Shown one piece after another: positions 1 to 64,000 of a stretch of DNA of 64,000 bases. The notes beneath the pieces were generated by a model. The model was not told where the DNA came from and did not search any database. It saw only the letters and a list, made by a program, of their open reading frames with translations. Position 1 is the stretch's first letter. Every line of letters starts with the position of its first letter. Made by a program: the position numbers and the translations under genes. Origin of the DNA: Aurantimicrobium minutum (GTDB lineage: Bacteria; Actinomycetota; Actinomycetes; Actinomycetales; Microbacteriaceae); assembly GCF_029893825.1 (NCBI RefSeq), contig NZ_JARXXV010000001.1, positions 1,240,001-1,304,000 on the forward strand. The letters are read 5' to 3'.

Positions 1-429
1 GCTGAACATTTGAATTTCGGCACCAGCAAGGTCCAGGTTGGAGGGAGCGCAATACAGTTCTCCTTCCTCGGTGCTCTTCTGAATGACAGAACTTAGCGGC
101 TTACCCTCGACCAATACGTCATAAATGCTGGGGATATCACCGTGGTGGTCGATTCCCAGTGCCGTGGAGGCATTTCCTTGCGGATCGAGGTCAATAACCA
201 GCACACGGGCACCGAACCGGGCTAGTGCTGCCGCGATGTTGACGGTAGTTGTGGTCTTTCCCACGCCACCCTTTTGGTTAGACACCGTGAACACTCGTGG
301 CCTGCTGGGCAATGGGGGTGCAGGGCCGTCCAGAATGCGACGGCGTGCAGTGAGATCACTCAGTTCGCGCGCCAAAGGGGAATCGATCTCCACAGCGGGA
401 GTATCAATCGATTCTTCTGGATGTTTCAC
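1..429 (-). CDS. parA: Chromosome partitioning ATPase ParA (Soj), N-terminal part; gene runs off the window
   Basis: ParA/MinD-type P-loop ATPase that acts with ParB at parS to segregate newly replicated origins. The 143 visible residues hold the deviant Walker A motif QKGGVGKTTTTVN, then VLVIDLDPQGNASTALG (switch I) and the typical stretch ending GAEIQMFS; the C-terminal half lies outside. I place the start at GTG 429 (VKHPEES...), preceded by an AAAGG ribosome site; this start codon lies inside a parS-like palindrome. Last gene of the minus-strand run rpmH-to-parA, 36 bp after rsmG; parB would be expected next. Confidence 0.93.
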   Translation of the reverse strand, partial: MKHPEESIDTPAVEIDSPLARELSDLTARRRILDGPAPPLPSRPRVFTVSNQKGGVGKTTTTVNIAAALARFGARVLVIDLDPQGNASTALGIDHHGDIPSIYDVLVEGKPLSSVIQKSTEEGELYCAPSNLDLAGAEIQMFS

Positions 430-437
430 GTGAAACC
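422..437. promoter_or_regulatory. parS-like ParB-binding site 1
   Basis: Matches 15 of 16 positions of the bacterial parS consensus TGTTTCACGTGAAACA (final base differs); the 12-bp core TTTCACGTGAAA is intact. It overlaps the parA start codon and encodes its first residues. Confidence 0.85.
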
Positions 438-465
438 TTTGGGTCAAACAAGTGCGGAACGAGGT

Positions 466-1092
466 CTACTCAACTGTAGCCCGAACCACCCTCGTTACGT
501 CATCGAGGAGGCCTTCACCCAGAGTGAGGACCTCGACATTGCTGAGTTTGAAGGCGCGAATCTGCTTTGTAGCGGCGTCAATTTCCGCTGCGGCGCCTGC
601 GCCCTTCATCAAGACGAGTTCTCCGCCGGGGCGAACCAGGGGAGCGGTCATGGGGATGAGCTTCTTCAGGGCGCTGACCGCGCGAGCGGTGACTTGATCC
701 AGCAGAACGTCCCTGCGCACATCTTCTGCACGATCGCGCACAACCGTGACGTTGGTGAGCCCCAGCGCTGCAACCTGATCGTTGAGCCAGGCCGTGCGAC
801 GCTCCATGGGTTCAATCAAAACAAACTCGACGTCTGGGCGGGCAATAGCCAACACCAGCCCGGGAAGGCCGGCGCCACTACCCACATCTCCCACGCGGCC
901 ATGAAGCAACGGCGCAACAATGCCGCAGTTGAGAATATGGCGAGACCACAGGCGTGGAAGCTCCAAGGGACCAATAAGCCCCAGTTCTTCGCCGTATTGA
1001 GCCAAGTTGGCTGTGAATTGGCGGGCTAGGGCTAACTGATCACCAAATACGAGAGCCGCTTGAGCTGGCTCTGCTTCATACTCGGGAATCAA
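466..1092 (-). CDS. rsmG: 16S rRNA (guanine-527-N7)-methyltransferase RsmG (GidB)
   Basis: SAM-dependent methyltransferase modifying G527 of 16S rRNA. 208 residues, normal for the family. The SAM-binding motif I is visible as VGDVGSGAGLPGLVLAI, followed by FVLIEPMERRTAWLN and the catalytic-domain stretch VTARAVSALKKL...LVLMKG. The only in-frame start I can find is TTG at 1092, which lies directly behind a parS-like site and has no convincing Shine-Dalgarno sequence, so translation may depend on coupling to jag, whose stop is 15 bp upstream. The order rsmG-parA is the usual one near bacterial origins. Confidence 0.93.
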   Translation of the reverse strand: MIPEYEAEPAQAALVFGDQLALARQFTANLAQYGEELGLIGPLELPRLWSRHILNCGIVAPLLHGRVGDVGSGAGLPGLVLAIARPDVEFVLIEPMERRTAWLNDQVAALGLTNVTVVRDRAEDVRRDVLLDQVTARAVSALKKLIPMTAPLVRPGGELVLMKGAGAAAEIDAATKQIRAFKLSNVEVLTLGEGLLDDVTRVVRATVE

Positions 1093-1108
1093 TGTTTCAC
1101 GTGAAACT
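1093..1108. promoter_or_regulatory. parS-like ParB-binding site 2
   Basis: TGTTTCACGTGAAACT, 15 of 16 matches to parS, full palindromic core. It sits exactly between the jag stop codon and the rsmG TTG start. Confidence 0.85.
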
Positions 1109-1610
1109 ATGCGCCGGCGGTGATGACGGTGTGGCGGTCCTTGCCCTCACCATCGGAGTGTGACACCAGGCCACGCTCGCTCACCAAGTCGTGCACAAGC
1201 TTGCGCTCGTAGGAACTCATGGGAGGAAGAGCTGCTGCCGCTGCGCCTGCTTCGAGGCGTGCTGCAGCTGCGTCAACGAGAGCTGCGAGCTCCTGCTCGC
1301 GGGTTTCGCGAGAGCCGCCCACGTCCAAAATGAGGCGTGAGTACTGACCAGTCTTGTTCTGAACAGCCAAACGAGTGAGCTCCTGCAGGGCAGAAACTGT
1401 CTCGGGACGAGAGAGAACGCGAACATTTCCCTGCTCCGATGCGGTTACTGAAACATAGGCGCGGCCATTGCGCGCATCAATGTCGAGGTCGCCGTCGAGA
1501 TCAGCGATATCAAGGAGTTCTTCGATGTAGTCAGCTGCTACTTCGCCCTCGTTTTCGAGGTCAGAGATGCTGGGAGCAGCTTTGGGCTCAGTTGTGAGGT
1601 CTTCAGACAT
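1107..1610 (-). CDS. jag: KhpB/Jag family RNA-binding protein (KH-like and R3H domains)
   Basis: 167-residue RNA-binding protein of the Jag/KhpB family, which with KhpA binds RNA and influences cell elongation and division in Gram-positives. N-terminal acidic leader (about 1-30), KH-II-like segment (about 35-100: YIEELLDIADLDGDL...RLILDVGG), and C-terminal R3H domain (about 110-165) with the R-x-x-x-H pattern in PMSSYERKLVHDL. Lies 2 bp behind yidC in the operon; the Jag-YidC pairing is conserved. The N-terminal Jag-N domain of Firmicutes homologues is absent, as usual in Actinobacteria. Confidence 0.9.
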   Translation of the reverse strand: MSEDLTTEPKAAPSISDLENEGEVAADYIEELLDIADLDGDLDIDARNGRAYVSVTASEQGNVRVLSRPETVSALQELTRLAVQNKTGQYSRLILDVGGSRETREQELAALVDAAAARLEAGAAAAALPPMSSYERKLVHDLVSERGLVSHSDGEGKDRHTVITAGA

Positions 1611-1612
1611 AG

Positions 1613-2569
1613 TTATTTCTTCTTTCCGGACTTCTTTGCGCGGTTCTTGCTCACGGGCTGCGCGCGTTGAATGGGCTTAGGGGCTTCTACTTCAATAACC
1701 TCAGCGGCTCCCTTGGGAAGCTTTCCGCGACGAGCAAGGCGCTCTTCACGGTCTTTAGCTGCCTGGCTACCAGGGGTTGGCATGTTGCGAATAACGATGA
1801 ACTGCTGTCCCATGGTCCAGAAGTTGGACACCAGCCAGTAGAACATCACGCCGAGGGGGAATGCGAAACCAGAGAATGCGAAAACGAGGGGGAGGACGTA
1901 GAGAAGGATGCGCTGCTGACGGAAAGCAGGGCTTGCCTTGGTCTCTTCAGACATGTTCTTTGACACGATCTGCAGCTGAGTAATGAACTGCGAAGCAGTC
2001 ATCAGCACAACCATGACACCCGCGATCACCATGACGGCAACCTGTGGTGGGTTCATCGAAGCAGCGCCCTGGAAGCTTTCGTGCAGGGGTGCAAGGCCAA
2101 ACAGGCTTGCGTTAGAGAACTGAACCGCGAGCTGCTGGGTCATGAAGCCGATACCGGCATTACCCTTCTGAGCTTCACTCAGTACGGAGAACAAACCGAA
2201 GAAGATCGGCATCTGCAGCAGCAAGGGAAGGCAGGAACTCAGTGGGTTGCTGCCCGTGCGACGGTAAAGCTCCATGGTCTCGCGTGACATTGCCTCGCGA
2301 GAGAACTGGTCCTTCTTGCCCTTGTATTTGTCCTGGATCTTCTTGAGTTCAGGCGCAATTTCAAGCATCTTGCGCTGGCTCTTAATCTGTCGAACAAAGA
2401 CCGGGATCAGGGCCGCGCGAACAACGACCACCAGACCGACAATGGCCAGAACCCAGGTTGCACCTGCAGCGGGATCCATGCCCATCGCGGTAAACAGGGA
2501 GTGGAAGCTGACCAGAATGAATTCGATAGCCCACTTAATGGGCCACAGAATCGCGCCGATAATGTCCAT
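1613..2569 (-). CDS. yidC: Membrane protein insertase YidC/Oxa1
   Basis: Inserts and folds membrane proteins, alone or with SecYEG. 318 residues with five predicted membrane segments; conserved cytoplasmic loop with KGKKDQFSREAMSRETMELYRR, then NPLSSCLPLLLQMPIFFGLF, the YidC family signature with the Leu/Pro-rich hairpin. The C-terminal tail is strongly basic (ends RAKKSGKKK), as in Gram-positive YidC proteins that contact the ribosome. There is no N-terminal periplasmic domain, typical for monoderms. Immediately follows yidD (7 bp). Confidence 0.96.
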   Translation of the reverse strand: MDIIGAILWPIKWAIEFILVSFHSLFTAMGMDPAAGATWVLAIVGLVVVVRAALIPVFVRQIKSQRKMLEIAPELKKIQDKYKGKKDQFSREAMSRETMELYRRTGSNPLSSCLPLLLQMPIFFGLFSVLSEAQKGNAGIGFMTQQLAVQFSNASLFGLAPLHESFQGAASMNPPQVAVMVIAGVMVVLMTASQFITQLQIVSKNMSEETKASPAFRQQRILLYVLPLVFAFSGFAFPLGVMFYWLVSNFWTMGQQFIVIRNMPTPGSQAAKDREERLARRGKLPKGAAEVIEVEAPKPIQRAQPVSKNRAKKSGKKK

Positions 2570-2576
2570 AGGAGCG

Positions 2577-2885
2577 TTATGCCCTTCCTTCGTTCATCAC
2601 AACGAAACCTAGTGTTGTGACTCTAAAAAACTTGTGCTTCGCTGGCGGTACATCATCGACGCCACCGAGTGCCCACGGGTTGCACCTCCCTAGCCTACGC
2701 AGTGTTAGGCCAGAACCCACAATGAGACCCCGTTGTTGAAGTGCTTGAAGTCCGTAATGTGAGCACGTGGGGTAGTACCGACAGACATCTCCATACAGCG
2801 GAGAGATCACTTTTCGATAGACCAGCGCTAAAGAAATCATGATGTTTCGTGGCAGTAGATAGAGAAACCACAAGAGCTTCTTCAT
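2577..2885 (-). CDS. yidD: Membrane protein insertion efficiency factor YidD
   Basis: Small (102 residues) peripheral membrane protein helping YidC-dependent insertion. Family core is clear: YRKVISPLYGDVCRYYPTCS, then HYGLQALQQRG and RLGRCNPWALGGVDDVP, including the three conserved cysteines. Amphipathic N-terminal helix (MKKLLWFLYLLPRNIMIS) probably lies on the inner leaflet. Start ATG overlaps the rnpA stop by 4 bp, indicating translational coupling. Confidence 0.95.
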   Translation of the reverse strand: MKKLLWFLYLLPRNIMISLALVYRKVISPLYGDVCRYYPTCSHYGLQALQQRGLIVGSGLTLRRLGRCNPWALGGVDDVPPAKHKFFRVTTLGFVVMNEGRA

Positions 2886-3214
2886 GCGTGAACCTTCAGC
2901 TTCTCTAAGGTCTTGAGCACATCAGAGTGAAGCTCGTCCCAGCTCGCCGCAGCTGCAGCGGGCAAGGCGCGGATGACTATATCCGCACTGCGCGCATCTT
3001 TGACTTCCCATGCGATTGCTCGAAGCTGGCGGCGTACCCGGTTACGAGTCGGCGCATTACCTACAGCTTTAGAGGTGACAATCCCGAAACGAGAAAGACC
3101 TCGGTCGCTGGCTAGTGCATAAGCAACAACCAAAGACGAGGTCTGTTTCGTTCCGCGACGAGTAATTCGGCGGAAGTCCGTTGGCAAAGCCAATCGGTGT
3201 GCCCGATCGAGCAC
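2882..3214 (-). CDS. rnpA: Ribonuclease P protein component
   Basis: Protein subunit of RNase P that helps the catalytic RNA mature tRNA 5' ends. 110 residues. The RNR signature is GNAPTRNRVRRQLRAI at about 53-68; the preceding FGIVTSKAVGNA segment is also conserved. Start GTG (VLDRAHRL) lies 8 bp past the rpmH stop, the nearly universal rpmH-rnpA arrangement. The RNA subunit gene is not in this window. Confidence 0.95.
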   Translation of the reverse strand: MLDRAHRLALPTDFRRITRRGTKQTSSLVVAYALASDRGLSRFGIVTSKAVGNAPTRNRVRRQLRAIAWEVKDARSADIVIRALPAAAAASWDELHSDVLKTLEKLKVHA

Positions 3215-3222
3215 GGCCGATA

Positions 3223-3360
3223 CTAAGCGGAGAGTTCGGAGCGGCCCTTACGGCGGCGAGCTGCCAGGATGGCACGGCCGGCGCGGGTACGCATACGAAG
3301 GCGGAAACCGTGCACCTTGGCGCGGCGGCGGTTGTTTGGCTGGAACGTTCTCTTGCTCAT
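3223..3360 (-). CDS. rpmH: 50S ribosomal protein L34
   Basis: 45-residue very basic protein [20 protein letters not shown]... ending GRSELSA, the normal length and sequence for L34. First gene of the minus-strand operon rpmH-rnpA-yidD-yidC-jag-rsmG-parA, divergent from dnaA. Found by direct translation; it is too short to be noticed by length alone. Confidence 0.97.
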
Positions 3361-3690
3361 AAGTCAATCTCCATAGGAAGCTGATGTCGCGCGCCCACGA
3401 GAGCGCGGCGCAAAACATTGGGATGCGCTAAAGGCATCAACCTATTAAATCTAAGGCTTTGTGGCGCTCGCGTCAAACCAGAGCACACATCAACCCAAGA
3501 TTATGAATGTAAGTGCCCCACCTTTTTTGTAACGACACGCAAAAATGTTTAAACCCGAGTTGCCTTCATCCACAGGTTTTCGATACGGTCGTAGAAGTTA
3601 TCCCCAGCTTTTCACGCTTACGGTCGTAGGTCTAGGTGAAACAGTCACACTACGGTGGATAACTTGGGCATCTATCAAGAGGGGATTGTG
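3361..3690. promoter_or_regulatory. rpmH-dnaA divergent intergenic region with DnaA-box-like sites
   Basis: About 330 bp without a gene. It must carry the divergent promoters for rpmH (minus) and dnaA (plus). I see three 9-mers one mismatch from the DnaA box TTATCCACA: TCATCCACA (3566-3574), TTATCCCCA (about 3597) and, reversed, GGTGGATAA (3654-3662). These fit DnaA autoregulation or a secondary part of the origin. An A/T-rich patch CAAAAATGTTTAAA lies near 3540-3553. A ribosome site AGAGGGG stands 6 bp before the dnaA ATG. Confidence 0.7.
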
Positions 3691-5106
3691 ATGAGCGACG
3701 ACAGCATGCGTTCCACGTGGAACTCCATTCTTGAAGCTCTCGCCTCTGATCCTGGTGTGACCCCTCCGCTGTATGGCTTTGCTTCTCTGATTGAGCCCAA
3801 GGGCATCATGGCGGGAACGATTTATCTCGATGTTCCCAATGACTTCACCCGAAGCATGGTTGAACAGCGTCTTCGCGGACCACTGTTGACCGCTATCGGC
3901 AGCCTGGGTGAACTCAGCGAAGTAACCACCTTCGCTGTGGTTGTGAATCCCGACTTGGTCGCACTCGACGAACCGGTTGCGGCGGTAGAGGTTGAAGAAG
4001 TCAAAGAAGACCGAAACCCGGTAACAGCGCCAACCATCATGGCCACCGAGAGTGAACTGGAATCTAGGCTCAACCCTCGCTACAACTTCGACAGTTTTGT
4101 TATTGGTGGATCAAACCGTTTCGCACACGCTGCTGCGGTAGCTGTAGCTGAAGCACCGGCAAAGGCATACAACCCTTTGTTTATCTACGGTGAATCCGGT
4201 TTGGGTAAGACCCACCTCTTACATGCCATTGGTCACTACGCCCAGAGCCTGTATCCCACCATTCGTGTTCGTTATGTCAGTAGCGAAGAGTTCACGAACG
4301 ACTTTATTAACTCCATTGCAAACAACCGTGGTGCTGCTTTCCAGTCTCGTTACCGCAATATCGACATTCTTCTCATTGACGATATTCAGTTCTTGCAAGG
4401 TAAAGCAGAAACTCAAGAAGCCTTCTTCCACACGTTCAACACCTTGCATGATCACAACAAGCAAGTTGTGATTACCAGCGATGTTCAACCCAAGCACCTC
4501 ACTGGCTTCGAAGATCGTATGCGTACTCGTTTTGAGTGGGGTTTGATCACCGACGTTCAAACTCCTGACTTAGAAACTCGTATTGCCATTCTTCGTAAGA
4601 AAGCAGAACGTGAAAAGCTCAGTGTTCCTGACGACATTATGGAATTTATTGCCACCAAGGTGACAAGTAATATCCGTGAACTTGAGGGAACTCTCATTCG
4701 TGTGACGGCTTTTGCCAACCTGAACAAGCAGGCAGTGGATCTTCCCCTTGTTCAAACTGTTCTCAAAGACCTGATCACCTTGGATGAAGACGACATCATT
4801 GCTCCAATTGACATCATCAATAACACCGCGGATTATTTCCGCCTGGGTATTGATGAGCTCACAGGCACTTCACGAGCACAGGCAATTGCTACAGCACGCC
4901 AAATTGCAATGTATTTATGCCGCGAAATGACAAACCTGTCTCTTCCTAAGATTGGTCAGCTCTTTGGTGGCCGTGATCACACCACAGTAATGCACGCCTG
5001 CAAGAAGATTGCAGAGCTGATGAAGGAACGTCGTTCGATTTATAACCAGGTAACTGAGCTCACGACCCGCATTAAGCAAAGAAATTCCTACGCACGCAAC
5101 AACTAA
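3691..5106 (+). CDS. dnaA: Chromosomal replication initiator protein DnaA
   Basis: AAA+ ATPase that binds DnaA boxes and opens oriC. 471 residues from ATG 3691, chosen because AGAGGGG sits 6 bp upstream; the in-frame GTG at 3655 overlaps a DnaA-box-like site and lacks a ribosome site. Domain I about 1-85, a short acidic linker (domain II), AAA+ domain with Walker A GESGLGKT (167-174) and Walker B LLIDDIQF (about 226-233), and C-terminal domain IV with the DnaA signature GGRDHTTVMHACKKI (426-440). Followed by oriC and dnaN. The linker is short compared with Streptomyces. Confidence 0.98.
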   Translation: MSDDSMRSTWNSILEALASDPGVTPPLYGFASLIEPKGIMAGTIYLDVPNDFTRSMVEQRLRGPLLTAIGSLGELSEVTTFAVVVNPDLVALDEPVAAVEVEEVKEDRNPVTAPTIMATESELESRLNPRYNFDSFVIGGSNRFAHAAAVAVAEAPAKAYNPLFIYGESGLGKTHLLHAIGHYAQSLYPTIRVRYVSSEEFTNDFINSIANNRGAAFQSRYRNIDILLIDDIQFLQGKAETQEAFFHTFNTLHDHNKQVVITSDVQPKHLTGFEDRMRTRFEWGLITDVQTPDLETRIAILRKKAEREKLSVPDDIMEFIATKVTSNIRELEGTLIRVTAFANLNKQAVDLPLVQTVLKDLITLDEDDIIAPIDIINNTADYFRLGIDELTGTSRAQAIATARQIAMYLCREMTNLSLPKIGQLFGGRDHTTVMHACKKIAELMKERRSIYNQVTELTTRIKQRNSYARNN

Positions 5107-5452
5107 GGTGTTTTCCCCTTGTGGATAACTCTGTGAATATGTGGGGAAATCGCCGAGCGGGGCTGTGTACGAAAAATTCTTTAATGTGAATAACAACTAT
5201 TCATCGAATTCTCTTTGCGTCACTGTGTGAGTAACAACTCACAGTAAAAACACAACTTACGCGAATGTAGTTTCAAGTACTGAGGCGAAATTTGTTGAGT
5301 TATTCACACTATCCACAGGCGTTAAGAAGATTAAAGAGTTAATTAATAATTCAGGATCATTCCATAACCTTTATTCGGAGTGCTTTTTTCGCCTGTAAAA
5401 ACCGCGATAGCATGAGAGACCCGGATTAGGGGAACTACGGAAAGGCTCAACG
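5107..5452. other. Chromosomal replication origin oriC (dnaA-dnaN intergenic region)
   Basis: 346 bp between dnaA and dnaN, the standard actinobacterial origin position. It holds a perfect DnaA box TGTGGATAA (5120-5128) and several one-mismatch boxes: TGTGAATAA (5185-5193), TGTGAGTAA (5226-5234), TTATTCACA (5300-5308) and CTATCCACA (5309-5317, directly abutting). An A/T-rich stretch at about 5332-5365 (GATTAAAGAGTTAATTAATA) is the likely unwinding element. Binding and unwinding are inferred from position and motifs. Confidence 0.93.
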
Positions 5453-6595
5453 GTGAAGTTTCAAGTAAACAGAGATGTGCTCAGCGAAGCGGTCTCTTTT
5501 GCCGTCAAAATGCTCCCAGCACGCACCACACTTCCCATTCTTTCTGGTGTGCTGATCGAGGCGACTACTGAAGGCCTCGTATTGTCATCGTTCGACTACG
5601 AAGTTTCAACACAAACCAAAGTTGCAGCAACTGTAGATACTCCAGGACGAGTATTGGTTTCAGGTCGGCTTCTTGCAGAGATCGCGAACCGTCTCCCTAA
5701 CGCACCAGTGACCTTCGAAACTGTTGAATCACGTATTCAGGTCAGCTGTGGATCAGCAAACTTCACTCTTTTATCGATGCCTGTTGAGGAATACCCCACA
5801 ATTCCTCAAGTTGAAGGAGAAACCGGTGTTCTCCCAGCTGAAGAATTCTCTGCAGCTGTAGCTCAAGTAGCAGTTGCCGCTTCACGTGATGATGTTACCC
5901 CAGTCATCACTGGTGTTCAGCTAGAAATCACAGGTAATTCACTGAGCCTGGTTGCTACTGACCGCTACCGTGTTGCTATTCGTGATATTCCATGGGAATC
6001 AACCGGTTCTGTTGCAGATATCACTGCACTTGTTCCTGCACGTACGATGCAAGAAATTGGTAAGACTTTTGGTCACAGTGGAAACATCTCGATTTCCATC
6101 ACCAACAAAGACGACCGTGAACTCATTGCCTTCACGGCAGATAACAAGACAGTTACTTCCTTGTTGATCAAGGGAAATTTCCCACCCGTTAAGCGTTTGT
6201 TCCCCGAAAAAGTTGAAAACTACGCAGTAGTGAACACCGCAGAACTGATTGAGGCTACCCGCCGCGTGAAGTTGGTTGTTGAGCGCGAAGCAGCACTTCG
6301 CTTCACCTTCGCAAACAGCGGTTTGACACTGGAAGCAATTGGTGGAGAACAAGCACAGGCTTCGGAAACCATTGATGCAGTTATTTCTGGTCCTGATGTT
6401 GTTGTTTCACTCAAGCCAGACTTCCTGCTAGATGGTTTGGGTGCGGTTCATTCAGAATTCACTCGCATTGGCTTTACCTCGGTTGAAAATCCTGCAAAGC
6501 CAGGTCCTGTATTAATCACCAGCCAAACCTCGAAGGACACTCCTGCAGAAGATGCTTACCGCTACCTCCTGCAGCCCAACCTTCTCCTTCGCTAA
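5453..6595 (+). CDS. dnaN: DNA polymerase III subunit beta (sliding clamp)
   Basis: Processivity clamp that tethers DNA polymerase to DNA. 380 residues, usual length, three successive clamp folds. Start GTG (MKFQVNRDVLSEAVSFAVKM) with GGAAAGG ribosome site 7 bp upstream. N-terminal RTTLPILSGVLIEA and the central ATDRYRVAIRDIPW segment are characteristic. Followed 19 bp later by recF. Confidence 0.97.
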   Translation: MKFQVNRDVLSEAVSFAVKMLPARTTLPILSGVLIEATTEGLVLSSFDYEVSTQTKVAATVDTPGRVLVSGRLLAEIANRLPNAPVTFETVESRIQVSCGSANFTLLSMPVEEYPTIPQVEGETGVLPAEEFSAAVAQVAVAASRDDVTPVITGVQLEITGNSLSLVATDRYRVAIRDIPWESTGSVADITALVPARTMQEIGKTFGHSGNISISITNKDDRELIAFTADNKTVTSLLIKGNFPPVKRLFPEKVENYAVVNTAELIEATRRVKLVVEREAALRFTFANSGLTLEAIGGEQAQASETIDAVISGPDVVVSLKPDFLLDGLGAVHSEFTRIGFTSVENPAKPGPVLITSQTSKDTPAEDAYRYLLQPNLLLR

Positions 6596-6614
6596 AGCAC
6601 TGAAAATCTGAGCG

Positions 6615-7742
6615 ATGCACGTCAGCTCACTCAGTCTTCGTGACTTTAGGAACTACGCCCAGGCCGATATTGAGCCAGGTTTAGGTTCTGTTGTTCTCGT
6701 TGGCTCTAATGGCCAAGGTAAAACCAACATTGTTGAAGCCATTAATTATTTGGCAACTCTGGGTTCTCACCGCACGAGTATTGATTCGGCGTTGATTCGA
6801 CAAGGCTCAGAAGCAGCAATTATCCGAGTCAACTTGGCGCATGACTCTCGTACGATCTTGTTAGAAGCCCAACTCAATAGAAATAGTGCAAATAAAGCCC
6901 AGGCAAATCACGCAAATGCCAAAATTCGTGATTTTCCCCGCTACATCTCCACCGTGATCTTTGCCCCCGAAGATCTCATGCTTGTTCGGGGTGAGCCATC
7001 GGGTCGCCGAAAATTCATGGATGACCTCATTATTCAGCGCACACCCCGCCTAGCTGGCGTTGTTTCTGACTACGACCGGGTGCTCAAACAAAGAAACACC
7101 CTTCTCAAGACGGCCCGAGTGAAAGATATTGATGCAGGGAACCTGGGAACGCTGGATATTTGGGATGAACGCCTTGTTGAGCTCGGAACAGAAATAACGG
7201 CAGAACGCACCCGCCTCTTGCAGGATCTTTCCGGACCGCTAGCCCTGGCATATCAAGCTATTGCCGGAAGTGATCACGAAGTCAGTATCGAGCTCAAGCC
7301 CTCGATTGACGGAGCCGAATCCGCCACGGCCTATGCCGAAAAGTTCAGAAACCTGTTGGAATCTGGCCGAGTGCAAGAAATCGAACGCGGAATGACTCTG
7401 GTTGGGCCGCATCGAGACGATGTTGAATTCGGTTTGAACAATTTGCCCGCAAAAGGTTATGCCAGCCACGGCGAAACCTGGTCTTATGCTCTGTCACTTA
7501 AGCTCTCGGCAGCCAGGCTGCTCCGCAGTGAATCAGTTCTGGGTGATCCGATCCTGATTTTGGATGACGTATTTGCAGAATTGGACTCCGCTCGGCGTGA
7601 ACGCCTCGCGGAGGCCGTCGCTGATTTCGAACAGACCTTCATTACTGCAGCCGTGGCAGAAGACGTTCCTTCACAGCTGATGACACAAGTGTTTCACGTG
7701 AAAAAGGGAACCATCAGCACAGAAAACCCTGCTCATGAGTGA
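6615..7742 (+). CDS. recF: DNA replication and repair protein RecF
   Basis: ABC/SMC-like ATPase that with RecO/RecR loads RecA at single-strand gaps. 375 residues. Walker A GSNGQGKTNIVEAI (about 31-44), ABC-type signature region around SYALSLKLSAARLL, and Walker B DPILILDDVFAELD near 315. Final residues VFHVKKG are encoded by a parS-like site. Its end overlaps the following DUF721 gene by 8 bp. Confidence 0.96.
   Translation: MHVSSLSLRDFRNYAQADIEPGLGSVVLVGSNGQGKTNIVEAINYLATLGSHRTSIDSALIRQGSEAAIIRVNLAHDSRTILLEAQLNRNSANKAQANHANAKIRDFPRYISTVIFAPEDLMLVRGEPSGRRKFMDDLIIQRTPRLAGVVSDYDRVLKQRNTLLKTARVKDIDAGNLGTLDIWDERLVELGTEITAERTRLLQDLSGPLALAYQAIAGSDHEVSIELKPSIDGAESATAYAEKFRNLLESGRVQEIERGMTLVGPHRDDVEFGLNNLPAKGYASHGETWSYALSLKLSAARLLRSESVLGDPILILDDVFAELDSARRERLAEAVADFEQTFITAAVAEDVPSQLMTQVFHVKKGTISTENPAHE
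7690..7705. promoter_or_regulatory. parS-like ParB-binding site 3 (within recF 3' end)
   Basis: TGTTTCACGTGAAAAA: 15 of 16 positions match parS, core palindrome TTTCACGTGAAA intact. It lies in coding sequence on the other side of oriC from sites 1 and 2. Confidence 0.75.
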
Positions 7743-8280
7743 AATCAACGCGAACGGGCCTGACGCCGCTGACGCGGCGGGGCCCGAAGAATCGGAAGCC
7801 CTGGCGCTGTATTCACGACTGAAGTCCAAGGCAACCGGAACTCCCCGCGGGAAACTCTCCCGGGATGCCCGGGCGCGCAAACGCACCGCAGAAGAGCATG
7901 CCAACGAAATGCCCTTCTCCCCTGGCCGGGATCCCAAAGGCCTCGATGATGTGTTGACTTCGCTCTCACAACAACTGGGCTGGAAGGCTCCGCTGGCTAA
8001 ATCAGACCTGTTGACGGACTGGCCAAATATTGTGGGTCCCGACATCGCTGCCAGAACAACACCGCTAGGAATAGACGACGCCACATTGACCGTTTTGTGT
8101 GAGTCAACTGCCTGGGCAACGCAGCTTCGATTAATGCGCACCGAGGTCTTGACTAAGGTTCTCCAAGCACACCCCGAATCAGGTGTGACGGCTATCCGCT
8201 TTCAAGGACCCAACGCCCCAAGCTGGAAACGTGGCCCCAAATCAATTCCAGGGCGTGGTCCTCGCGATACTTACGGCTGA
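7735..8280 (+). CDS. DUF721 (DciA-like) protein
   Basis: 181 residues. The C-terminal half (about 75-165: LGWKAPLAKSDLLTDWPNIVGPDIAART...LTVLCESTAWATQLRLM) is the DUF721 domain, which in DciA proteins recruits or loads the replicative helicase. The N-terminal part is Ala/Arg-rich and probably disordered. Its fixed place between recF and gyrB in Actinobacteria and 8-bp overlap with recF support a replication role; helicase loading is family knowledge, not shown here. Confidence 0.85.
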   Translation: MSEINANGPDAADAAGPEESEALALYSRLKSKATGTPRGKLSRDARARKRTAEEHANEMPFSPGRDPKGLDDVLTSLSQQLGWKAPLAKSDLLTDWPNIVGPDIAARTTPLGIDDATLTVLCESTAWATQLRLMRTEVLTKVLQAHPESGVTAIRFQGPNAPSWKRGPKSIPGRGPRDTYG

Positions 8281-8403
8281 GAATAGGTTTCTGGTCAAGC
8301 GATAAATAAAAACGCGCCAGAGCCCGTTTCTCCCGATTTTCCCAGCCCCCAAAAGATAGAATTAGGGGCAATTGCGATACATGCATAGGGAGTTACAAAA
8401 CGT

Positions 8404-10377
8404 ATGTCTGACGAATCTGAAAAGCCAACACCAGATGGCGAATATGGCGCCAGTAATATTCAGGTTCTCGAAGGACTCGAAGCAGTTCGAAAGCGTCCCG
8501 GTATGTATATCGGTTCGACCGGACCTCGCGGTCTGCACCACCTGGTCTATGAGATCGTCGACAACTCCGTCGATGAGGCGCTCGCCGGATACTGCGATGA
8601 CATCAAAGTTTTCATGCGCAAAGACGGCAGCATCCGCGTTATCGATAACGGTCGTGGAATCCCCGTAGATATTCACCCCACCGAAGGTAAGTCGACCGTT
8701 GAGGTTGTACTCACTGTGCTGCACGCAGGTGGAAAGTTCGGTGGCGGCGGATACGCCGTCTCCGGTGGTTTGCATGGTGTGGGTAGCTCCGTCGTAAACG
8801 CACTGTCTTCTCACCTCGAAGTTGAGGTCAAGCGTCAAGGCTTCTCCTACACCCAGAGCTACAACATTGGTGTTCCAGAAGCACCGCTGGCCAAGGGTGG
8901 TCCCACTGACGAAACCGGAACCACCATTACTTTCTGGCCCAGTGCAGACATATTCGAAACCATCGTGTTCGACTACGAAACCCTGCGTGCACGCTTCCAG
9001 CAGATGGCCTTCCTCAACAAGGGATTGCGCATCACTCTGATCGATGAGAACCAGGTCGATGACGAAGGCAATGCACTCACCGTTTCCTACATGTTTGAAA
9101 ACGGCTTGATGGACTACGTCGAGTACCTCAACACCATTAAAAAGAACGACATTGTTCACGATGAGATCATCTACTTCGAATCCGAAGACACCGAGAAGAA
9201 GATCTCCTGCGAAATCGCTATGCAGTGGACCACCGCATACAGCGAAAGTGTTCACACCTACGCAAACACCATTAACACTCACGAGGGTGGAACCCACGAA
9301 GAAGGCTTCCGTGCCGCAATGACCACACTGGTCAACAAGTACGCACGCGAAAAGGGCATCCTCAAAGAGAAGGACGAAAACCTCTCCGGTGATGACGTCC
9401 GCGAAGGTCTTACCGCAGTTGTCTCCATCAAGCTGGGTGAACCACAGTTTGAAGGTCAGACCAAGACCAAACTGGGAAACACTGAAGCGAAGGCATTCGT
9501 TCAGCGCATCACCGGCGACTTCTTAGGTGACTGGTTCGAGCGCAACCCCAACCAAGCAAAGGAAATTATTCGCAAGGCATTGCAGGCAGCAACCGCACGT
9601 ATGGCTGCTCGCAAGGCCCGCGAAACCGCACGCCGTAAGGGTCTGCTTGAGGGTGGCGGTATGCCCGGCAAGCTCAAGGACTGCGCCAGCAAGGATCCGT
9701 CCATTTCCGAAATCTTCATGGTGGAGGGTGACTCCGCTGGTGGTTCTGCCGTTCAGGGTCGTAACCCCGAAACCCAGGCCATCCTTCCTCTGCGAGGCAA
9801 GATTCTCAACGTGGAGAAGGCACGCCTAGACAAGGCTCTGGCTAACAATGAAGTCCAGGCCATGATCACCGCCTTCGGTGCAGGTATTGGTGAAGACTTC
9901 AACCCAGAGAAGGCCAGGTATCACAAGATTGTGCTCATGGCCGATGCTGATGTTGATGGCCAGCACATCACTACCTTGCTGCTGACCCTTCTCTTCCGTT
10001 ACATGAAGCCATTGATTGAGCTTGGTTATGTCTACCTTGCGCAACCACCGCTGTATCGATTGAAGTGGTCCAACGCTGATCACGAGTATGTCTACTCGGA
10101 CGAACAGCGTGATCGTCAGCTTGAGGCAGGACTTGCCTCAGGCAAGAAGATCCCCAAGGACAACGGAATCCAGCGCTACAAGGGTCTGGGTGAGATGGAC
10201 TACCGCGAACTGTGGGACACCACCATGAACCCCGAAACTCGCACCCTGCTCCAGGTCACCCTGGATGACGCAGTGGCTGCGGACGAAATTTTCTCAACCC
10301 TGATGGGTGAAGACGTGGAGTCACGTCGAAACTTCATCCAGAAGAATGCAAAGGATGTGCGTTTCCTTGACATCTAA
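8404..10377 (+). CDS. gyrB: DNA gyrase subunit B
   Basis: ATPase subunit of gyrase, which introduces negative supercoils. 657 residues. GHKL ATPase domain with [21 protein letters not shown] and [20 protein letters not shown] domain with [12 protein letters not shown] and [13 protein letters not shown]-terminal [19 protein letters not shown] 123-bp gap before the ATG probably holds its promoter. Overlaps the start of gyrA. Confidence 0.98.
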
Positions 10378-12925
10378 CGATCAACTAGTCACCACTGACG
10401 AAAACGGAGAGAACCGCATCCAGCAGGTAGACCTGCAGCTGGAGATGCAGCGCTCCTACCTCGACTACGCCATGAGCGTTATCGTGGGCCGCGCACTTCC
10501 CGATGTTCGCGATGGTTTGAAGCCAGTTCACCGCCGCGTGATCTACGCGATGTATGACGGTGGCTACCGCCCCGATAAGGCATTCTCTAAGTGTGCTCGT
10601 GTAGTCGGTGACGTGATGGGTCAGTTCCACCCACACGGTGACTTGGCTATCTATGACGCACTGGTTCGTCTGGTTCAGCCCTGGTCACTGCGCTACCCAC
10701 TTGCTCTGGGACAGGGAAACTTTGGTTCAGCCGGTAATGACTCTGCGGCTGCTCCTCGTTACACCGAAACCAAGATGGCTCCTTTGGCGCTGGAAATGGT
10801 TCGCGACATCGACGAAGAAACCGTCGATTTCCAGGACAACTACGACGGCCGCACTCAAGAGCCTTCGATTCTTCCTTCCCGTTTCCCCAACCTGCTGGTC
10901 AATGGATCTGTCGGTATTGCCGTGGGTATGGCAACCAACATTCCTCCCCACAACCTGCGTGAAGTTGCCGAAGGTGCACTGTGGGCATTGGCTAACCCCG
11001 ATGCAACGCGTGAAGAACTTCTCGAAGCGCTGATCTCTCGCATCAAGGGCCCAGACTTCCCCACCGGTGCGCAGATCTTGGGCATCAAGGGAATTCAGGA
11101 TGCTTACCGCACCGGTCGTGGTTCCATCACGATGCGTGCCGTGGTCAGCGTTGAAGAACTCCAGGGCCGAACCTGCCTGGTCGTGACCGAGCTTCCCTAC
11201 CAGGTCAACCCTGACAACCTCGCCATCAAGATTGCCGAGCTCGTCAAGGACGGCAAGATCACCGGTATCGCGGATATCCGCGATGAAACCTCTGGCCGTA
11301 CCGGACAGCGCTTGGTCATCGTGCTCAAGCGTGATGCTGTAGCTAAGGTCGTTCTCAACAACCTCTACAAGCACACTCAGCTGCAGGAAAACTTTGGCGC
11401 CAACATGCTCGCCATCGTTGACGGAATTCCTCGCACCCTTTCCATCGATGGATTCATCTCCAACTGGGTAGAACACCAGATTGATGTCATCGTTCGCCGC
11501 ACGCAGTTCCGCCTGCGCAAGGCAGAAGAGCGCATGCACATCCTCAAGGGCTACCTTGCTGCGTTGGATGCTCTCGACGAAGTTATCGCTCTGATTCGTA
11601 AGAGCCCCACGGTTGAAGATGCTCGTGACAGCCTGATGTCATTCCTCAAGATTGACGAGCTGCAAGCTCGTGCCATCTTGGAAATGCAGCTGCGCCGCCT
11701 GGCAGCACTCGAGCGCCAGAAGATCATCGACGAGGCAACCGAACTGGAAGCTCAGATCACGGAGTTCAACGCGATCTTGGCAAGCCCTGCTCGTCAGCGT
11801 GAGATCGTCTCGGAAGAACTCACCGACATTGTTGCCCGCTACGGCGACGACCGTCGCTCCGAGATCATGCCTGGCTTTGATGGTGACATGAATGTGGAAG
11901 ACCTCATTCCTGAAGAGGAAATGGTCATCACCGTTACCCGCGGTGGCTACATCAAGCGCACCCGCAGCGACAACTACCGCAGCCAGCACCGTGGTGGTCG
12001 TGGCGTGAAGGGTGCGCAGCTTCGTGCAGATGATGTGGTCGAGCACTTCTTCGTCACCACCACACACCACTGGCTGTTGTTCTTCACCAACACCGGTCGT
12101 GTTTACCGTGCGAAGGCGTATGAAGTTCAAGAGGCAGGTCGTGACGCGAAGGGTCAGCACATTGCTAACCTGCTCGCACTTGCTCCAGAAGAGCAGGTCA
12201 CCCAGATCCTCGACATCCGTGACTACCAGGCAGCTCAGTACCTGGCCCTGGCAACACGTGATGGTCTGATCAAGAAGACCGCACTGACCGAATACGACAC
12301 CAACCGCACCGGCGGCATCATTGCCATCAAGCTGCGCGAAGGTGACGAGCTGGTCTCGGCACTTCTGCTGGAAGCAGACTCCGATGTTCTGCTTGTTTCA
12401 CGCAAGGGTATGAGCATCCGCTTCACCGCAACCGATGAGGCATTGCGCCCCATGGGTCGCTCCACCTCGGGTGTGACGGGTATGAAGTTCCGAGGTGGAG
12501 ACAGCCTGCTGTCGGCATCACTGGTTTCTGACTCCGGATTCGTCTTCGTGGTCACCGAGGGTGGCTACGCCAAGCGCACCTCAGCAGATCAGTACCGCAC
12601 ACAAAACCGTGGTGGTTTGGGAATCAAGGTTGCCAAGCTCAGCGAAGACCGCGGAGACCTGGTGGGATCACTGATTGTGGAAGAGGAAGACGAAGTTCTT
12701 GTCGTTCTCGAATCCGGCAAGGTTGTCCGCTCTTCTGTCAACGAAGTACCCGCCAAGGGACGTGACACCATGGGTGTTGTCTTCGCTAGATTCGAAGAGG
12801 GCGACAAGATTCTTGCCGTCGCTCGCAATTCAGAGCGTAATCTTGAATCTGCAGAAGATGCAGTTGAAGAAGAAGTAGCAACAACCAGCGGAGACGCTGT
12901 AGTGGAAGAGGCAACAGATGAGTAA
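10367..12925 (+). CDS. gyrA: DNA gyrase subunit A
   Basis: DNA breakage-reunion subunit of gyrase. About 852 residues. Catalytic tyrosine in [15 protein letters not shown], quinolone-determining region [15 protein letters not shown], and the GyrA-box [10 protein letters not shown] beginning the C-terminal DNA-wrapping beta-pinwheel. Start is uncertain: I favour TTG 10367 ([14 protein letters not shown]), with AAGGA 11 bp upstream, overlapping gyrB by 11 bp; ATG 10355 is the alternative but has no spaced ribosome site. Acidic tail ([19 protein letters not shown]) is weakly conserved. Confidence 0.96.
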
Positions 12926-13343
12926 CGCATTGGCACAGAAGCTCAAGGACAAGCTTCCCAAGAGCGAACCCAAGGGACCCGCAGCTAAGCAGGTTCGCCT
13001 GAAGCTCGTCTACATCGACTTCATGTCTGCGCTGAAGATGTCCTTCCTGCTTGGACTTGCACAGTTCATTGTGGTTGTCATCGGAACCTTCCTGCTTTAC
13101 CTAGTCTTCGTTCAGACCGGTATCTTCACCACCGCAAACAGCGTTGCTGGTGAAGTGCTGGGCAACAACTCCTTCGACATCAACAGCATTGCTTCCATGG
13201 GTAAGACCGTGGGCGCGGCTGCTGCCGTGGGCGTTGTGAACATGATTGTGATCACCGTGATGGGTGCAATTTGCGCTGTTCTTTACAACGCAGCAGCAAA
13301 GATCACCGGCGGTCTTTCTGTCGGTTTCACCAACCAGCAGTAA
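12918..13343 (+). CDS. DUF3566 membrane protein
   Basis: 141-residue protein with a charged N-terminus (about 1-30) and two membrane segments (about 40-65 and 98-125). It matches the DUF3566 family, fixed downstream of gyrA in many Actinobacteria; biochemical role unknown. The core [20 protein letters not shown] is typical. Translationally coupled: ATG overlaps the gyrA end by 8 bp. Ile/Val-rich helices and a conserved glycine-rich loop suggest a bundled membrane protein rather than a transporter. Confidence 0.85.
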
Positions 13344-13404
13344 ATAAACCTAGGCTCGATTTAGAGATTTGCCGGCTTTCCGGTAGTCTCGAATCTGCCT
13401 AAGC

Positions 13405-13478
13405 GGGGCTATAGCTCAGGTGGTTAGAGCGCTTCACTGATAATGAAGAGGTCCCAGGTTCAAGTCCTGGTAGCCCCA
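13405..13478 (+). tRNA. tRNA-Ile (GAT)
   Basis: 74 nt cloverleaf: acceptor GGGGCTA/TAGCCCC, D-loop AGCTCAGGTGGTTAGAGC, anticodon stem-loop CTTCACTGATAATGAAG with GAT at 13439-13441, and T-arm CCAGGTTCAAGTCCTGG. The CCA is not encoded. tRNA-Ile and tRNA-Ala after gyrA is a common actinobacterial layout. Confidence 0.98.
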
Positions 13479-13522
13479 CGCAATTGCACTGAACATTTTC
13501 ATGTAAAGTAGTAAAAGCAATC

Positions 13523-13595
13523 GGGGCCTTAGCTCAATTGGTAGAGCGCCTGCTTTGCAAGCAGGAGGTCAGGAGTTCGATTCTCCTAGGCTCCA
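13523..13595 (+). tRNA. tRNA-Ala (TGC)
   Basis: 73 nt cloverleaf: acceptor GGGGCCT/AGGCTCC with one G-T pair, D-loop AGCTCAATTGGTAGAGC, anticodon loop TTTGCAA with TGC at 13556-13558, and T-arm GGAGTTCGATTCTCC. Follows tRNA-Ile by 44 bp and precedes a strong terminator. Confidence 0.98.
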
Positions 13596-13602
13596 CATAA
13601 AG

Positions 13603-13636
13603 AAAACACCCGCCAGAAATGGCGGGTGTTTTTTCT
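13603..13636 (+). terminator. Rho-independent terminator after tRNA-Ala
   Basis: Perfect 12-bp stem AAAACACCCGCC / GGCGGGTGTTTT around loop AGAAAT, followed by a T-run. It ends the gyrase-tRNA transcription unit and also sits at the 3' end of the convergent tetR gene. Confidence 0.93.
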
Positions 13637-14389
13637 TTAGCTTTCTCTCGCACTCAGTATGAGGCGATCGATAAACACTCTCACTTGATGTTGTACGTCA
13701 AGCCGATCGTCGACTTCAAGAATTTCTTTGTTTCCACCACCAGCACCTGTCATCCACAGGGTTGGGCCAACCATTGCCCATTGGATTCGAATGGCAGCGG
13801 GAACTTCGGCAGCAAAAGGGCTCTCAAGTACATCTTCCGGTTCTCGAACTGTGTCCAACTGAAAATCAGTCATGGTTCCTGCTTTTAAGTCACTAACAAG
13901 CATGGACATAACGCCGACCGAAAAACCAACAGCTGCTGCTAGTCGCCTCGGAAACTTTTCATTCAAAATTCGAGTGACGTTTTCGGAAACCTGAGGCAGG
14001 TGTGCGATACCCACAACCATGCCGTATTTAATTGCTCGATTAATTTGAGCTTCCAATACTGCCCGCATGCGCTCTTCTGGCGAGGAATACGTATGGCCGA
14101 GAGCTTCCTTGATACTTGCAATCCAAAGTTCGTGCACATGCACAAATACTTCTGCGAGCAACCCGTCAAAAGTTCCGAAGTGGTAGGTAATCAGAGAGTA
14201 ATCAACGCCCAGCAAATCGCACAGAGAGCGCGCGTTCACATCAAGAATTCCTCGGCGGGAAATCTCAGACATTGCCAGCGCGACAAGCTTATCTCTGGTC
14301 TCAGACTGATTAGTCAGCCCGTAAAGTGCCCAGAATGTTTCATCTAAAGGCGCAGGTTCACTAGGTGAACTCTTTTTTGCTCTGCTCAT
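13637..14389 (-). CDS. TetR-family transcriptional regulator, probable local regulator of the surface adhesin
   Basis: 250 residues. N-terminal HTH (about 35-80) with ALAMSEISRRGILDVNARSL and the recognition region LLGVDYSLITYHFGTFDGLL, typical of TetR; the C-terminal ligand/dimer domain is not assignable to a subfamily. It is transcribed divergently from the large adhesin gene, and a perfect 10-bp inverted repeat lies between them, so it likely represses or senses for that gene (inference). Unusual features: a 30-residue charged N-terminal extension, and TYHF rather than the commoner YYHF/YRHF motif. Confidence 0.85.
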   Translation of the reverse strand: MSRAKKSSPSEPAPLDETFWALYGLTNQSETRDKLVALAMSEISRRGILDVNARSLCDLLGVDYSLITYHFGTFDGLLAEVFVHVHELWIASIKEALGHTYSSPEERMRAVLEAQINRAIKYGMVVGIAHLPQVSENVTRILNEKFPRRLAAAVGFSVGVMSMLVSDLKAGTMTDFQLDTVREPEDVLESPFAAEVPAAIRIQWAMVGPTLWMTGAGGGNKEILEVDDRLDVQHQVRVFIDRLILSARES

Positions 14390-14460
14390 AGTTGCTGCTT
14401 CCCGCCCACCCCAGATTACTTGACTTTGACGTAATAAAAGCGCGAAATTATGCGGAATTT

Positions 14461-14484
14461 GACTCTATTCCATAGAATAGAGTC
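14461..14484. promoter_or_regulatory. Perfect inverted repeat, candidate TetR operator
   Basis: GACTCTATTC and GAATAGAGTC, 10-bp perfect arms separated by CATA, in the 174-bp gap between the divergent tetR and adhesin genes, 77 bp before the adhesin ATG. Size and symmetry suit a TetR dimer. TTGACT at 14459-14464 could be a -35 element inside the site. Confidence 0.7.
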
Positions 14485-14563
14485 GCTCATTTTGGTTAGT
14501 TTTACCCTCATTGTTTTCACCTCTTTTGAGCTGCGCATTTAGCGCCAACAGGAGTAAATAAAA

Positions 14564-17500
14564 ATGAACGTGCTGAAGATCAATCGCCTCACTGCGATTA
14601 TGAAAAAGTTCTATTCGCTTATTGCAGTGATAGCACTTGTAGTCAGTACCTTCGTTTCACAGGCAACCCCAAGTCCTGCTTTTGCAGCTGATTATTCAGC
14701 ACCCCTCAACACCACTACAGCACTTTCTGGATACAGCGTTAATGCCTCGATTACCGGAACAGTTCGCGTATTACTCAGAACGAGCAATCCTTCAGGTCAA
14801 CTCTCTGTCACGAGTTATGCAAACTTATGGGGAATTAGAAATACCCCCAACTACACAGCCACGACGGGTAATTCCACACTAGGAATTGCAGGACAGATGA
14901 TTGGGCTCTCCGGTCCAGCAGCTTCCATAAATGCGGCATTGGCTACGTTGCAATATTCTTCGTCAACCACTGGAACTGACACAATCACCATGTGGGTATC
15001 TAACGGTAGTGAGTACATTCCATTAATGAATGGCTCAAATGTAGAGTTCCACTACTACGTTTTCAGAGATGACGCCCAAATTCCTTCCGTAGCAACATCA
15101 ATGGCAACTGCTATTGGAACAATGGACGGTCAAACAGGTGTTACGACGTACTTAGCAACACTGCGATATCAGGTCGAGGATGTATTTGCCTCCCAAATCA
15201 TGGTTGGTTGGGGCAACAGAGATCAGGCCTGGATTGCTGCTAGGGATGATGTCGAAGGCCAGTGGAAATGGTTTGGTCCAGATGCGGAAGGTGTTCAATT
15301 CTGGAATGGTGATAACTCGGGAATTTATTCAGTAAATGGTGAGTACTGGAACTGGGGTAGAACTTCCGCAAATGCTGGTTTACAACGGCCTGTGGGCAAT
15401 GTCGGCAAACACTGCATGATGTTAAATGCGGCTTCAGCATTTACATATGGTCTGGTACGCATGAATGGCGGAAATAACTACTGGTATGGCTGGCACAACG
15501 GCCTGTGCAGTTACGGCACTAAGTGGATGTATGAAGCCCTGGTTCCAACACAGCCTGCCGGACAAAACAGCACTGTTTCGGCAGCAAACTATTCAATGAC
15601 ACCCTCACTTAAGACTGTTGTCATTGCAACCCCACCAGATCAACCTACAGGTTTGACTGCAGTAGCGAACTCAAGCGGAAATGTCGATCTTTCGTGGTCT
15701 GCTCCTTCGAATACAGGTACAGATCCATTAAGTGACTACACAGTTCAATACTCACAATCCTCAACTTTTGCATCTGGTGTGACTACATGGAGCCACGCTG
15801 CGTCTACTCAGACAACAGCCAGTATTAGTGGTCTTTCTGCAGGTGCAACTTATTACTTTCGTGTCGCCGCAGTATCAACCATGACTGGTTCTTACAGTTC
15901 AACAAGTACCTTGACTCTGCCACGCCTTCCGAGTTCGCCACTGAACTTTGTAGCTACACCAGGCAATCAAACCATCGACCTGAGTTGGAGCGGCCCATCC
16001 GATGATGGCGGTTCTGCCATCACTGGATACAAGCTCGAATATAAGGAAAGCACTTCGAGCACCTGGATTGTGGCAAGCAGTTCTATTGCGGGAACCACCT
16101 ACTCTCTGAGTTCACTCACTAACGGAACGAACTACGACGTTCGGGTATCTGCGAGCAATGGTTTCTGGGGATCTACAGTCAGCTCAACTTCCGTTAAGCC
16201 CTTTGGCGCAGTATCCAATACGGCAGTGCCCACAATTGGCGGTGCAAACGCTGCTGGTGAAATTCTTACTGCTTCTGATGGAAGCTGGAACTCAAATGGT
16301 GCCACCGTTACCACCACGAATTATCAATGGCAGACCAGAAACTCCCCTTCAGATGGATGGTCTGACATTTCTGGGGCTACCAACAGTACATATGTATTGA
16401 CAGGCACAAACGTTGGAAAGTATCTGCGAGTCAAGGTCTCCAAAACTAATGGCGCCAACTCGGGGACATTTATAGATGCCTTCAGTGAGACATCAGGAAT
16501 TATTCAAACCGGCTTAGCGTCAACTCCAGGAAACCTTGCCACTGTTTTTGGCGATAGTTCAATCAATGTCTCCTGGAGTATTCCCACGAGCAATGGTGGA
16601 ACCATTTCAGGCATCCGCGTTGAGTACTCACTTGATGGTGACGTATGGAACCTGAGCCAACTCCTCTCCGCAAACAGCACTTCTCACACGATCACAGGAC
16701 TAACAAACGGCACGGGGTACTTTGTCCGTGTAACAGCAGTGACTGCTGCAGGTAATGGCGCGTACGCCATAAGTGGTGATTTTGTCATCCCAGCAAGCAA
16801 CCCAATAAACACCTCTCTCCCTTCAGTTTCAGGAACTGCGTCATACGGTTCGATACTGTCTGCTAACGCAGGTTCTTGGAACTCAAACGGGCGAACACTC
16901 GGTAATGCCAACTACCAGTGGCAATATTCAACGAACTCAGGCAGCACCTGGAATGATCTCACGGGTGAAACCGGTGATCAATTGACCGTTTCGGGAAATA
17001 TCGGTGCACAACTCCGTGTGAAAGTGACTCGGTCAAACGCGGTGGGATCCACGATCGTGTATTCGAGTGCAACATCAGCAGTTACAGCATCAGCACCAAC
17101 GGGCCCACAGAGCGTGAGTGTTACTCCCACTGATCAAACACTTACTGTGACCTGGGTGGCACCTTCGAACACAGGTGGTGTATCTCTCACTGATTATCAA
17201 ATCCAGTATTCAACTGATGCCGTGACGTGGAACACAGTTACCAGAACCGCATCTTTGACTACCTCTCAAAGCATCACCGGCCTGACCAATGGCACAAATT
17301 ACTACGTTCGAGTCAGAGCACTCAATGGGTTGAATGGAGCTTGGGCTTTTTCTGGAAGCACCCAGGCCCCTCGAGGGTTACCTCTCCAGGTGAGCTCTCC
17401 TGCCGTGAGTGGAACTCCAAACTATCAACAGCTCCTCACCGCCTCCTTGGGCCAGTGGAATTCAAATGGCGCAACGATCACACAAACCACATATCAGTGG

Positions 17501-18667
17501 CAAACTTCTTCGGATGGCTCCACGTGGACCAACATTTCCGGTGCGACCACGAATGAGTACCGCGTTACAGCACCTGTTGGAAATACGCTTCGTGTGAAAA
17601 TTATTCAAACAAACTCCGTGGGATCTACAGAAGTCTTCACATCGGCAACTTCAGCAATTGCCGCTGTGAACGCGGCAGCACCAGCGATTGTGCTTCGCGA
17701 AACAGGTAATGCACAATTCACTGTGCGCTGGAGCGCTCCTGCACACAATGGTGGTGTCCCTCTAACCGGGTATACCGTTGAGTACTCCACCGACCAGCAG
17801 GCATGGACTTCAAGTTCTGAAAGCACAACTGCGTCAGAAAAAATCATCACCGGTCTTACTAACGGTCAAACTTATTACGCAAGAGTGCGGGCAGAAACTG
17901 ATCGAAACGGTGAATGGACCGTAGTGTTAGGACCTATTCGCCCAGCTGCTCCGGTCGTGCCAGTAGTCACACCTCCGGCATCTCCTCGAGTTATTCCGTC
18001 ATCGTCATTGGCTCGAACCACTCCTGTGACGACAGTTCAGCCAGATTGGTCTGTTGTTCAGAACAACATCATGCCTGTTCCTGTTGCTCCAAGCACTCTG
18101 TCGCTGCTCACTCCTGGCTCAGCAACAATTACCTCTGATGGCCGAGTTGAGCTTGTTCCTTCGGGGTCAGTCGCACTGATAAATGGAAGCGTCGTTTCAT
18201 CTGCAGTATTCAGTGAAAAAGGCGATCAAGCAGTTGCTGACACAGGATTGACCCAAGTTGGTCTTCAGTTTGCATCCAGTGCCGGTGTTGCTCTCCCTGG
18301 GGACAACATCAATCTGCGGGCTAGTGGGTTTGCTCCAGGTAGTCCTCTCGTTGTGTGGATTCAATCCACTCCCACCAAGTTGGTGGCAACGACAGCAGAC
18401 ACAGAAGGTTCTGAAGCTACTGAGTTCATGATTCCTCGTAACCTCAAGCCGGGTTCACACACTCTACAAATCAACGGTGTTGATGCAAACGGAAATATTG
18501 TGAGTTTGGCATATGGAATTGAAGTTCAAACCACCCCAACAGATTCACAAGCTCAAACTCAGACTGAGCAGCAATCCACAATTTTCGAAATTTTGGGATT
18601 ATGTACTCTTCCTGTAATTCTTGCAATTAGTGTGTTTTTCTTCATGCGAAGAAAAACATTGAGATAA
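14564..18667 (+). CDS. Large secreted, membrane-anchored surface protein with cadherin-like, C-type-lectin-like and fibronectin-III modules
   Basis: 1367 residues; probable adhesin or carbohydrate-binding surface protein. Order: Sec signal peptide (about 1-41, cut near AFA-AD); cadherin/VCBS-like domain (45-165, with INAALATLQYSSSTTGTDTI); C-type-lectin-like domain (about 170-345, rich in Trp: QAWIAARDD, WKWFGP, EYWNWG, with Cys 284 and 315); two fibronectin-III domains (356-545); three repeats of an Ig-like W-N-S-N-G module plus a fibronectin-III domain (550-1130); Pro/Ser linker; a beta-rich domain (about 1180-1330); and a C-terminal membrane helix ending MRRKTLR. No LPxTG motif, so anchored by the helix. 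CAGGAG ribosome site. Ligand unknown. Confidence 0.85.
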   Translation: MNVLKINRLTAIMKKFYSLIAVIALVVSTFVSQATPSPAFAADYSAPLNTTTALSGYSVNASITGTVRVLLRTSNPSGQLSVTSYANLWGIRNTPNYTATTGNSTLGIAGQMIGLSGPAASINAALATLQYSSSTTGTDTITMWVSNGSEYIPLMNGSNVEFHYYVFRDDAQIPSVATSMATAIGTMDGQTGVTTYLATLRYQVEDVFASQIMVGWGNRDQAWIAARDDVEGQWKWFGPDAEGVQFWNGDNSGIYSVNGEYWNWGRTSANAGLQRPVGNVGKHCMMLNAASAFTYGLVRMNGGNNYWYGWHNGLCSYGTKWMYEALVPTQPAGQNSTVSAANYSMTPSLKTVVIATPPDQPTGLTAVANSSGNVDLSWSAPSNTGTDPLSDYTVQYSQSSTFASGVTTWSHAASTQTTASISGLSAGATYYFRVAAVSTMTGSYSSTSTLTLPRLPSSPLNFVATPGNQTIDLSWSGPSDDGGSAITGYKLEYKESTSSTWIVASSSIAGTTYSLSSLTNGTNYDVRVSASNGFWGSTVSSTSVKPFGAVSNTAVPTIGGANAAGEILTASDGSWNSNGATVTTTNYQWQTRNSPSDGWSDISGATNSTYVLTGTNVGKYLRVKVSKTNGANSGTFIDAFSETSGIIQTGLASTPGNLATVFGDSSINVSWSIPTSNGGTISGIRVEYSLDGDVWNLSQLLSANSTSHTITGLTNGTGYFVRVTAVTAAGNGAYAISGDFVIPASNPINTSLPSVSGTASYGSILSANAGSWNSNGRTLGNANYQWQYSTNSGSTWNDLTGETGDQLTVSGNIGAQLRVKVTRSNAVGSTIVYSSATSAVTASAPTGPQSVSVTPTDQTLTVTWVAPSNTGGVSLTDYQIQYSTDAVTWNTVTRTASLTTSQSITGLTNGTNYYVRVRALNGLNGAWAFSGSTQAPRGLPLQVSSPAVSGTPNYQQLLTASLGQWNSNGATITQTTYQWQTSSDGSTWTNISGATTNEYRVTAPVGNTLRVKIIQTNSVGSTEVFTSATSAIAAVNAAAPAIVLRETGNAQFTVRWSAPAHNGGVPLTGYTVEYSTDQQAWTSSSESTTASEKIITGLTNGQTYYARVRAETDRNGEWTVVLGPIRPAAPVVPVVTPPASPRVIPSSSLARTTPVTTVQPDWSVVQNNIMPVPVAPSTLSLLTPGSATITSDGRVELVPSGSVALINGSVVSSAVFSEKGDQAVADTGLTQVGLQFASSAGVALPGDNINLRASGFAPGSPLVVWIQSTPTKLVATTADTEGSEATEFMIPRNLKPGSHTLQINGVDANGNIVSLAYGIEVQTTPTDSQAQTQTEQQSTIFEILGLCTLPVILAISVFFFMRRKTLR
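16211..17956 (+). repeat. Three tandem Ig-like/fibronectin-III coding units in the adhesin
   Basis: Units begin near 16211, 16802 and 17378, spaced 591 and 576 bp (197 and 192 residues). Each starts with P-x-V/I-x-G...L-x-A-x-x-G-x-W-N-S-N-G, has Y-Q-W-Q and L-R-V-K, then a fibronectin-III domain with W-x-x-P-S/T/A and GLTNG-x-x-Y. WNSNG tryptophans fall at residues 575, 772 and 965. DNA has diverged, so recent slippage is unlikely. Confidence 0.85.
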
Positions 18668-18783
18668 ATCACATTTCCTTGCTTGGATATGCAAACCGAA
18701 CACCAAACAGAAATGGCAGATGTCCGTTTTCATTTACGGCATTTAGAATTGTCTAGTTGGGGACCAAAATTTATGGAGAAGTT

Positions 18784-19467
18784 TTGAGACCTCACATTAT
18801 TCGCGGAGCTGTTCTCACTGTTCTCACTTTCGCCATTCTAGGTTTTTCGGTCTCGCCAGTACAGGCCAGTCCCAACCCGAATTTATGGTGCTGGTCAATG
18901 CAATCTGGTGCGGTGAGAGGGACATTTTCGATGAACCCAGCTACGCCCGGAAATGGGACGGCACCTCAAGGGACATATACCTTGACGGGGTTTAGCGTGA
19001 CGTCCTCAAACGTTTCGGGAATTTACCCTGGATCAATTTCGAACGGTATTTATGCGTTTGGTACTCAACCTGATTACACGATTGTGTGGAATGGTACTCA
19101 ACCAACGTCGTGGAATCGTCAAAACGGCTTTTACACAAATGGCTTCGCCATCGAGTCAGGACCTCAAGGCTTTACAACTCGATTTATTTTTGACACGAAT
19201 TATCAACTGGCTGAGGATGCTTTCGTGGGCCACTTCTACTCCCCAATAACCCCTACGTTGAGCCCCGCTGATACAAATGGATTGTGCCCGGGAGACATTG
19301 CTCCTACTGCTACTCCAACTCCAGCACTATCTACGACCTCAGTCTCGCAACCCCAGGAAGCCTTACTAGTCCACACAGGTTTTGAAGATACCTTTACCCT
19401 CGGCGCAATAGGCGGCATTGCTGTTTTATTGGGGATTGCCCTAAGACGTTCGAGGCCCAAAAGCTAG
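18784..19467 (+). CDS. Secreted protein with sortase-type LVHTG cell-wall sorting signal
   Basis: About 227 residues, function unknown. Signal peptide (RPHIIRGAVLTVLTFAIL...VQA), then a beta-rich Gly/Asn/Thr domain (about 30-160: PNLWCWSMQSGAVRGTFSM, with two cysteines), a Thr/Pro-rich stalk (ATPTPALSTTSV), and a C-terminal signal: LVHTG, a hydrophobic helix (TLGAIGGIAVLLGIAL) and basic RRSRPKS. This has the architecture of a sortase substrate, close to the LAxTG motif of class E sortases; such a sortase lies at 24171. I chose TTG 18784, 5 bp after GGAG; TTG 18757 is possible. Follows the adhesin, perhaps co-expressed. Confidence 0.72.
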   Translation: MRPHIIRGAVLTVLTFAILGFSVSPVQASPNPNLWCWSMQSGAVRGTFSMNPATPGNGTAPQGTYTLTGFSVTSSNVSGIYPGSISNGIYAFGTQPDYTIVWNGTQPTSWNRQNGFYTNGFAIESGPQGFTTRFIFDTNYQLAEDAFVGHFYSPITPTLSPADTNGLCPGDIAPTATPTPALSTTSVSQPQEALLVHTGFEDTFTLGAIGGIAVLLGIALRRSRPKS

Positions 19468-19493
19468 GTCACTTGCCTGGGCGAAGTGACCTA
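19465..19493. terminator. Bidirectional stem-loop at the convergent gene ends
   Basis: Perfect 10-bp stem TAGGTCACTT / AAGTGACCTA around GCCTGGGCG. It contains the plus-strand stop codon and encodes the last residues and stop of the minus-strand gene. There is no clear T-run, so termination is inferred. Confidence 0.5.
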
Positions 19494-19834
19494 TAGTCCC
19501 AGATAATCTCTGAGCTCAGGCGCAGGTAGCGACGAAGGTCTTCCACATTGATCGACGTCACATCTGTGTAGGTGATGCCGGCAGCCCTGTGCTTACCAAT
19601 GCCTAACAGCCCGGGCTCTGAGAAATCTTTTCCACTCCAGAAGAGCACCTTCACGCCATGCTTGTGATTTTGGTACCCCACCACGGGAATGTCCTCGAGA
19701 AAGAAGACGGGCGCTCCATGCCAGACCTTGAAAGTGGCGGAGGGAAGTGCTTGCTGGAACTCTCCAAAAAGGAAGTCGATGACAGGGCGGTTGGCGGGGT
19801 CACTGCCCTCGTTGTATTTCACAACATCATTCAT
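19469..19834 (-). CDS. DUF1801 (YdhG-like) small protein
   Basis: 121 residues resembling the DUF1801/YdhG fold: ALPSATFKVWHGAPVFFLED followed by VGYQNHKHGVKVLFWSGKDF and a C-terminal EIIWDYRSLR. Function unknown in the family; often cytoplasmic and monocistronic. Divergent from the YdeI-like gene (22-bp gap to its ATG), so they may share a promoter region. No signal peptide or membrane segment. Confidence 0.75.
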   Translation of the reverse strand: MNDVVKYNEGSDPANRPVIDFLFGEFQQALPSATFKVWHGAPVFFLEDIPVVGYQNHKHGVKVLFWSGKDFSEPGLLGIGKHRAAGITYTDVTSINVEDLRRYLRLSSEIIWDYRSLRPGK

Positions 19835-19856
19835 AGCTTCAGACTACGCTGGCCAC

Positions 19857-20123
19857 ATGAGCTCTCGAGAGATGCGTGACAAAAAGGGTAACCTGCGTCG
19901 CAAGCTCGTGGAGATGCCTGCGGACGTGAAGCTCGCTCTGGAGCAAACAGGCTTGCGTGCTGACTATGACCACAGGCCTGCTTATCAACGCAATGACTAC
20001 CTCGCGTGGATCACGAGAGCCGTTCGGCAAGAGATTCGCCAGAAGCGGCTGAATCAGATGCTGGACGAACTGAAAAAGGGCGGCGTCTATATGCGGATGG
20101 ACCACCCTGCTTCGAAGAAGTAA
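19857..20123 (+). CDS. YdeI/OmpD-associated family small protein
   Basis: 88 residues, resembling the C-terminal domain of the bacteriocin-protection YdeI/OmpD-associated family: LRADYDHRPAYQRNDYLAWI followed by ITRAVRQEIRQKRLNQMLDELKKGG. ATG 19857 was chosen because upstream in-frame sequence overlaps the divergent gene and its promoter space. Charged helical, soluble. The family name does not establish a biochemical role. Ends exactly where the convergent FemX-like gene ends. Confidence 0.65.
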   Translation: MSSREMRDKKGNLRRKLVEMPADVKLALEQTGLRADYDHRPAYQRNDYLAWITRAVRQEIRQKRLNQMLDELKKGGVYMRMDHPASKK

Positions 20124-21152
20124 TTAGTACCAGTAGTCCTTGCGCAAGCGTGAGTAAAGACCAAGGAACTTGGTCTCAAACTTGTTCCATAACTTCTGCT
20201 TGGAGTTCAACGGATACTCAAAGGCAGGCATGTAGGTGTCAACGGTGGAGTTGAAGCCTGTCTTGAAGTGCCAGAGGCCTTCCATGGCACCAGCTGTGAT
20301 GTTCTCAGGGTCTGGAACGTTACCGAGGTCATAGGCCTCAAAGCCTTCGGCTTTGAGATCTCGCATAATGGTCCACTGCATCAGATGCGGTGCAGGGAGG
20401 CGCTTTTGGGTGCGAATGGAACCGCCGTCTTTGTACCAGGCCTTTTTGCCGAAAGTGAAAACTACGGCAGCTGCGATGAGAGTGCCTTCGTGGTGAGCCA
20501 TGTAGAGGCGGGCTTGGCCGGCTGCATCGAATGTTCCCCAGGCTTTGCGCAGGTAGTCCTCTGATCTAAAGAAAGCACCGGAACGATCTTTTGTGCCTCC
20601 CACGAGACCCAACAACTGAACTATGTTCTCCTCGGAGAAGGGAACACGGTTGACTTCGATATCCGCCTTCATGGCAAAGCGCAGGTGATTGCGTGCCTTA
20701 GGGCCAAAGCTGGCAAACATGGTTTCTTCGTCTGGGGTCAGATCGACGGTGACCGACCACTGATATTGCGAGGGATAGGCCTCAACCCAGCCATGGCGCT
20801 TGTAAGCAGCAATGAGTTCGGGGTCAGTTTCTTGGTAGGTCTCGATTTTGTAGGCAAGGTTCTTACCCCCGGCAAGAGACTTGGCGTGCTCGGTGAGCAC
20901 GGCAACCTTCTCAGGGGTAATGCCTGAAACTCGCGGAGCATGAATGAGGTTACCGAGACCAAAGGCAGGTCGAGTGAACTCCTGCACAGCAAGAACTTCT
21001 TCACCTGAAGCATTGGTCAAGTGCTGACCGGAGGGTTCCCAACCGGAACCGGTCTTGAATTGTGCCCACGCAAGGGATTGCATGAAGTGAGGGTGGTGTT
21101 GCGTGTGCAACACAGCGTCATTCCATGATTCAGAGTGCTGTGGGCCGGTCAT
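20124..21152 (-). CDS. FemA/FemB/FemX-family aminoacyltransferase (peptidoglycan bridge formation type)
   Basis: 342 residues. Two GNAT-like folds as in Fem transferases, which add amino acids from aminoacyl-tRNA to the peptidoglycan stem peptide. Visible family features: FMQSLAWAQFKTGSGWEP near the N-terminus, FASFGPKARNHLRFAMKADI in the middle, ARLYMAHHEGTLIAAAVVFT and AYDLGNVPDPE near the end. Start ATG 21152 follows GGAGCA. Acceptor residue and donor amino acid cannot be read; a lysine or alanine bridge enzyme is possible. The two-helix coiled arm of FemA is short or absent. Confidence 0.82.
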   Translation of the reverse strand: MTGPQHSESWNDAVLHTQHHPHFMQSLAWAQFKTGSGWEPSGQHLTNASGEEVLAVQEFTRPAFGLGNLIHAPRVSGITPEKVAVLTEHAKSLAGGKNLAYKIETYQETDPELIAAYKRHGWVEAYPSQYQWSVTVDLTPDEETMFASFGPKARNHLRFAMKADIEVNRVPFSEENIVQLLGLVGGTKDRSGAFFRSEDYLRKAWGTFDAAGQARLYMAHHEGTLIAAAVVFTFGKKAWYKDGGSIRTQKRLPAPHLMQWTIMRDLKAEGFEAYDLGNVPDPENITAGAMEGLWHFKTGFNSTVDTYMPAFEYPLNSKQKLWNKFETKFLGLYSRLRKDYWY

Positions 21153-21177
21153 TGCTCCAGTATCTCGCAGGAAAGAC

Positions 21178-21810
21178 CTAGGGCAGAGGTGACTCCCCGG
21201 CATCAAGTCCATCAAGGAAACGGTTACCACCAGCACAAATAGCCAAGGCAGTTTCTAAGAGCGTCTCAAGATCTTCCGACTCCAGCATGGTGTGCTGTTC
21301 TTGGGGAGGAACTGGCAGCATGGCTGCCAGTTGCCACACTGCCGCAATGGGATCATCTGAGACTTCGGTGTCGGCTTCCCACATCATCTCGCCATACGAG
21401 CTTGCTCTGGCGAGAAGGCTTCGAACTTCGAGTTCAAGACTCATGCGTTGAGAGTCGAATGCGTCATCCCAGACCAGATCCGGAAGATAGGCAACCTCTG
21501 CACGCGGATAGGGGTCAGGTTCTAACCATTGAGTGACAACAAAACGTTTGGTGCCAGTGGCAGTAATTCCCAGGAAGTCATCGGTCATGCCAAAGTCATC
21601 GACTTTGGCAACTGTGCCGATGGTGAGGCGCTCGGGCTGCTCACCGGCTGCCACGCGTTGTGGATGCAGGGGAACACCAAAGACAGGGTTCTGAGAACCG
21701 ACGAGATCGCCCATGAGTTTGAGATAGCGGGGTTCAAAAACCCTTAATGCCAAAGGCATATAGGGCATGAGCACTGACCCCACTGGGAATTGGGGCAGAA
21801 CTAAAGCCAT
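21178..21810 (-). CDS. Lon N-terminal (LON substrate-binding) domain protein
   Basis: 210 residues, consisting mainly of the LON substrate-binding domain without ATPase or protease: LPQFPVGSVLMPYMPLALRVFEPRY then FGMTDDFLGITATGTKRF. Such stand-alone proteins are widespread in Actinobacteria; role unproven, perhaps protein quality control. Ends 25 bp before the FemX-like start, and its own ATG is 5 bp after the next minus gene's stop, so the three form an operon. Confidence 0.85.
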   Translation of the reverse strand: MALVLPQFPVGSVLMPYMPLALRVFEPRYLKLMGDLVGSQNPVFGVPLHPQRVAAGEQPERLTIGTVAKVDDFGMTDDFLGITATGTKRFVVTQWLEPDPYPRAEVAYLPDLVWDDAFDSQRMSLELEVRSLLARASSYGEMMWEADTEVSDDPIAAVWQLAAMLPVPPQEQHTMLESEDLETLLETALAICAGGNRFLDGLDAGESPLP

Positions 21811-21815
21811 GGGGC

Positions 21816-22286
21816 TTATTCGTCTTCAGAGACCCAGAGTTCGTCGTCAGCGCGGAATGTTTGCCAGACGACGTAACCAATACCCAGCAGGGCAGCAATA
21901 CCAATGCCTGCAGCGATGTATTTTCCCGCGCTCGCAGTTGCGGCAGGGGCAACCGCCTTCTTACCTGCAGCAAGCTTGGCAACCTGCTTGGTTACTTCTT
22001 TCACGCGCTTGTCGCGGGCAGCATCGATAACTGAAAGAGTGGAGCCAATGACTGAAGCAACGGTGGGAAGTACATCGTCGACGAGCTTGTCACGAGTGTT
22101 CTGAGCCGCGACGCGAGAGGTCTTCACCACGCGGGGGAACACTTCTTCGCTGGTGACGCGACCGAGTTCACGACTTGCTTCACGAACAACGCTGCCAGCG
22201 TGAGCGAGCACCCTTTGCTGTTCGCGCAGAAGTTCTTCTGCGTGAGCCTTAAGTGCTTCTGCTTCTGTCATCTTTTTGCGTGCCAT
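21816..22286 (-). CDS. Conserved hypothetical helical protein with C-terminal membrane segment
   Basis: 156 residues, not recognised. Long amphipathic helices (about 5-100, rich in Ala, Glu, Lys, Arg, Val; resembles apolipoprotein-like or late-embryogenesis-like helical repeats), then KKAVAPAATASAGKY and one membrane helix (about 120-140: AGIGIAALLGIGYVVW) with an acidic tail DELWVSEDE. A tail-anchored envelope-associated protein is the best structural guess. Start ATG 22286 (MARKKMTEAE) chosen over further upstream codons because of GGAA spacing and the basic N-terminus. Confidence 0.6.
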   Translation of the reverse strand: MARKKMTEAEALKAHAEELLREQQRVLAHAGSVVREASRELGRVTSEEVFPRVVKTSRVAAQNTRDKLVDDVLPTVASVIGSTLSVIDAARDKRVKEVTKQVAKLAAGKKAVAPAATASAGKYIAAGIGIAALLGIGYVVWQTFRADDELWVSEDE

Positions 22287-22386
22287 AGTTCCATCTTGCC
22301 ACTGTTGTCTGGGAATGCCACTAGAGCTGTTCCCCGGTGAGCGAACGAGGAACATATTCTCAGGCGCCATATGAAAAGATTGAGCC

Positions 22387-22926
22387 ATGTCTATTCACAC
22401 TGCAGTTGCCACGATGAACACCACTCTTGGCCCCATCAAGATCAACCTCTACGGAAACCACGCTCCTAAGACCGTGAAGAACTTCGTAGGACTGGCCACC
22501 GGAGAAATCGAGTGGACTGACCCTCGCACCGGTGCAAAGCGCAACGATCCTCTCTATAACGGCGTTGTGTTCCACCGCATCATTCCTGACTTCATGATCC
22601 AGGGTGGCGACCCGCTGGGTACTGGTACTGGTGGACCCGGATACCAGTTCGATGACGAGATTCACCCTGAACTCAACTTCACCCAGCCCTACGTTCTCGC
22701 AATGGCGAACGCGGGTACTTACGGTGGAAAGGGAACCAACGGTTCTCAGTTCTTCATCACCACTGCACCCACCACCTGGTTGCAGGGTAAGCACACCATC
22801 TTTGGTGCTGTGGAGGACGAAGCAAGCCGCGCCATCGTTGACCAGCTGGGCAATGTCTCGACCGATGGTCGTGACCGTCCACTCGACGACGTGGTGATTG
22901 AATCCATCACCATCGAACAGGTCTAA
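22387..22926 (+). CDS. Peptidyl-prolyl cis-trans isomerase, cyclophilin type
   Basis: 179-residue cytoplasmic cyclophilin that speeds proline isomerisation in protein folding. Active-site signature FHRIIPDFMIQGGDPLGTG (Arg in FHR), NGSQFFITTAP and WLQGKHTIFG are all present, so it is probably active. No signal peptide. Followed 6 bp later by the rhomboid gene, a pairing common in Actinobacteria. Confidence 0.95.
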   Translation: MSIHTAVATMNTTLGPIKINLYGNHAPKTVKNFVGLATGEIEWTDPRTGAKRNDPLYNGVVFHRIIPDFMIQGGDPLGTGTGGPGYQFDDEIHPELNFTQPYVLAMANAGTYGGKGTNGSQFFITTAPTTWLQGKHTIFGAVEDEASRAIVDQLGNVSTDGRDRPLDDVVIESITIEQV

Positions 22927-22932
22927 CTTTTC

Positions 22933-23814
22933 GTGACCAACGAAACAGGCTTTGGGGCTACCGCTGAGGTAGCCCCTTCCTGTTATCGCCACCCGGGTAC
23001 GCCAACCTACATTCGTTGCCAGCGCTGCGAACGTCCTGTGTGTGTGCAGTGCCAGGTGCAGGCACCGGTTGGCGTGATTTGCCCTGAGTGTTTGGGCCAA
23101 GCACAGGCCAAGACGCCTCGTATGGGCAGACAACCCTTGGGTGGCCGGGGTAACCAAACCCCCGTTGTGACCTACAGCTTGATCGCCATTTCGGCATTGT
23201 TGTATGTGGCCCAACTCATTCCTGGTCTGGATGCCACGAACTATCTGGCATATGCGCCGCTGTATAGCTTTGGCGAATACAGCGCCGTGGGCGCACCATA
23301 TGAGCCATGGCGCATGCTTACCTCGGTTTTTGCCCACTCAACAGGCTTTGTTTTCCACATCATTTTGAATATGTATACGCTGTGGATTTTTGGCCAAATG
23401 CTTGAACGAATGCTCGGCAAGGCTCGATTCCTCACGCTGTATTTAGCATCTGGCCTTGCCGGATCCCTGGGCGTCATGTTCTGGGCACCCCATGACACTT
23501 TCGTGGTGGGAGCCTCGGGCGCCATCTTTGGCCTCATGGGCGCCTTCTTGGTGATTCAACGCAAGCTGGGAGGCGAAACAACCCAGTTATTAGTGCTTGT
23601 AGGCATCAACTTGGTCATTGGCTTCCTGCCGGGAATGAGCATCTCATGGCAGGCACACCTGGGTGGTTTGTTGGGTGGAGCACTGCTGGGGTTCATCTTT
23701 GTGCAGACTCGCAAGTACACCCAACGCAAGCTTCAGCTGGGCTTGCTCAGTCTCACTGTGCTGATCTTTGTGGCATTAGCCCTCTCGCACGCCCCGATGT
23801 TTGTCGCAGGTTAA
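22933..23814 (+). CDS. Rhomboid-family intramembrane serine protease with N-terminal zinc-finger
   Basis: 293 residues. N-terminal B-box-like zinc ribbon (about 12-55: CYRHPGTP, CQRCERPVCVQCQ, CPECLGQ), then about six or seven membrane helices. Catalytic Ser in GASGAIFGLMGAF and His in WQAHLGGLLGG, with the HIILNMYTLW motif of the family. Cleaves membrane proteins inside the bilayer; substrates unknown. Start GTG 22933. The zinc-finger fusion is typical of actinobacterial rhomboids. Confidence 0.93.
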   Translation: MTNETGFGATAEVAPSCYRHPGTPTYIRCQRCERPVCVQCQVQAPVGVICPECLGQAQAKTPRMGRQPLGGRGNQTPVVTYSLIAISALLYVAQLIPGLDATNYLAYAPLYSFGEYSAVGAPYEPWRMLTSVFAHSTGFVFHIILNMYTLWIFGQMLERMLGKARFLTLYLASGLAGSLGVMFWAPHDTFVVGASGAIFGLMGAFLVIQRKLGGETTQLLVLVGINLVIGFLPGMSISWQAHLGGLLGGALLGFIFVQTRKYTQRKLQLGLLSLTVLIFVALALSHAPMFVAG

Positions 23815-23823
23815 CAACGAGAG

Positions 23824-23869
23824 TTATCCACATGGTTGTCCACATGGGGAGAATTACACGCGTGTAATT
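23824..23869. promoter_or_regulatory. DnaA-box pair plus perfect 18-bp palindrome between convergent genes
   Basis: Perfect DnaA box TTATCCACA (23824-23832), a one-mismatch copy TTGTCCACA (23836-23844) forming a TCCACATGG direct repeat spaced 12 bp, and AATTACACGCGTGTAATT (23852-23869). All fit in the 59-bp space between the rhomboid and crgA stop codons. No T-run, so not an evident terminator. Confidence 0.55.
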
Positions 23870-23873
23870 AGAG

Positions 23874-24119
23874 TTAGCGCCACCGAGTGGTCATCAAGAA
23901 GCCGATGAAGGCGATGCCGAAACCGACCAGGATGTTCCACGAACCCAGAGCCAAAATGGGCAGTGTGCCCTGGCTGATGTAGAACACAATGATCCACACA
24001 AGTCCGATGAGCATGAAGCCAAACATGACGGGCTTAAACCATGCGGGGTTCGGTGCGTCTGCGCCATGTGCCTCAGGGTTACGAGGTGCCTTAGTGCGCT
24101 TCTTCTTTTCTGCAGCCAT
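23874..24119 (-). CDS. crgA: Cell division protein CrgA
   Basis: 81 residues with a basic N-terminus (MAAEKKKRTKAPRNPEAHG) and two membrane helices (about 30-50 and 58-78) in the pattern NPAWFKPVMFGFMLIGLVWI...GFGIAFIGFLMTTRWR, diagnostic for CrgA. In mycobacteria and streptomycetes CrgA coordinates septal FtsZ and PBP recruitment. ATG 24119 chosen; the TTG three codons upstream is less likely. Divergent from the sortase gene by 51 bp, conserved synteny. Confidence 0.92.
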   Translation of the reverse strand: MAAEKKKRTKAPRNPEAHGADAPNPAWFKPVMFGFMLIGLVWIIVFYISQGTLPILALGSWNILVGFGIAFIGFLMTTRWR

Positions 24120-24170
24120 AGTGTTCAAAAGTCTACCCTTTCTTCAGCAACTCCACAGGAAGAGCTCTAC

Positions 24171-24923
24171 ATGACGGGTAAAGTTAGACAGGTGTTCAAG
24201 CCAGCAACCTTCTCTCGCATCATGGGAATTACTGGCGAACTCTTAATCACCTTCGGCACCATCGTCTTGTTGTTTCTTGCTTGGCAGCTATGGATAAACA
24301 ACGCAGTTGTCGCAGGCCAGCAGCACTCCGCTACTGCAGAGATGTCTAAGCAGTGGTCGACAGACAAAGATAGGTCAGAGTCGGCCCCGACCACGCAAGA
24401 CTATGGACCAGCACCCGCTTTTGCTGGCGCTGCAGAGGGTGCCAAGTTTGCCACCATCTACATTCCCCGTCTTGGTGCAGACTCCACGCGTGTAATCAAG
24501 AACAGCGTTGACCTAAGCACCGTGCTCAACAATGGCTACTTTGGCCACTACACAAATTCTCAGTGGCCAGGACAGCCAGGAAACTTCGCTCTCGCCGTCC
24601 ACCGCACCAACTGGGGTAGTCCATTCGGGGATGCACCGAAGCTGCAACTAGGCGACAAGATTTATGTTGAAACAGCGGATGGGTACTACACCTATGCATT
24701 CCGCAACTATGAGTTTGTTCTTCCCACAGCAGTAGATGTGTTGCTGCCTGTGCCCGGGTCTAATGCTTCCCCAGGAGATCAGAGCATTCTGACCATCACG
24801 ACCTGTAATCCTCTGCTTGGCGATGCTGAACGCATGATTGTCTATAGCGTGCTGGAATCCTGGCAGCCTCGTGATGCAGGCCCACCTGCCGAAATGGCTA
24901 AAACTCAGAAGGTGAATTCTTAA
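24171..24923 (+). CDS. Class E sortase
   Basis: 250-residue transpeptidase that joins LxxTG-bearing surface proteins to the cell wall. N-terminal membrane anchor (about 18-42: GELLITFGTIVLLFLAWQLW), then the sortase barrel: ATIYIPRLG at the domain start, catalytic His in FALAVHRTNWGSPF, catalytic Cys in ILTITTCNPLLGDAERMIVY and nearby Arg. AGGAAGAG ribosome site. The order crgA-sortase-small membrane protein-pabA is typical. A candidate substrate is the LVHTG protein at 18784. Confidence 0.93.
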   Translation: MTGKVRQVFKPATFSRIMGITGELLITFGTIVLLFLAWQLWINNAVVAGQQHSATAEMSKQWSTDKDRSESAPTTQDYGPAPAFAGAAEGAKFATIYIPRLGADSTRVIKNSVDLSTVLNNGYFGHYTNSQWPGQPGNFALAVHRTNWGSPFGDAPKLQLGDKIYVETADGYYTYAFRNYEFVLPTAVDVLLPVPGSNASPGDQSILTITTCNPLLGDAERMIVYSVLESWQPRDAGPPAEMAKTQKVNS

Positions 24924-25081
24924 TGTATGCAGCGTTATGGCGCATATTGCCTGGCACTTTGTGGATCAAGATTGCCATCCTGACCGCATCTGCAGCAGTT
25001 GTGATTACCCTGCTCATGATGTTTGTCTTCCCTGCCGTGGATGCGGCAATTTCTGTGCGAGAGGTTACGGTTAACCAATGA
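24923..25081 (+). CDS. 52-residue single-pass membrane protein of unknown function
   Basis: Read by direct translation: MYAALWRILPGTLWIKIAIL... ending REVTVNQ. One membrane helix about 14-40 (WIKIAILTASAAVVITLLMM). ATG shares bases with the sortase stop codon (TAATG) and its TGA overlaps the next ATG (ATGA), so it is translationally coupled on both sides, which argues that it is a real gene. It might assist the sortase or anchor a complex; unproven. Confidence 0.8.
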   Translation: MYAALWRILPGTLWIKIAILTASAAVVITLLMMFVFPAVDAAISVREVTVNQ

Positions 25082-25710
25082 CCAAGATCTTGGTAATCGA
25101 TAACTACGACAGCTTTGTCTACACCCTCAACGGCTACCTCCAAGAGTTGGGTGCTGAAACTGTCGTGGTTCGAAATGACCAGATTCCTCTCGCTGAGCTG
25201 GATGCAACCCTCGCCAGTTATGACGGTGTGCTGGTTTCTCCCGGTCCAGGTAAGCCTTCTGATGCGGGTGTCTCTATTGCTGCTGTCCACTCTGCGCGTC
25301 AGCAAAACATTCCCCTATTGGGCGTGTGCCTCGGCCACCAAGCAATTGGTGAAGCTTTTGGAGCAACCGTCACCAATGCTGAAGAGCTCATGCACGGCAA
25401 GACTTCATTGATCAATCACAATGACAGCACACTCTACACAGCTGTCCCTCAGCCATTTACTGCAACCAGGTATCACTCACTGGCCGTGGTCAACGACACC
25501 GTTCCAGATGAGCTCATCGTAACGAGTTCCACCACCGGTGGAGTAATCATGGGCCTTCAGCACGTCGAAGCGCCCATCTTTGGTGTTCAGTTCCACCCAG
25601 AGTCTGTTCTCACCGAGGGCGGCTACACCATGCTGGGTAACTGGCTAGAAGTCTGTGGTCTCGAAGGCGCAGCACAGCGTGCTCTGACCAAGAGCCCACT
25701 GATTCGCTAG
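25078..25710 (+). CDS. pabA: Aminodeoxychorismate/anthranilate synthase component II (glutamine amidotransferase)
   Basis: 210 residues, class I glutamine amidotransferase supplying ammonia for 4-amino-4-deoxychorismate (folate) or anthranilate (Trp). Catalytic Cys in LLGVCLGHQAIGEAFG, His and Glu in GVQFHPESVLTEGG, and N-terminal DNYDSFVYTLNGYLQELGA. PabA versus TrpG cannot be settled from sequence; many actinobacteria have a single shared subunit at this position before pknB. Sits 4 bp from the convergent pknB end. Confidence 0.92.
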   Translation: MTKILVIDNYDSFVYTLNGYLQELGAETVVVRNDQIPLAELDATLASYDGVLVSPGPGKPSDAGVSIAAVHSARQQNIPLLGVCLGHQAIGEAFGATVTNAEELMHGKTSLINHNDSTLYTAVPQPFTATRYHSLAVVNDTVPDELIVTSSTTGGVIMGLQHVEAPIFGVQFHPESVLTEGGYTMLGNWLEVCGLEGAAQRALTKSPLIR

Positions 25711-25713
25711 GGA

Positions 25714-27519
25714 TTAGCCTGCGCAGTAGGTAATGGTGATTGCTGTTCCCTGGGGAACAACACCGGGGGCAACAGACTGTGACTTCACCGTGGGGTTATC
25801 GGACTTCGCACAGCTCGTGTCTGCCTGAACAGTGGGGGTAATCGAGAGAGTGCTGAGCAGGTTGTTTGCTTCAGTCACCGTCTTGCCCTTGAGGTCAGGA
25901 ATCTCAATCTTGCCATCGGAGACAACCAGGTTCACCTTGCTGCCCTGAATGAGCTTGGTTCCGAGGGTGGGGCTGGTGCTGATGACCATTCCTGCAGCAT
26001 AGGAAGGAGAGTGGCCTTCTGTGGTCGTTCCGACCACGAGGCCAACTGCCTCCAATTGAACCTTGGCGTCGGCCACAGACATGTCGGAGACTTGTGGCAC
26101 TTCAACCATCGTCTTACCTGCGGAAACATAGACCGTGATTGCAGTTCCTGGATCAACAACAGTTCCCTTGGCGGGCTCAGTGCGAATGACCTTGCCCTTC
26201 TTTACCAGTGCAGAGTTCTCGACAACCGTGCTGGTAATGAGGTCGAGGTCTTTGAGCTGTTTGAGAGCGTCCGTGTCCTTTACGTTCTGCAAGGCAGGAA
26301 CAGTCACGGTGGAGGAGGGGAAGATGTTGGTGGGTTGGAGGGTCGCTACCCACAGTCCCACACCTGCGATAGCACCAAACACCAACGCAATGATTGCCAC
26401 AACAGCCACCACGCGCTTGGGTTCTGGACGATACTGCTCAGGCTGAATCAACGTGGGAGCGGTTTGAGGGTCGTCACCAAAAAGGAATAGGAAGTCATCG
26501 GGCAGCTCAACAGGTGTAGTTGATTTTTCAACTGCCGGGGCAGCAATGTTGGAACCCAGCAGGCTCTCCATATCTGCAGAAGCAGAAGGCGAGGTTGTTT
26601 CGATAGCCACAGCAACAACTTCTTCGGCAGGAACAGGAGCTACAAACTTATTCAGCGAGGCAGGCTTAGCGTTTTCGGCAGCACGAAGCTCACGACCGAA
26701 TTCCGCAGTGGTTTGGAAGCGGTCTGCTTTGTCTTTGGCCAGCGCGGTGAAAACAACCTGATCCAGCGCGAGGGAAACTTTGGGGTTTAGCGAGCTGGGT
26801 GCTGGTGGGTGTGCGTGAATGTGCTGGTGTGCAACGGCAACAGCAGTGTCACCCGTGAAGGGAACTTTGCCAGTGAGCATTTCAAACAGCACAATGCCGA
26901 CCGCATAGAGGTCGGTGCGAATGTCCACCTTCTGGCCCTGTGCCTGTTCGGGGGAGAAGTAGGCAGCGGTTCCCAGAATGGAGGTGGTTGTTGCAATGTC
27001 GTCAAAGGTCTCTGCAACAGCTCGAGCAATACCGAAGTCCAGAACCTTCACCTTGCCCTGACGGGTGAGCATGATGTTGTCTGGCTTGATGTCACGGTGA
27101 ACAATGCCCTTGTTGTGTGCAAACTCAACAGCAGAGAGAAGTTCTTTGGTCACACGAATAGCTTCAGGAACCTTGAGAGGTCCACGAGCGACAAGCTTGG
27201 ATAGTTCCAACCCGTCCACATATTCCATCACCAGATAGGCATAGGTGTTCTTGGTTCCATCTGGAGATGTCTCAGTGGTTTCCCCGGCGTCGAGAACACT
27301 GACAATGTTGGGGTGGTCCATGGCCGAAGACGCCTTGGCTTCTTGCTTGAAACGTTGGCTGAACTTCTTGTTGGCAGCAAGTTCTTCATTGAGCACCTTG
27401 ATGGCAACCTTGCGGCCCAGCACAGTGTCCTGGGCTACATAAACGTCTGCCATGCCTCCGCTTCCGATGAGCTTGGTGAGCTCATAGCGTCCAGCGATGA
27501 CTTTGTTACTCAGTGGCAC
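25714..27519 (-). CDS. pknB: Ser/Thr protein kinase PknB with three PASTA domains
   Basis: 601 residues. Cytoplasmic kinase domain (about 12-270): glycine loop LIGSGGMADVY, VAIKVL lysine, HRDIKPDN catalytic loop and DFGIARA; a juxtamembrane linker rich in Ala/Glu; one membrane helix (VVAVVAIIALVFGAIAGVGLW); then three extracellular PASTA domains, ending in TITYCAG. PASTA repeats bind peptidoglycan fragments and the kinase regulates cell growth and division. Mycobacterial PknB has four PASTA domains. Last gene of the fhaA-fhaB-pstP-rodA-pbpA-pknA-pknB operon. Confidence 0.95.
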   Translation of the reverse strand: MPLSNKVIAGRYELTKLIGSGGMADVYVAQDTVLGRKVAIKVLNEELAANKKFSQRFKQEAKASSAMDHPNIVSVLDAGETTETSPDGTKNTYAYLVMEYVDGLELSKLVARGPLKVPEAIRVTKELLSAVEFAHNKGIVHRDIKPDNIMLTRQGKVKVLDFGIARAVAETFDDIATTTSILGTAAYFSPEQAQGQKVDIRTDLYAVGIVLFEMLTGKVPFTGDTAVAVAHQHIHAHPPAPSSLNPKVSLALDQVVFTALAKDKADRFQTTAEFGRELRAAENAKPASLNKFVAPVPAEEVVAVAIETTSPSASADMESLLGSNIAAPAVEKSTTPVELPDDFLFLFGDDPQTAPTLIQPEQYRPEPKRVVAVVAIIALVFGAIAGVGLWVATLQPTNIFPSSTVTVPALQNVKDTDALKQLKDLDLITSTVVENSALVKKGKVIRTEPAKGTVVDPGTAITVYVSAGKTMVEVPQVSDMSVADAKVQLEAVGLVVGTTTEGHSPSYAAGMVISTSPTLGTKLIQGSKVNLVVSDGKIEIPDLKGKTVTEANNLLSTLSITPTVQADTSCAKSDNPTVKSQSVAPGVVPQGTAITITYCAG

Positions 27520-27550
27520 TGATTCCCCTTGATAAGACTATGTGTCTAAT

Positions 27551-29221
27551 CTATCCCAGCGCTGAGACGGTGAAGGTGGTTGTGGGGGAACTAGAGGTTG
27601 CCGCCAGACCAGCACAGGTCACCTGGTAAGCAATGGTGTGGCTACCAATGTTGCTTGGTGCGGTGAACGGTGCAGATGCGTTGGGCACAGACGATACGGG
27701 CGAACCATCAACCAAGACGGTGTAGCTTTCCAGGCTGTGACCTGCAGGACATGCTGTGTATCCTGCCCAGGTGGCGATGAGTGCCTGCCCTGGAGTGGCG
27801 TTGTCGTCATTGAGCGTTGGTGCCGCCGTTGGTGCTGGCGCTACAGGAAGATCTCCGTAGTAGGTCACATTGATGGTGGTGCCGTTTGGAACCTTGGGTC
27901 CGGTGGGGTTTACGTCGTAAACGATTCCTACCTTGTCAGCACTGGGTGCTGCCGTTCCCTTCACGGCGTTGACGTTCATGTTGAGCTTTTCCAGCGCAGC
28001 AGTAGCGTCAGCCAAAGACTTGCCCACGTAGTCTGCCTTGTTGATGGCTGCCGTTGTGGGTGTTGCCGAGCCAGTAGGTGTCGGCGAGGCAGTCTTCGTC
28101 TTGGTGGGGCTTGCGGACTGAGTAGTGTCAGTCGGTGCAGGCGTAGGTGAGTTACCACCAGAAGTCAACGCAACGACAGCACCGATGAGAACCAGCACCA
28201 ACACACCAATGAGTGCGATCAGTGGCCAGGTCCAGGGGCTGCGCTTCTTCTTTTCTGTAGTTTCAACAGGCTCGGGTGCATCAGGAATGTTCAAAACAGT
28301 CGTTGCTCCAGTTGCGGCAGTTCGTGGCATGACCACGGTTGCGTCCAATGGGGTGGTTGTGGTGCCCAGCACTCCAGGAACTGCAGCGGCAGCACCTTGA
28401 AGATCTCCACGGCGTAGTGCTTGTGCTGCACGGGCCAGGTTGGCAGAAGAGGCGGGACGGTCAGCTGGCTTCTTCGCAATGCAGGAGTAAACCAAGTTGC
28501 GAACAGGCTCAGCAATAGTGTCGGGAAGTGGTGGAGGCTCTTCGTTAATCTGAGCCATCGCGATAGCGACCTGAGACTCACCGGTGAAGGGACGCTTACC
28601 TGCGAGGCATTCGTAGGCGACGATACCGAGTGAATAAATGTCGGTAGATGGAGATGCGGGGTGACCGCTCGCCTGTTCAGGCGAGAGGTATTGAACGGTT
28701 CCCATGACCTGACCGGTTGCTGTCAGTGGAACCTGGTCAGCAATACGAGCAATACCGAAGTCGGTGATCTTCACGCGACCTTCGGGAGTGATGAGCATAT
28801 TTCCAGGCTTGATGTCGCGGTGAACTAGTCCGGCGCTGTGGGCAGCCTGGAGTGCTGCAGAGGTCTGAGCAATAATGTCGAGGACCTTGTCGATAGACAG
28901 GGTCTTCTCTCGTTCAATCACGGCAGAGAGCGGTTCACCGGGAACCAGTTCCATCACGAGGTAGGCAGATCCTTCTTCCTCGCCATAGTCATAGACGTTG
29001 GCAATACCTTCGTGGTTCACCAGGGCAGCGTGACGGGCCTCGGCGCGGAAGCGCTCAAGGAAGCCGGGGTCACCCAGGTATTCATCCTTCAAGATCTTGA
29101 TCGCGACGAGGCGACCAATGACAAGGTCAGTAGCCTGCCAGACCTCACCCATGCCACCAATGGCAATGCGTGACTGGAGTTCATAACGACCACCGAAGGT
29201 CATTCCAGCTGTTGGTCTCAT
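27551..29221 (-). CDS. pknA: Ser/Thr protein kinase PknA with one PASTA domain and an extra C-terminal domain
   Basis: 556 residues. Kinase domain (about 12-270): IAIGGMGEVWQATD, VAIKIL, HRDIKPGN and DFGIARI. A Pro/Thr-rich linker, a membrane helix (PLIALIGVLVLVLIGAVVAL) and a Thr/Ser/Lys stalk precede one PASTA domain (about 395-460: VGKSLADATAALEKLNMNV). After it comes an unusual beta-sandwich-like tail of about 95 residues with two Cys (AGYTACPAGHSLESY, YQVTCAGL). Mycobacterial PknA lacks PASTA domains. Overlaps pbpA by 4 bp. Confidence 0.93.
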   Translation of the reverse strand: MRPTAGMTFGGRYELQSRIAIGGMGEVWQATDLVIGRLVAIKILKDEYLGDPGFLERFRAEARHAALVNHEGIANVYDYGEEEGSAYLVMELVPGEPLSAVIEREKTLSIDKVLDIIAQTSAALQAAHSAGLVHRDIKPGNMLITPEGRVKITDFGIARIADQVPLTATGQVMGTVQYLSPEQASGHPASPSTDIYSLGIVAYECLAGKRPFTGESQVAIAMAQINEEPPPLPDTIAEPVRNLVYSCIAKKPADRPASSANLARAAQALRRGDLQGAAAAVPGVLGTTTTPLDATVVMPRTAATGATTVLNIPDAPEPVETTEKKKRSPWTWPLIALIGVLVLVLIGAVVALTSGGNSPTPAPTDTTQSASPTKTKTASPTPTGSATPTTAAINKADYVGKSLADATAALEKLNMNVNAVKGTAAPSADKVGIVYDVNPTGPKVPNGTTINVTYYGDLPVAPAPTAAPTLNDDNATPGQALIATWAGYTACPAGHSLESYTVLVDGSPVSSVPNASAPFTAPSNIGSHTIAYQVTCAGLAATSSSPTTTFTVSALG

Positions 29222-30675
29222 TTGTTTAATCCTGCCTCTAGGACTTTTCTTGCGATGGGCACTGCGATGTCGTTGGTGTAACCGTTTTGTCCAAGACCAC
29301 CACCGTTCTCAATAAGAACAGTGACGGCATATCGTGGAGCATCGGCCGGAGCGAATCCGGTGAACCAGAATGTGTACGGTTCCCCGTCCCCATTTTGGGC
29401 CGTACCGGTTTTACCCGCGACCTTTACTCCATCAATTCTCACATTAGTTATGAGATTGCTGTTATCGACGTTGTTGATCATCATTTGGGTGATGGTCGCA
29501 GCGTTCTCCGGGCTGATTGCCTGAGAGAATTCTTTCGCTTCAAACTGAGAAATTGGTTTGAGCGTAGGTTCGAGGATTTGGTCGAGCACGGTGGGATACA
29601 TCACCTTGCCGCCATTGGCGATGGCGGCTGAGACCATCGCTATTTGCAACGGGGTTGCACGCACATCATATTGACCAAATGAGGCCAGTGCTGTTTGTGG
29701 GTCATTCATCACGACCGGGAATTCACTGGCAGCGGTCTTCATGGGAATCTCGAATGAGGTGTTGAAGCCATACTTCTTTGCCTGATCCAAAATCGCTTTG
29801 CGACCTAGCTGCAGACCCAGCTGAGCAAAGGGGATGTTGCAGCTCAGTCGCAGTGCGGTAGCTAGTGTCACCGTTGCGCCTGGACCGCAGGATGTGTGTG
29901 TGGCGTTCTCAATGAATACGTCTGTGCCGGGCAGCTGGAACTGTGCGGGGTTTTCAAATGTGCTCTCTGGTGTGTACTTGCCTGACTCGAGTGCGGCAGA
30001 GACCATCACCAGTTTGAACACCGAACCGGGAGGGTTCATGTCACCAGTAATTGACTTATCAATCAAAGGCTTGAGCGGGTCTTCGATGAGGGTGTTATAG
30101 GTGGAGATGACTTCATCCGCGTTGTGTGCAGCCAGCAGGTTGGGGTCATAACTTGGCTTAGACACCATAGCCAGAATCTTGCCCGTGCTGGGTTCGATCA
30201 CCACAACAGCACCCTCGTAGTCACCAAGTGCATCAAATGCTGTTTGTTGCAGAACGGGATCAAGGGTCAGTGCAACAGTTGCCCCCTGTGGTTCCTGCCC
30301 GGTGAGGATGGCATTGAGCTGGTTCAAGAATTGAGACCCGGTCTTGCCGCTGAGGTAGTTGTTCAGTGAGCCCTCAATACCGGTCATTCCCTGGTTCAAG
30401 GTGAAATACCCGGTCACGTTCGCATAGGTTGCGGGGTTGGGATAGGTGCGCTGGTAGCGGTAGTTGTCATCGACAGGAACAGACTCCGCAATCGGTGCTC
30501 CCGCAACCAGGATGGACCCGCGCTTGTAGCGGTAGCTATCAAAAATGGTGCGGGTGTTGCGTGAATCCGCATAGAGCTGATCTGCCGTGATTACCTGGAC
30601 GGTACTCGCGGCAAGGAACAACACAACAAACATGCCAATCACGGCGATGGTGACGCGTTTGAGCTCCCGGTTCAT
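29218..30675 (-). CDS. pbpA: Penicillin-binding protein 2 (PbpA-type transpeptidase)
   Basis: 485-residue class B transpeptidase cross-linking peptidoglycan outside the membrane. N-terminal anchor (about 10-30), dimerisation/pedestal region, then the transpeptidase domain: SVFK (active-site Ser) in NPPGSVFKLVMVS, SCN in LRLSCNIPFAQ, and KTGTAQ in VAGKTGTAQNG. Paired with the SEDS polymerase RodA (4-bp overlap), the elongation-type two-enzyme wall synthase. ATG is well placed. Confidence 0.95.
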   Translation of the reverse strand: MNRELKRVTIAVIGMFVVLFLAASTVQVITADQLYADSRNTRTIFDSYRYKRGSILVAGAPIAESVPVDDNYRYQRTYPNPATYANVTGYFTLNQGMTGIEGSLNNYLSGKTGSQFLNQLNAILTGQEPQGATVALTLDPVLQQTAFDALGDYEGAVVVIEPSTGKILAMVSKPSYDPNLLAAHNADEVISTYNTLIEDPLKPLIDKSITGDMNPPGSVFKLVMVSAALESGKYTPESTFENPAQFQLPGTDVFIENATHTSCGPGATVTLATALRLSCNIPFAQLGLQLGRKAILDQAKKYGFNTSFEIPMKTAASEFPVVMNDPQTALASFGQYDVRATPLQIAMVSAAIANGGKVMYPTVLDQILEPTLKPISQFEAKEFSQAISPENAATITQMMINNVDNSNLITNVRIDGVKVAGKTGTAQNGDGEPYTFWFTGFAPADAPRYAVTVLIENGGGLGQNGYTNDIAVPIARKVLEAGLNK

Positions 30676-32063
30676 CCCACCACCAGCCTTGGTTCGCTGC
30701 GGATGGAATCAGAGAGACGAAGAAGCAAGGCGGCAATAATCCAGTTGGCAACCAGCGAACTACCACCGGCAGCTAGGAAAGGCGTGGTCAAACCGGTGAG
30801 GGGAATGACCCTCATCACGCCACCAATCACGATGAAGCACTGCAGCGCAATCGTGAAAGAAAGTCCCACGGCAAGGAGTTTGCTGAAGTCATCGTGGCCA
30901 GCAAAGCCAATGCGCAAGCCACGACCAACGAGCAGAAGATAGAGACACAAGATGGCAAAGATGCCAGCCAGGCCAAGCTCTTCACCCAAGCTGGCAATGA
31001 TGTAGTCGCTCTGGGCAACAGGAGTGATCTCGGGCATTCCTTCACCCAGACCAGTACCAATTACCCCACCGTGGGCAAGGCCAAACAGGCCCTGAACAAG
31101 CTGGTAACTACCACCGTCTGCGGAGAAGTTCGCATCGTTGAAGGCGTCATACCAGTTCGCAAAACGGCCATGCACGTAGTCCAGGGTCTGATTAGCAACG
31201 ACAGCACCGAAGGCAACCAAGCCCAAACCAAGAGCCACCCAGCTACCTCGACCCGTGGCCACATAAAGCATGACGAGGAACAAACCGAAGAACAGAAGTC
31301 CAGTACCGAGGTCACGCTGGAACACGATGACCGCCATCGACAACACCCACACCACCAAGATGGGCCCGAGGTCGCGTCCTCGGGGAAAGCGCATACCGAG
31401 GAAAGTGCGACCGACCATGGACAGGCTTTCGCGGCGCTGAACAAGATATCCGGCAAAGAAGACCGCAAGGGCAATCTTGGCAATCTCACCAGGCTGGAAG
31501 GTCAGGCCGGCAATCTGAATCCACACCCGGGCCCCGTTCACGGAGATACCAAGACCTGGAACCATAGGTAGAGCAATCAAGATGACAGCAAATAAACCTG
31601 CCACATAGGTGTAGCGCTGAAGAATGCGCTGGTGACGAATGAGAACGATGGTTCCCAGCGCAGCACCCAGTGCCAGCGCAGTCCACGCAATCTGCTTATT
31701 TGCTAGTGAATCCCAGCCCTCATTACCCAAAGCCAGGTCAATGCGATAAATCTCGGCAATACCTAACCCGTTGAGCACGGTGGCAATGGGCAAGATGAGC
31801 GCATCTGCCTGTGGGGCAACAAAACGCATCGCGACATGAATAGAGAGCACCAAGACGGCGAGCAAACCACACACCGCCAGTGGCCCGGCATCAATCTTTC
31901 CGAGAACCCCCCATTGCACAAGCACGAGCGCAGCAACATTGATCGCGCTCGCGATGAGAATAAGAATGAGCTCCACATTGCGCATGCGCTGGGACACGCG
32001 AACACGCTTGAGACGACCGATAGATCCGGTCGCAACGAAATCTGGAGAAGCTGACACCGACAT
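30672..32063 (-). CDS. rodA: SEDS peptidoglycan glycosyltransferase RodA/FtsW-type
   Basis: 463 residues with about ten to twelve membrane helices. SEDS polymerase family: KQIAWTALALGAAL, GARVWIQIAGLTFQPGEIAK and FQRDLGTGLLFFG, with the catalytic-Asp loop region YVHGRFANWYDAFND and C-terminal GLTTPFLAAGGSSLVANW. It polymerises lipid II glycan strands with the adjacent PbpA. Within the Ser/Thr kinase operon, so likely regulated by PknA/PknB phosphorylation (inference). Confidence 0.94.
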   Translation of the reverse strand: MSVSASPDFVATGSIGRLKRVRVSQRMRNVELILILIASAINVAALVLVQWGVLGKIDAGPLAVCGLLAVLVLSIHVAMRFVAPQADALILPIATVLNGLGIAEIYRIDLALGNEGWDSLANKQIAWTALALGAALGTIVLIRHQRILQRYTYVAGLFAVILIALPMVPGLGISVNGARVWIQIAGLTFQPGEIAKIALAVFFAGYLVQRRESLSMVGRTFLGMRFPRGRDLGPILVVWVLSMAVIVFQRDLGTGLLFFGLFLVMLYVATGRGSWVALGLGLVAFGAVVANQTLDYVHGRFANWYDAFNDANFSADGGSYQLVQGLFGLAHGGVIGTGLGEGMPEITPVAQSDYIIASLGEELGLAGIFAILCLYLLLVGRGLRIGFAGHDDFSKLLAVGLSFTIALQCFIVIGGVMRVIPLTGLTTPFLAAGGSSLVANWIIAALLLRLSDSIRSEPRLVVG

Positions 32064-32066
32064 GAA

Positions 32067-33293
32067 CTACTTGGCCTTGGGGGTGAGCGAGTCGACTAAT
32101 GACTGAGCTTCTTGATAGCTACCAAAGGGAATGCCGTTTGTGATCTGCTCTTGCTGGTAGGCGGTGAGGCTGTCTAAAGGAATATCGGTGTCGACATAGA
32201 CATGGGAGAGACCAAACCCAAGAACGTTTTGGGAAATTCCTTGATAAATCACTACAGAGTCGGAATCCCCGCCCACATAAAACTGGGTTTGACTCCAGCG
32301 ATATCCGAGAATCGCACTAATCACGATGGCACCCAACACCACAATCATGGAGCCGATCAACACTGCGCGGCGGCGAATACGCTTCGCCTTCACGGCATCA
32401 AGCTGGGCGGTCAAGGCATTGTGTGGAACACTCATGCCGCCGGTGGAAATGGGGAGCTTTTTAGGCTTGGGCCGTGGCTTGAGGTTGGGCGTCGGGATGA
32501 GCTTTGGCTCAGGGGTCTTGACCGCCATCGGTCCTGCGGCGGACCCAACCAGTTCGGCGATCTTTTCAGGGTCATCTGCGGTGATATCTACGACCACCAC
32601 GGTGACGTTATCGGGAGCGCCACCGGTCAGGCTGGCCTGGACGAGGGTGTCAGCTGCGTCATCTGCGGTTTCTGCCTCCATCAAGAAAGGCTTCAGACGA
32701 TCGCTATAAACCACTCCGGTGAGACCATCTGAGCAGAGCATCCAGCGGTCACCTTCGGCGACATCGAGAACCACAGTGTCGATCTCAGGGGATGCATCAA
32801 CATCACCGAGCACACGCATGAGCACGGATCGACGAGGGTGATCGTGTGCTTCTTCTTCAGTGATGCGTCCACTGTCGATCAGTCTCTGAACAAAGGTGTG
32901 ATCGACGGTGACCTGAGAAAGATTTCCTTCACGCAAGAGATAGATGCGCGAGTCACCGATGTGGGCAATGACCACCTGTCTGCCCACGCGCAGCATGGCG
33001 CTGACGGTGGTGCCAAGCCCGGCAAGTTCGGGGTGTTCATAGACAACATCCGAAAGCATGTCATTTGCTTGCAACAAAGCTGCCAGCAGTTCCTGCTGAG
33101 CATCTACGACGCTCGAGTATTCCTTGTCCAGCTGCAATAGGTGTCGAATAACCAGGTGTGAAGCAACGTCGCCACCTGCGTGACCACCCATGCCGTCAGC
33201 AACAACGCTGAGGTAGGTGCCTGCGTAACCGGCATCCTGGTTGGATGCTCGAACCATGCCCACGTTCGAGGCGGCTGCGCTGTGTTTGGACAT
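32067..33293 (-). CDS. pstP: PP2C-type Ser/Thr protein phosphatase PstP
   Basis: 408 residues. Catalytic PPM domain (about 1-240): metal-binding DGMGGHAGGDVAS, GDSRIYL, SDGLTGVV and GAPDNVTVVVVDI. A Pro/Lys linker, then a membrane helix (about 305-330) and an extracellular tail of about 75 residues containing YIGG-like YVGGDSDSVVIYQGI. Removes phosphates placed by PknA/PknB. Located 3 bp before rodA and after fhaB, in the usual order. Confidence 0.95.
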   Translation of the reverse strand: MSKHSAAASNVGMVRASNQDAGYAGTYLSVVADGMGGHAGGDVASHLVIRHLLQLDKEYSSVVDAQQELLAALLQANDMLSDVVYEHPELAGLGTTVSAMLRVGRQVVIAHIGDSRIYLLREGNLSQVTVDHTFVQRLIDSGRITEEEAHDHPRRSVLMRVLGDVDASPEIDTVVLDVAEGDRWMLCSDGLTGVVYSDRLKPFLMEAETADDAADTLVQASLTGGAPDNVTVVVVDITADDPEKIAELVGSAAGPMAVKTPEPKLIPTPNLKPRPKPKKLPISTGGMSVPHNALTAQLDAVKAKRIRRRAVLIGSMIVVLGAIVISAILGYRWSQTQFYVGGDSDSVVIYQGISQNVLGFGLSHVYVDTDIPLDSLTAYQQEQITNGIPFGSYQEAQSLVDSLTPKAK

Positions 33294-33302
33294 AACCTTC
33301 GC

Positions 33303-33821
33303 CTAGCGGCGAACCTCAAACGTCATTGAGCCAACACCGATAGGAGTGTTCAGTGGAATAGGTGTGGGAGTGGTGACGCGAGAACCAGACAGTGTTGTGC
33401 CATTGGTTGAATCAAGGTCACGAAGTAACCAGCTTCCACCGCGAACCTCCAGGCGAGCGTGGTGGGTTGAGGTGTAGTCATCCTGGATTACCAAGCTGGA
33501 ATCGGGAGAACGCCCAATGGTAAGAACGTCGCCTTGCAGCGGAAGTTCCTGGCCTTGCAGAGCACCCGAGGTAATGACGAGCTTGAGGGGTGTCCCATCT
33601 GCAGGTGCAATTTCGGTGTTGGCTGGCGCAGAAACCCGTGGCTGTGCAGAAGTGAGGAACGCGCTCGCGTCGGGGGCAACCGCAGGCTTGGCAGCAGCAG
33701 GCATCTTGCGCACACGCTGACCAAAGAGATCACTGCGCACGGCATAAACCACGAAGAAGACGAAAACCCACAGCGCAATCAGGAACCCTATGCGCAAGAT
33801 GAGTAGCGTGAGCTCACTCAC
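33303..33821 (-). CDS. fhaB: FHA-domain protein FhaB (FipA-like)
   Basis: 172 residues from GTG 33821, selected because GGGG lies 5 bp upstream; a GTG six codons earlier is possible. N-terminal membrane helix (about 5-28) then a linker and a C-terminal FHA domain (about 85-168): LTIGRSPDSSLVIQD, STHHARLEV and LDSTNGTTLSGSRV, with the Arg, Ser/His and Asn-Gly phosphothreonine-binding residues. In mycobacteria links PknA signalling to cell division. Start overlaps the fhaA stop by 8 bp. Confidence 0.92.
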   Translation of the reverse strand: MSELTLLILRIGFLIALWVFVFFVVYAVRSDLFGQRVRKMPAAAKPAVAPDASAFLTSAQPRVSAPANTEIAPADGTPLKLVITSGALQGQELPLQGDVLTIGRSPDSSLVIQDDYTSTHHARLEVRGGSWLLRDLDSTNGTTLSGSRVTTPTPIPLNTPIGVGSMTFEVRR

Positions 33822-34560
33822 GAGGACCCCAGAATCCACCAGGTTCAGCAGCGCGGGGAGTTTGCACTGTTTCTGCAGACGTTGATTCTTGCCCAGCGGC
33901 CTGAGGCAGCAGTCTCAACACGATTGTGGTTTGGCCAATCGTGATAACAGAATCAGCTTCGAGAGCTGCCGAGACGAGACGCTGCCCGTTCAGGCTCGAA
34001 CCATTGGTTGATCCGAGGTCATTTGCTTGGGCACGTGTTCCATCCCAGAGGATCTCCACGTGCTTTCGTGAAATGCCGGAGTCGTCCACGGTGATGTCAG
34101 CTTCTGTGCCACGACCAATGATGGTGCGGGATTTAGAGACGGGGTAACGCTTGCCCGCAATCTCCAAGACAGCGACCCAGGTGACGGCTCCGCTGACATT
34201 CTCGGAATCAACCTGAACTACGCCCACGGCTAGAGAAGGGTCAGAGCGCAAAGAAATCTTGATACCGCCAGCGAACTGGTAGTGCTGAGTGGCTGCGTGC
34301 TTGGTCACGAGTCGAGTGAGCTCATCAGTGAGGGTTGCGCCCATTCCAGCCATACGCTCATAGTCATCTGGTGCGAGGCGAACTGTGAACTTGTTGGGAA
34401 CCAGCACACGATCACGGGAGACAACAGCTGCCTTGGTGTCGAGTTCACGACGGAGCGCGGCAGTAATTTCTACAGGCTGCAGGCCAGAGCGAAAGGTCTT
34501 CGCGAAGGCGCCATTGACAACGCGCTCAAGGCTGCGCTCTAGGTTGTCAAGAATGCCCAC
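33814..34560 (-). CDS. fhaA: FHA-domain protein FhaA (DUF3662 plus FHA)
   Basis: 248 residues. N-terminal DUF3662 domain (about 1-120: LERSLERVVNGAFAKTFRSG, VAALRREL-like helix) and C-terminal FHA domain (about 145-225) with IIGRGTEADITVDDSGISRKHVEIL and LGSTNGSSLNG. In mycobacteria FhaA binds phosphorylated MviN and restrains wall synthesis. First gene of the seven-gene minus-strand operon; start GTG 34560. The operon promoter should lie in the 89 bp up to 34649. Confidence 0.93.
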   Translation of the reverse strand: MGILDNLERSLERVVNGAFAKTFRSGLQPVEITAALRRELDTKAAVVSRDRVLVPNKFTVRLAPDDYERMAGMGATLTDELTRLVTKHAATQHYQFAGGIKISLRSDPSLAVGVVQVDSENVSGAVTWVAVLEIAGKRYPVSKSRTIIGRGTEADITVDDSGISRKHVEILWDGTRAQANDLGSTNGSSLNGQRLVSAALEADSVITIGQTTIVLRLLPQAAGQESTSAETVQTPRAAEPGGFWGPRE

Positions 34561-34649
34561 GTGTCTCCTTAGTCAGGGATTTAATCCTTCCCAAATCGTA
34601 CTCGGGCGAGTGTGGAGCTAGCTGAATGCGCGCCGTGATGCAGCAGACT

Positions 34650-36041
34650 TCAGTTCCGAGCTAAGTCGAAACTGACGCTGGCATCGAGACCGCCTTCGGG
34701 TCGTGGCGCCAGCTGCGCTTTGCCGCCTGAAGCCCTGGCAAGTTGAGCAACAATTGCCAGCCCTAAACCACTGCCATGTCGATCAGAGTTTGCTCGCCAG
34801 AATCTGTCGAAGGCTCTGGTGCATTCTTCTGGGGTCAAACCTGGACCTTGATCGAGAACATGCAAGCTGGCAAGAGTTCCAGCAGTGATTACACGGACAG
34901 TAATTTTGCTCTTGAGCGGGCTGACCGACAAGGCGTTATCGATGTAGTTGTCCACGATTTGCTCAACCGCATTGGGCACGGCAATAACTTCAGCTGAGAC
35001 GGGACCCTCATAACGGAGCTTGACCCCTGATTCAGCCGCGAGTGCTTGCCACTGTTCTATACGGTCTCGAGTCAACACTGCAAGGTCGACAGTCACACGC
35101 TGGACATTTGCTGCTTCGGTTCGGCTGAGCAAGAGCAGACCCTCGATGAGGTTACTTAATCGGTCTGCCTCAGCTTCGGCTGCGGCAAGGCGTTCAGCGG
35201 CACCGGCAGGATCGCTCTCGAGAAGTTCGTGTGCTCTCTCAAGTCGCAGTCGCAGTGCGGTTAGTGGTGTGCGCAATTGATGAGAGGCATCTGCCGCGAA
35301 GGTGCGCTGCTGGTTAATGAGCAGTTCTAGGCGCTCTGCCATGTCATTGAAAGATTCAGCTAGAGAAGTGATTTCTCTGGTGCCCTTGTCTTCATCCGCT
35401 CGAGTGCGCAGGTTCCCGGCAGCCAACTCTTCGGTTGCTTCCTGGAGAGCACGAATTCTCTTGGCAATGGAACCGGCGACAATGTAACCCACGATGGCTG
35501 CCAGGAGGAGAGCCATGATGGCAACGATGCTGAGCAAACGGAGTTGGTCATTGACCCTGTTCGCAATGATGTAGTCGGGGTAGGTCAGTCGAACGGCACC
35601 CAAAATGTCCGAACCGCTCAAAATCGGAACGGTGACGTAGAGAAGTTCTTGATTGAGCGTCGTTGAAAAGCGATGTCCGGTGCTGATCTGCCCGTTAAGC
35701 GCCTGAGCTATTTCAGGGCGGTTCAAATAGGACGTACCCAAATCAGCTTGGTCATCATCGCTGACGACCACTGCGGTTCCCTGGTCATTAACAATCACAA
35801 CGCGAGATCCACCAGCATCTCGATATTTCTTCACTGCTGCGATGAGCTCACCATCATCACTGACGCTGTCAGTCTCAAGTGCTTGCTCGCTTCGACCAGC
35901 CAGGACGAAGGCGTCGCGTTCGAGCGAGGTGGTAATGCGTTCGTGTTCAACCTGTTGCAGATAGAAACCCAAAGGAATGTCTTGAACCAATAGAACCAGC
36001 AGGGTCACCGACATGAGTGCTGCGATAAAACGCCATTTCAT
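34650..36041 (-). CDS. Sensor histidine kinase (HAMP-HisKA-HATPase)
   Basis: 463 residues. Two membrane helices (about 8-28 and 170-192) flank an extracellular Cache-like sensor domain of about 140 residues (RVVIVNDQGTAVVVSDD, LYVTVPILSGSDILGAVRLT). Then HAMP (about 195-245), H-box DASHQLRTPLTALRLRLER, N-box QIVDNYIDNALSV, G1 DQGPGLTP, F-box FDRFWR, G2 GSGLGLAI. Signal unknown. Overlaps the response regulator by 4 bp; both are divergent from the ApbE/flavoreductase genes, so these are its likely targets (inference). Confidence 0.93.
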   Translation of the reverse strand: MKWRFIAALMSVTLLVLLVQDIPLGFYLQQVEHERITTSLERDAFVLAGRSEQALETDSVSDDGELIAAVKKYRDAGGSRVVIVNDQGTAVVVSDDDQADLGTSYLNRPEIAQALNGQISTGHRFSTTLNQELLYVTVPILSGSDILGAVRLTYPDYIIANRVNDQLRLLSIVAIMALLLAAIVGYIVAGSIAKRIRALQEATEELAAGNLRTRADEDKGTREITSLAESFNDMAERLELLINQQRTFAADASHQLRTPLTALRLRLERAHELLESDPAGAAERLAAAEAEADRLSNLIEGLLLLSRTEAANVQRVTVDLAVLTRDRIEQWQALAAESGVKLRYEGPVSAEVIAVPNAVEQIVDNYIDNALSVSPLKSKITVRVITAGTLASLHVLDQGPGLTPEECTRAFDRFWRANSDRHGSGLGLAIVAQLARASGGKAQLAPRPEGGLDASVSFDLARN

Positions 36042-36715
36042 ACCTGTTGCTCAAATCGAAATCCAACACCGCGGACAGACTCAATCCAGTGCGGATTACC
36101 GAGCTTCTTCCTGATTGCTGCAATGTGAGCATCTAGGGTCTTGCTGGTTCCATACCAATTGGTGTCCCAGACATCGTGCAAAATATCTGAACGCTTGAAG
36201 ACAGCACCCGGGTCAGTGCTGAGGTATTCGAGAAGTCCGAACTCTTTGGCGGTGAGATGAATAACCTCTCCGTCTAAGGTGATGCGTTGTGTGCGGGTAT
36301 CGATGGTGAGCGGTCCGAAGACTCGTTCAGCGGCAGGAAGAACCTCTTGTTCCGCTGAAATTGTCCTGCGCGCTACCGCACGAATGCGAGCCACAAGCTC
36401 ACGCATACCAAAAGGCTTAACGATATAGTCATCGGCACCTATTTCAAGTGCGACCACGCGATCAATCTCTTCATCGCGGGCACTGACCACGATGATAGGG
36501 ACGTTGCTCGAGAGACGAATTGTTCGGCACACGTCAGTGCCATCCATATCAGGAAGGCCAAGGTCAAGGAGCACAATTTCAGGATCGAACTCTTTCACAG
36601 CGGTCAGGGCAGCGGCACCACTAGTGGCATGGAAAGTGTCGAAGGTTGAACTGCTGAGTCCATCGAGGAGACCGTCGGCAACCGACTGGTCATCTTCAAC
36701 AAGAAGTACTCGCAT
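36038..36715 (-). CDS. OmpR/PhoB-family response regulator
   Basis: 225 residues. Receiver domain with the acidic pair in VEDDQSVADG, phospho-acceptor Asp in IVLLDLGLPDMDG, and IVKPFGMRELVARI; winged-helix DNA-binding domain (about 125-222) ending DAHIAAIRKKLGNPHWIESV. First gene of the two-component pair; the 122-bp gap to the divergent plus-strand genes should hold both promoters. Confidence 0.94.
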   Translation of the reverse strand: MRVLLVEDDQSVADGLLDGLSSSTFDTFHATSGAAALTAVKEFDPEIVLLDLGLPDMDGTDVCRTIRLSSNVPIIVVSARDEEIDRVVALEIGADDYIVKPFGMRELVARIRAVARRTISAEQEVLPAAERVFGPLTIDTRTQRITLDGEVIHLTAKEFGLLEYLSTDPGAVFKRSDILHDVWDTNWYGTSKTLDAHIAAIRKKLGNPHWIESVRGVGFRFEQQV

Positions 36716-36837
36716 AGTTCCATTCTGGCTTTATGCAGCTGAACATTCACCGCCATAAAGCAGTGCTGTGGAAAATTGGACAAATCTTGGATTTTCTCGG
36801 GGGCGGTCTTTACTCGCGGTTTCGTAACGTGAAAGGT

Positions 36838-37251
36838 ATGAAGTCTCAACTCATGACAGCCCTCTCGATTGTGGGCGTACTCGGAACCGCTACTACGGCA
36901 ATGGCCGTCAACACTGACGCGCTGTCCAACTTGGACCCTTCAGCAATTGGAAACGCGACGGACACTCTGCTTCCAGATCCACTGGCAACGACAGACCCCG
37001 CACAAGTCACCGACCCTAACGCCCCAACGGCGACACCTGCACCTGTCGACCCCAGCGCAACACCTGCTGTCCCTGCTGTTCCAGGGCAGGCACCAGCTGT
37101 TCCTGCGGTGCCTAGCGTTGAGGCTGCACAGGTGCATGGAACATCCGGCGGTTCAGGCACACGGGTCGCAACTGCTAACGGTGTCGCTCCTGCACACCAT
37201 GAAGAAGATCACGATGACGAAGGCGAACACGAGGAGGAAGATGATGACTAA
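36838..37251 (+). CDS. Small secreted Ala/Pro/Thr-rich protein with His/acidic tail
   Basis: 137 residues, no family recognised. Signal-like N-terminus (MKSQLMTALSIVGVLGTATTAMA), low-complexity Asp/Pro/Thr/Ala middle (PDPLATTDPAQVTDP...), a motif HGTSGGSGT, and a terminal metal-binding-looking tail HHEEDHDDEGEHEEEDDD. First gene of the operon with an ApbE flavin transferase and a ferric-reductase-like protein, so a metal or redox carrier role is possible but unproven. ATG 36838 is chosen because AAAGGT lies just upstream. Overlaps the next gene by 8 bp. Confidence 0.75.
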   Translation: MKSQLMTALSIVGVLGTATTAMAVNTDALSNLDPSAIGNATDTLLPDPLATTDPAQVTDPNAPTATPAPVDPSATPAVPAVPGQAPAVPAVPSVEAAQVHGTSGGSGTRVATANGVAPAHHEEDHDDEGEHEEEDDD

Positions 37252-37630
37252 GAGAATTCATCCTGCCGAATCCTCACGCAAGCTCATTGGAGTTGCCTCA
37301 GGAGTTGCCTTGGTAGGTATTGTCACGGGCTTTCAATTTTCTGCCAATGCACAAGAGGACGAACAGGCACAGCAGGTCTCGCCAACTCAGTCTGCATCTT
37401 CCTCAGCGGTAGCCAATTCCACAACACCTGTCGAGGAAGCTGTGCCAGCGGCCGTTCCTGCAGCGCCAGCCACTGAAGTTCAGCAGGCAGAAGTTGTTCA
37501 ACAGCAGGCAGCGGTTCCGGTAGAAGCTCCGGCACCAGCTGCTGTTGCCCCTGTTGCTCCAGCAGCCCCGGCGGCACCTGTGGCTCCCGCAGCCCCCGTC
37601 AATGGCACAACGGCAGGTTCTGGCGGATAG
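37244..37630 (+). CDS. Small secreted Ala/Pro/Val-rich protein of the ApbE locus
   Basis: 128 residues. Membrane/signal segment near residues 12-35 (KLIGVASGVALVGIVTGFQF), followed by a Gln/Glu/Ala/Pro/Val-rich tail with PAAPVAPAAP-type repeats, ending NGTTAGSGG. That ending resembles HGTSGGSGT in the preceding protein and, more loosely, the opening D-G-x-Y-x-G-x motif of FMN-binding domains, but no such domain follows. ATG 37244 has AGGAGG 6 bp upstream. Sits 7 bp before apbE. It may be a reduced carrier or scaffold. Confidence 0.7.
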   Translation: MTKRIHPAESSRKLIGVASGVALVGIVTGFQFSANAQEDEQAQQVSPTQSASSSAVANSTTPVEEAVPAAVPAAPATEVQQAEVVQQQAAVPVEAPAPAAVAPVAPAAPAAPVAPAAPVNGTTAGSGG

Positions 37631-37637
37631 TTATTAC

Positions 37638-38600
37638 ATGGTGGATGACATCTCTAAAGGTGCCCTGCGCGCGGTTTTCACTGAAACGAATTCCTTGCCC
37701 GGGGTACTTTCGCGTAGGCAGAAAATCATGGGTGGTCATGGCACGATCACACTGGTGGGGGGAAGTGAGAAACTCCTCGATCAGTGTTGGGCATTTGCTC
37801 ACCGGTGTGAACAGCTCTGGAGTCGATTTCTTCCAGAAAGCGATATCACTCGACTGAACTGGGCAGAAGGCAAACCTGTTGACGTAGATCCCCTGACGCG
37901 CCAACTCATTGCTGCCATGATTGCTGGGCATACTCTCTCGCAGGGAAGCTATGACCCCACCATGCTTCCACAGGTTCTAGCAGCTGGTTACTCAGCTTCC
38001 ACTGTTGACCCCACGGCAGTTACGACGCTGCCAAATACAGTGCGGGCACCCGGAAATATTGAAGGAATTCAATTCACCGATGACGCAGTGTTCATGCCTC
38101 TGGGAACAACACTGGATCCAGGAGGACTCGGTAAAGGTTTTACCGCTGACCTCGTAACTGCCTTTGGTCTAGAGCAGGGAGCGTACGGAGTGATGGCAGA
38201 GTTTGGCGGAGACATAGTTGTTCAAGGAGATGCCCCCGACGGGCAGGCATGGCGTCTTGGTGTGGAGAATCCGTATTCTCCCAACGAGCACGTCTCGATT
38301 ATTCGTTTGCAACGCGGCGCCATTGCGACCTCTAGCCAGCTCAAGCGACGTTTTGGTGAGGGAGAGGACCAGACGCATCACCTCATTAACCCCGCCACAC
38401 AGCACAGCGCTCGCTCACGTGCACAGACCGTAACGGTCATTGCCGCTTCAGGTGCTCGTGCTGAAGCGCTCACAAAAAGAGGTTTTGTGGACAAGCCCGA
38501 GGACTACCTCGCGTGGTTGCCTAAAGTAGGAGCAGCAGGACTTCTGCTGTTCGCCGATGGAACACAGCAGACCTCCACAAACTGGAGCACGTATCTATGA
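37638..38600 (+). CDS. apbE: FAD:protein FMN transferase (ApbE/flavin transferase)
   Basis: 320 residues. ApbE transfers FMN from FAD onto a Ser/Thr of a partner protein. Family features: KIMGGHGTITLVGG near the N-terminus, the cofactor/Mg-binding DPGGLGKGFTADLV, EFGGDIVVQGDAP, and HHLINPATQ. No signal peptide or lipobox is visible, so this copy appears cytoplasmic or is secreted without a classical signal; most bacterial ApbEs act outside. Overlaps the reductase gene by 4 bp, tying the two functionally. Confidence 0.92.
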   Translation: MVDDISKGALRAVFTETNSLPGVLSRRQKIMGGHGTITLVGGSEKLLDQCWAFAHRCEQLWSRFLPESDITRLNWAEGKPVDVDPLTRQLIAAMIAGHTLSQGSYDPTMLPQVLAAGYSASTVDPTAVTTLPNTVRAPGNIEGIQFTDDAVFMPLGTTLDPGGLGKGFTADLVTAFGLEQGAYGVMAEFGGDIVVQGDAPDGQAWRLGVENPYSPNEHVSIIRLQRGAIATSSQLKRRFGEGEDQTHHLINPATQHSARSRAQTVTVIAASGARAEALTKRGFVDKPEDYLAWLPKVGAAGLLLFADGTQQTSTNWSTYL

Positions 38601-40132
38601 ACGACCCACATATCTGGTGGTATCTCACCAGGGCGAGTGCACTCATTGCCTGGGTACTCATGACGATGTCTGTGCTCTGGGGAATTCTGTTGTCCACCAG
38701 AGTGATGCGCAGGATTGACAACCCCGCCTGGTTGCAAGATCTTCACCGTTATTTGGGTGGACTCACCTTGTTGATGGTCGCCCTGCATATGGTCACGCTG
38801 ATGCTGGACGGTTGGCTTCAGTTCTCGTTAGCCGAAACGCTGGTGCCGTTTGCCACAGACTTCAAACCTCTGGCTGTCTCCCTCGGCATCATTGCCTTCT
38901 ATATTCTCTTCGCCGTCCAAGCAACGTCGTTGGTGATGAATAAGCTTCCCCGGAAGTTCTGGAAAGGTCTTCACTACTCCAGTTACGTCGCACTCCTTCT
39001 CGTGGCGCTGCATGCAGGTTGGACCGGAACAGATGTGGGTGCTTGGTGGTATCGCGTACTTGCCATAGTGCTCATTGGTGTTGCAACCATTTCTGTGTCG
39101 GTCCGCATCATTACCGGCACCAAAACCGGCGGTGCATCCAAGCCTGACTCGGCGAAATCTTCCACACCCCCGGCAGAAGAGTTACGCCCAGCACCTCTTC
39201 AACGCGAGACCAGGACCATGGTTGTGGGAAGCATTTCTCCCGTCGCCGATGACGTACTTGCTATTCGGTTACTTCCCTTAGGTGGGGGCCAGCTTCCGGT
39301 CTGGCATCCTGGTGCCCACATCACACTGCACCTGCCCAACGGTCTCGAACGTCAGTATTCCCTCTGTGGTGATCCCGCAGAGCGCACCCACTTCGACATT
39401 GCCGTGCTGAAGACCGTTACTTCTGAGGGAGGAAGTGAATGGATTCACTCCAGCCTCACACCCGGCATGACTTTAGAAGTTTCGGGTCCCCACAATCACT
39501 TTGAGCTCGAACCAGCAAACGAATACCTTTTCATCGCTGGCGGCATCGGCATCACTCCCATTAAGGGAATGATCGAGTCGCTTCCTGAACGCCGCAAGTG
39601 GAAGTTGGTTTATGCCGGCCGCAGTCGAACTTCGATGGCTTTCCTTGACGAATTACTCGAGCGCTACCCGGATCGAATCGAGGTTTTTGCCTCCGACGAA
39701 AACGAAGGAACGCTTGATGTCTATGCATTGACGTCAGCGTCTAAGGCAGAGGTGTATTGCTGCGGACCTGAGTCTCTCATGAGCAGCGTGGCCAGCTTTG
39801 TTCCAGCCGAGCGCATGCACCTTGAACGTTTCATCGCGCTTTCCCGAGACAGCATTATTCCGGCAGCGCCTATCGAAGTCACCTGTAAGAAGAGCAGGAA
39901 AAGCTTCGTTGTCGATTCTGACGAGAGCATCTTGGAAGCTCTCGAAGAAAATGGCCTCCCCATCATTGGTTCATGCAAAAAAGGTGTGTGTGGAACATGC
40001 GAAGTCCGTGTGGTGGAGGGTAAACCTATCCACCTCGACTCCGTCATGGATGATGAAGAAAAGGATCGCCTCAAGGTGATGTACCCCTGCGTTTCGCGTG
40101 CTGAATCCGGAAAGCTCGTTCTCGACATCTAG
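38597..40132 (+). CDS. Membrane flavocytochrome-type reductase: ferric-reductase-like transmembrane + FAD/NAD + 2Fe-2S domains
   Basis: 511 residues. N-terminal six-helix ferric-reductase-like domain (about 1-175) with His-bearing helices (LHMVTLMLDGWL, HYSSYVALLLVALHAGW) for haem; then a ferredoxin-reductase module: FAD site ERQYSLCGDP, NAD(P) site AGGIGITPIKGMI, and C-terminal plant-type 2Fe-2S ferredoxin with GSCKKGVCGTCEV and YPCVSRAESG. It would pass electrons from cytoplasmic NAD(P)H through flavin, Fe-S and haem across the membrane. Expected partner: an ApbE-flavinylated extracytoplasmic carrier or iron. Ends 46 bp before tRNA-Leu. Confidence 0.9.
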   Translation: MNDPHIWWYLTRASALIAWVLMTMSVLWGILLSTRVMRRIDNPAWLQDLHRYLGGLTLLMVALHMVTLMLDGWLQFSLAETLVPFATDFKPLAVSLGIIAFYILFAVQATSLVMNKLPRKFWKGLHYSSYVALLLVALHAGWTGTDVGAWWYRVLAIVLIGVATISVSVRIITGTKTGGASKPDSAKSSTPPAEELRPAPLQRETRTMVVGSISPVADDVLAIRLLPLGGGQLPVWHPGAHITLHLPNGLERQYSLCGDPAERTHFDIAVLKTVTSEGGSEWIHSSLTPGMTLEVSGPHNHFELEPANEYLFIAGGIGITPIKGMIESLPERRKWKLVYAGRSRTSMAFLDELLERYPDRIEVFASDENEGTLDVYALTSASKAEVYCCGPESLMSSVASFVPAERMHLERFIALSRDSIIPAAPIEVTCKKSRKSFVVDSDESILEALEENGLPIIGSCKKGVCGTCEVRVVEGKPIHLDSVMDDEEKDRLKVMYPCVSRAESGKLVLDI

Positions 40133-40178
40133 CTCAAATGGCGCAGGGGCCTCACTCCGTGATAGCCTCGACCAGTTC

Positions 40179-40261
40179 GCGCGAGTGGCGAAATGGCAGA
40201 CGCGCTGGCTTCAGGTGCCAGTGCCCGCAAGGGCGTGGGGGTTCAAGTCCCCCCTCGCGCA
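40179..40261 (+). tRNA. tRNA-Leu (CAG)
   Basis: 83 nt class II tRNA. Acceptor GCGCGAG/CTCGCGC, anticodon loop TTCAGGT with CAG at 40212-40214, long variable arm TGCCCGCAAGGGCG, and T-arm GGGGGTTCAAGTCCCCC. CCA not encoded. Immediately followed by a terminator. Confidence 0.97.
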
Positions 40262-40266
40262 CGAAC

Positions 40267-40300
40267 AAAATCCCCGGAGAAATCCGGGGATTTTTCTTTC
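40267..40300 (+). terminator. Rho-independent terminator after tRNA-Leu
   Basis: Stem AAAATCCCCGGA / TCCGGGGATTTT (12 bp) around GAAA, then T-rich TTTTTCTTT. Perfect pairing. Confidence 0.93.
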
Positions 40301-40400
40301 CCCGACACAGGGTGTCCCACCTCTATCCATATCTGGATGCCCGCTGGGAGAATGGTGAGTACGCGCCCTTTCGGGCTTTCATCACTAAGGAGTCATATTC

Positions 40401-40805
40401 ATGGCTAAGTACACCCTGCGCAAGGTAGCTGCTGTTGCTGCTATCGCCACTGTCGCAACCTTCGGTCTTTCTGCATGTTCAGCCCCAGCACCCGAACCCA
40501 CGCAGTCGGCAATCGGCGGAGACATCGTTGCTCCCATCGAGCTGAACTACCAGGACATCGACGGCCAGACCCTCGAGCTTGTTGTGGGCCAAGTTGTCAA
40601 CATCAACTACGGCGGAATCAACGACGGTGAGATCACCGTGTCGATCTCTGACCCCAAGGTTGTTGAGTACTCGGCTGCTGCTTACGAGAACGACACTCAG
40701 TTCTCGGCTGGCCTCAAGGCTCTCTCTGCTGGTGAGTCCACCGTGACCTTCACCTTCGCAGGCGAAGACCCCAAGGAGCTCAACATTCAGGTTCTTCTGA
40801 AGTAG
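40401..40805 (+). CDS. Small secreted lipoprotein of unknown function (copy 1)
   Basis: 134 residues. Lipoprotein signal with lipobox LSAC (cysteine about 26) after KVAAVAAIATVATFG. Mature part about 108 residues, beta-rich: DIDGQTLELVVGQVVNINYG, DGEITVSISDPKVVEYSA, and STVTFTFAGED. The pattern resembles a single Ig-like domain. Related to the next lipoprotein (LSAC, DGQT, SDP.V..., TVTF/VTFTV endings). Not matched to a family. AAGGAG ribosome site 8 bp before ATG. Confidence 0.8.
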   Translation: MAKYTLRKVAAVAAIATVATFGLSACSAPAPEPTQSAIGGDIVAPIELNYQDIDGQTLELVVGQVVNINYGGINDGEITVSISDPKVVEYSAAAYENDTQFSAGLKALSAGESTVTFTFAGEDPKELNIQVLLK

Positions 40806-40820
40806 TTCATCTCTTCAAGG

Positions 40821-40853
40821 AAAGGGCGCCCCAGTGGGGCGCCCTTTCTGTGT
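40821..40853 (+). terminator. Rho-independent terminator after lipoprotein 1
   Basis: AAAGGGCGCCCCA / TGGGGCGCCCTTT, 13-bp near-perfect stem with a minimal loop, followed by CTGTGTT. GC-rich and symmetric. Confidence 0.88.
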
Positions 40854-40996
40854 TAAACCCCTCAACAAGCACTCAGAAAACTCTCAGACTACACACAGCT
40901 AAATCCCAACTTAAACCTTTGGTACAGAGATAACGTTGTCTCAAGAGCAAACCGCTCACACAGCACAGACTTCAACACCCAAGGAGAAACGCAATC

Positions 40997-41413
40997 ATGA
41001 TGAAGAACAAGAACATCGCAAAAGCAAGTGCATTTGTCGCTCTCGCAGCAGCAACCGCAATCAGCCTTTCAGCTTGCTCCACCGCAGCAGACGAAGACAG
41101 CTCGGCAAACGACGAGTCCAGCGAGTCCAGCCAGGTGGTAGCACCCACGATCATTGACGTCGCAACCGCTGACGGTCAGACCATTGACATCAGCAACGGT
41201 GGTTTCGTTGACATCACCACCGGTGACACCGACCCAGCTGACTGGTCAGCAGTTATCTCTGACCCTGCAGTTGCCGCTTTCACCGCTGGTGGAAAGTCTG
41301 GCGATGCAGTGATGAACCCAGGTCTGCAGGGAACTGCAGCTGGAAGCACCAAGGTTGAGCTCACTAACAAGACCACTGGTCAGGTTGTGACCTTCACCGT
41401 CAACGTCAAGTAA
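40997..41413 (+). CDS. Small secreted lipoprotein of unknown function (copy 2)
   Basis: 138 residues. Lipobox LSAC (Cys about 27) after ASAFVALAAATAIS, then a Ser/Glu/Asp linker (DEDSSANDESSESSQ) and a beta-rich domain with ADGQTIDISNGGFVDITTG, WSAVISDPAVAAFTAGG and a TVKLTN-like ending GQVVTFTVNVK. Paralogue of the preceding lipoprotein. ATG 40997 (a second ATG follows immediately); GGAG 11 bp upstream. Own transcription unit, with terminators before and after. Confidence 0.8.
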   Translation: MMKNKNIAKASAFVALAAATAISLSACSTAADEDSSANDESSESSQVVAPTIIDVATADGQTIDISNGGFVDITTGDTDPADWSAVISDPAVAAFTAGGKSGDAVMNPGLQGTAAGSTKVELTNKTTGQVVTFTVNVK

Positions 41414-41442
41414 TACAAGTACGGCCTCCAACCCCAAGACAT

Positions 41443-41480
41443 ACGGCCCTTCCCGAATACGGGAGGGGCCGTTAGTCGTT
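41443..41480. terminator. Stem-loop terminator between lipoprotein 2 and the convergent HAD gene
   Basis: ACGGCCCTTCCCG / CGGGAGGGGCCGT, 13-bp stem with one wobble and loop AATA. A weak TCGTTT run follows. Likely serves both converging genes. Confidence 0.8.
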
Positions 41481-41490
41481 TAACGAGTGA

Positions 41491-42159
41491 CTATCCCAGC
41501 AGGAGTTCGCGCAAGCGATCGGCAGAGTAGACAGTGGCAATTGCGCCGGCAGCCTCGGTAGGTGAGCCGTAACCCCACTCCACAATGATCGTGGGCACGT
41601 TGTGAGCAGCTGCTCCCTCGACGTCATAGATGCGATCACCAATCAGGACGCTGTGTGAAGTGTCAGCTCCTGCGTGTGCCAACTCGGAAAGAGCGTGGCC
41701 CACCACGTGTGCTTTTGACGTGCGGGCATCATCTTCTGAAGCGCCAGCAATGACATCGAAATACTTGGTGAGATCAAAGTGATCAAGAATGGCACGAGCT
41801 TGGGTCTCGGGCTTGCTGGTGGCAATTGCCAGGGGAACAGATGCAGCCTGCAAAGACTCCAGTAGACCAACAACGCCAGGGAAAATTGCGGAATCAAACG
41901 CACCATCACGGCGGAAGTCGTTGCGATAGATAGCGAGAGCCTCACGAGCTTTTTCTTCGCTCAGGCCAGCTCGCTCCTGCAACGAAGCAAGAAGAGGCGG
42001 GCCGATATACGCCATGAATTCGTCCCGAGAAGGAATGGGGAGCCCAAGGTGCTTAAAGGTGTCGGTCAGAGCTTCAATGATTCCGGGAGCTGAATCAAGG
42101 ATGGTGCCATCCAAATCGAAGAGAACAGAGGACCACGTGCGAGTAACGACAGAATTCAT
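41491..42159 (-). CDS. HAD-superfamily hydrolase, phosphoglycolate-phosphatase-like (copy 1)
   Basis: 222 residues. HAD motif I FDLDGTILDSAPGI, motif II IATSKPETQA, motif III Lys and motif IV VLIGDRIYDVEGAA. A helical cap follows motif I (class C1). Substrate cannot be read. Paralogue of the HAD at 42932: the whole C-terminal third, including EGAAAHNVPTIIVEWGYG, aligns. Together with nucS in between they form a minus-strand group, but intergenic gaps (66 bp) suggest separate transcription here. Confidence 0.9.
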   Translation of the reverse strand: MNSVVTRTWSSVLFDLDGTILDSAPGIIEALTDTFKHLGLPIPSRDEFMAYIGPPLLASLQERAGLSEEKAREALAIYRNDFRRDGAFDSAIFPGVVGLLESLQAASVPLAIATSKPETQARAILDHFDLTKYFDVIAGASEDDARTSKAHVVGHALSELAHAGADTSHSVLIGDRIYDVEGAAAHNVPTIIVEWGYGSPTEAAGAIATVYSADRLRELLLG

Positions 42160-42225
42160 AACTTGGTAAGCCTAGGCGCGACAGCACTGAAATGGTCTTA
42201 TCTCAGCTAGGCATTTCACCCTGCG

Positions 42226-42921
42226 CTAGAAAAGACGACCGTGCTTATCTTCCACACCGCGCATCTCGTCGTAATCAAGGATGAGGGTGCGAATACCGCG
42301 GTCTTCGGCCAGGGTCTTGGCCTGAGGCTTGATCTCTTGCGCAGCAAAGACGCCGGTGACCGGAGCTAGGTGGGGATCGCGGTTCATCAGCTCGAGGTAG
42401 CGAGTGAGCTGCTCCACACCGTCGATCTCGCCACGGCGCTTAATCTCCACAGCAACAGAATTACCATCTGCATCTCGCGCCAAGATATCGACCGGACCAA
42501 TCGCGGTGAAGTATTCACGGCGAACTAGGGTGTAGCCCTCGCCCAGAAGTTCAATCTGGGCAGCGAGAAGTTCTTGGAGTTCTGCTTCAACTCCGTTCTT
42601 AATGAGCCCTGGGTCTTCTCCGAGCTCATGCTCCACATCGTTGTAAATCTCATAAATGCTCACCACAAGCATGTCTGCGGTCTTGGCGTGTGTTACCCGC
42701 CAAATCTCGGTGACCCCCACAGCTGCCTGATCTTGTTCAGGTTCATGGGTGGTGAGGGTGCACGGAGGGCTCATCCAGTTCAGTGGTTTATAGGAACCTC
42801 CATCTGAGTGAATCAGGAGAGAACCATCCTGCTTGAGCATGAGCACACGCGTTGCTAACGGAAGATGAGCACTGAGTCGACCGGCATAGTCGACTGAACA
42901 CTTCGCAACAACAAGACGCAT
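42226..42921 (-). CDS. nucS: Mismatch-specific endonuclease NucS (EndoMS)
   Basis: 231 residues. Actinobacteria lacking MutS/MutL use NucS for non-canonical mismatch repair. N-terminal DNA-binding half ([39 protein letters not shown]), C-terminal RecB-like nuclease with [20 protein letters not shown], containing Asp and Glu-x-Lys catalytic residues, and [12 protein letters not shown]. Matches family length and order. Located between two HAD paralogues; 10 bp after one of them, so co-transcribed with it. Confidence 0.95.
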
Positions 42922-42931
42922 GAGTTAGAGA

Positions 42932-43648
42932 TTACTGAGCATTACCGAGCAGGAGTTCCAGCAACTCTGCTGAATCTGAAACGGTGGCCATGGCTCCAGC
43001 AAATTCTTTCTCGTGGGCATACCCCCAGCGCACCAACACCGTGGGGATGCCGTTCACGGCAGCACCCTCGGTGTCATAGAAGCGATCGCCGATCATGAGG
43101 GCATTGGTGTTACCGAGCTGCCGCAGTACTTCAGCAATCACAGCAGCCTTATCTTTGCGCTCCTCATTACCGCCAACAATGGCAGTGAAGTAAGGGGTCA
43201 TGCCGTAGGCATCACACAGCCGCTCTGCTTCGTGCTGAGGTTTGCTCGTGGCAACACCCATAGGAATTCCTGCGCTGTGCAGTGTGGCAAGCGTCTCCAG
43301 AATCCAGGGGAACAGGTGCTGATCTTTCAGCCCATCGCGTTCGGAGAGCGAACGGTAATACGCGCGAGATTCATCGATGCGAGCCGTGCCAATAAAACGC
43401 AGCAAGGATGTTCCCGTGGGTGGTCCGATGAGGAACTTCAACTGGTCATCGCTGGGTGGTGTCACACCAAAGTGGAGCAAAGTCTCGCGCAGTCGTCTCA
43501 CAATGGCGACAGCAGAATCGAGCAGAGTGCCATCCATATCCCACAGCAATGGAGTCCAGGGACCTGGAGTGCTCAGCACGGGGCCTGGTGTGTAATTCAC
43601 CTCAACCGTGGTGGGGGGAGTCTCGACAAACTCGGGGTGCTCACTCAT
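42932..43648 (-). CDS. HAD-superfamily hydrolase, phosphoglycolate-phosphatase-like (copy 2)
   Basis: 238 residues. Motif I LWDMDGTLLDSAVAIV, motif II GVATSKPQHEAERL, motif IV LMIGDRFYDTEGAAVNGIP. Compared with the neighbouring copy it carries an N-terminal extension of about 30 residues rich in Pro/Thr. Substrate unknown; both could be housekeeping phosphate scavengers. Start ATG overlaps the SDR stop by 4 bp. Confidence 0.9.
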   Translation of the reverse strand: MSEHPEFVETPPTTVEVNYTPGPVLSTPGPWTPLLWDMDGTLLDSAVAIVRRLRETLLHFGVTPPSDDQLKFLIGPPTGTSLLRFIGTARIDESRAYYRSLSERDGLKDQHLFPWILETLATLHSAGIPMGVATSKPQHEAERLCDAYGMTPYFTAIVGGNEERKDKAAVIAEVLRQLGNTNALMIGDRFYDTEGAAVNGIPTVLVRWGYAHEKEFAGAMATVSDSAELLELLLGNAQ

Positions 43649-44460
43649 GCGCTAGCTCCCGCACGAGGCACTCGTTCTTCACCGATGGTGTTACCTCCAT
43701 CAACAGTGATTACCTGACCGGTGATGTAGCTGGCACTAGGAGAGGCAAGCCAGGCAACTGCGGAAGCAACCTCTTCTGGCGTTCCACTGCGACCGGCAGG
43801 AACGAGGCGGCCTTCGGCAGCTTCCGACTCCAACTGACTGCCAGTGGCAATCCATCCGGGAGCGACAGCGTTGGCAGTTATACCGTGCTCTGCTTCATCA
43901 ACGGCTAACCCTCGGGTGAGACCCACCATGCCCGCTTTCGCTGTGGCATAGGCGAGGTCTCCACGAGTAGCCATGGAAGATCCGGAGACACTGGTGATGT
44001 TGATAATGCGCCCCCACTTTGCCGAGCGCATGAAGTGAATGACAGCTTGGGTGGCGTGGAAGGCAGTCGTGAGATTCATGCCGAGGGAGTCATTCCACTC
44101 GGTCGTGCTCATGCCGATGTTTCCCTGGGGGATGCTCTCATCTGAGACCGTGACCATGCCGGCGTTGTTCACCACGATGGTGGGTTGAGCAGACACGTTG
44201 GCCAAAGCAGTGACCAGTTCTGCCTCAGCTTCTTCCGTGTCGAGACGGCACACAATTCCAAGTGCATCAATATCGAGGGCAGCAAGTTCTGTAACTCGTT
44301 CATGAATGCGTTCTGTGGTGCCAGTGATGATCACGCGTGCACCGAGTTCGCCTAATGCCTTGGCACAGGCGAAACCAATCCCTGATGGACTGCCCGCTCC
44401 AGTGATGAGGGCAGTCTTACCATCGAGGGAAAGCCCTGCAGGCAGATGCGGAAAAGTCAT
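43645..44460 (-). CDS. SDR-family oxidoreductase
   Basis: 271 residues, classical short-chain dehydrogenase/reductase. NAD(P)-binding TGAGSPSGIGFACAKALG, NNAGM, catalytic Ser in ITSVSGSS, Tyr/Lys in YATAKAGMVG, and the C-terminal loop VAPGWIATGS. No family-level substrate clue. It could be a 3-oxoacyl-ACP reductase-like protein, but no fatty-acid genes are adjacent. Divergent from the M13 peptidase gene (64-bp gap), overlapping the HAD gene by 4 bp. Confidence 0.88.
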   Translation of the reverse strand: MTFPHLPAGLSLDGKTALITGAGSPSGIGFACAKALGELGARVIITGTTERIHERVTELAALDIDALGIVCRLDTEEAEAELVTALANVSAQPTIVVNNAGMVTVSDESIPQGNIGMSTTEWNDSLGMNLTTAFHATQAVIHFMRSAKWGRIINITSVSGSSMATRGDLAYATAKAGMVGLTRGLAVDEAEHGITANAVAPGWIATGSQLESEAAEGRLVPAGRSGTPEEVASAVAWLASPSASYITGQVITVDGGNTIGEERVPRAGASA

Positions 44461-44524
44461 AACTTCAGGCTACCTAACAGCGAACATGCATGAAGCAGCA
44501 CGAGCCAACTTCTAGGCTGGACTC

Positions 44525-46573
44525 ATGAGTAATAAGAGCGGCCTCTCTGGAATCGACATCACTGAACTGGATGACACAGTTCGTCCCCAAGATGACCTCT
44601 ACCGTCACGTGAACGGGAAATGGGAAGAGCGCACCCCCATTCCTGCGGACAAGGCACGCTATGGCTCATTCCACATCCTTGCCGAGGAAGCAGAGAAGGC
44701 AGTTCGCGACATCATCGTCGAGGGTCAGGATGCCCCTGAAGGATCACAGCAGCGCACCGTCGGCGATTTGTACTCCAGTTTTATGGACACCCAACTTATT
44801 GAATCATTGGGAGTCGCCCCGATCGAGTCGCAGCTCGCGGTTGCAGGAAACGTCGCCACGATTTCACAGCTGCTCGACACCGTCGCTCGTCTCGAGCGCC
44901 ACGGTGTCGGCGGATTTATGCACCTCTTTGTTGATAATGATCCCGGTAATCCTGAGCGTTACCTCGTCTTCGTCGAGCAGGGTGGACTGAACCTGCCAGA
45001 CGAGAGCTACTACCGCGAAGAGAAGTTTGCTTCTGCTCGCGAAGCATATGTGGGTCACATTCAACGCATGTTTGAACTCACTGCTGAGCACCTTCCCACC
45101 ACCGCAGGTTTAGATAATGCTGCGGTGCGAGCACAGCGAGTGTTTGATCTGGAAACTGCGCTCGCCGCAGCCCACTGGGACAACGTGCGCACTCGCGACT
45201 CCGTTGCCACCTACAACCCGCTGGGTTGGGCAGAAGTTCGTGAGCTCGTAGCCCGCGGTGCTCGCACCGCCATCGACCTCGAGGCAGTGGTGGGCTCTGA
45301 CCCCGACGAGCACGTGGCAGACCTCGACATCTGGCTCACTGCACTAGAAGCACCTGCTGGCGCTTTTGACACTGTCGTAGTTCGTGAGCCCAGCTTCCTC
45401 GAAGGATTGGGTGCTCTGCTCACCCAAGAACATCTTGACGCCTGGCGTGACTGGCTGAGCTGGAACATTATTCACTCCGCAGCCCCCTTCCTGCCCGCCG
45501 CCTTCGTCTCAGAAAACTTTGACTTTTATGGCCGCACCCTCACCGGCACCCCTGAACAGCGTGAACGCTGGAAGCGCGGAGTTTCCTTGGTTGAAGGAGC
45601 AATGGGTGAAGCTGTGGGACGGGTATATGTGGAGCGGCACTTCCCCGAGCGCGCCAAGGCAGAGATGGATGTGCTTGTTGCGAACCTGATCGAGGCCTAC
45701 CGCGAATCCATTACCAACCTGGACTGGATGAGCGAAGAGACTCGTGGCCGTGCACTTGAGAAATTAGACAAGTTCACTCCCAAGGTTGGTTATCCCGTCA
45801 AGTGGCGTGACTATTCCTCACTCGTGGTCAGCCCAACAGACCTGGTGGGCAATATGCGCCGAGTTGCAGAGTTTGAGTTTGCCAGGGAACTGGGCAAGAT
45901 CGGCAAACCCATTGATCGCGATGAATGGTTCATGACCCCACAAACCGTCAATGCGTATTACAACCCTGGTTTCAACGAAATTGTGTTCCCCGCCGCCATC
46001 TTGCAGCCACCCTTCTTCCACCCGGACTGGGATGACGCAGCTAACTATGGCTCCATCGGTGCCGTGATTGGCCACGAAATCGGTCACGGGTTTGATGACC
46101 AAGGTTCTCGCTTTGATGGCGATGGCTTGCTCACCGACTGGTGGACCGACGCTGACCGTGCTGCTTTTGAGCAGCGCACAAAGTCGCTGATTGACCAATA
46201 CAACGAGCTCTCCCCCCGGCAGGTTCCCGGCCACTTCGTCAACGGTGAACTCACCATTGGCGAAAACATTGGCGACCTGGGCGGACTAGCTATTGCCTGG
46301 AAGGCCTACCTCATCTCGTTGAATGGGCAAGAGCCTCCGGTGATCGATGGACTCACGGGAGCTCAACGCTTCTTCCTCAGCTGGGCACAGTCCTGGCAGC
46401 AGAAGGGCCGTGATGAGGAAGTTATTCGCTTGCTTGCGATCGACCCGCACTCACCCAATGAGTTCCGGTGCAACCAAATTGTCCGCAACATTGATGCTTT
46501 CTATGACGCATTCGATGTCCACCCCTCCGATGCCCACTGGCTTGACGCTGATCAGCGCGTCAGCATCTGGTAG
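44525..46573 (+). CDS. M13-family (neprilysin/PepO-type) zinc metallopeptidase
   Basis: 682 residues. Zinc site HEIGHGFDDQG (HExxH) with the second Glu in ENIGDLGGLAIAWKAY, and the M13 motif VNAYYNPGFNEIVFPA upstream. N-terminal domain begins PQDDLYRHVNGKWEERTPIPAD, typical of PepO. No signal peptide or membrane helix, so cytoplasmic, as in many actinobacterial M13 enzymes. Cleaves short peptides. Separate transcription unit, 22 bp before glyS. Confidence 0.94.
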   Translation: MSNKSGLSGIDITELDDTVRPQDDLYRHVNGKWEERTPIPADKARYGSFHILAEEAEKAVRDIIVEGQDAPEGSQQRTVGDLYSSFMDTQLIESLGVAPIESQLAVAGNVATISQLLDTVARLERHGVGGFMHLFVDNDPGNPERYLVFVEQGGLNLPDESYYREEKFASAREAYVGHIQRMFELTAEHLPTTAGLDNAAVRAQRVFDLETALAAAHWDNVRTRDSVATYNPLGWAEVRELVARGARTAIDLEAVVGSDPDEHVADLDIWLTALEAPAGAFDTVVVREPSFLEGLGALLTQEHLDAWRDWLSWNIIHSAAPFLPAAFVSENFDFYGRTLTGTPEQRERWKRGVSLVEGAMGEAVGRVYVERHFPERAKAEMDVLVANLIEAYRESITNLDWMSEETRGRALEKLDKFTPKVGYPVKWRDYSSLVVSPTDLVGNMRRVAEFEFARELGKIGKPIDRDEWFMTPQTVNAYYNPGFNEIVFPAAILQPPFFHPDWDDAANYGSIGAVIGHEIGHGFDDQGSRFDGDGLLTDWWTDADRAAFEQRTKSLIDQYNELSPRQVPGHFVNGELTIGENIGDLGGLAIAWKAYLISLNGQEPPVIDGLTGAQRFFLSWAQSWQQKGRDEEVIRLLAIDPHSPNEFRCNQIVRNIDAFYDAFDVHPSDAHWLDADQRVSIW

Positions 46574-46595
46574 TCGTTAAGTAGAATTGCTCGTT

Positions 46596-47981
46596 ATGGC
46601 CCCCACCTCTCGTCTTGACTCTGTAATTGCTCTAGCTCAGCACCGTGGCTTTGTTTTCCAAGCCGGTGAAATCTATGGCGGATCCCGTTCTGCGTGGGAC
46701 TACGGCCCCTTGGGTGTTGCACTCAAAGAGAACATCAAGAAGCAGTGGTGGAACTTCATGGTTCAGCGCCGCGACGACGTCGTTGGCCTGGACTCCTCGG
46801 TCATTCTTCCTCGTAAGGTGTGGGAAGCATCTGGACACGTTGAGGTTTTCTCTGACCCCCTCGTGGAGTGCACGAGCTGCCACAAGCGTCACCGTGAAGA
46901 TCACCTGATCGAAGCTTTTGAAGAGCGCAAGGGCCGTGCTCCTGAAGGTGGCCTGGCTGAGGTTCCCTGCCCTGACTGTGGTGTTCGTGGCGCATGGACC
47001 GAGCCCAAGCCTTTCTCTGGTTTGCTCAAGACCTACCTCGGCCCCGTGGCTGAAGAAGCAGGCATGCACTACCTGCGTCCCGAGACTGCTCAAGGAATCT
47101 TCGTGAACTTTGCCAACGTGCTGCAGGCAGCACGTATGAAGCCCCCCTTCGGTATTGGCCAGATTGGTAAGAGCTTCCGCAACGAGATCACTCCTGGAAA
47201 CTTCATTTTCCGAACCCGTGAGTTCGAACAGATGGAGATGGAATTCTTCGTTGAGCCCGGCACGGATGAAGAGTGGCACAAGTACTGGATTGACCAGCGG
47301 TTCAACTGGTATGTCGACCTCGGTATTGACCCTGAAAACCTGCGTCTCTATGAGCACGCTAAGGAGAAGCTCTCGCACTACTCCAAGCGCACCGTGGACA
47401 TTGAGTACCGCTTTGGTTTCCAAAGCGGAGAGTTTGGTGAGCTAGAAGGTATTGCGAACCGCACTGACTTCGACCTCAAGACTCACTCCGAGCACTCAGG
47501 CAAGGATTTGTCCTACTTCGACCAGAACAAGAACGAGCGTTGGACTCCCTTCGTGATCGAGCCTGCGGCTGGTCTGACTCGCTCACTCATGGCATTCCTG
47601 GTTGATGCGTATGTGGAAGAGGAAGTCGAAACCGCTAAGGGTGGAACCGACAAGCGCACTGTGCTAAAGCTTGATCCACGACTTGCTCCCATCAAGGCGG
47701 CTGTGCTTCCGCTGTCTCGCAATGAGCAGCTGTCACCGCTGGCGAAGGAGATCGCTGCAGAACTGCGTTTGTCCTGGAACATCGACTTCGATGACTCCGG
47801 CGCTATTGGTCGCCGTTACCGTCGTCAGGACGAGATTGGTACGCCGTTCTGCATCACCGTTGACTTTGAAACCCTCGAGGACAAGGCCGTGACGATCCGT
47901 CACCGCGACACCATGGCACAGGAACGCATCCTCATTGAGGACCTGCACATGTATCTCGCACTTGCTCTCAAGGGTGCCTAA
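46596..47981 (+). CDS. glyS: Glycine--tRNA ligase (single-chain)
   Basis: 461-residue homodimeric class II enzyme charging tRNA-Gly. Motif regions: [60 protein letters not shown], and motif 3 [14 protein letters not shown]; a Cys-rich zinc knuckle [12 protein letters not shown]...CPDCGVRG lies in the middle. ATG 46596 follows weak upstream TTG. The next gene starts 18 bp later. Confidence 0.97.
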
Positions 47982-47999
47982 GTAACGAGGTAAATCACC

Positions 48000-48899
48000 A
48001 TGGCCTCTGCAAAGCCAGCGAACCGCTGTGATGTGTTGGCCATAGGTAGCGACCTCGCAACCTTTTCCGCAGCGCTTGATTGCGCACGCATTGGACTCAA
48101 GGTTGATGTGTGGATTCCTAAGACGGATGAAAACGCAGGTGTTGCAGATTTTTCTCACCGCGGCGCAGTCGTGGCAGCTGCGCTTGATGAGTTAGGTGTT
48201 CCCTACGACATCGTCATTCCTGCACCTGGCGAAGAAGAAGTGTGTGGCATTCCTGCCAACCCGTTTTCTCTTCGTGTGAGAAACACTGTGGGATGGAAGG
48301 GTGCCTGGCGCGTTTATCTCGATCGCCTCAAGCCCGTTCTCACCATTGGCGCAGAACAGGACTTGGCCAAACTGGTGCGAACCAGAATGGGAGAAGCGGC
48401 TCTCGATAAACTGGTTAACCCTGTTCTCCTCGAACGCTATGGATTGCCTGCCGAAGAGCTCACTGTTGATGCAGTAGCTCCGGGACTGTCCCAAGCCCTC
48501 ACTCGCGGAGGGTCACTGAGCAGCGGCGTGGCAGAACTGGTTGCAGAAGATGCTCGGGTTGCCCAGCGCGTGGTGGTCCCAGGCGGGCTTGCCGCCATCA
48601 CCTCTGCCGCCGTGGCACAGCTGGAGTATTTCTCGGCAACGGTCACCCGAGTTGCCGACCCCACAAAGAAGCTGGCTAGTGCCTGGAAAAAAGCTGGTGT
48701 TGTTCTAGCTGACTTTGGTGAGGTAGAACTGCCGGAGGGTATCGACACTGAACGCGTAGCCGAAGTCGGATTGTCTTCCGAATACCCAGGTTTAGAACGA
48801 GCAATCCCTGCCTCTCAACATGCTGCATTGAGCATGCGACGGGTGCTTCTCAGTGACCCTGAAAAACCTCCCGTTGGGACTCTCAGCTTCGAGGGCTAG
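48000..48899 (+). CDS. Shortened HemY-like (protoporphyrinogen oxidase-related) Rossmann protein
   Basis: 299 residues. N-terminus has a Rossmann-type beta-alpha-beta (CDVLAIGSDLATFSAALDCARIGLKVDVW) but lacks the canonical GxGxxG of FAD enzymes. The central stretch RTRMGEAALDKLVNPVLLERYGL, then AVAPGLSQALTRGGSL and a C-terminal GGLAAI, matches the HemY/PPO region around R-x-G...V-x-P-x-L-x-G-Y. Full HemY is about 450-480 residues, so roughly a third is missing. It may be a degenerate or repurposed flavoprotein. Probably co-transcribed with glyS. Confidence 0.6.
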   Translation: MASAKPANRCDVLAIGSDLATFSAALDCARIGLKVDVWIPKTDENAGVADFSHRGAVVAAALDELGVPYDIVIPAPGEEEVCGIPANPFSLRVRNTVGWKGAWRVYLDRLKPVLTIGAEQDLAKLVRTRMGEAALDKLVNPVLLERYGLPAEELTVDAVAPGLSQALTRGGSLSSGVAELVAEDARVAQRVVVPGGLAAITSAAVAQLEYFSATVTRVADPTKKLASAWKKAGVVLADFGEVELPEGIDTERVAEVGLSSEYPGLERAIPASQHAALSMRRVLLSDPEKPPVGTLSFEG

Positions 48900-48949
48900 G
48901 CTAGATACGCAACATATGCGATTTTTGACATATTGAACGGAAAGAAATC

Positions 48950-49279
48950 ATGAGAGGCAAGTTCCTTTTCATTGTGGGTCTAGCCGTGGGCTACGTCTTC
49001 GGTACTCGTGCTGGGCGTAAGCGCTACGAGCAGATCAAGACTGCCGCCCAGAACATCTGGGAGTCCGAGCCCGTTCAGTGGTCCGTCAAGCAGGCACAGG
49101 ATGCCGTTGGCGATGTTGCTGAAGAAGCACTGACTGCAGCCAAGCGCGTGATTCACCAGGTCACAGGCGACAAGCCCGCCGCCAAGAAGACTCCTGCTGC
49201 AAAGCCTGCAGCGAAGCCTGCTGCTAAGGCAGCGACCGAACCTGCAGCCAAGGCTGCAGCTAAGCCTGCTGCGAAGTAA
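48950..49279 (+). CDS. YtxH-like single-pass protein with Ala/Lys/Pro-rich tail
   Basis: 109 residues. N-terminal membrane segment (FLFIVGLAVGYVFGTRAGRKRYEQI), helical middle (about 30-70) and a low-complexity tail of PAAKP/AKAA repeats like histone-H1 tails. The G-T-R-A-G-R-x-R-Y motif is typical of YtxH-type envelope stress proteins in Actinobacteria. Ribosome site GGAAAG. Followed 2 bp later by a Holin-X gene. Not a phage protein; genomic context is chromosomal. Confidence 0.75.
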   Translation: MRGKFLFIVGLAVGYVFGTRAGRKRYEQIKTAAQNIWESEPVQWSVKQAQDAVGDVAEEALTAAKRVIHQVTGDKPAAKKTPAAKPAAKPAAKAATEPAAKAAAKPAAK

Positions 49280-49281
49280 TC

Positions 49282-49707
49282 ATGGCAACCTCGTCCTCAT
49301 CGCCTGAGAAGGAGAACACCGAGCGATCGCTGTTCGCTCTCTTGCGCGATCTCCCCGGTCTGCTGATGGACCTCGTTCGCGCAGAGTTTGAACAGCTCAA
49401 GCGCGAGATGGCTCGCAAGCTGAAGAGCTTGGGCATTGGCGCAATCCTGGTGGTCATCGCCCTCGTGTTGCTGAGCTTCCTCACTTTCACTTTGCTACTG
49501 GCTGGAATCTTCGCGCTTGCATTAGTGATGCCGCCGTGGGCTGCAGCACTGACGGTTTCAGGACTTCTGCTTCTGGTCATCCTGATTTTGGTTGGCGCTG
49601 CCGCCGTTCAGTTTAAGAAGGGGAGCCCACCACTTCCCACCGAAACCTTCGACAGTGTTGTGAAGGACGCTCACGCCGTGAAGGGGGATGACGACTATGG
49701 CTTCTAA
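49282..49707 (+). CDS. Actinobacterial Holin-X family (phage holin superfamily) membrane protein
   Basis: 141 residues. A charged N-terminal helix (LFALLRDLPGLLMDLVRAEFEQLKREM...) and two membrane helices (about 55-78 and 85-108), with a Pro-rich, Lys/Asp C-terminus. Matches the Holin-X (DUF1469-like) layout seen beside YtxH and DUF3618 genes, which form a conserved envelope trio; lytic function is not implied. Overlaps the DUF3618 gene at its 3' end. Confidence 0.8.
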   Translation: MATSSSSPEKENTERSLFALLRDLPGLLMDLVRAEFEQLKREMARKLKSLGIGAILVVIALVLLSFLTFTLLLAGIFALALVMPPWAAALTVSGLLLLVILILVGAAAVQFKKGSPPLPTETFDSVVKDAHAVKGDDDYGF

Positions 49708-50011
49708 CTCGAAACTCTCTCAAGTAACTGAAGAAGAGTTCTACGCAGAACCTTCATTCGTTTCCACACTCAGCAACGCTGAGTTGCAAGAGCACCTGGC
49801 TGCAACACGAGACAAGCTTTCCTCGACCCTCGATGAACTCGAAGACAAGGCAAATGTTCCTAAGCAGTTGGGCAAGGCCAAAGATCGACTGCAGGCACGC
49901 TTTACGGTGCTGAAGGAAGAACAGCCACTGGTTCTTCTGGGTATTGGCGTGGGAGCCGTAGCACTGGCTGGAATCATCATTGCCGGTGTGTTCCGTTCCG
50001 GCCGCCGCTAA
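49697..50011 (+). CDS. DUF3618 membrane protein
   Basis: 104 residues. Acidic N-terminus, coiled helix with TRDKLSSTLDELEDKANVPKQLGKAKDR (the DUF3618 core), then one membrane helix (about 78-98: GIGVGAVALAGIIIAGVF) and RSGRR. ATG 49697 chosen, since AAGGGGG lies 10 bp upstream while the ATG at 49688 is too close to it. Third member of the YtxH-Holin-X-DUF3618 group, overlapping Holin-X by 11 bp. Confidence 0.85.
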   Translation: MASNSKLSQVTEEEFYAEPSFVSTLSNAELQEHLAATRDKLSSTLDELEDKANVPKQLGKAKDRLQARFTVLKEEQPLVLLGIGVGAVALAGIIIAGVFRSGRR

Positions 50012-50030
50012 CTTTAAAGACCTGTTTGCC

Positions 50031-50081
50031 CGCCATTAATGGCGTGAGGCAGTTTTCTCAGTTTGTTGTCTGAGGAAACTG
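50031..50081. promoter_or_regulatory. Two stem-loops ahead of the HemD gene
   Basis: Palindrome CGCCATTAATGGCG (50031-50044) and a 12-bp stem CAGTTTTCTCAG / CTGAGGAAACTG with loop TTTGTTGT (50050-50081, one G-T pair). They fill the 82-bp gap between DUF3618 and HemD. Could be terminator/attenuator or an operator; no long T-run. Confidence 0.4.
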
Positions 50082-50093
50082 TCGCGACAATAG

Positions 50094-50888
50094 ATGACGA
50101 TGTCTTTTACCTCTCCTATTGAGACGCGTCCCCTCTATGGGCACCGCGTCCTTGTGCCTCGCGGTGGACCTTGGGGCGACTCTGTCGCATCTGCTCTCCG
50201 CGCTAAGGGCGCATCTGCGGTAATCGCACCGATGGTGAACTTCGCCCCAACAGATGACGCCCCCGCTCTCGAAGCAGCGCTTGCTTCACTGGCTGCAGGT
50301 GAGTTCGACTGGATCACGCTGACCAGCGCCACCACTGTTGATGTGTTGATGGCTCACCAGGCAGTTATTCCGCCGACCACCAAAGTTGCCTGCGTGGGTG
50401 AAACCACCGCGACAGCTTTGGCTGCTGCTGGTTACAAGGCTGACCTTGCACCCAGTGAAGAGAACACCGCACACGGTCTGCTCGAAGAGTGGACTGCTGC
50501 AACCGGTGGAGTGATTCCGCTGCGAGTTCTGACTCTGCGTTCACAGATTGCCGTTCCCGTTCTGACCGAGGGTCTGATTCGCATCGGCCACAGCGTTCAA
50601 TCTGTGGTTGCCTACCGCTCGGTCGGTGTCGATGTCGCCGAGGGCGTCATCAACGATGTGCGCAACGGAAAGATCTCAGAAATCTTGGTGACTTCGGGTT
50701 CTGTTGCAGAACAGATTGCCATTCAGATCGGTGACATTCCTGCCAAGACCTTGGTTGCAGCTATTGGTCCTCGCACGGCAAAAGACGCAGATGCTTACGG
50801 CTTGCGCATCGACGCTGTTGCGGAATCGATAGATATCGAGTCGATGGTCAACCTATTGGTTGACCGAGCGCTGAGCGTTAAGCCCTAA
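50094..50888 (+). CDS. hemD: Uroporphyrinogen-III synthase (HemD)
   Basis: 264 residues. Two-domain HemD fold: [55 protein letters not shown], and second domain [20 protein letters not shown] and [22 protein letters not shown]. Converts hydroxymethylbilane to uroporphyrinogen III for haem or sirohaem. Start ATG 50094 or 50100. Its 3' end overlaps the convergent trhO gene by 11 bp. The rest of the haem pathway is not visible here. Confidence 0.85.
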
Positions 50889-51783
50889 CTTTCGCGTGCT
50901 CATCGCAGTAAACGGGGTTTGCTGCACAGTCCTTACAGACAACCATCTGTTCGCGACACATCTTGTCAGCGCAGTTGATCATGTTGTTTGACTTGGTGCC
51001 GCAGCACACACAGGTTCCGATCAGAGCAACATCGGGTGCAAAGTCCATCGAGATGCGCTTGTCAAAGACATAGAGCGAACCTTCCCACAGACCCTGGTTT
51101 CCACGAGCCTCGCCATAGCGAACAATGCCACCATCAATTTGGTAGATCTCCTTGAAGCCACGAGCTTTCATGATCGGGGTCAAAATTTCGCAGCGAATAC
51201 CGCCGGTGCAGTAAGTGACGATGGGTTTGTCCTTGATGTGGTCATACTTGCCACTTTCCAGTTCACGCACGAAGTCGTGAGTTGTCTTCACATCAGGAAT
51301 GATCGCGTTCTTGAAGCGACCAATTTCTGCTTCCCACGCATTGCGGCCGTCGAAGAAGACAACCTCGTCGCCGCGTTCTTCAACCAGTGCATCGAGTTCG
51401 TGGGGCTTGAGCTTCTTTCCGCCACCGACGATTCCCTTGTGATTGACCTCGATTTCATCGGGAACACCAAAGGCAACAATCTCGGGACGAGCTTTCACGC
51501 TGAGGCGGGGGAAGTCGAGGCTGTAGCCATTCTCATCGAGGCCTGTGCCATCGCTCCACTTGGCATCCATCTTCTTGAAGCCGGGGTATTCCTTGGTCTT
51601 GCGCAGGTACATCTTGACGTTGTCGATGTCGCCACCGACGGTTCCGTTGATGCCGTGCTTGGAGATCAGGATTCGACCACGCAGGTTGAGACCTTCGCAC
51701 AGGTCGCGCTGCCACAGGCGAACGGCCTCGGGGTCAGCAACGGGTGCGAATGCGTAGTAGAGAAGAACTTTGGGGACTGCCAT
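50878..51783 (-). CDS. trhO: tRNA uridine(34) hydroxylase TrhO (rhodanese domain)
   Basis: 301 residues. UPF0176 family, oxygen-dependent 5-hydroxylation of U34 in tRNA. N-terminal alpha-beta domain ([15 protein letters not shown]...[16 protein letters not shown]), rhodanese domain with active-site Cys in [10 protein letters not shown], and a C-terminal zinc-ribbon-like tail with at least seven Cys (CVCCG, CADKMC, CKDC, YCDEH). ATG 51783 chosen over upstream extension. Divergent from the zinc operon. Confidence 0.9.
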
Positions 51784-51827
51784 GTATATAAGGGTACGCG
51801 CCCACAGCGAACAGCGCACCATCCGTA

Positions 51828-51844
51828 TTGACAATGATTCTCAA
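51828..51844. promoter_or_regulatory. Zur/Fur-type operator in front of the zinc operon
   Basis: TTGACAATGATTCTCAA, a near-palindromic A/T-rich site with the AATGATT centre typical of Fur-family boxes; 20 bp upstream of the first zinc-transport gene. TTGACA could also be its -35. Its own regulator is encoded at the end of the operon. Confidence 0.8.
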
Positions 51845-51863
51845 TAACACCTATTTTTGAGAG

Positions 51864-52796
51864 GTGAAGAAATTAGCCGCACTCCTTGTTTTGCTCCTGG
51901 GAGCACTGGGCTTGACCGCCTGCAGCACCCCTGCCGACCCCAGCCAAGGACTCACAGTTGTGGCAACGACAACCCAAGTGACGGAATTCACTTCCACCGT
52001 CGTGGGCACTGCCGGCACAGTAACTGGACTGATCCAGCCCAACCAGAGTGCGCACTCGTTTGATCCTTCCGCCAAGCAATTGCTTCTGCTTTCTCAAGCT
52101 GATGCCGTCGTGATCAATGGAGCAGATCTGGAGCCTTGGCTGCAGGATGCTCTCTCTGCAGCAAACTTTTCTGGAGAAGTCATTACCGCTTCCACCGGAA
52201 TTCCTCTAATTGAGAGTGATCCTCACGTGTGGACCTCACCGAAGAATGCCCAGCAGATGGTGGACAACATCAAGACTGGTCTTGATGGTTTGCCCGGTAT
52301 TACCGAGGAACAAAAGCAGACATTTGAAACCAATGCAGATGCGTATGACACTCAGCTTTATGCGCTCAACACCTGGATCACCACAAACATTGATCAGGTG
52401 CCAGCGGCACAGCGGTTGCTGGTGACCAACCACGACGCCTTCACCTACTTCGTAGATGCCTTCGGCATCAACTTCTTAGGCTCCATCATCCCCAGCTTTG
52501 ATGACAACGCTGAGCCCAGCGCCGCTGAGTTAGATTCACTCATTGCCCTGATCAAGAACTCGGGTGCCACCGCAATATTCTCTGAAGCCTCCATCTCACC
52601 CAAGTTGGCCAAGACAATCGCCAGCGAAGCTGGCGTCAAGGTCTACTCCGGAGACAACGCTCTCTACTCAGATTCTCTCGGCGTCTCAGGCTCAGAAGGT
52701 GAGACCTATATCAAGGCGACCATTCACAACGTAACCATGCTGATGAATGCATGGGGATATCCCGTCCAGCCACTACCTGCGGAGTTGACATCATGA
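51864..52796 (+). CDS. znuA: Zinc (or manganese) ABC transporter substrate-binding lipoprotein
   Basis: 310 residues. Lipobox LTAC after KKLAALLVLLLGALG. Cluster A-I metal-binding fold: His ligands in NQSAHSFDPS, DPHVWTSP and VTNHDAFTYF, and acidic ligand in YSDSLG. It has no His-rich loop between the first two ligands, unlike E. coli ZnuA, so affinity or metal could differ. Start GTG 51864. Zn assignment comes from the operon and the Zur-like gene. Confidence 0.9.
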   Translation: MKKLAALLVLLLGALGLTACSTPADPSQGLTVVATTTQVTEFTSTVVGTAGTVTGLIQPNQSAHSFDPSAKQLLLLSQADAVVINGADLEPWLQDALSAANFSGEVITASTGIPLIESDPHVWTSPKNAQQMVDNIKTGLDGLPGITEEQKQTFETNADAYDTQLYALNTWITTNIDQVPAAQRLLVTNHDAFTYFVDAFGINFLGSIIPSFDDNAEPSAAELDSLIALIKNSGATAIFSEASISPKLAKTIASEAGVKVYSGDNALYSDSLGVSGSEGETYIKATIHNVTMLMNAWGYPVQPLPAELTS

Positions 52797-53569
52797 GTCC
52801 TCGCACCAGGCCCATCCCGATCATCACAGATGACGCACTGACCATCACGGGTGGTTCCTTCAGCTATGGGGACACTCCAGCCCTGACCGATGTGACCATC
52901 TCGGTAAAGCCAGGTGAGGCCATGGCACTGATTGGTCCGAACGGGTCTGGTAAATCAACTCTGCTCAAGGGTGTGCTGGGATTGATTCCACTGGTGGAAG
53001 GTTCGATGGGCCTGGGCACGACGGCGGGCATTGGCTACCTCCCCCAAACCGAACACATTGATCCTGAATTCCCGGTCACCCTCAAGCAGGTGGTGATGAT
53101 GGGTCGCTATCGCAAGCTGGGGTTATTCCGCTTCCCCGGCAGTGCTGACCGCGCTGCAGTCAGGGAAGCAATCGCCAGCGTGGGACTGGGCAACGTGGCC
53201 AACAAGAGATTCGGCTCTCTCTCCGGAGGTCAACAGCAACGTGGATTCTTAGCTCGTGCCTTGGCAGCCCAGCCCAGTCTGTTGCTGCTGGATGAGCCCT
53301 TCAATGGCTTAGACCAGCCCAACCGTGATGCACTGATGCAGACCTTGCGTCAACTCAAGGCTGCCGGTGTTGCCATCATCGTCACCACGCATGATCTCGA
53401 ACTGGCTCGGGAAGTGTGTGACACTGTGCTGTTTGTCAACGGACGCCAGATTGCCTTTGGCCCCAAAGATGAAGTCCTCACCCTGGCGAACCTGCAAGAG
53501 GTATTCCACGAGTTCCAGGTTGAAATCGACGAACACACAGTGGTCGTCCCCGGTCACGAAGGTCACTAA
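52793..53569 (+). CDS. znuC: Zinc ABC transporter ATP-binding protein
   Basis: 258 residues. Walker A GPNGSGKSTLL, Q-loop YLPQTEHIDPEFPVTL, signature LSGGQQQRGFLARAL, Walker B LLLLDEPFNGLD, and H-loop VTTHDLEL. ATG 52793 overlaps the substrate-binding-protein stop by 4 bp. A short C-terminal tail with EHTVVVPGHEGH has two His. Energises import with the next two membrane proteins. Confidence 0.94.
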   Translation: MSPRTRPIPIITDDALTITGGSFSYGDTPALTDVTISVKPGEAMALIGPNGSGKSTLLKGVLGLIPLVEGSMGLGTTAGIGYLPQTEHIDPEFPVTLKQVVMMGRYRKLGLFRFPGSADRAAVREAIASVGLGNVANKRFGSLSGGQQQRGFLARALAAQPSLLLLDEPFNGLDQPNRDALMQTLRQLKAAGVAIIVTTHDLELAREVCDTVLFVNGRQIAFGPKDEVLTLANLQEVFHEFQVEIDEHTVVVPGHEGH

Positions 53570-53571
53570 AA

Positions 53572-54426
53572 GTGAACCTGCTCGACTCCTTCACCACTGC
53601 ATTCGCTCTGCCCTTCATGGGCCGAGCGCTACTGGTATTGATCGTGTTGAGTATTGCCGCAGGGCTGATCGGTGTCTTCATCAACCTGCGAGGTCTTGAG
53701 TTCCTGACAGATGGCCTCACCCACGCGGTGTTCCCAGGTTTAGCAGCCGGCTTCGTCTTCGGCGGCCAAGGCGGTGTTCTCATCGGAGCATTGGTTGCCG
53801 CTGCCGCAGCAACCATAGTGCTCACGCTGATGAGTAACAACAAGGTCACCTCTGACGCCACCACAGCAATCGTGTTGACAGCGATGTTCAGCATCGGGGT
53901 GATCATCGTGTCAGCATCACCAGGCCGTGCAGGAGGTTTGGAACAACTCCTGTTCGGACACCTGCTGACCGTGACTGATTCGGAAGCACTCATCACAGCG
54001 ATCGTGGCGGCAATCGCCCTCGTACTAGTTGTGCTCACCTTTCGCCGCCAGGTCTTTCATGCCTTCGACCCCGAAGGCAGTGCTGCTGCCGGCTATCGCC
54101 GGGTCAGCACCGAGCTAGTGCTCAACGTGGCTATTGCTTTGGTCATTGTTGCGGCATCAAATGCGGTCGGAAACCTCCTCGTGCTTGCTGTGCTGATTGT
54201 TCCAGGCGCACTGTCACGCCTGGTCACGACCAAACTGGGTGCACTCTTTGTCGTTGCCGTGGGTTCGGCACTACTTGCCTCCTGGATTGGCCTCTCCCTT
54301 GGCTTCAACATCTCTGTCGTGGGCGGGGTTGATGTTCCTGCCGGGGCAACCGTGGCACTCAGTTTTGTTCTGCTCTATTCGATTGCGCTCATCGTGCGCG
54401 TGGCCCGTAAGGGGTTGAACGCATGA
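53572..54426 (+). CDS. znuB: Zinc ABC transporter permease (ZnuB-like, first)
   Basis: 284 residues with eight to nine membrane helices. ABC-3 family: FLTDGLTHAVFPGLAAGF (coupling/entry motif), DPEGSAAAGYRRVSTEL coupling loop, and NAVGNLLVLAVLIVPGAL. Start GTG 53572, 2 bp after the ATPase. Overlaps the second permease by 4 bp. Confidence 0.93.
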   Translation: MNLLDSFTTAFALPFMGRALLVLIVLSIAAGLIGVFINLRGLEFLTDGLTHAVFPGLAAGFVFGGQGGVLIGALVAAAAATIVLTLMSNNKVTSDATTAIVLTAMFSIGVIIVSASPGRAGGLEQLLFGHLLTVTDSEALITAIVAAIALVLVVLTFRRQVFHAFDPEGSAAAGYRRVSTELVLNVAIALVIVAASNAVGNLLVLAVLIVPGALSRLVTTKLGALFVVAVGSALLASWIGLSLGFNISVVGGVDVPAGATVALSFVLLYSIALIVRVARKGLNA

Positions 54427-55232
54427 GCTATTTCGAACGGGCATTGATTGTGATTGTGCTGGTGGGTGCCCTTGCCGGTCTTGCCGGAGTACTGGTTGTG
54501 CTGCGCAAGCGCGTGCTTTTTGCTCAAGCCCTCACCCACGCGACCTTCCCCGGAGCCATCATCGCCACCATCTTGGGAGCGAGCCTCCAGATTGGTGCTC
54601 TGATTGCCTGCGTGAGTTTGGCCATCATCATGACCTTTCTCAGCCGCATTCGTGGTCAAGGCACACAAGCCGCTTCCGGCGTGATGCTCACCGCAGGTTT
54701 TGCTGCCGGTGTATTACTGCAGGCCATGAATCCGAACATCCCAATTCAAATCGACTCTTTCTTGTTCGGTTCGATTCTTTCGGCAACCTGGATCGATGGA
54801 CTAGTCACAGCAGGGGTGCTACTCGCCATCATTCTGGCGCTGCTGATCTGGGGCAAGCAGATCCTTTACTTCCTCTTTGATGCAGAAAGTTATGCCGCAA
54901 CAGGAGCGAAGCCGTGGCTGATTGATGCCGCACTCTTACTCATCACGACCGGTGCAGTTGTGGCAGCAATGCCAGCGGCCGGCGCCATTCTTGCCATTGC
55001 CCTCATCGCAGCTCCGGCAGCAGCTGCCAGATACTTCACCGACAAGATTTTTGTCATGTTCTGGCTCGCCCCAACCTTGGGCGCGCTCGCCGGAGTCTGT
55101 GGGCTCTTGCTTTCCAGGTGGTTAGCCGTGAGTGCGGGAGCGAGCATTGCCCTTGTTGCTGCAAGCATCTTCTTTATTGCATGGGGAACATTCACCATGC
55201 GACGCCCAGCAGTTGTGGGAGTAACCCGATGA
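54423..55232 (+). CDS. Zinc ABC transporter permease (ZnuB-like, second)
   Basis: 269 residues, eight to nine helices, same ABC-3 family as the preceding gene: RVLFAQALTHATFPGAIIA, DAESYAATGAKPWLID coupling loop, and AGAILAIALIAAPAAAARYF. Two different permeases make a heterodimer, as in several actinobacterial Zn/Mn systems, whereas E. coli uses one ZnuB homodimer. Overlaps zur by 4 bp. Confidence 0.92.
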   Translation: MSYFERALIVIVLVGALAGLAGVLVVLRKRVLFAQALTHATFPGAIIATILGASLQIGALIACVSLAIIMTFLSRIRGQGTQAASGVMLTAGFAAGVLLQAMNPNIPIQIDSFLFGSILSATWIDGLVTAGVLLAIILALLIWGKQILYFLFDAESYAATGAKPWLIDAALLLITTGAVVAAMPAAGAILAIALIAAPAAAARYFTDKIFVMFWLAPTLGALAGVCGLLLSRWLAVSAGASIALVAASIFFIAWGTFTMRRPAVVGVTR

Positions 55233-55624
55233 AACGCAACACATGGCAACGCGAAGCAGTGAGAGCAGCACTGAATGAGCGCGGAGATTTCATCTCCGCA
55301 CAGAAACTTCATGCCCTGCTGAAGTCAGCTGGATCCACCATCGGTTTGGCTACGGTGTATCGAGCATTGACCGACCTGGTCGCATCTGATGAAGCCGATG
55401 CTCTGCAGTCTCCTGACGGCGAGAACATCTACCGGGCATGTTCGACTGATGGACATCACCATCACCTGATCTGTCGCCAATGCGGTCACACCGAAGAGAT
55501 TGAAGCCGAAGCGGTGGAGGCGTGGGCAGCCACAGTGGCAGCTGAGCATGGGTTCACCCAACCACGACATGTGGTTGATGTATTCGGGCTCTGCGGTAAC
55601 TGCTCCGGGCCAACTTCGGCATAA
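55229..55624 (+). CDS. zur: Fur-family regulator Zur
   Basis: 131 residues. Winged helix (TWQREAVRAALNERGDFISAQ, GLATVYRALTDLV), metal-sensing region HHHHLICRQCGHTEEI and CGNC at the end (two CxxC zinc sites). Four-His run HHHH as in Zur. It likely represses the operon it closes through the box at 51828. Fur versus Zur is settled by the zinc-transport context rather than by direct evidence. Confidence 0.9.
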   Translation: MKRNTWQREAVRAALNERGDFISAQKLHALLKSAGSTIGLATVYRALTDLVASDEADALQSPDGENIYRACSTDGHHHHLICRQCGHTEEIEAEAVEAWAATVAAEHGFTQPRHVVDVFGLCGNCSGPTSA

Positions 55625-55813
55625 TCTCGGGGAAGTAGAGCTGGCCCAGTTTGCTTAATGCCCGAAGGTCAACGTAGACTTGACCCTTGGCTGCGCGGAA
55701 TTCCTCGCGTAAGCAGTGCACGTTCTCTCTCACTTCGTGAGTTGTGGGTGTTCGTGTGCAGACAAGGAATCTTGGGCAAGACAATCCCGTCTTGCGGTAT
55801 TAGGAGGATAGAC

Positions 55814-56050
55814 ATGGCTGCGACCTGTCAGGTGACCGGAGCCGTACCCGGCTTTGGGCACGCAATTTCACACTCGCACCGACGCACCAAGCGTCGTTTC
55901 GACCCCAACATTCAGAAGAAGACGTACTACGTACCTTCTCTTCGTCGCAATGTAACGCTGACTCTGTCGGCTAAGGGAATCAAGGTTATTGACGCACGCG
56001 GAATTGAATCCGTCGTCAAGGACCTTCTCGCTCGTGGGGAGAAGATCTAA
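55814..56050 (+). CDS. rpmB: 50S ribosomal protein L28, zinc-independent (Cys-poor) type
   Basis: 78 residues. [21 protein letters not shown] with NIQKKTYYV, the L28 core. Has only one Cys instead of the CxxC pair of zinc-binding L28, so C-minus type. TAGGAGGATAG ribosome site before ATG. The 189-bp leader (55625-55813) holds no gene and I could not find a Zur box in it. Confidence 0.95.
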
Positions 56051-56217
56051 TGGCTAAGCAACAGGACGTACGTCCCATCATCAAGCTGCGCTCAACTGCA
56101 GGCACTGGTTACACCTACGTGACTCGCAAGAACCGCCGCAACACCCCCGACCGTCTTGTACTCAAGAAGTACGACCCCGTAGTGCGTCAGCACGTTGAAT
56201 TCCGTGAGGAGCGCTAA
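56050..56217 (+). CDS. rpmG: 50S ribosomal protein L33, Cys-less type
   Basis: 55 residues: [20 protein letters not shown]..., ending VEFREER. No cysteine, unlike zinc-binding L33 (which has CxxC pairs). Its ATG overlaps the rpmB stop codon by 1 bp, indicating coupling. Confidence 0.95.
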
Positions 56218-56523
56218 ATGGCTAAGAAAAGCAAGATTGCTCGTAACGAGCAGCGCAAGGTAGTAGTTGAGCGTTACGCTGCAAAGCGTCTCGAACTCAA
56301 GAAGGCTCTTGTAGATCCCAACGGCACCGATGCTTCTCGTGAAGCAGCACGTGTTGGTCTGCAGAAGCTTCCACGTAACGCTTCCCCCATCCGCGTTCGC
56401 AGCCGCGACGCGATTGATGGCCGCCCCCGTGGTGTCCTCACCAAGTTCGGTATCTCTCGTGTACGTTTCCGCGAGATGGCTCACCGTGGCGAACTGCCCG
56501 GTATCACCAAGTCGAGCTGGTAA
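56218..56523 (+). CDS. rpsN: 30S ribosomal protein S14, long Cys-less type
   Basis: 101 residues, the long S14 form without the CxxC zinc motifs: [42 protein letters not shown], ending [11 protein letters not shown]. Directly after rpmG. In Actinobacteria the long S14 is a common alternative of the short zinc-binding S14. Ends in a clear terminator. Confidence 0.96.
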
Positions 56524-56540
56524 TCCAACAGGATTAAGGC

Positions 56541-56584
56541 ACTGGCCACGAACTGTAAAAAGTTCGTGGCCAGTACTGTTTTAA
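56541..56584 (+). terminator. Rho-independent terminator after rpsN
   Basis: 14-bp perfect stem ACTGGCCACGAACT / AGTTCGTGGCCAGT around GTAAAA, followed by ACTGTTTT. Confidence 0.92.
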
Positions 56585-56679
56585 CCCCTATTTAAACCCT
56601 CAACCTTGGGTCGAGGTCTTCTCGTGCCACGCCGACACGAATTCCCCGTAAATACGCGGATGTGCTGATACTTTTTCGA

Positions 56680-56696
56680 TTGGTCAGACAGACCAA
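56680..56696. promoter_or_regulatory. Inverted repeat in the hup upstream region
   Basis: TTGGTC AGACA GACCAA, 6-bp perfect arms, about 75 bp before the HU ATG; TTTTTCGATTGG near it could be part of a promoter. Function unknown. The 247-bp gap between rpsN and hup otherwise holds no gene. Confidence 0.4.
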
Positions 56697-56770
56697 ACGA
56701 GACGGCCCTTGTGGCTCAACCGTTCCAAACACAGTGCTACCTCGGTAGCTCAACGTCCAGGAGGACACAA

Positions 56771-57049
56771 ATGGCTCTCAACAAGTCTGAGGTTGTCGCA
56801 GCAGTTGCCGCTCACACCAACCTTTCGCAGGCAAACGTAAACGGCGTTATCGACGCACTGTTCGCAGTTGTCTCCGCTGAAGTTGCTAAGGGTGGAAAGG
56901 TAACCATCCCCGGCTTCATCTCCTTCGAGCGCACCAACCGTGCAGCTCGCACCGGTCGTAACCCTCAGACCGGCGCAACCATCCAGATCGCAGCTTCCAA
57001 GTCTGTCAAGGTCTCGGCTGGTAGCAAGCTCAAGGCTGCTGTTAAGTAG
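56771..57049 (+). CDS. hup: DNA-binding protein HU
   Basis: 92 residues, the histone-like HU/IHF fold that bends and compacts DNA: MALNKSEVVAAVAAHTNLSQ, KVTIPGFISFE (dimer core), and the beta-arm with GRNPQTGATIQI. No Lys/Ala-rich C-terminal extension as in mycobacterial HupB, so the short form. ATG 56771 with AGGAGG 6 bp upstream; the upstream GTG is rejected. Strong T-loop stem-loop follows. Confidence 0.95.
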   Translation: MALNKSEVVAAVAAHTNLSQANVNGVIDALFAVVSAEVAKGGKVTIPGFISFERTNRAARTGRNPQTGATIQIAASKSVKVSAGSKLKAAVK

Positions 57050-57070
57050 TCACGAGTTTCACTCGCTTGA

Positions 57071-57102
57071 AGTGGGTGTGAGCCTTCGGGCTCACACCCA
57101 CT
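57071..57102 (+). terminator. Strong UUCG-loop hairpin after hup
   Basis: AGTGGGTGTGAGCC / GGCTCACACCCACT, perfect 14-bp stem with a TTCG tetraloop. Lacks a clear T-run, but the stability suggests 3'-end formation or message protection. Confidence 0.75.
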
Positions 57103-57141
57103 CTGCAGTTAACGAGCACTAATCATCTCTAGGCTTGTCTT

Positions 57142-59115
57142 GTGCCCCGTTTGTTCAAGATAGCCATCCCCGCGCTGACCGTGCTGGTCGCGCTTGCTGT
57201 CTTGCTCGCAGCCCTGGCATTTGGCGGAGGTTCCCGCACGCCAGCGCTGGGTGACCCGGGCGTGGTCGTTCGTGTGGGCTTGCCCATTGCCAAGTTGTTG
57301 GTGGATCTTTCTGCCGCAACGATGATTGGTTCGCTCGCACTGGCACTGTGGGCTTTCGCCTCGCGGGAACGCGCCTATCTTCGCAGCATTGATATTGCCG
57401 CTGCTGCAGCGCTGGTGATGACTCTCGCTTCTGCTGTCACGGGATTCCTCACCTTCTTGAATGTGAGCCTGACCCCCTTCTCTGCTGATGCCACATTCGG
57501 CAATCAACTGGGCTTCTTCTTCACCAGCATTCAGCTGGGCCAGGCCTGGCTGATCACCACCTTGCTCGCTGCCTTCGTTGCAGTGCTGTGTATTGCGGTG
57601 ACTAATCAGACCGCTCTCTTCTTTGTCGGCTTGGCAGCGGTGGGCACTTTGGTGCCCATGGCGCTGCAAGGTCACTCTGCCGGAACCTCAGGTCACGCCA
57701 TGGCGATCACGTCGATGGGTTTGCACCTGGTATTTGTCTCGGTCTGGCTTGGTGGTGTGATCACTCTGGTCTTGCTGCGTGGAATTATCGACAAGGACCG
57801 CCTCGCGGCCATTGTCTCCAGGTTCTCCACCCTGGCCATCATTGCCTTTATCGTGGTTGCTGTTTCTGGTGTGGCCAATGCGATGGTTCGAATTGGAACT
57901 TTCGACAAGCTTGTGGGCACGCCCTATGGCCAGCTGGTGCTGGCGAAGGTTGCCGCCATGGTGGTCTTGGGTGTTTTCGGTTTCTGGCAGCGCGGCTTCT
58001 TGGTCAAGAGAATGGCCGGGGCTGCTGCGCAGAAGATGTTCTGGTGGTTTATTGCGCTCGAGCTCATCATCATGGGTGTTGCCTCCGGCCTAGCAGCAGG
58101 TCTTGCTCGCACACCCACTCCGGTGAGCGAGGCACTGAATCAGAACCCCACTCCTGCTGAAATTCTGACCGGATCTGTTCTGCCTCCTGAGTTCACGTTT
58201 GACCGTTACTTCACGGTGTGGAACTTTGACCTGATCTGGTTGCTGTTCTGTTCCTTCGCCATCTTCTTCTATGTGGTTGGTGTCTGGCGCTTGCACAAGC
58301 GTGGAGATAAGTGGCCCTGGTATCGCACGGTGCTGTGGATTGCAGGTATGGTCCTGCTGTTCTACATCACCAACGGCGGTATCAACGCCTACGAGATGTA
58401 TCTCTTCTCAGCCCATATGGGTGCACACATGACTTTGGGCATGATGGTGCCTATCCTGTTGGTGCCAGGAGCTCCCGTCACACTGGCTTTGCGCGCGATT
58501 GAAAAGCGTAAGGATGACAGTCGTGGTGGACGTGAGTGGATACTCAAGGCAGTTCACTCCGGTTATGCGAACGTGATCTCTCACCCGCTCTTTGCCACCA
58601 TCAATTTTGTTGGCTCGCTCTGGCTGTTCTACTACACGCCAATCTTTAGGTGGGCAACTAGTGACCACATCGGTCACGAGTGGATGATTGTTCACTTCCT
58701 TCTTGCCGGATACCTCTTTGTTCAGTCCCTGATTGGTATTGATCCGGTCAAGACTCGTTACCCCTACCCTTTCCGCCTCATTCAGCTTTTGGCAGCAATG
58801 ACCGTGCATGCCTTCTTTGGCCTAGGCATCATGTCCAGCGAAAACTTGATGCTTGCTGACTGGTTCGGCGCCATGGGACGAACCTGGGGTTCAACTCCGC
58901 TGGAGGATCAGCAGGCTGGTGGCGCTATCGCATGGAGCGTGGGCGAACTACCAAACCTCGTGCTTGCACTTGTGATCGGATACCAATGGAATCGATCTGA
59001 CGCGAAGGAAGCCAAGCGTAAGGATCGTCAAGCAGACCGCGATGACGATGCTGAACTCAAGGCATACAACGAGATGCTTGCCCGCCAGGCCGCAGAAGAC
59101 AACGCGGAGTCCTAG
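57142..59115 (+). CDS. Fused CopD-like copper protein and CtaG cytochrome c oxidase assembly protein
   Basis: 657 residues. N-terminal CopD-like domain (about 1-310, eight helices: SIQLGQAWLITTLLAAF, HSAGTSGHAMAITSMGLHLV) and C-terminal caa3-CtaG domain (about 330-640: LYLFSAHMGAHMTLGMMVPI, LVPGAPVTLALRAI, and HEWMIVHFLLAGYLF). His-rich membrane segments suit copper handling for cytochrome oxidase. This fusion is common in Actinobacteria. Start GTG 57142. Charged C-terminal tail. Ends overlapping the convergent gene by 4 bp. Confidence 0.9.
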   Translation: MPRLFKIAIPALTVLVALAVLLAALAFGGGSRTPALGDPGVVVRVGLPIAKLLVDLSAATMIGSLALALWAFASRERAYLRSIDIAAAAALVMTLASAVTGFLTFLNVSLTPFSADATFGNQLGFFFTSIQLGQAWLITTLLAAFVAVLCIAVTNQTALFFVGLAAVGTLVPMALQGHSAGTSGHAMAITSMGLHLVFVSVWLGGVITLVLLRGIIDKDRLAAIVSRFSTLAIIAFIVVAVSGVANAMVRIGTFDKLVGTPYGQLVLAKVAAMVVLGVFGFWQRGFLVKRMAGAAAQKMFWWFIALELIIMGVASGLAAGLARTPTPVSEALNQNPTPAEILTGSVLPPEFTFDRYFTVWNFDLIWLLFCSFAIFFYVVGVWRLHKRGDKWPWYRTVLWIAGMVLLFYITNGGINAYEMYLFSAHMGAHMTLGMMVPILLVPGAPVTLALRAIEKRKDDSRGGREWILKAVHSGYANVISHPLFATINFVGSLWLFYYTPIFRWATSDHIGHEWMIVHFLLAGYLFVQSLIGIDPVKTRYPYPFRLIQLLAAMTVHAFFGLGIMSSENLMLADWFGAMGRTWGSTPLEDQQAGGAIAWSVGELPNLVLALVIGYQWNRSDAKEAKRKDRQADRDDDAELKAYNEMLARQAAEDNAES

Positions 59116-60110
59116 GACAGCACGATTGCCAGGCTGCCGTCTGAACGAATGGTGATAGTGATGTTGAAAACAGCATCAACTATCTCGTCCAGTGGCGAGA
59201 TGGTCCCGTCATACAGGGACTGCACCTCACCGGTAATGCGCAGTTTCGCCACGGCATTGTTTACTGCCCAGGCACTCTCGCCGGGAACAACATCAATAGT
59301 GGGGTATTCCGCTACTTCCCAGCTGGGCTCACCCACAATGCGGTTGCCGGTTTGGTAGCCAAAGTTACAACCGGTGGGTTGCAGCACGCGTTGCTTCACA
59401 CAGGAATCCAGGAAGTCATCTACCTCTTTTTGCACGCGTTTGTTGAAAGCTGTGTTGGCCTCAACATCGACGACGACTTCTTCGGTGTCACCGGGGGAGG
59501 CAATGTTTACTACGACCTTCTTAGCCGTGAGCCACGTTGAGGTGTGATCGAAGACATAGTTCCCTGGAGCAAAGAGGAGATAGGTTCCTGTTCCGCCCCA
59601 GACAGTTGACTCTTTACCTGAGGTGGTAGAACGAAGATCAATAAGCCCAGACTTCCCCACATCAAACGAGGCGTCATGCCACACACTCACCTTGGCGGTG
59701 GCAACGGGGAGTTCAGCAAAGGCCCACGACTCGAACAGACCCAGCATGGTCCCGATGCGCTTGAGGGTGAAGGTTCCGGTGGCCTTCTCGCCGCCGACAA
59801 GATAGCTTGCCGTCACTGTCGTTTTTGCGTCGGTGCCGCTGACCTTGGTGATCTGAATGTTGCTGAGTTCACCCATTGCAGAACCACGAAGGAGTGCACG
59901 GTCAGCGCCTTCAGGCAGCTTGTCTGCCACACCTGGCATCGACAGTGCCGAGGCAGCGTCATGCCGAGAGAGCGCGGAAAGGTATTGGCTGACAAACCCC
60001 GACGCACTAAAGAGCGACTGGTTGATGCCGATACCGACAAAGAGTGTGACCAAGAGAAGTGCTGCAGTGGCTAACCCAAGATAGGTGCCCTGGCGTTTGG
60101 TCAATTTCAC
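59112..60110 (-). CDS. Anchored extracytoplasmic protein, unknown function
   Basis: 332 residues, not recognised as a named family. N-terminal membrane helix (about 8-28: GTYLGLATAALLLVTLFVGI), then about 300 residues outside the cell, mostly beta-rich with two Cys (FLDSCVKQRVLQPTGCNFGY). First 120 residues resemble a DUF4878/lumazine-like (NTF2-type) pattern FVSQYLSALSRHDAASALSM. May bind a ligand or be a wall-associated protein. Start GTG 60110. Alone in its operon. Confidence 0.65.
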   Translation of the reverse strand: MKLTKRQGTYLGLATAALLLVTLFVGIGINQSLFSASGFVSQYLSALSRHDAASALSMPGVADKLPEGADRALLRGSAMGELSNIQITKVSGTDAKTTVTASYLVGGEKATGTFTLKRIGTMLGLFESWAFAELPVATAKVSVWHDASFDVGKSGLIDLRSTTSGKESTVWGGTGTYLLFAPGNYVFDHTSTWLTAKKVVVNIASPGDTEEVVVDVEANTAFNKRVQKEVDDFLDSCVKQRVLQPTGCNFGYQTGNRIVGEPSWEVAEYPTIDVVPGESAWAVNNAVAKLRITGEVQSLYDGTISPLDEIVDAVFNITITIRSDGSLAIVLS

Positions 60111-60178
60111 CTCTACATCCTACAAAGCGCGCCTGTGAGCAACCGGATGCAGAGCCTGCACGCAGGTAAACTTCACGG

Positions 60179-61474
60179 GTGAACACCGTCTCCTTATCGG
60201 CCCAACAGCAGGAGGTGTTTAACCTCATCGAGGAGACCAGAGAGCACGTGTTCATTACCGGACGTGCTGGAACAGGGAAGTCCACCCTGCTGAACCATCT
60301 GGCTTTCACCACCGAGAAGACGATCGCGGTGTGTGCTCCAACTGGCGTGGCCGCACTGAATGTCGGCGGCCAAACAATTCACTCTTTGTTTCGCCTGCCC
60401 ACGGGGTTGATTGGTTCTTTGGATCTCAACCATGGCCCAGATCAACGCAAGATTCTCAATGCCATCGACACTCTCGTGATAGATGAAGTCTCCATGGTCA
60501 ACGCGGACATCATGGATGCCATTGACCGCGCCTTGCGTGAAGCACGTCACCGGAAGAAGGAAAGCTTCGGTGGAGTTCAGGTCATCATGTTCGGTGACCC
60601 CTACCAGCTCTCACCGGTTCCTCCCCGCACGCCAGAGGAGAAGGAATACCTTCAAGCCCGCTATGCCTCGAACTGGTTCTTTGATGCCGCAGTATGGCAA
60701 GACACCCCACTGCGCATCATTGAGCTGACCGAAATCCACCGTCAGCGTGACGATGCGTTCAAAGAAATGTTGAACGCTGTTCGTCACGGAACGGTGACAC
60801 CCACCCTCGGAGCCGCACTCAACGCTGCCGGTAATCGTCCAGTGCCAGAGGGCGAAGACATCATCATCTTGGCCACCACAAATGCTCGAGTCAACGCCAT
60901 TAACGCTGAGCAGCTTGCCAAACTTCCCGGCAAGAAGAAGGTGGCGGCAGCAGACGTGAGCGGCGACTTCGCCGCTAATGCATTCCCCGCCGATGAGGAC
61001 TTGGAGCTCAAACTCGGAGCGCAGGTGATGTTCCTGCAAAACGACAGCGAAGGAAGATGGGTCAACGGGACGGTGGGAACCGTGACCAAGATCACTGATA
61101 CCGTTTTTGTCTCAGTCGCCGGCTCCGAATATGAAGTGCACCCAGTTACCTGGGAACGCTACAAGTACTCCTACAAACAGAGCACTGATGAGCTCACCCG
61201 TGACGTCGTTGCTGAGTTCACCCAGTTCCCACTTCGCCTGGCGTGGGCAGTGACCATCCACAAAGCACAGGGACAAACCTATGACCGTGCTCTGATCGAT
61301 ATGGGCTCACGCGCATTTGCACCTGGACAGACCTATGTTGCACTCAGCCGCATCACTTCGCTCGATGGCCTCTATCTGACCAGACCTTTGCGACCATCAG
61401 ATGTGATCGTGGATCCCGATGTGGAGAGATTCATGGGCAGGGTTGAGTCTCTAGGTCACAACCTCGAAGGATAA
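60179..61474 (+). CDS. PIF1-like superfamily 1B DNA helicase
   Basis: 431 residues. Walker A GRAGTGKSTLL, motif Ia APTGVAALNVGGQTIHSLF, Walker B VIDEVSMVN, motif III GDPYQLSPVPP, C-terminal motifs VTIHKAQGQTYDRALID and YVALSRITSLDGL. This resembles eukaryotic/viral PIF1 and prophage RecD2/Dda-like helicases that act on replication forks and G-quadruplexes. Start GTG 60179. The next gene begins 2 bp later. Slightly shorter than eukaryotic PIF1, lacking a long insertion. Confidence 0.9.
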   Translation: MNTVSLSAQQQEVFNLIEETREHVFITGRAGTGKSTLLNHLAFTTEKTIAVCAPTGVAALNVGGQTIHSLFRLPTGLIGSLDLNHGPDQRKILNAIDTLVIDEVSMVNADIMDAIDRALREARHRKKESFGGVQVIMFGDPYQLSPVPPRTPEEKEYLQARYASNWFFDAAVWQDTPLRIIELTEIHRQRDDAFKEMLNAVRHGTVTPTLGAALNAAGNRPVPEGEDIIILATTNARVNAINAEQLAKLPGKKKVAAADVSGDFAANAFPADEDLELKLGAQVMFLQNDSEGRWVNGTVGTVTKITDTVFVSVAGSEYEVHPVTWERYKYSYKQSTDELTRDVVAEFTQFPLRLAWAVTIHKAQGQTYDRALIDMGSRAFAPGQTYVALSRITSLDGLYLTRPLRPSDVIVDPDVERFMGRVESLGHNLEG

Positions 61475-61476
61475 GA

Positions 61477-61899
61477 ATGATTGTCCTCATCGATGGTGAC
61501 TGCGCACTGTGTGTAGGTTTGGTCGAATGGTTGGGCAAGCGCATCCCTGCCGAGAAACTAAGCCCAGAACACATCATGTTTGTTCCAGGCGAGTCAGGCT
61601 GGGGACAGCAGCTACTCCACACCGCAGGGGTGGAGGATTTTGATTCTGTAGTGGTGCTTCGCGGTAACCGAGTGCTCCAAGAAAGTAATGCCGTGCTCGC
61701 GCTTGCTGATCTGCTTCCTCGGCGCTGGAAGATGGTGGCAGCGATTGCACGGGTAGTTCCACCACCGATACGAAACGGGATCTATCGCTGGATTGCTCGC
61801 AATCGAATCACGTGGTTTGGACGAAAAGAAGTGTGTTCGATTGATCCTCGGGTAGCCGTGGTGACCTACGGCCCCCGCGGACTTCTTAAACGCCCCTGA
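61477..61899 (+). CDS. DCC1-like thiol-disulfide oxidoreductase family protein (DUF393)
   Basis: 140 residues with the DCC signature DGDCALC at the N-terminus (DxDCxxC), the V-L-R-G-N-R and NRITWFGRK segments, and a second Cys in REVCSID. No signal peptide, so cytoplasmic. Role unproven; family is thioredoxin-like, possibly redox. Translationally next to the helicase (2-bp gap). Confidence 0.85.
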   Translation: MIVLIDGDCALCVGLVEWLGKRIPAEKLSPEHIMFVPGESGWGQQLLHTAGVEDFDSVVVLRGNRVLQESNAVLALADLLPRRWKMVAAIARVVPPPIRNGIYRWIARNRITWFGRKEVCSIDPRVAVVTYGPRGLLKRP

Positions 61900-61940
61900 A
61901 CTGCCCTAACACCGAGCTTTTCCTTAGATAGGCTTAGGAC

Positions 61941-62546
61941 ATGCTTCTTTCTGATCGCGATATTCGTGCTGAGCTCGAGTCGGGCCGTATTGGTCTCGAG
62001 CCCTCAGCTGACGACATGATTCAGCCCTCGAGCGTTGACGTTCGCATCGACCGGTACTTCCGTCTCTTCGACAACCACAAGTACCCCTACATCGACCCTG
62101 CTGAAGACCAGCCTGACCTCACTCGCTTGATCGAGGTCGACCCTAACGAGCCTTTCATCCTGCACCCTGGCGAGTTTGTTCTTGGTGCAACCTACGAGCA
62201 GGTAACTCTGCCTGACGATATTGCAGCTCGCCTCGAAGGTAAGAGCTCTCTTGGCCGTTTGGGTCTGGTGACCCACTCCACCGCGGGCTTTATTGACCCA
62301 GGTTTCTCCGGTCACATCACTCTCGAGCTTTCCAACATGGCAACCCTGCCCATCAAGCTGTGGCCAGGCATGAAGATTGGCCAGCTCTGCTTCTTCAAGC
62401 TCACCTCTCCTGCAGAGAAGCCTTATGGTTCGGCAGAGTACAAGTCCCGCTACCACGGTCAGCGTGGTCCCACGGCTTCACGCTCGTTCCTCAACTTCCA
62501 CCGCACTGATGTCAGTGCAACGGATGCCGGAGCTATCGGCGGCTAA
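61941..62546 (+). CDS. dcd: dCTP deaminase (Dcd), possibly dUMP-forming
   Basis: 201 residues. Trimeric dUTPase-like fold: [54 protein letters not shown] with the catalytic Glu in HITLELSNM, and a C-terminal [11 protein letters not shown]. Actinobacterial enzymes (M. tuberculosis) are bifunctional deaminase/dUTPase making dUMP directly; the sequence resembles that type. Overlaps the TetR gene at its 3' end. Confidence 0.94.
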
Positions 62547-63234
62547 TTTGGGGAAACCCGTCACCTCAAAGTCCGAAAACACTCGTAACCGCATTCTTGA
62601 TGCGGCTATTGAGGCGTTTGCAGGAAACGAAGTGGATTCTGTCTCCATCGTGGATATTGCCTCACGAGCTGGAATCACGAGCCAGGGAATTTATCGCTAC
62701 TTCCCGAACAAATATGAGCTATTTCTTGCCGCGGTTGAAAAGGACTACAGCGAGTTATTCGATTCCGTAATCACAAGGTTGACTCTCCACCCAGCACCTT
62801 TTCTTTCCGGAGAAATTTGGCGACAAATTCTTCTGGAGGCACCTGAGCATCCCCTAGCTGTAAAGGAAGTGGCAGGACGTGACCCGCAGGTTCTTGATCG
62901 GGTGAACAACAGTGAGCATGCCTTGACGCTTATTGAAGCTCTGAAATGCGAAATAGCTCACGCAATTTCTGAAAAATTTCTTCGCCAAGATTTAGACCCC
63001 ATCATTCAAGCCGAAGCAACGGGTTTCATCATGCTCAACATATCCATTCCCATGGCCTTTGCTGGGAAATTTAATTCCCCCGAATGGTTTGCCATGGCAG
63101 GAACCCAACTTGCAGCCTGGTTTTATCCTCTTCCAAATTTTCAAGACCCATCAGTCGCGAAAGTATTTGAGGAGAAAATCATTTCTCTGGGCCCTAATGC
63201 CGTATTAAAAAATTACAAAAACAGAAATATGTAA
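62524..63234 (+). CDS. TetR-family transcriptional regulator
   Basis: 236 residues. N-terminal HTH (about 20-65): [20 protein letters not shown], then [22 protein letters not shown]-terminal domain large and poorly conserved ([37 protein letters not shown]). Start uncertain: ATG 62524 inside dcd or TTG 62548 just after its stop. Possible target is the divergent or downstream light/isoprenoid region, but nothing proves it. Confidence 0.82.
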
Positions 63235-63271
63235 CTAATATTGTGATGTACGCGTCGAAAACAAGGACATC

Positions 63272-63550
63272 ATGATTAACTCATCCTCCGTGAATATCGG
63301 TGCTGTTCCGACCCGTTACGGCTTTCCTCACACATCACCAGTTGAGCAGCTCACTCGTCGCCAATACCAAATACTTCGTGCCTTAGCGGTGGGTCAAAGC
63401 AATAAATCCATAGCCGCTGAATTAGGTATCACCGAGAACACAGTCAGCAATCATTTGCTTGTCATCTACAAAATCCTTCAGATATCTGAAGAAACAAATC
63501 AGCGAGTCATGGCGGCGCTGGTATTTCACCGGCTGGCAGGCAACGAGTAA
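63272..63550 (+). CDS. Solo LuxR-type helix-turn-helix protein
   Basis: 92 residues, mainly a LuxR/NarL HTH (about 28-85): LTRRQYQILRALAVGQSNKSIAAELG followed by ITENTVSNHLLVIYKILQI. No receiver, PAS or autoinducer domain, so an orphan, perhaps truncated regulator. 38 bp after the TetR gene. Ends directly against the convergent idi gene. ATG with AAGGA 8 bp upstream. Confidence 0.82.
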   Translation: MINSSSVNIGAVPTRYGFPHTSPVEQLTRRQYQILRALAVGQSNKSIAAELGITENTVSNHLLVIYKILQISEETNQRVMAALVFHRLAGNE

Positions 63551-64000
63551 TTAGCCCGCCGGGGAAAGATATCCAGCAACAGCCAATCGAGGCAGCTGCA
63601 GGGTGAGCCACGGGCTGAACGCAAAAGCTGATTTTTCGACAGCGGCTAGCAGTCCCGAAGGATCGGCCCAGGCATACTCGGCAACCTCTGAAGGGTTAGG
63701 AACTGGTTCCTCATCCACGATGGCGATATAGACGGGGCAAATTTCATTCTCGACAATTCCGGACGCATCTACTGCGCGATAACGGAAGTCCGGTAGCGCA
63801 CTCTTCACAGATGCCAGCTTGAGTCCGAGCTCTTGCTCTGCTCTGCGGTGGATGGCATCAACAAAGTCTTCCCCAGGGCCTGGGTGGCCACAGAAAGAGT
63901 TTGTCCACACACCAGGCCAGGTCTTTTTCTCCAGTGCACGTCGAGTGACAAGAATCTGTCCGTCACGGTTGAACACGTGACAGGAGAAGGCGAGGTGGAG
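63551..64000 (-). CDS. idi: Isopentenyl-diphosphate delta-isomerase, C-terminal part; gene enters from beyond the window
   Basis: 150 visible residues of type I IPP isomerase (Nudix fold), which interconverts IPP and DMAPP for isoprenoids and carotenoids. Visible: LHLAFSCHVFNRDGQ, LEKKTWPGVWTNSFCGHPGPGE (metal-ligand Cys and His), AIHRRAEQELGL (Nudix-like), and NEICPVYIAIVDEEP with the catalytic Glu. N-terminal ~30 residues lie outside. Gene should be linked to carotenoid genes beyond the window. Confidence 0.93.
   Translation of the reverse strand, partial: LHLAFSCHVFNRDGQILVTRRALEKKTWPGVWTNSFCGHPGPGEDFVDAIHRRAEQELGLKLASVKSALPDFRYRAVDASGIVENEICPVYIAIVDEEPVPNPSEVAEYAWADPSGLLAAVEKSAFAFSPWLTLQLPRLAVAGYLSPAG

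Follow-up and report, generated by a model that had tools for sequence, protein, structure and literature searches.

ApbE enzymes (FAD:protein FMN transferases) recognise the published motif D-x-x-[S/T]-G-A-[S/T], for which seven residues are enough. According to the same review (PMC12052999), flavin tags are best placed at the N or C terminus, cytosolic ApbEs are known, and Thr is the target that known ApbEs favour. The substrates described in PMC8238504, PMC12052999 and PMC11334425 (in the sections bearing on this point) are folded, or carry the site beside a flavin-binding fold. Orphan apbE genes were reported in 670 genomes, 4% of the dataset of PMC8238504, where co-expression combined with an in-gel fluorescence assay was applied to DUF2271.

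Here we analyse the window, a 64,000-nucleotide stretch of the genome of the freshwater bacterium Aurantimicrobium minutum (contig NZ_JARXXV010000001.1, positions 1,240,001 to 1,304,000), in which an operon S1-S2-ApbE-RED and a divergent two-component pair occupy window positions 34650-40132. The published MsrQ-like flavinylation clusters of Actinobacteria (PMC8238504) typically contain a gene for an FMN-binding domain, whereas this operon has none; two fold-free proteins, S1 and S2, replace it, and the reductase, RED, terminates in a 2Fe-2S domain. The DUF2271 and DUF3570 substrates (PMC8238504) are likewise orphan-apbE partners and bear an [S/T]GA[S/T] site, but their domains comprise about 135 and 420 residues, whereas S1 and S2 each consist of a single helix and linker with an [S/T]-x-G-S tail. 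In FMN_red substrates (PMC11334425, with Flavodoxin_4) sites resembling the motif likewise sit on an unstructured C-terminal extension; that extension, however, adjoins a flavin-binding fold, and the S2 model has no fold past its helix. In the engineered flavin-tag (Tong et al. 2021, via PMC12052999) a seven-residue terminal ApbE site suffices, as is proposed here for the tails, yet that tag is artificial, whereas the one on S1 and S2 would be natural and conserved, with a Ser target and usually x-G instead of G-A. The small tail proteins were not found described in the open-access literature searched (preprints and most subscription papers were outside its scope).

Organization of the locus

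Gene calls and Pfam matches (Table 1) upheld the sequence-only reading of a kinase and regulator facing an operon of two tiny proteins, ApbE and a reductase, and a Pfam scan of the products of S1-S2-ApbE-RED confirmed its statement that the operon lacks an FMN-binding domain. This gene content is shown, as is its conservation: of 29 loci fetched from the family, 25 have a relative of the kinase next to the operon and 26 contain a relative of the regulator. The extracytoplasmic part of the kinase gave a Cache-like match as its sole hit, below the cut-off. Among 39 distinct regions upstream of S1, that of the window included, 8 contain an exact copy of CTTGGATTT, which lies over the second TTGGA half-site between the divergent genes, and 13 more contain it with one mismatch. 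The pattern was derived from the window, the first half-site was ignored and no shuffle control was made, and regulator binding is inferred.

Table 1. Features of the locus, in window coordinates
Feature	Positions	Strand	Evidence or remark
Sensor histidine kinase	34650..36041	-	HAMP, HisKA, HATPase_c
OmpR-family response regulator	36038..36715	-	Response_reg E 3.5e-27; Trans_reg_C E 1.3e-21
Direct repeat TTGGA-N6-TTGGA	36776..36791	+	between divergent genes; candidate regulator binding site
S1, 137 aa	36838..37251	+	sequence
HGTSGGS in S1, candidate flavinylation site	37135..37155	+	target Ser106 codon 37153-37155
S2, 128 aa	37244..37630	+	24-protein alignment; structure model; alternative start at 37241
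NGTTAGS tail of S2, predicted flavinylation site	37601..37621	+	target Ser126 codon 37619-37621
ApbE, FAD:protein FMN transferase	37638..38600	+	PF02424 E 3.3e-46
RED, predicted NOX/MsrQ-like haem domain with FAD/NAD/2Fe-2S part	38597..40132	+	conserved ligands, model, fold search

The small proteins S1 and S2

S1 is built from an N-terminal signal or anchor helix ending in AMA, an Ala/Pro linker, the HGTSGGS motif and a tail rich in Asp, Glu and His. Of 158 loci, 95 encode a single-helix protein with such an acidic tail; 80 of these proteins are distinct, and 32 of the 80 have an HGTSGGS-like motif. S2 comprises an N-terminal HPAxxxR helix, an Ala/Pro linker and the C-terminal tail; across 24 aligned proteins H6, P7, A8, R12, P96 and Ser126 are the sole invariant residues. 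Both HGTSGGSGT and NGTTAGSGG had been read as protein ends, which holds for S2 only: NGTTAGSGG (37601-37627) is its C-terminal end, whereas HGTSGGSGT (37135-37161) is internal to S1. The proposed T/S-x-GSG pattern held in part, the conserved core being [S/T]-x-G-S with a variable last Gly.

The S2 structure model shows a helix at residues 7-44 and coil for the remainder, without a flavin-binding fold. No family in Pfam or NCBIfam was matched by S1 or S2 above cut-off, neither protein matched PF04205 (FMN_bind), and a plasmid search with S2 gave no match. When the sequence of S2 itself was used to search for relatives, none of the 418 pattern matches was confirmed, probably since conservation is limited to the helix and tail; S2-type relatives were reached via ApbE and RED instead. 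Both proteins look exported, an inference that rests on sequence alone.

A conserved tail upstream of ApbE

ApbEs of this type are immediately preceded by a small gene whose product starts with a helix, continues with a linker and carries [S/T]-x-[G/A]-[S/T] close to its C terminus. This pattern lies within the last 10 residues of 77 of 85 distinct upstream proteins, against 8.7 expected by shuffling (maximum total 24 among 200,000 simulations) and 16 of 562 other genes. In the Ser/Thr/Gly-poor subset it is found in 53 of 58 proteins, with 3.5 expected. The tail motif thus exceeds chance, although the loci share descent and the counts are not independent. The count began with 118 loci (80, plus 28 of the family, nine of a second class and the window), L070 having been excluded beforehand for want of an ApbE; 18 loci were lost because contig ends, masked stretches or the hydrophobicity limit left them without a neighbouring single-helix ORF, and 15 further entries were dropped as duplicates. 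When eight of the 18 dropped loci were inspected again, the tail was present in L143, L149, L159 and L066 and absent from L142, L155 and L158, while L056 was masked; two more dropped loci, L052 and L170, showed a tail in other comparisons. A separate 54-row listing of tails, in which L081 and L117 are wrong frames, gave [S/T]-x-[G/A]-S in 45 of 54.

In a mostly independent phylum sample (40 loci selected out of 53 matches), 23 of the 27 loci that encode a RED-like membrane domain also have the tail. These 27 include L191, whose match is apparently accidental; removal of L172, L173, L175 and L177, which overlap the earlier sample, leaves 20 of 23, and the tails of L173, L190, L193 and L209 were found only on a second look without the hydrophobicity limit. 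A second architecture, with a haem membrane domain only, has the tail at all nine loci with ApbE, from 10 stretches fetched. Going by record titles, the tail is kept in three classes of Actinomycetota (Actinomycetes, Acidimicrobiia and Thermoleophilia), while the linker is barely alignable. At L137, L139, L147 and L161 ApbE is retained and the ends of the small proteins differ and contain cysteines.

Of 99 proteins with the tail, 98 have Ser as the target residue; its codon is TCN in 64 of them and AGY in the other 34. Since both codon families are used, it is the amino acid that is conserved and not the DNA; wobble positions of the tail differ even within the genus. Between the S2 stop and the start of the ApbE alignment the spacing varies from -11 to 89 bases (10th-90th percentile). 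Relative to the published motif, the [S/T] and the target Ser are kept, G-A is mostly x-G, and neither the leading Asp nor a trailing Gly is conserved. Exact D-x-x-[S/T]-G-A-[S/T] is present in 2 of 192 S1/S2 candidates, and the window tails HGTSGGS and NGTTAGS do not match it.

ApbE and RED

The window ApbE meets the requirements for an FAD:protein FMN transferase, namely PF02424 and the conserved Asp, Lys and His positions, and matches FMN transferases in the PDB by sequence. D160, G162-G163, K166 and H248 are invariant in 23 sequences, window included. The catalytic His is named in PMC12052999. In a tree, the FMN_bind-type ApbEs (n=7, all from the family of the window) and two Rnf-type ApbEs are split from all tail-type rows by a 97/92 branch. 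No export signal is visible in the sequence of the window ApbE and no signal peptide was seen in the ApbEs of this class, whereas S1 and S2 look exported, and the order of events is therefore unsettled.

RED matches NAD_binding_1 and Fer2 above cut-off and FAD_binding_6 slightly below it, with no match to Ferric_reduct (PF01794). The haem part named in the sequence-only reading has no Pfam support; this predicted domain, in which haem binding is inferred, rests on conserved His residues and structure. H50, H64, H126 and H139, as well as C460, C465, C468 and C498, are invariant in 31 sequences; two conserved His pairs on two helices together with an FAD/NAD part satisfy an MsrQ/NOX-like definition. 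In the model (mean pLDDT 80) the haem domain has five helices. Fold searches retrieved 2pia (Z 29.9) and SpNOX 8qta (Z 23.2, residues 8 to 414), but they were run with the whole model and mostly matched residues 200-414, so the haem domain was barely probed. The predicted haem domain is fused to a phthalate-dioxygenase-reductase-like FAD/NAD/2Fe-2S module. An MsrQ model matched RED at E 2e-4, far below the cut-off; the membrane-only relative at L080 matches PF01794 above it.

FMN_bind proteins and second ApbEs

The possibility of a genome free of FMN_bind was ruled out by one protein at G000:C1:977167-977388 in the window genome (24 bits in the genome search; 21.7 on rescanning, just below the cut-off of 22). 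Next to its gene lie a second ApbE and a gene resembling ferric reductases, and the core of the protein is SGGT. The sequence-only reading had named a canonical FMN-binding protein elsewhere in the genome as grounds for refutation; this is literally met, but does not discriminate, because an ApbE of its own accompanies that protein. In all 17 operon-bearing family genomes for which FMN_bind coordinates are listed, at least one FMN_bind adjoins a non-operon ApbE, and 18 of 22 listed family genes adjoin an ApbE other than that of the operon; the same applies in the phylum to 4 of 4 genomes and 4 of 5 genes. FMN_bind genes without a neighbouring ApbE were found in the operon genomes G072 (C12), G082 (C1:1987976), G195 (C1 and C161) and G439 (C17), and could possibly be served by the operon ApbE.

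A single ApbE gene with no FMN_bind match was found in 15 of 25 phylum genomes (picked from 46, mostly with a RED-like partner) and in 5 draft family genomes; 17 of these 20 operon genomes have the tail pattern and three a near-miss only. For G161 and G210 absence is inferred because neither appears with a match in the genome search; G019 is reported there with none, and a repeated search of G037, G217 and G234 found none. No FMN_bind protein was detected in tail-type loci by a profile built from those of the family, though distant ones could escape. Nine family genomes have no NqrB/RnfD match and no DUF2271 above cut-off; borderline NqrB/RnfD matches occur in two single-ApbE genomes (G542, 28.5 bits; G385, 28.0; cut-off 27.7).

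As a separate observation, L082 encodes a 513-residue reductase beside a further ApbE, and L086 and L087 are similar. An NqrB/RnfD identity was suspected for the L082 reductase, but no Pfam family matched above cut-off and G037 has no PF03116 match.

Discussion

The sequence-only reading had left two options: either the tiny proteins are themselves new substrates of ApbE, or a gene in another place encodes the acceptor. Comparison across genomes (conservation of the tail in three classes, FMN_bind genes beside other ApbEs, and genomes with a single ApbE gene and no FMN_bind match) favours the first, with flavinylation itself inferred. The likely substrates of the operon ApbE are S2 and, within this clade, S1 as well, which would carry FMN on the tail Ser and receive electrons from RED.

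Under the alternative, the operon ApbE would serve an FMN_bind or other known substrate elsewhere, S1 and S2 being accessory anchors or metal binders and the tail a docking or sorting signal. The window genome does encode an FMN_bind protein, four family FMN_bind genes and one phylum gene lack an adjacent ApbE, the exact canonical motif is rare in S1/S2, and cross-reaction of ApbEs cannot be excluded. However, FMN_bind adjoins its own ApbE in the window genome and in most other cases, the operon ApbE is the sole ApbE gene in 20 genomes without an FMN_bind match, and nine family genomes lack NqrB/RnfD and DUF2271 matches as above; we regard this explanation as unlikely. That the tail bears some other, as yet unknown modification or cofactor, and that ApbE acts instead on RED or on a further membrane protein, could be argued from the tail being looser than the known motif (no genome-wide look was made for modifying enzymes besides ApbE). 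It appears very improbable, as ApbE is the sole recognised protein-modifying enzyme in the operon, next to S2, and the conserved haem, FAD/NAD and 2Fe-2S parts of RED do not need a tail.

The tail might also be a side effect of DNA signals, such as the ApbE ribosome-binding site, in a Gly/Ser-rich low-complexity protein: in the window S2 ends 7 bases ahead of ApbE, GGCGGA is a possible ribosome-binding site, and some relatives have Ser/Gly-rich linkers. Against this stand the enrichment in the Ser/Thr/Gly-poor subset, the variable distance to ApbE and the use of both Ser codon families, which make it highly doubtful. Together with the shuffle, these data led us to reject chance in low-complexity sequence, or a DNA-level signal, as the main cause.

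In the preferred reading, that of tail flavinylation, ApbE, which shows no export signal, would move FMN from FAD onto the tail Ser (Ser126 of S2, Ser106 of S1), most likely before export of the unfolded chain. RED would pass electrons from NAD(P)H through FAD and 2Fe-2S to two haems and across the membrane; outside, the tethered or released flavin tail would receive them and hand them to an external acceptor. Cell location, electron direction and the acceptor are all inferred, as is metal binding by the acidic/His tail of S1, which would probably concentrate metal ions, ferric iron for example, close to the flavin. Through the TTGGA repeats, the two-component pair would switch the operon.

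On this inferred flavinylation, the S2 family probably represents fold-free natural carriers of a flavin-tag. A bolder reading, towards which we lean by a narrow margin, is that of phylum-wide natural flavin tags: exported fold-free proteins whose C-terminal [S/T]-x-G-S is flavinylated by dedicated ApbEs sited in the cytosol, and which act as flexible wires or shuttles for electrons, some of them alongside an acidic partner that gathers metal. Although the chemistry is not shown, the small tail proteins may be the missing flavin-carrying electron wires of Actinomycetota. If true, a carrier made of helix, linker and flavinylated tail would change the definition of a flavoprotein, add a class perhaps hidden by the published signal-peptide filter (PMC8238504), and help to account for the orphan apbE genes in many Actinomycetota.

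Operon layout and distribution

In the window's genome, which measures 1.67 Mb, genes for a sensor kinase and an OmpR-type regulator are transcribed divergently from those for two small single-helix proteins (S1 and S2), the FAD:protein FMN transferase ApbE and a reductase of 511 residues, RED. The overlap is 8 bases between S1 and S2 and 4 between ApbE and RED, and S2 and ApbE are 7 bases apart. Neither S1 nor S2 matched a family above the cut-off in Pfam or NCBIfam scans. Two tandem small lipoprotein-like genes, alike in build, were also observed outside the operon.

Coordinates of features (window positions, except for the FMN_bind gene)
Feature	Position	Remark
Kinase, regulator, S1, S2, ApbE and RED	34650-40132	
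TTGGA-N6-TTGGA repeat	36776-36791	read from sequence
tRNA-Leu	40179-40262	precedes the two lipoprotein-like genes
Lipoprotein-like gene, first	40401-40805	
Lipoprotein-like gene, second	40997-41413	
FMN_bind (PF04205) gene	C1:977167-977388	contig C1 of the window's genome

The operon-type ApbE is present in six of the eight genomes of the genus, and full-length or nearly full-length RED relatives were found in 26 of 249 Microbacteriaceae genomes, the window's own counted, besides a RED in two pieces in G072 and a partial one in G174. Of 29 loci fetched from the family, 25 have the kinase, 26 the regulator and 27 ApbE, and most carry S1- or S2-like genes in between; several of the missing genes are attributable to contig ends. 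Across these loci the linkers of S1 and S2 are very variable in length and sequence, and the ends are kept.

The sequence CTTGGATTT, which spans the second half-site of the upstream repeat, was exact in 8 of 39 distinct regions upstream of S1 (window included) and carried one mismatch in 13 more. It also precedes each of the two and three scored S1 copies of the Alpinimonas-type loci L092 and L094, with 0-2 mismatches. The pattern was derived from the window, and its recurrence was counted without a control. Several tandem S1-like genes were seen upstream of S2 in L045/L092 (Alpinimonas psychrophila) and L046/L094 (a Microbacteriaceae MAG).

A conserved C-terminal tail

When 24 S2 proteins are aligned, the only invariant positions are H6, P7, A8, R12, P96 and S126, the last falling in NGTTAGS; within the genus, the wobble positions of the tail codons vary, with the residues mostly constant. 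The sequence-only reading had suggested that the small proteins could be new ApbE substrates and named structure prediction as a check; the resulting S2 model consists of a single helix (residues 7-44) and coil (mean pLDDT 65.5), without a flavin-binding fold. Basic residues precede the helix and A-x-A occurs at its end in many relatives. The helix may resemble an export signal or anchor that leaves the tail outside, an inference made from sequence alone, without a signal-peptide predictor.

A scan of genome contigs with an ApbE alignment gave 342 related loci, of which the best 80, with titles including Acidimicrobiia, Ilumatobacteraceae, Nanopelagicales and Thermoleophilia, were retained. 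The tail count covered 118 loci, 100 of them with an adjacent single-helix ORF, corresponding to 85 distinct proteins, and in 77 of these 85 the last ten residues include [S/T]-x-[G/A]-[S/T]. Shuffling of the region after the helix gave an expectation of 8.7 tails and a maximum of 24 in 200,000 simulated totals; among the 58 proteins with little Ser, Thr and Gly, 53 have the tail where 3.5 would be expected. As a control, the 562 other ORFs of these loci that are 200 residues or longer were scored, and 16 had the pattern. Because the loci are related by descent and were mostly retrieved by similarity of their ApbE to that of the window, these counts show conservation rather than independent events. 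The eight tail-negative proteins are those of L111 (TTKPSGG), L134 (TTTKSSG), L113 and L163, and four with cysteine-containing ends. In these four, L137, L139, L147 (one titled Nanopelagicales) and L161, the HPAxxxR helix of S2 is kept and the tail is swapped for a short cysteine-containing C-terminal segment, which could conceivably serve a different cofactor or fold. The records of L112, L135 and L166 are titled Acidobacteria or Bifidobacterium breve MAG, and in the tree their ApbEs group with Microbacteriaceae or next to rows from Ilumatobacteraceae; these taxon labels look unreliable.

The ApbE of L131 was also searched against 396 genomes of Actinomycetota, 46 of which gave a match at E 1e-25 or better, and 40 of the 53 listed matches were fetched. 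A RED-like membrane domain lies nearby in 27 of these 40 loci, and the adjacent small ORF is tailed in 23 of the 27 (e.g. VTRSDGS, VTKSRAS, VTASQGS, PSTGGS); the other four end in similarly shaped near misses (VTVTHHS, TTTAPS, VRTRTS, VTATRSS). It should be noted that the match in L191 looks accidental and that the best 80 had already included 4 of the 27 contigs. In the 13 loci without a RED-like partner the pattern occurs twice, in L204, which is cut by a contig end, and in the lipoprotein-like gene of L187; L196 and L202 resemble Rnf operons.

Altogether 99 distinct tail-positive proteins were compared. The target is Ser in 98 (TCN codons in 64, AGY in 34), the preceding residue is Gly in 87 and Ala in 12, and two or fewer residues follow the target in 92. 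Because the pattern itself selected these proteins, what is informative is only which alternative occurs at each position.

At 95 of 158 loci, acidic-tailed single-helix proteins of the S1 type are encoded upstream of ApbE; 80 of these proteins are distinct, and 32 of the distinct ones contain a motif resembling HGTSGGS. Their Asp/Glu/His tail might bind metal, as inferred without binding data. In L113, an S1-like protein contains motifs of this kind, TTGGS and VTTGS, and no separate S2 was seen.

Proposed flavinylation and alternative substrates

The chief weak point of the flavinylation reading is its loose agreement with the published motif, D-x-x-[S/T]-G-A-[S/T], and flavinylation itself is inferred. 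Of this motif, the first [S/T] and the target recur in the tails; G-A is mostly x-G there, and the Asp, replacement of which is reported to matter little (PMC12052999), is lacking. The exact motif occurs in 2 of 192 S1/S2 candidates (DASTGAS in L065, DGATGAS in L192), and [S/T]GA[S/T] gave 21 matches anywhere in the 192. Named ApbE substrates comprise FMN-bind, NqrB/RnfD, fumarate and urocanate reductases, DUF2271, DUF3570, Flavodoxin_4 and FMN_red (PMC8238504, PMC11334425, PMC12052999); none of them takes the form of a fold-free tail. No description of such small proteins was found in the open-access literature searched.

The sequence-only reading had described the module as lacking its FMN-binding acceptor. 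This held for the operon; the genome contains one FMN_bind gene (24 bits in the genome search, 21.7 bits in the protein scan, cut-off 22), flanked by a ferric-reductase-like gene on one side and a second ApbE on the other. There are therefore two flavinylation modules with one ApbE each, FMN_bind being found only in the other. The FMN_bind core of this genome, SGGT, is close to the SGGS of S1. In 17 operon-bearing family genomes with FMN_bind coordinates, each has at least one FMN_bind gene within a few hundred bases of a non-operon ApbE (18 of 22 listed genes); the four without a neighbouring ApbE are in G072 C12, G082 C1:1987976, G195 C1 and G195 C161. Likewise, 4 of 5 above-cut-off FMN_bind genes in four phylum genomes adjoin a further ApbE, the exception being G439 C17. 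Any ApbE in the cell could act on the products of these solitary FMN_bind genes.

Of the 25 phylum genomes examined, 20 gave no FMN_bind match at E 0.1 and 16 carry only one ApbE gene (a lone match in 15, one gene in two pieces in G314). Both hold for 15, of which 12 have the tail pattern and three (G556, G405, G576) near-miss tails; a borderline NqrB/RnfD match was obtained in G542 and G385. In the family, the drafts G217, G234, G019, G161 and G210 (77-94% complete) have one ApbE, no FMN_bind match and tails in all, and G037 (one contig, 99% complete) has two ApbEs and no FMN_bind match. Searches of nine family genomes gave no match to PF03116 and none above the cut-off to DUF2271; DUF3570, FMN_red and Flavodoxin_4 were outside this search.

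ApbE classes

The window's ApbE matches solved FMN transferases, and D160, G162-G163, K166 and H248 are kept in 23 sequences. In a 102-row tree, seven FMN_bind-type rows, all from Microbacteriaceae, lie on one side of a 100/99 branch, and the same seven with two Rnf-type rows are split from all tail-type rows at 97/92. The class with a 513-residue reductase falls on the tail side, its placement being unsure because it is attached to a long branch.

Some family genomes display a second architecture, in which a further ApbE adjoins a gene matching the haem domain of RED only; the copy that was scanned, in L080, has a Ferric_reduct match above the cut-off. Ten such stretches were fetched, nine containing ApbE, and all nine have upstream one or two small single-helix proteins, mostly Ser/Gly/Thr-rich, with [S/T]-x-G-S at the stop codon. 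In L082, L086 and L087 a further ApbE was seen beside a membrane reductase (open frames of ~490-730 residues); the L082 copy, the only one tested, matched no Pfam family above the cut-off. In L163, L180, L183 and L187, a lipoprotein-like gene containing a Gly-rich stretch directly precedes ApbE, and these genes are candidates for additional ApbE partners. No RED-like match was found in L180, L183 or L187 (L163 was outside that search).

RED and a proposed electron path

Invariant in 31 RED sequences are the His pairs H50/H64 and H126/H139, carried by two helices, and C460, C465, C468 and C498. The model shows five long N-terminal helices and an FAD/NAD/2Fe-2S part (mean pLDDT 80, pTM 0.49), the soluble part matching phthalate dioxygenase reductase 2pia (Z 29.9). 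Residues 8 to 414 align with SpNOX (Z 23.2) with an rmsd of 13.5 over 342 residues, hence the domain placement differs. The domain scan of RED gave no Ferric_reduct match, and the MsrQ model scored far below the cut-off (E 2e-4). RED is built like an exporter of electrons from NAD(P)H to the outside, its haem binding being inferred.

In the mechanism proposed as most likely, cytosolic ApbE would attach FMN to the Ser in the tail of S2 (and of S1); the disordered chain with its near-terminal site could be modified first and then exported. By eye, no export signal was seen in 25 family ApbE starts (27 listed, two truncated excluded). The FMN_bind-linked ApbE of the window's genome likewise shows none, and the order of modification before export is for this reason no more than a suggestion. 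Both the direction of electron flow and the identity of the acceptor are inferences, drawn from how RED is built and from PMC8238504, where some MsrQ-like clusters are suggested to be iron reductases. RED would reduce the tail flavin from the inside, and the flavin would in turn reduce an outside acceptor, perhaps a metal held by S1.
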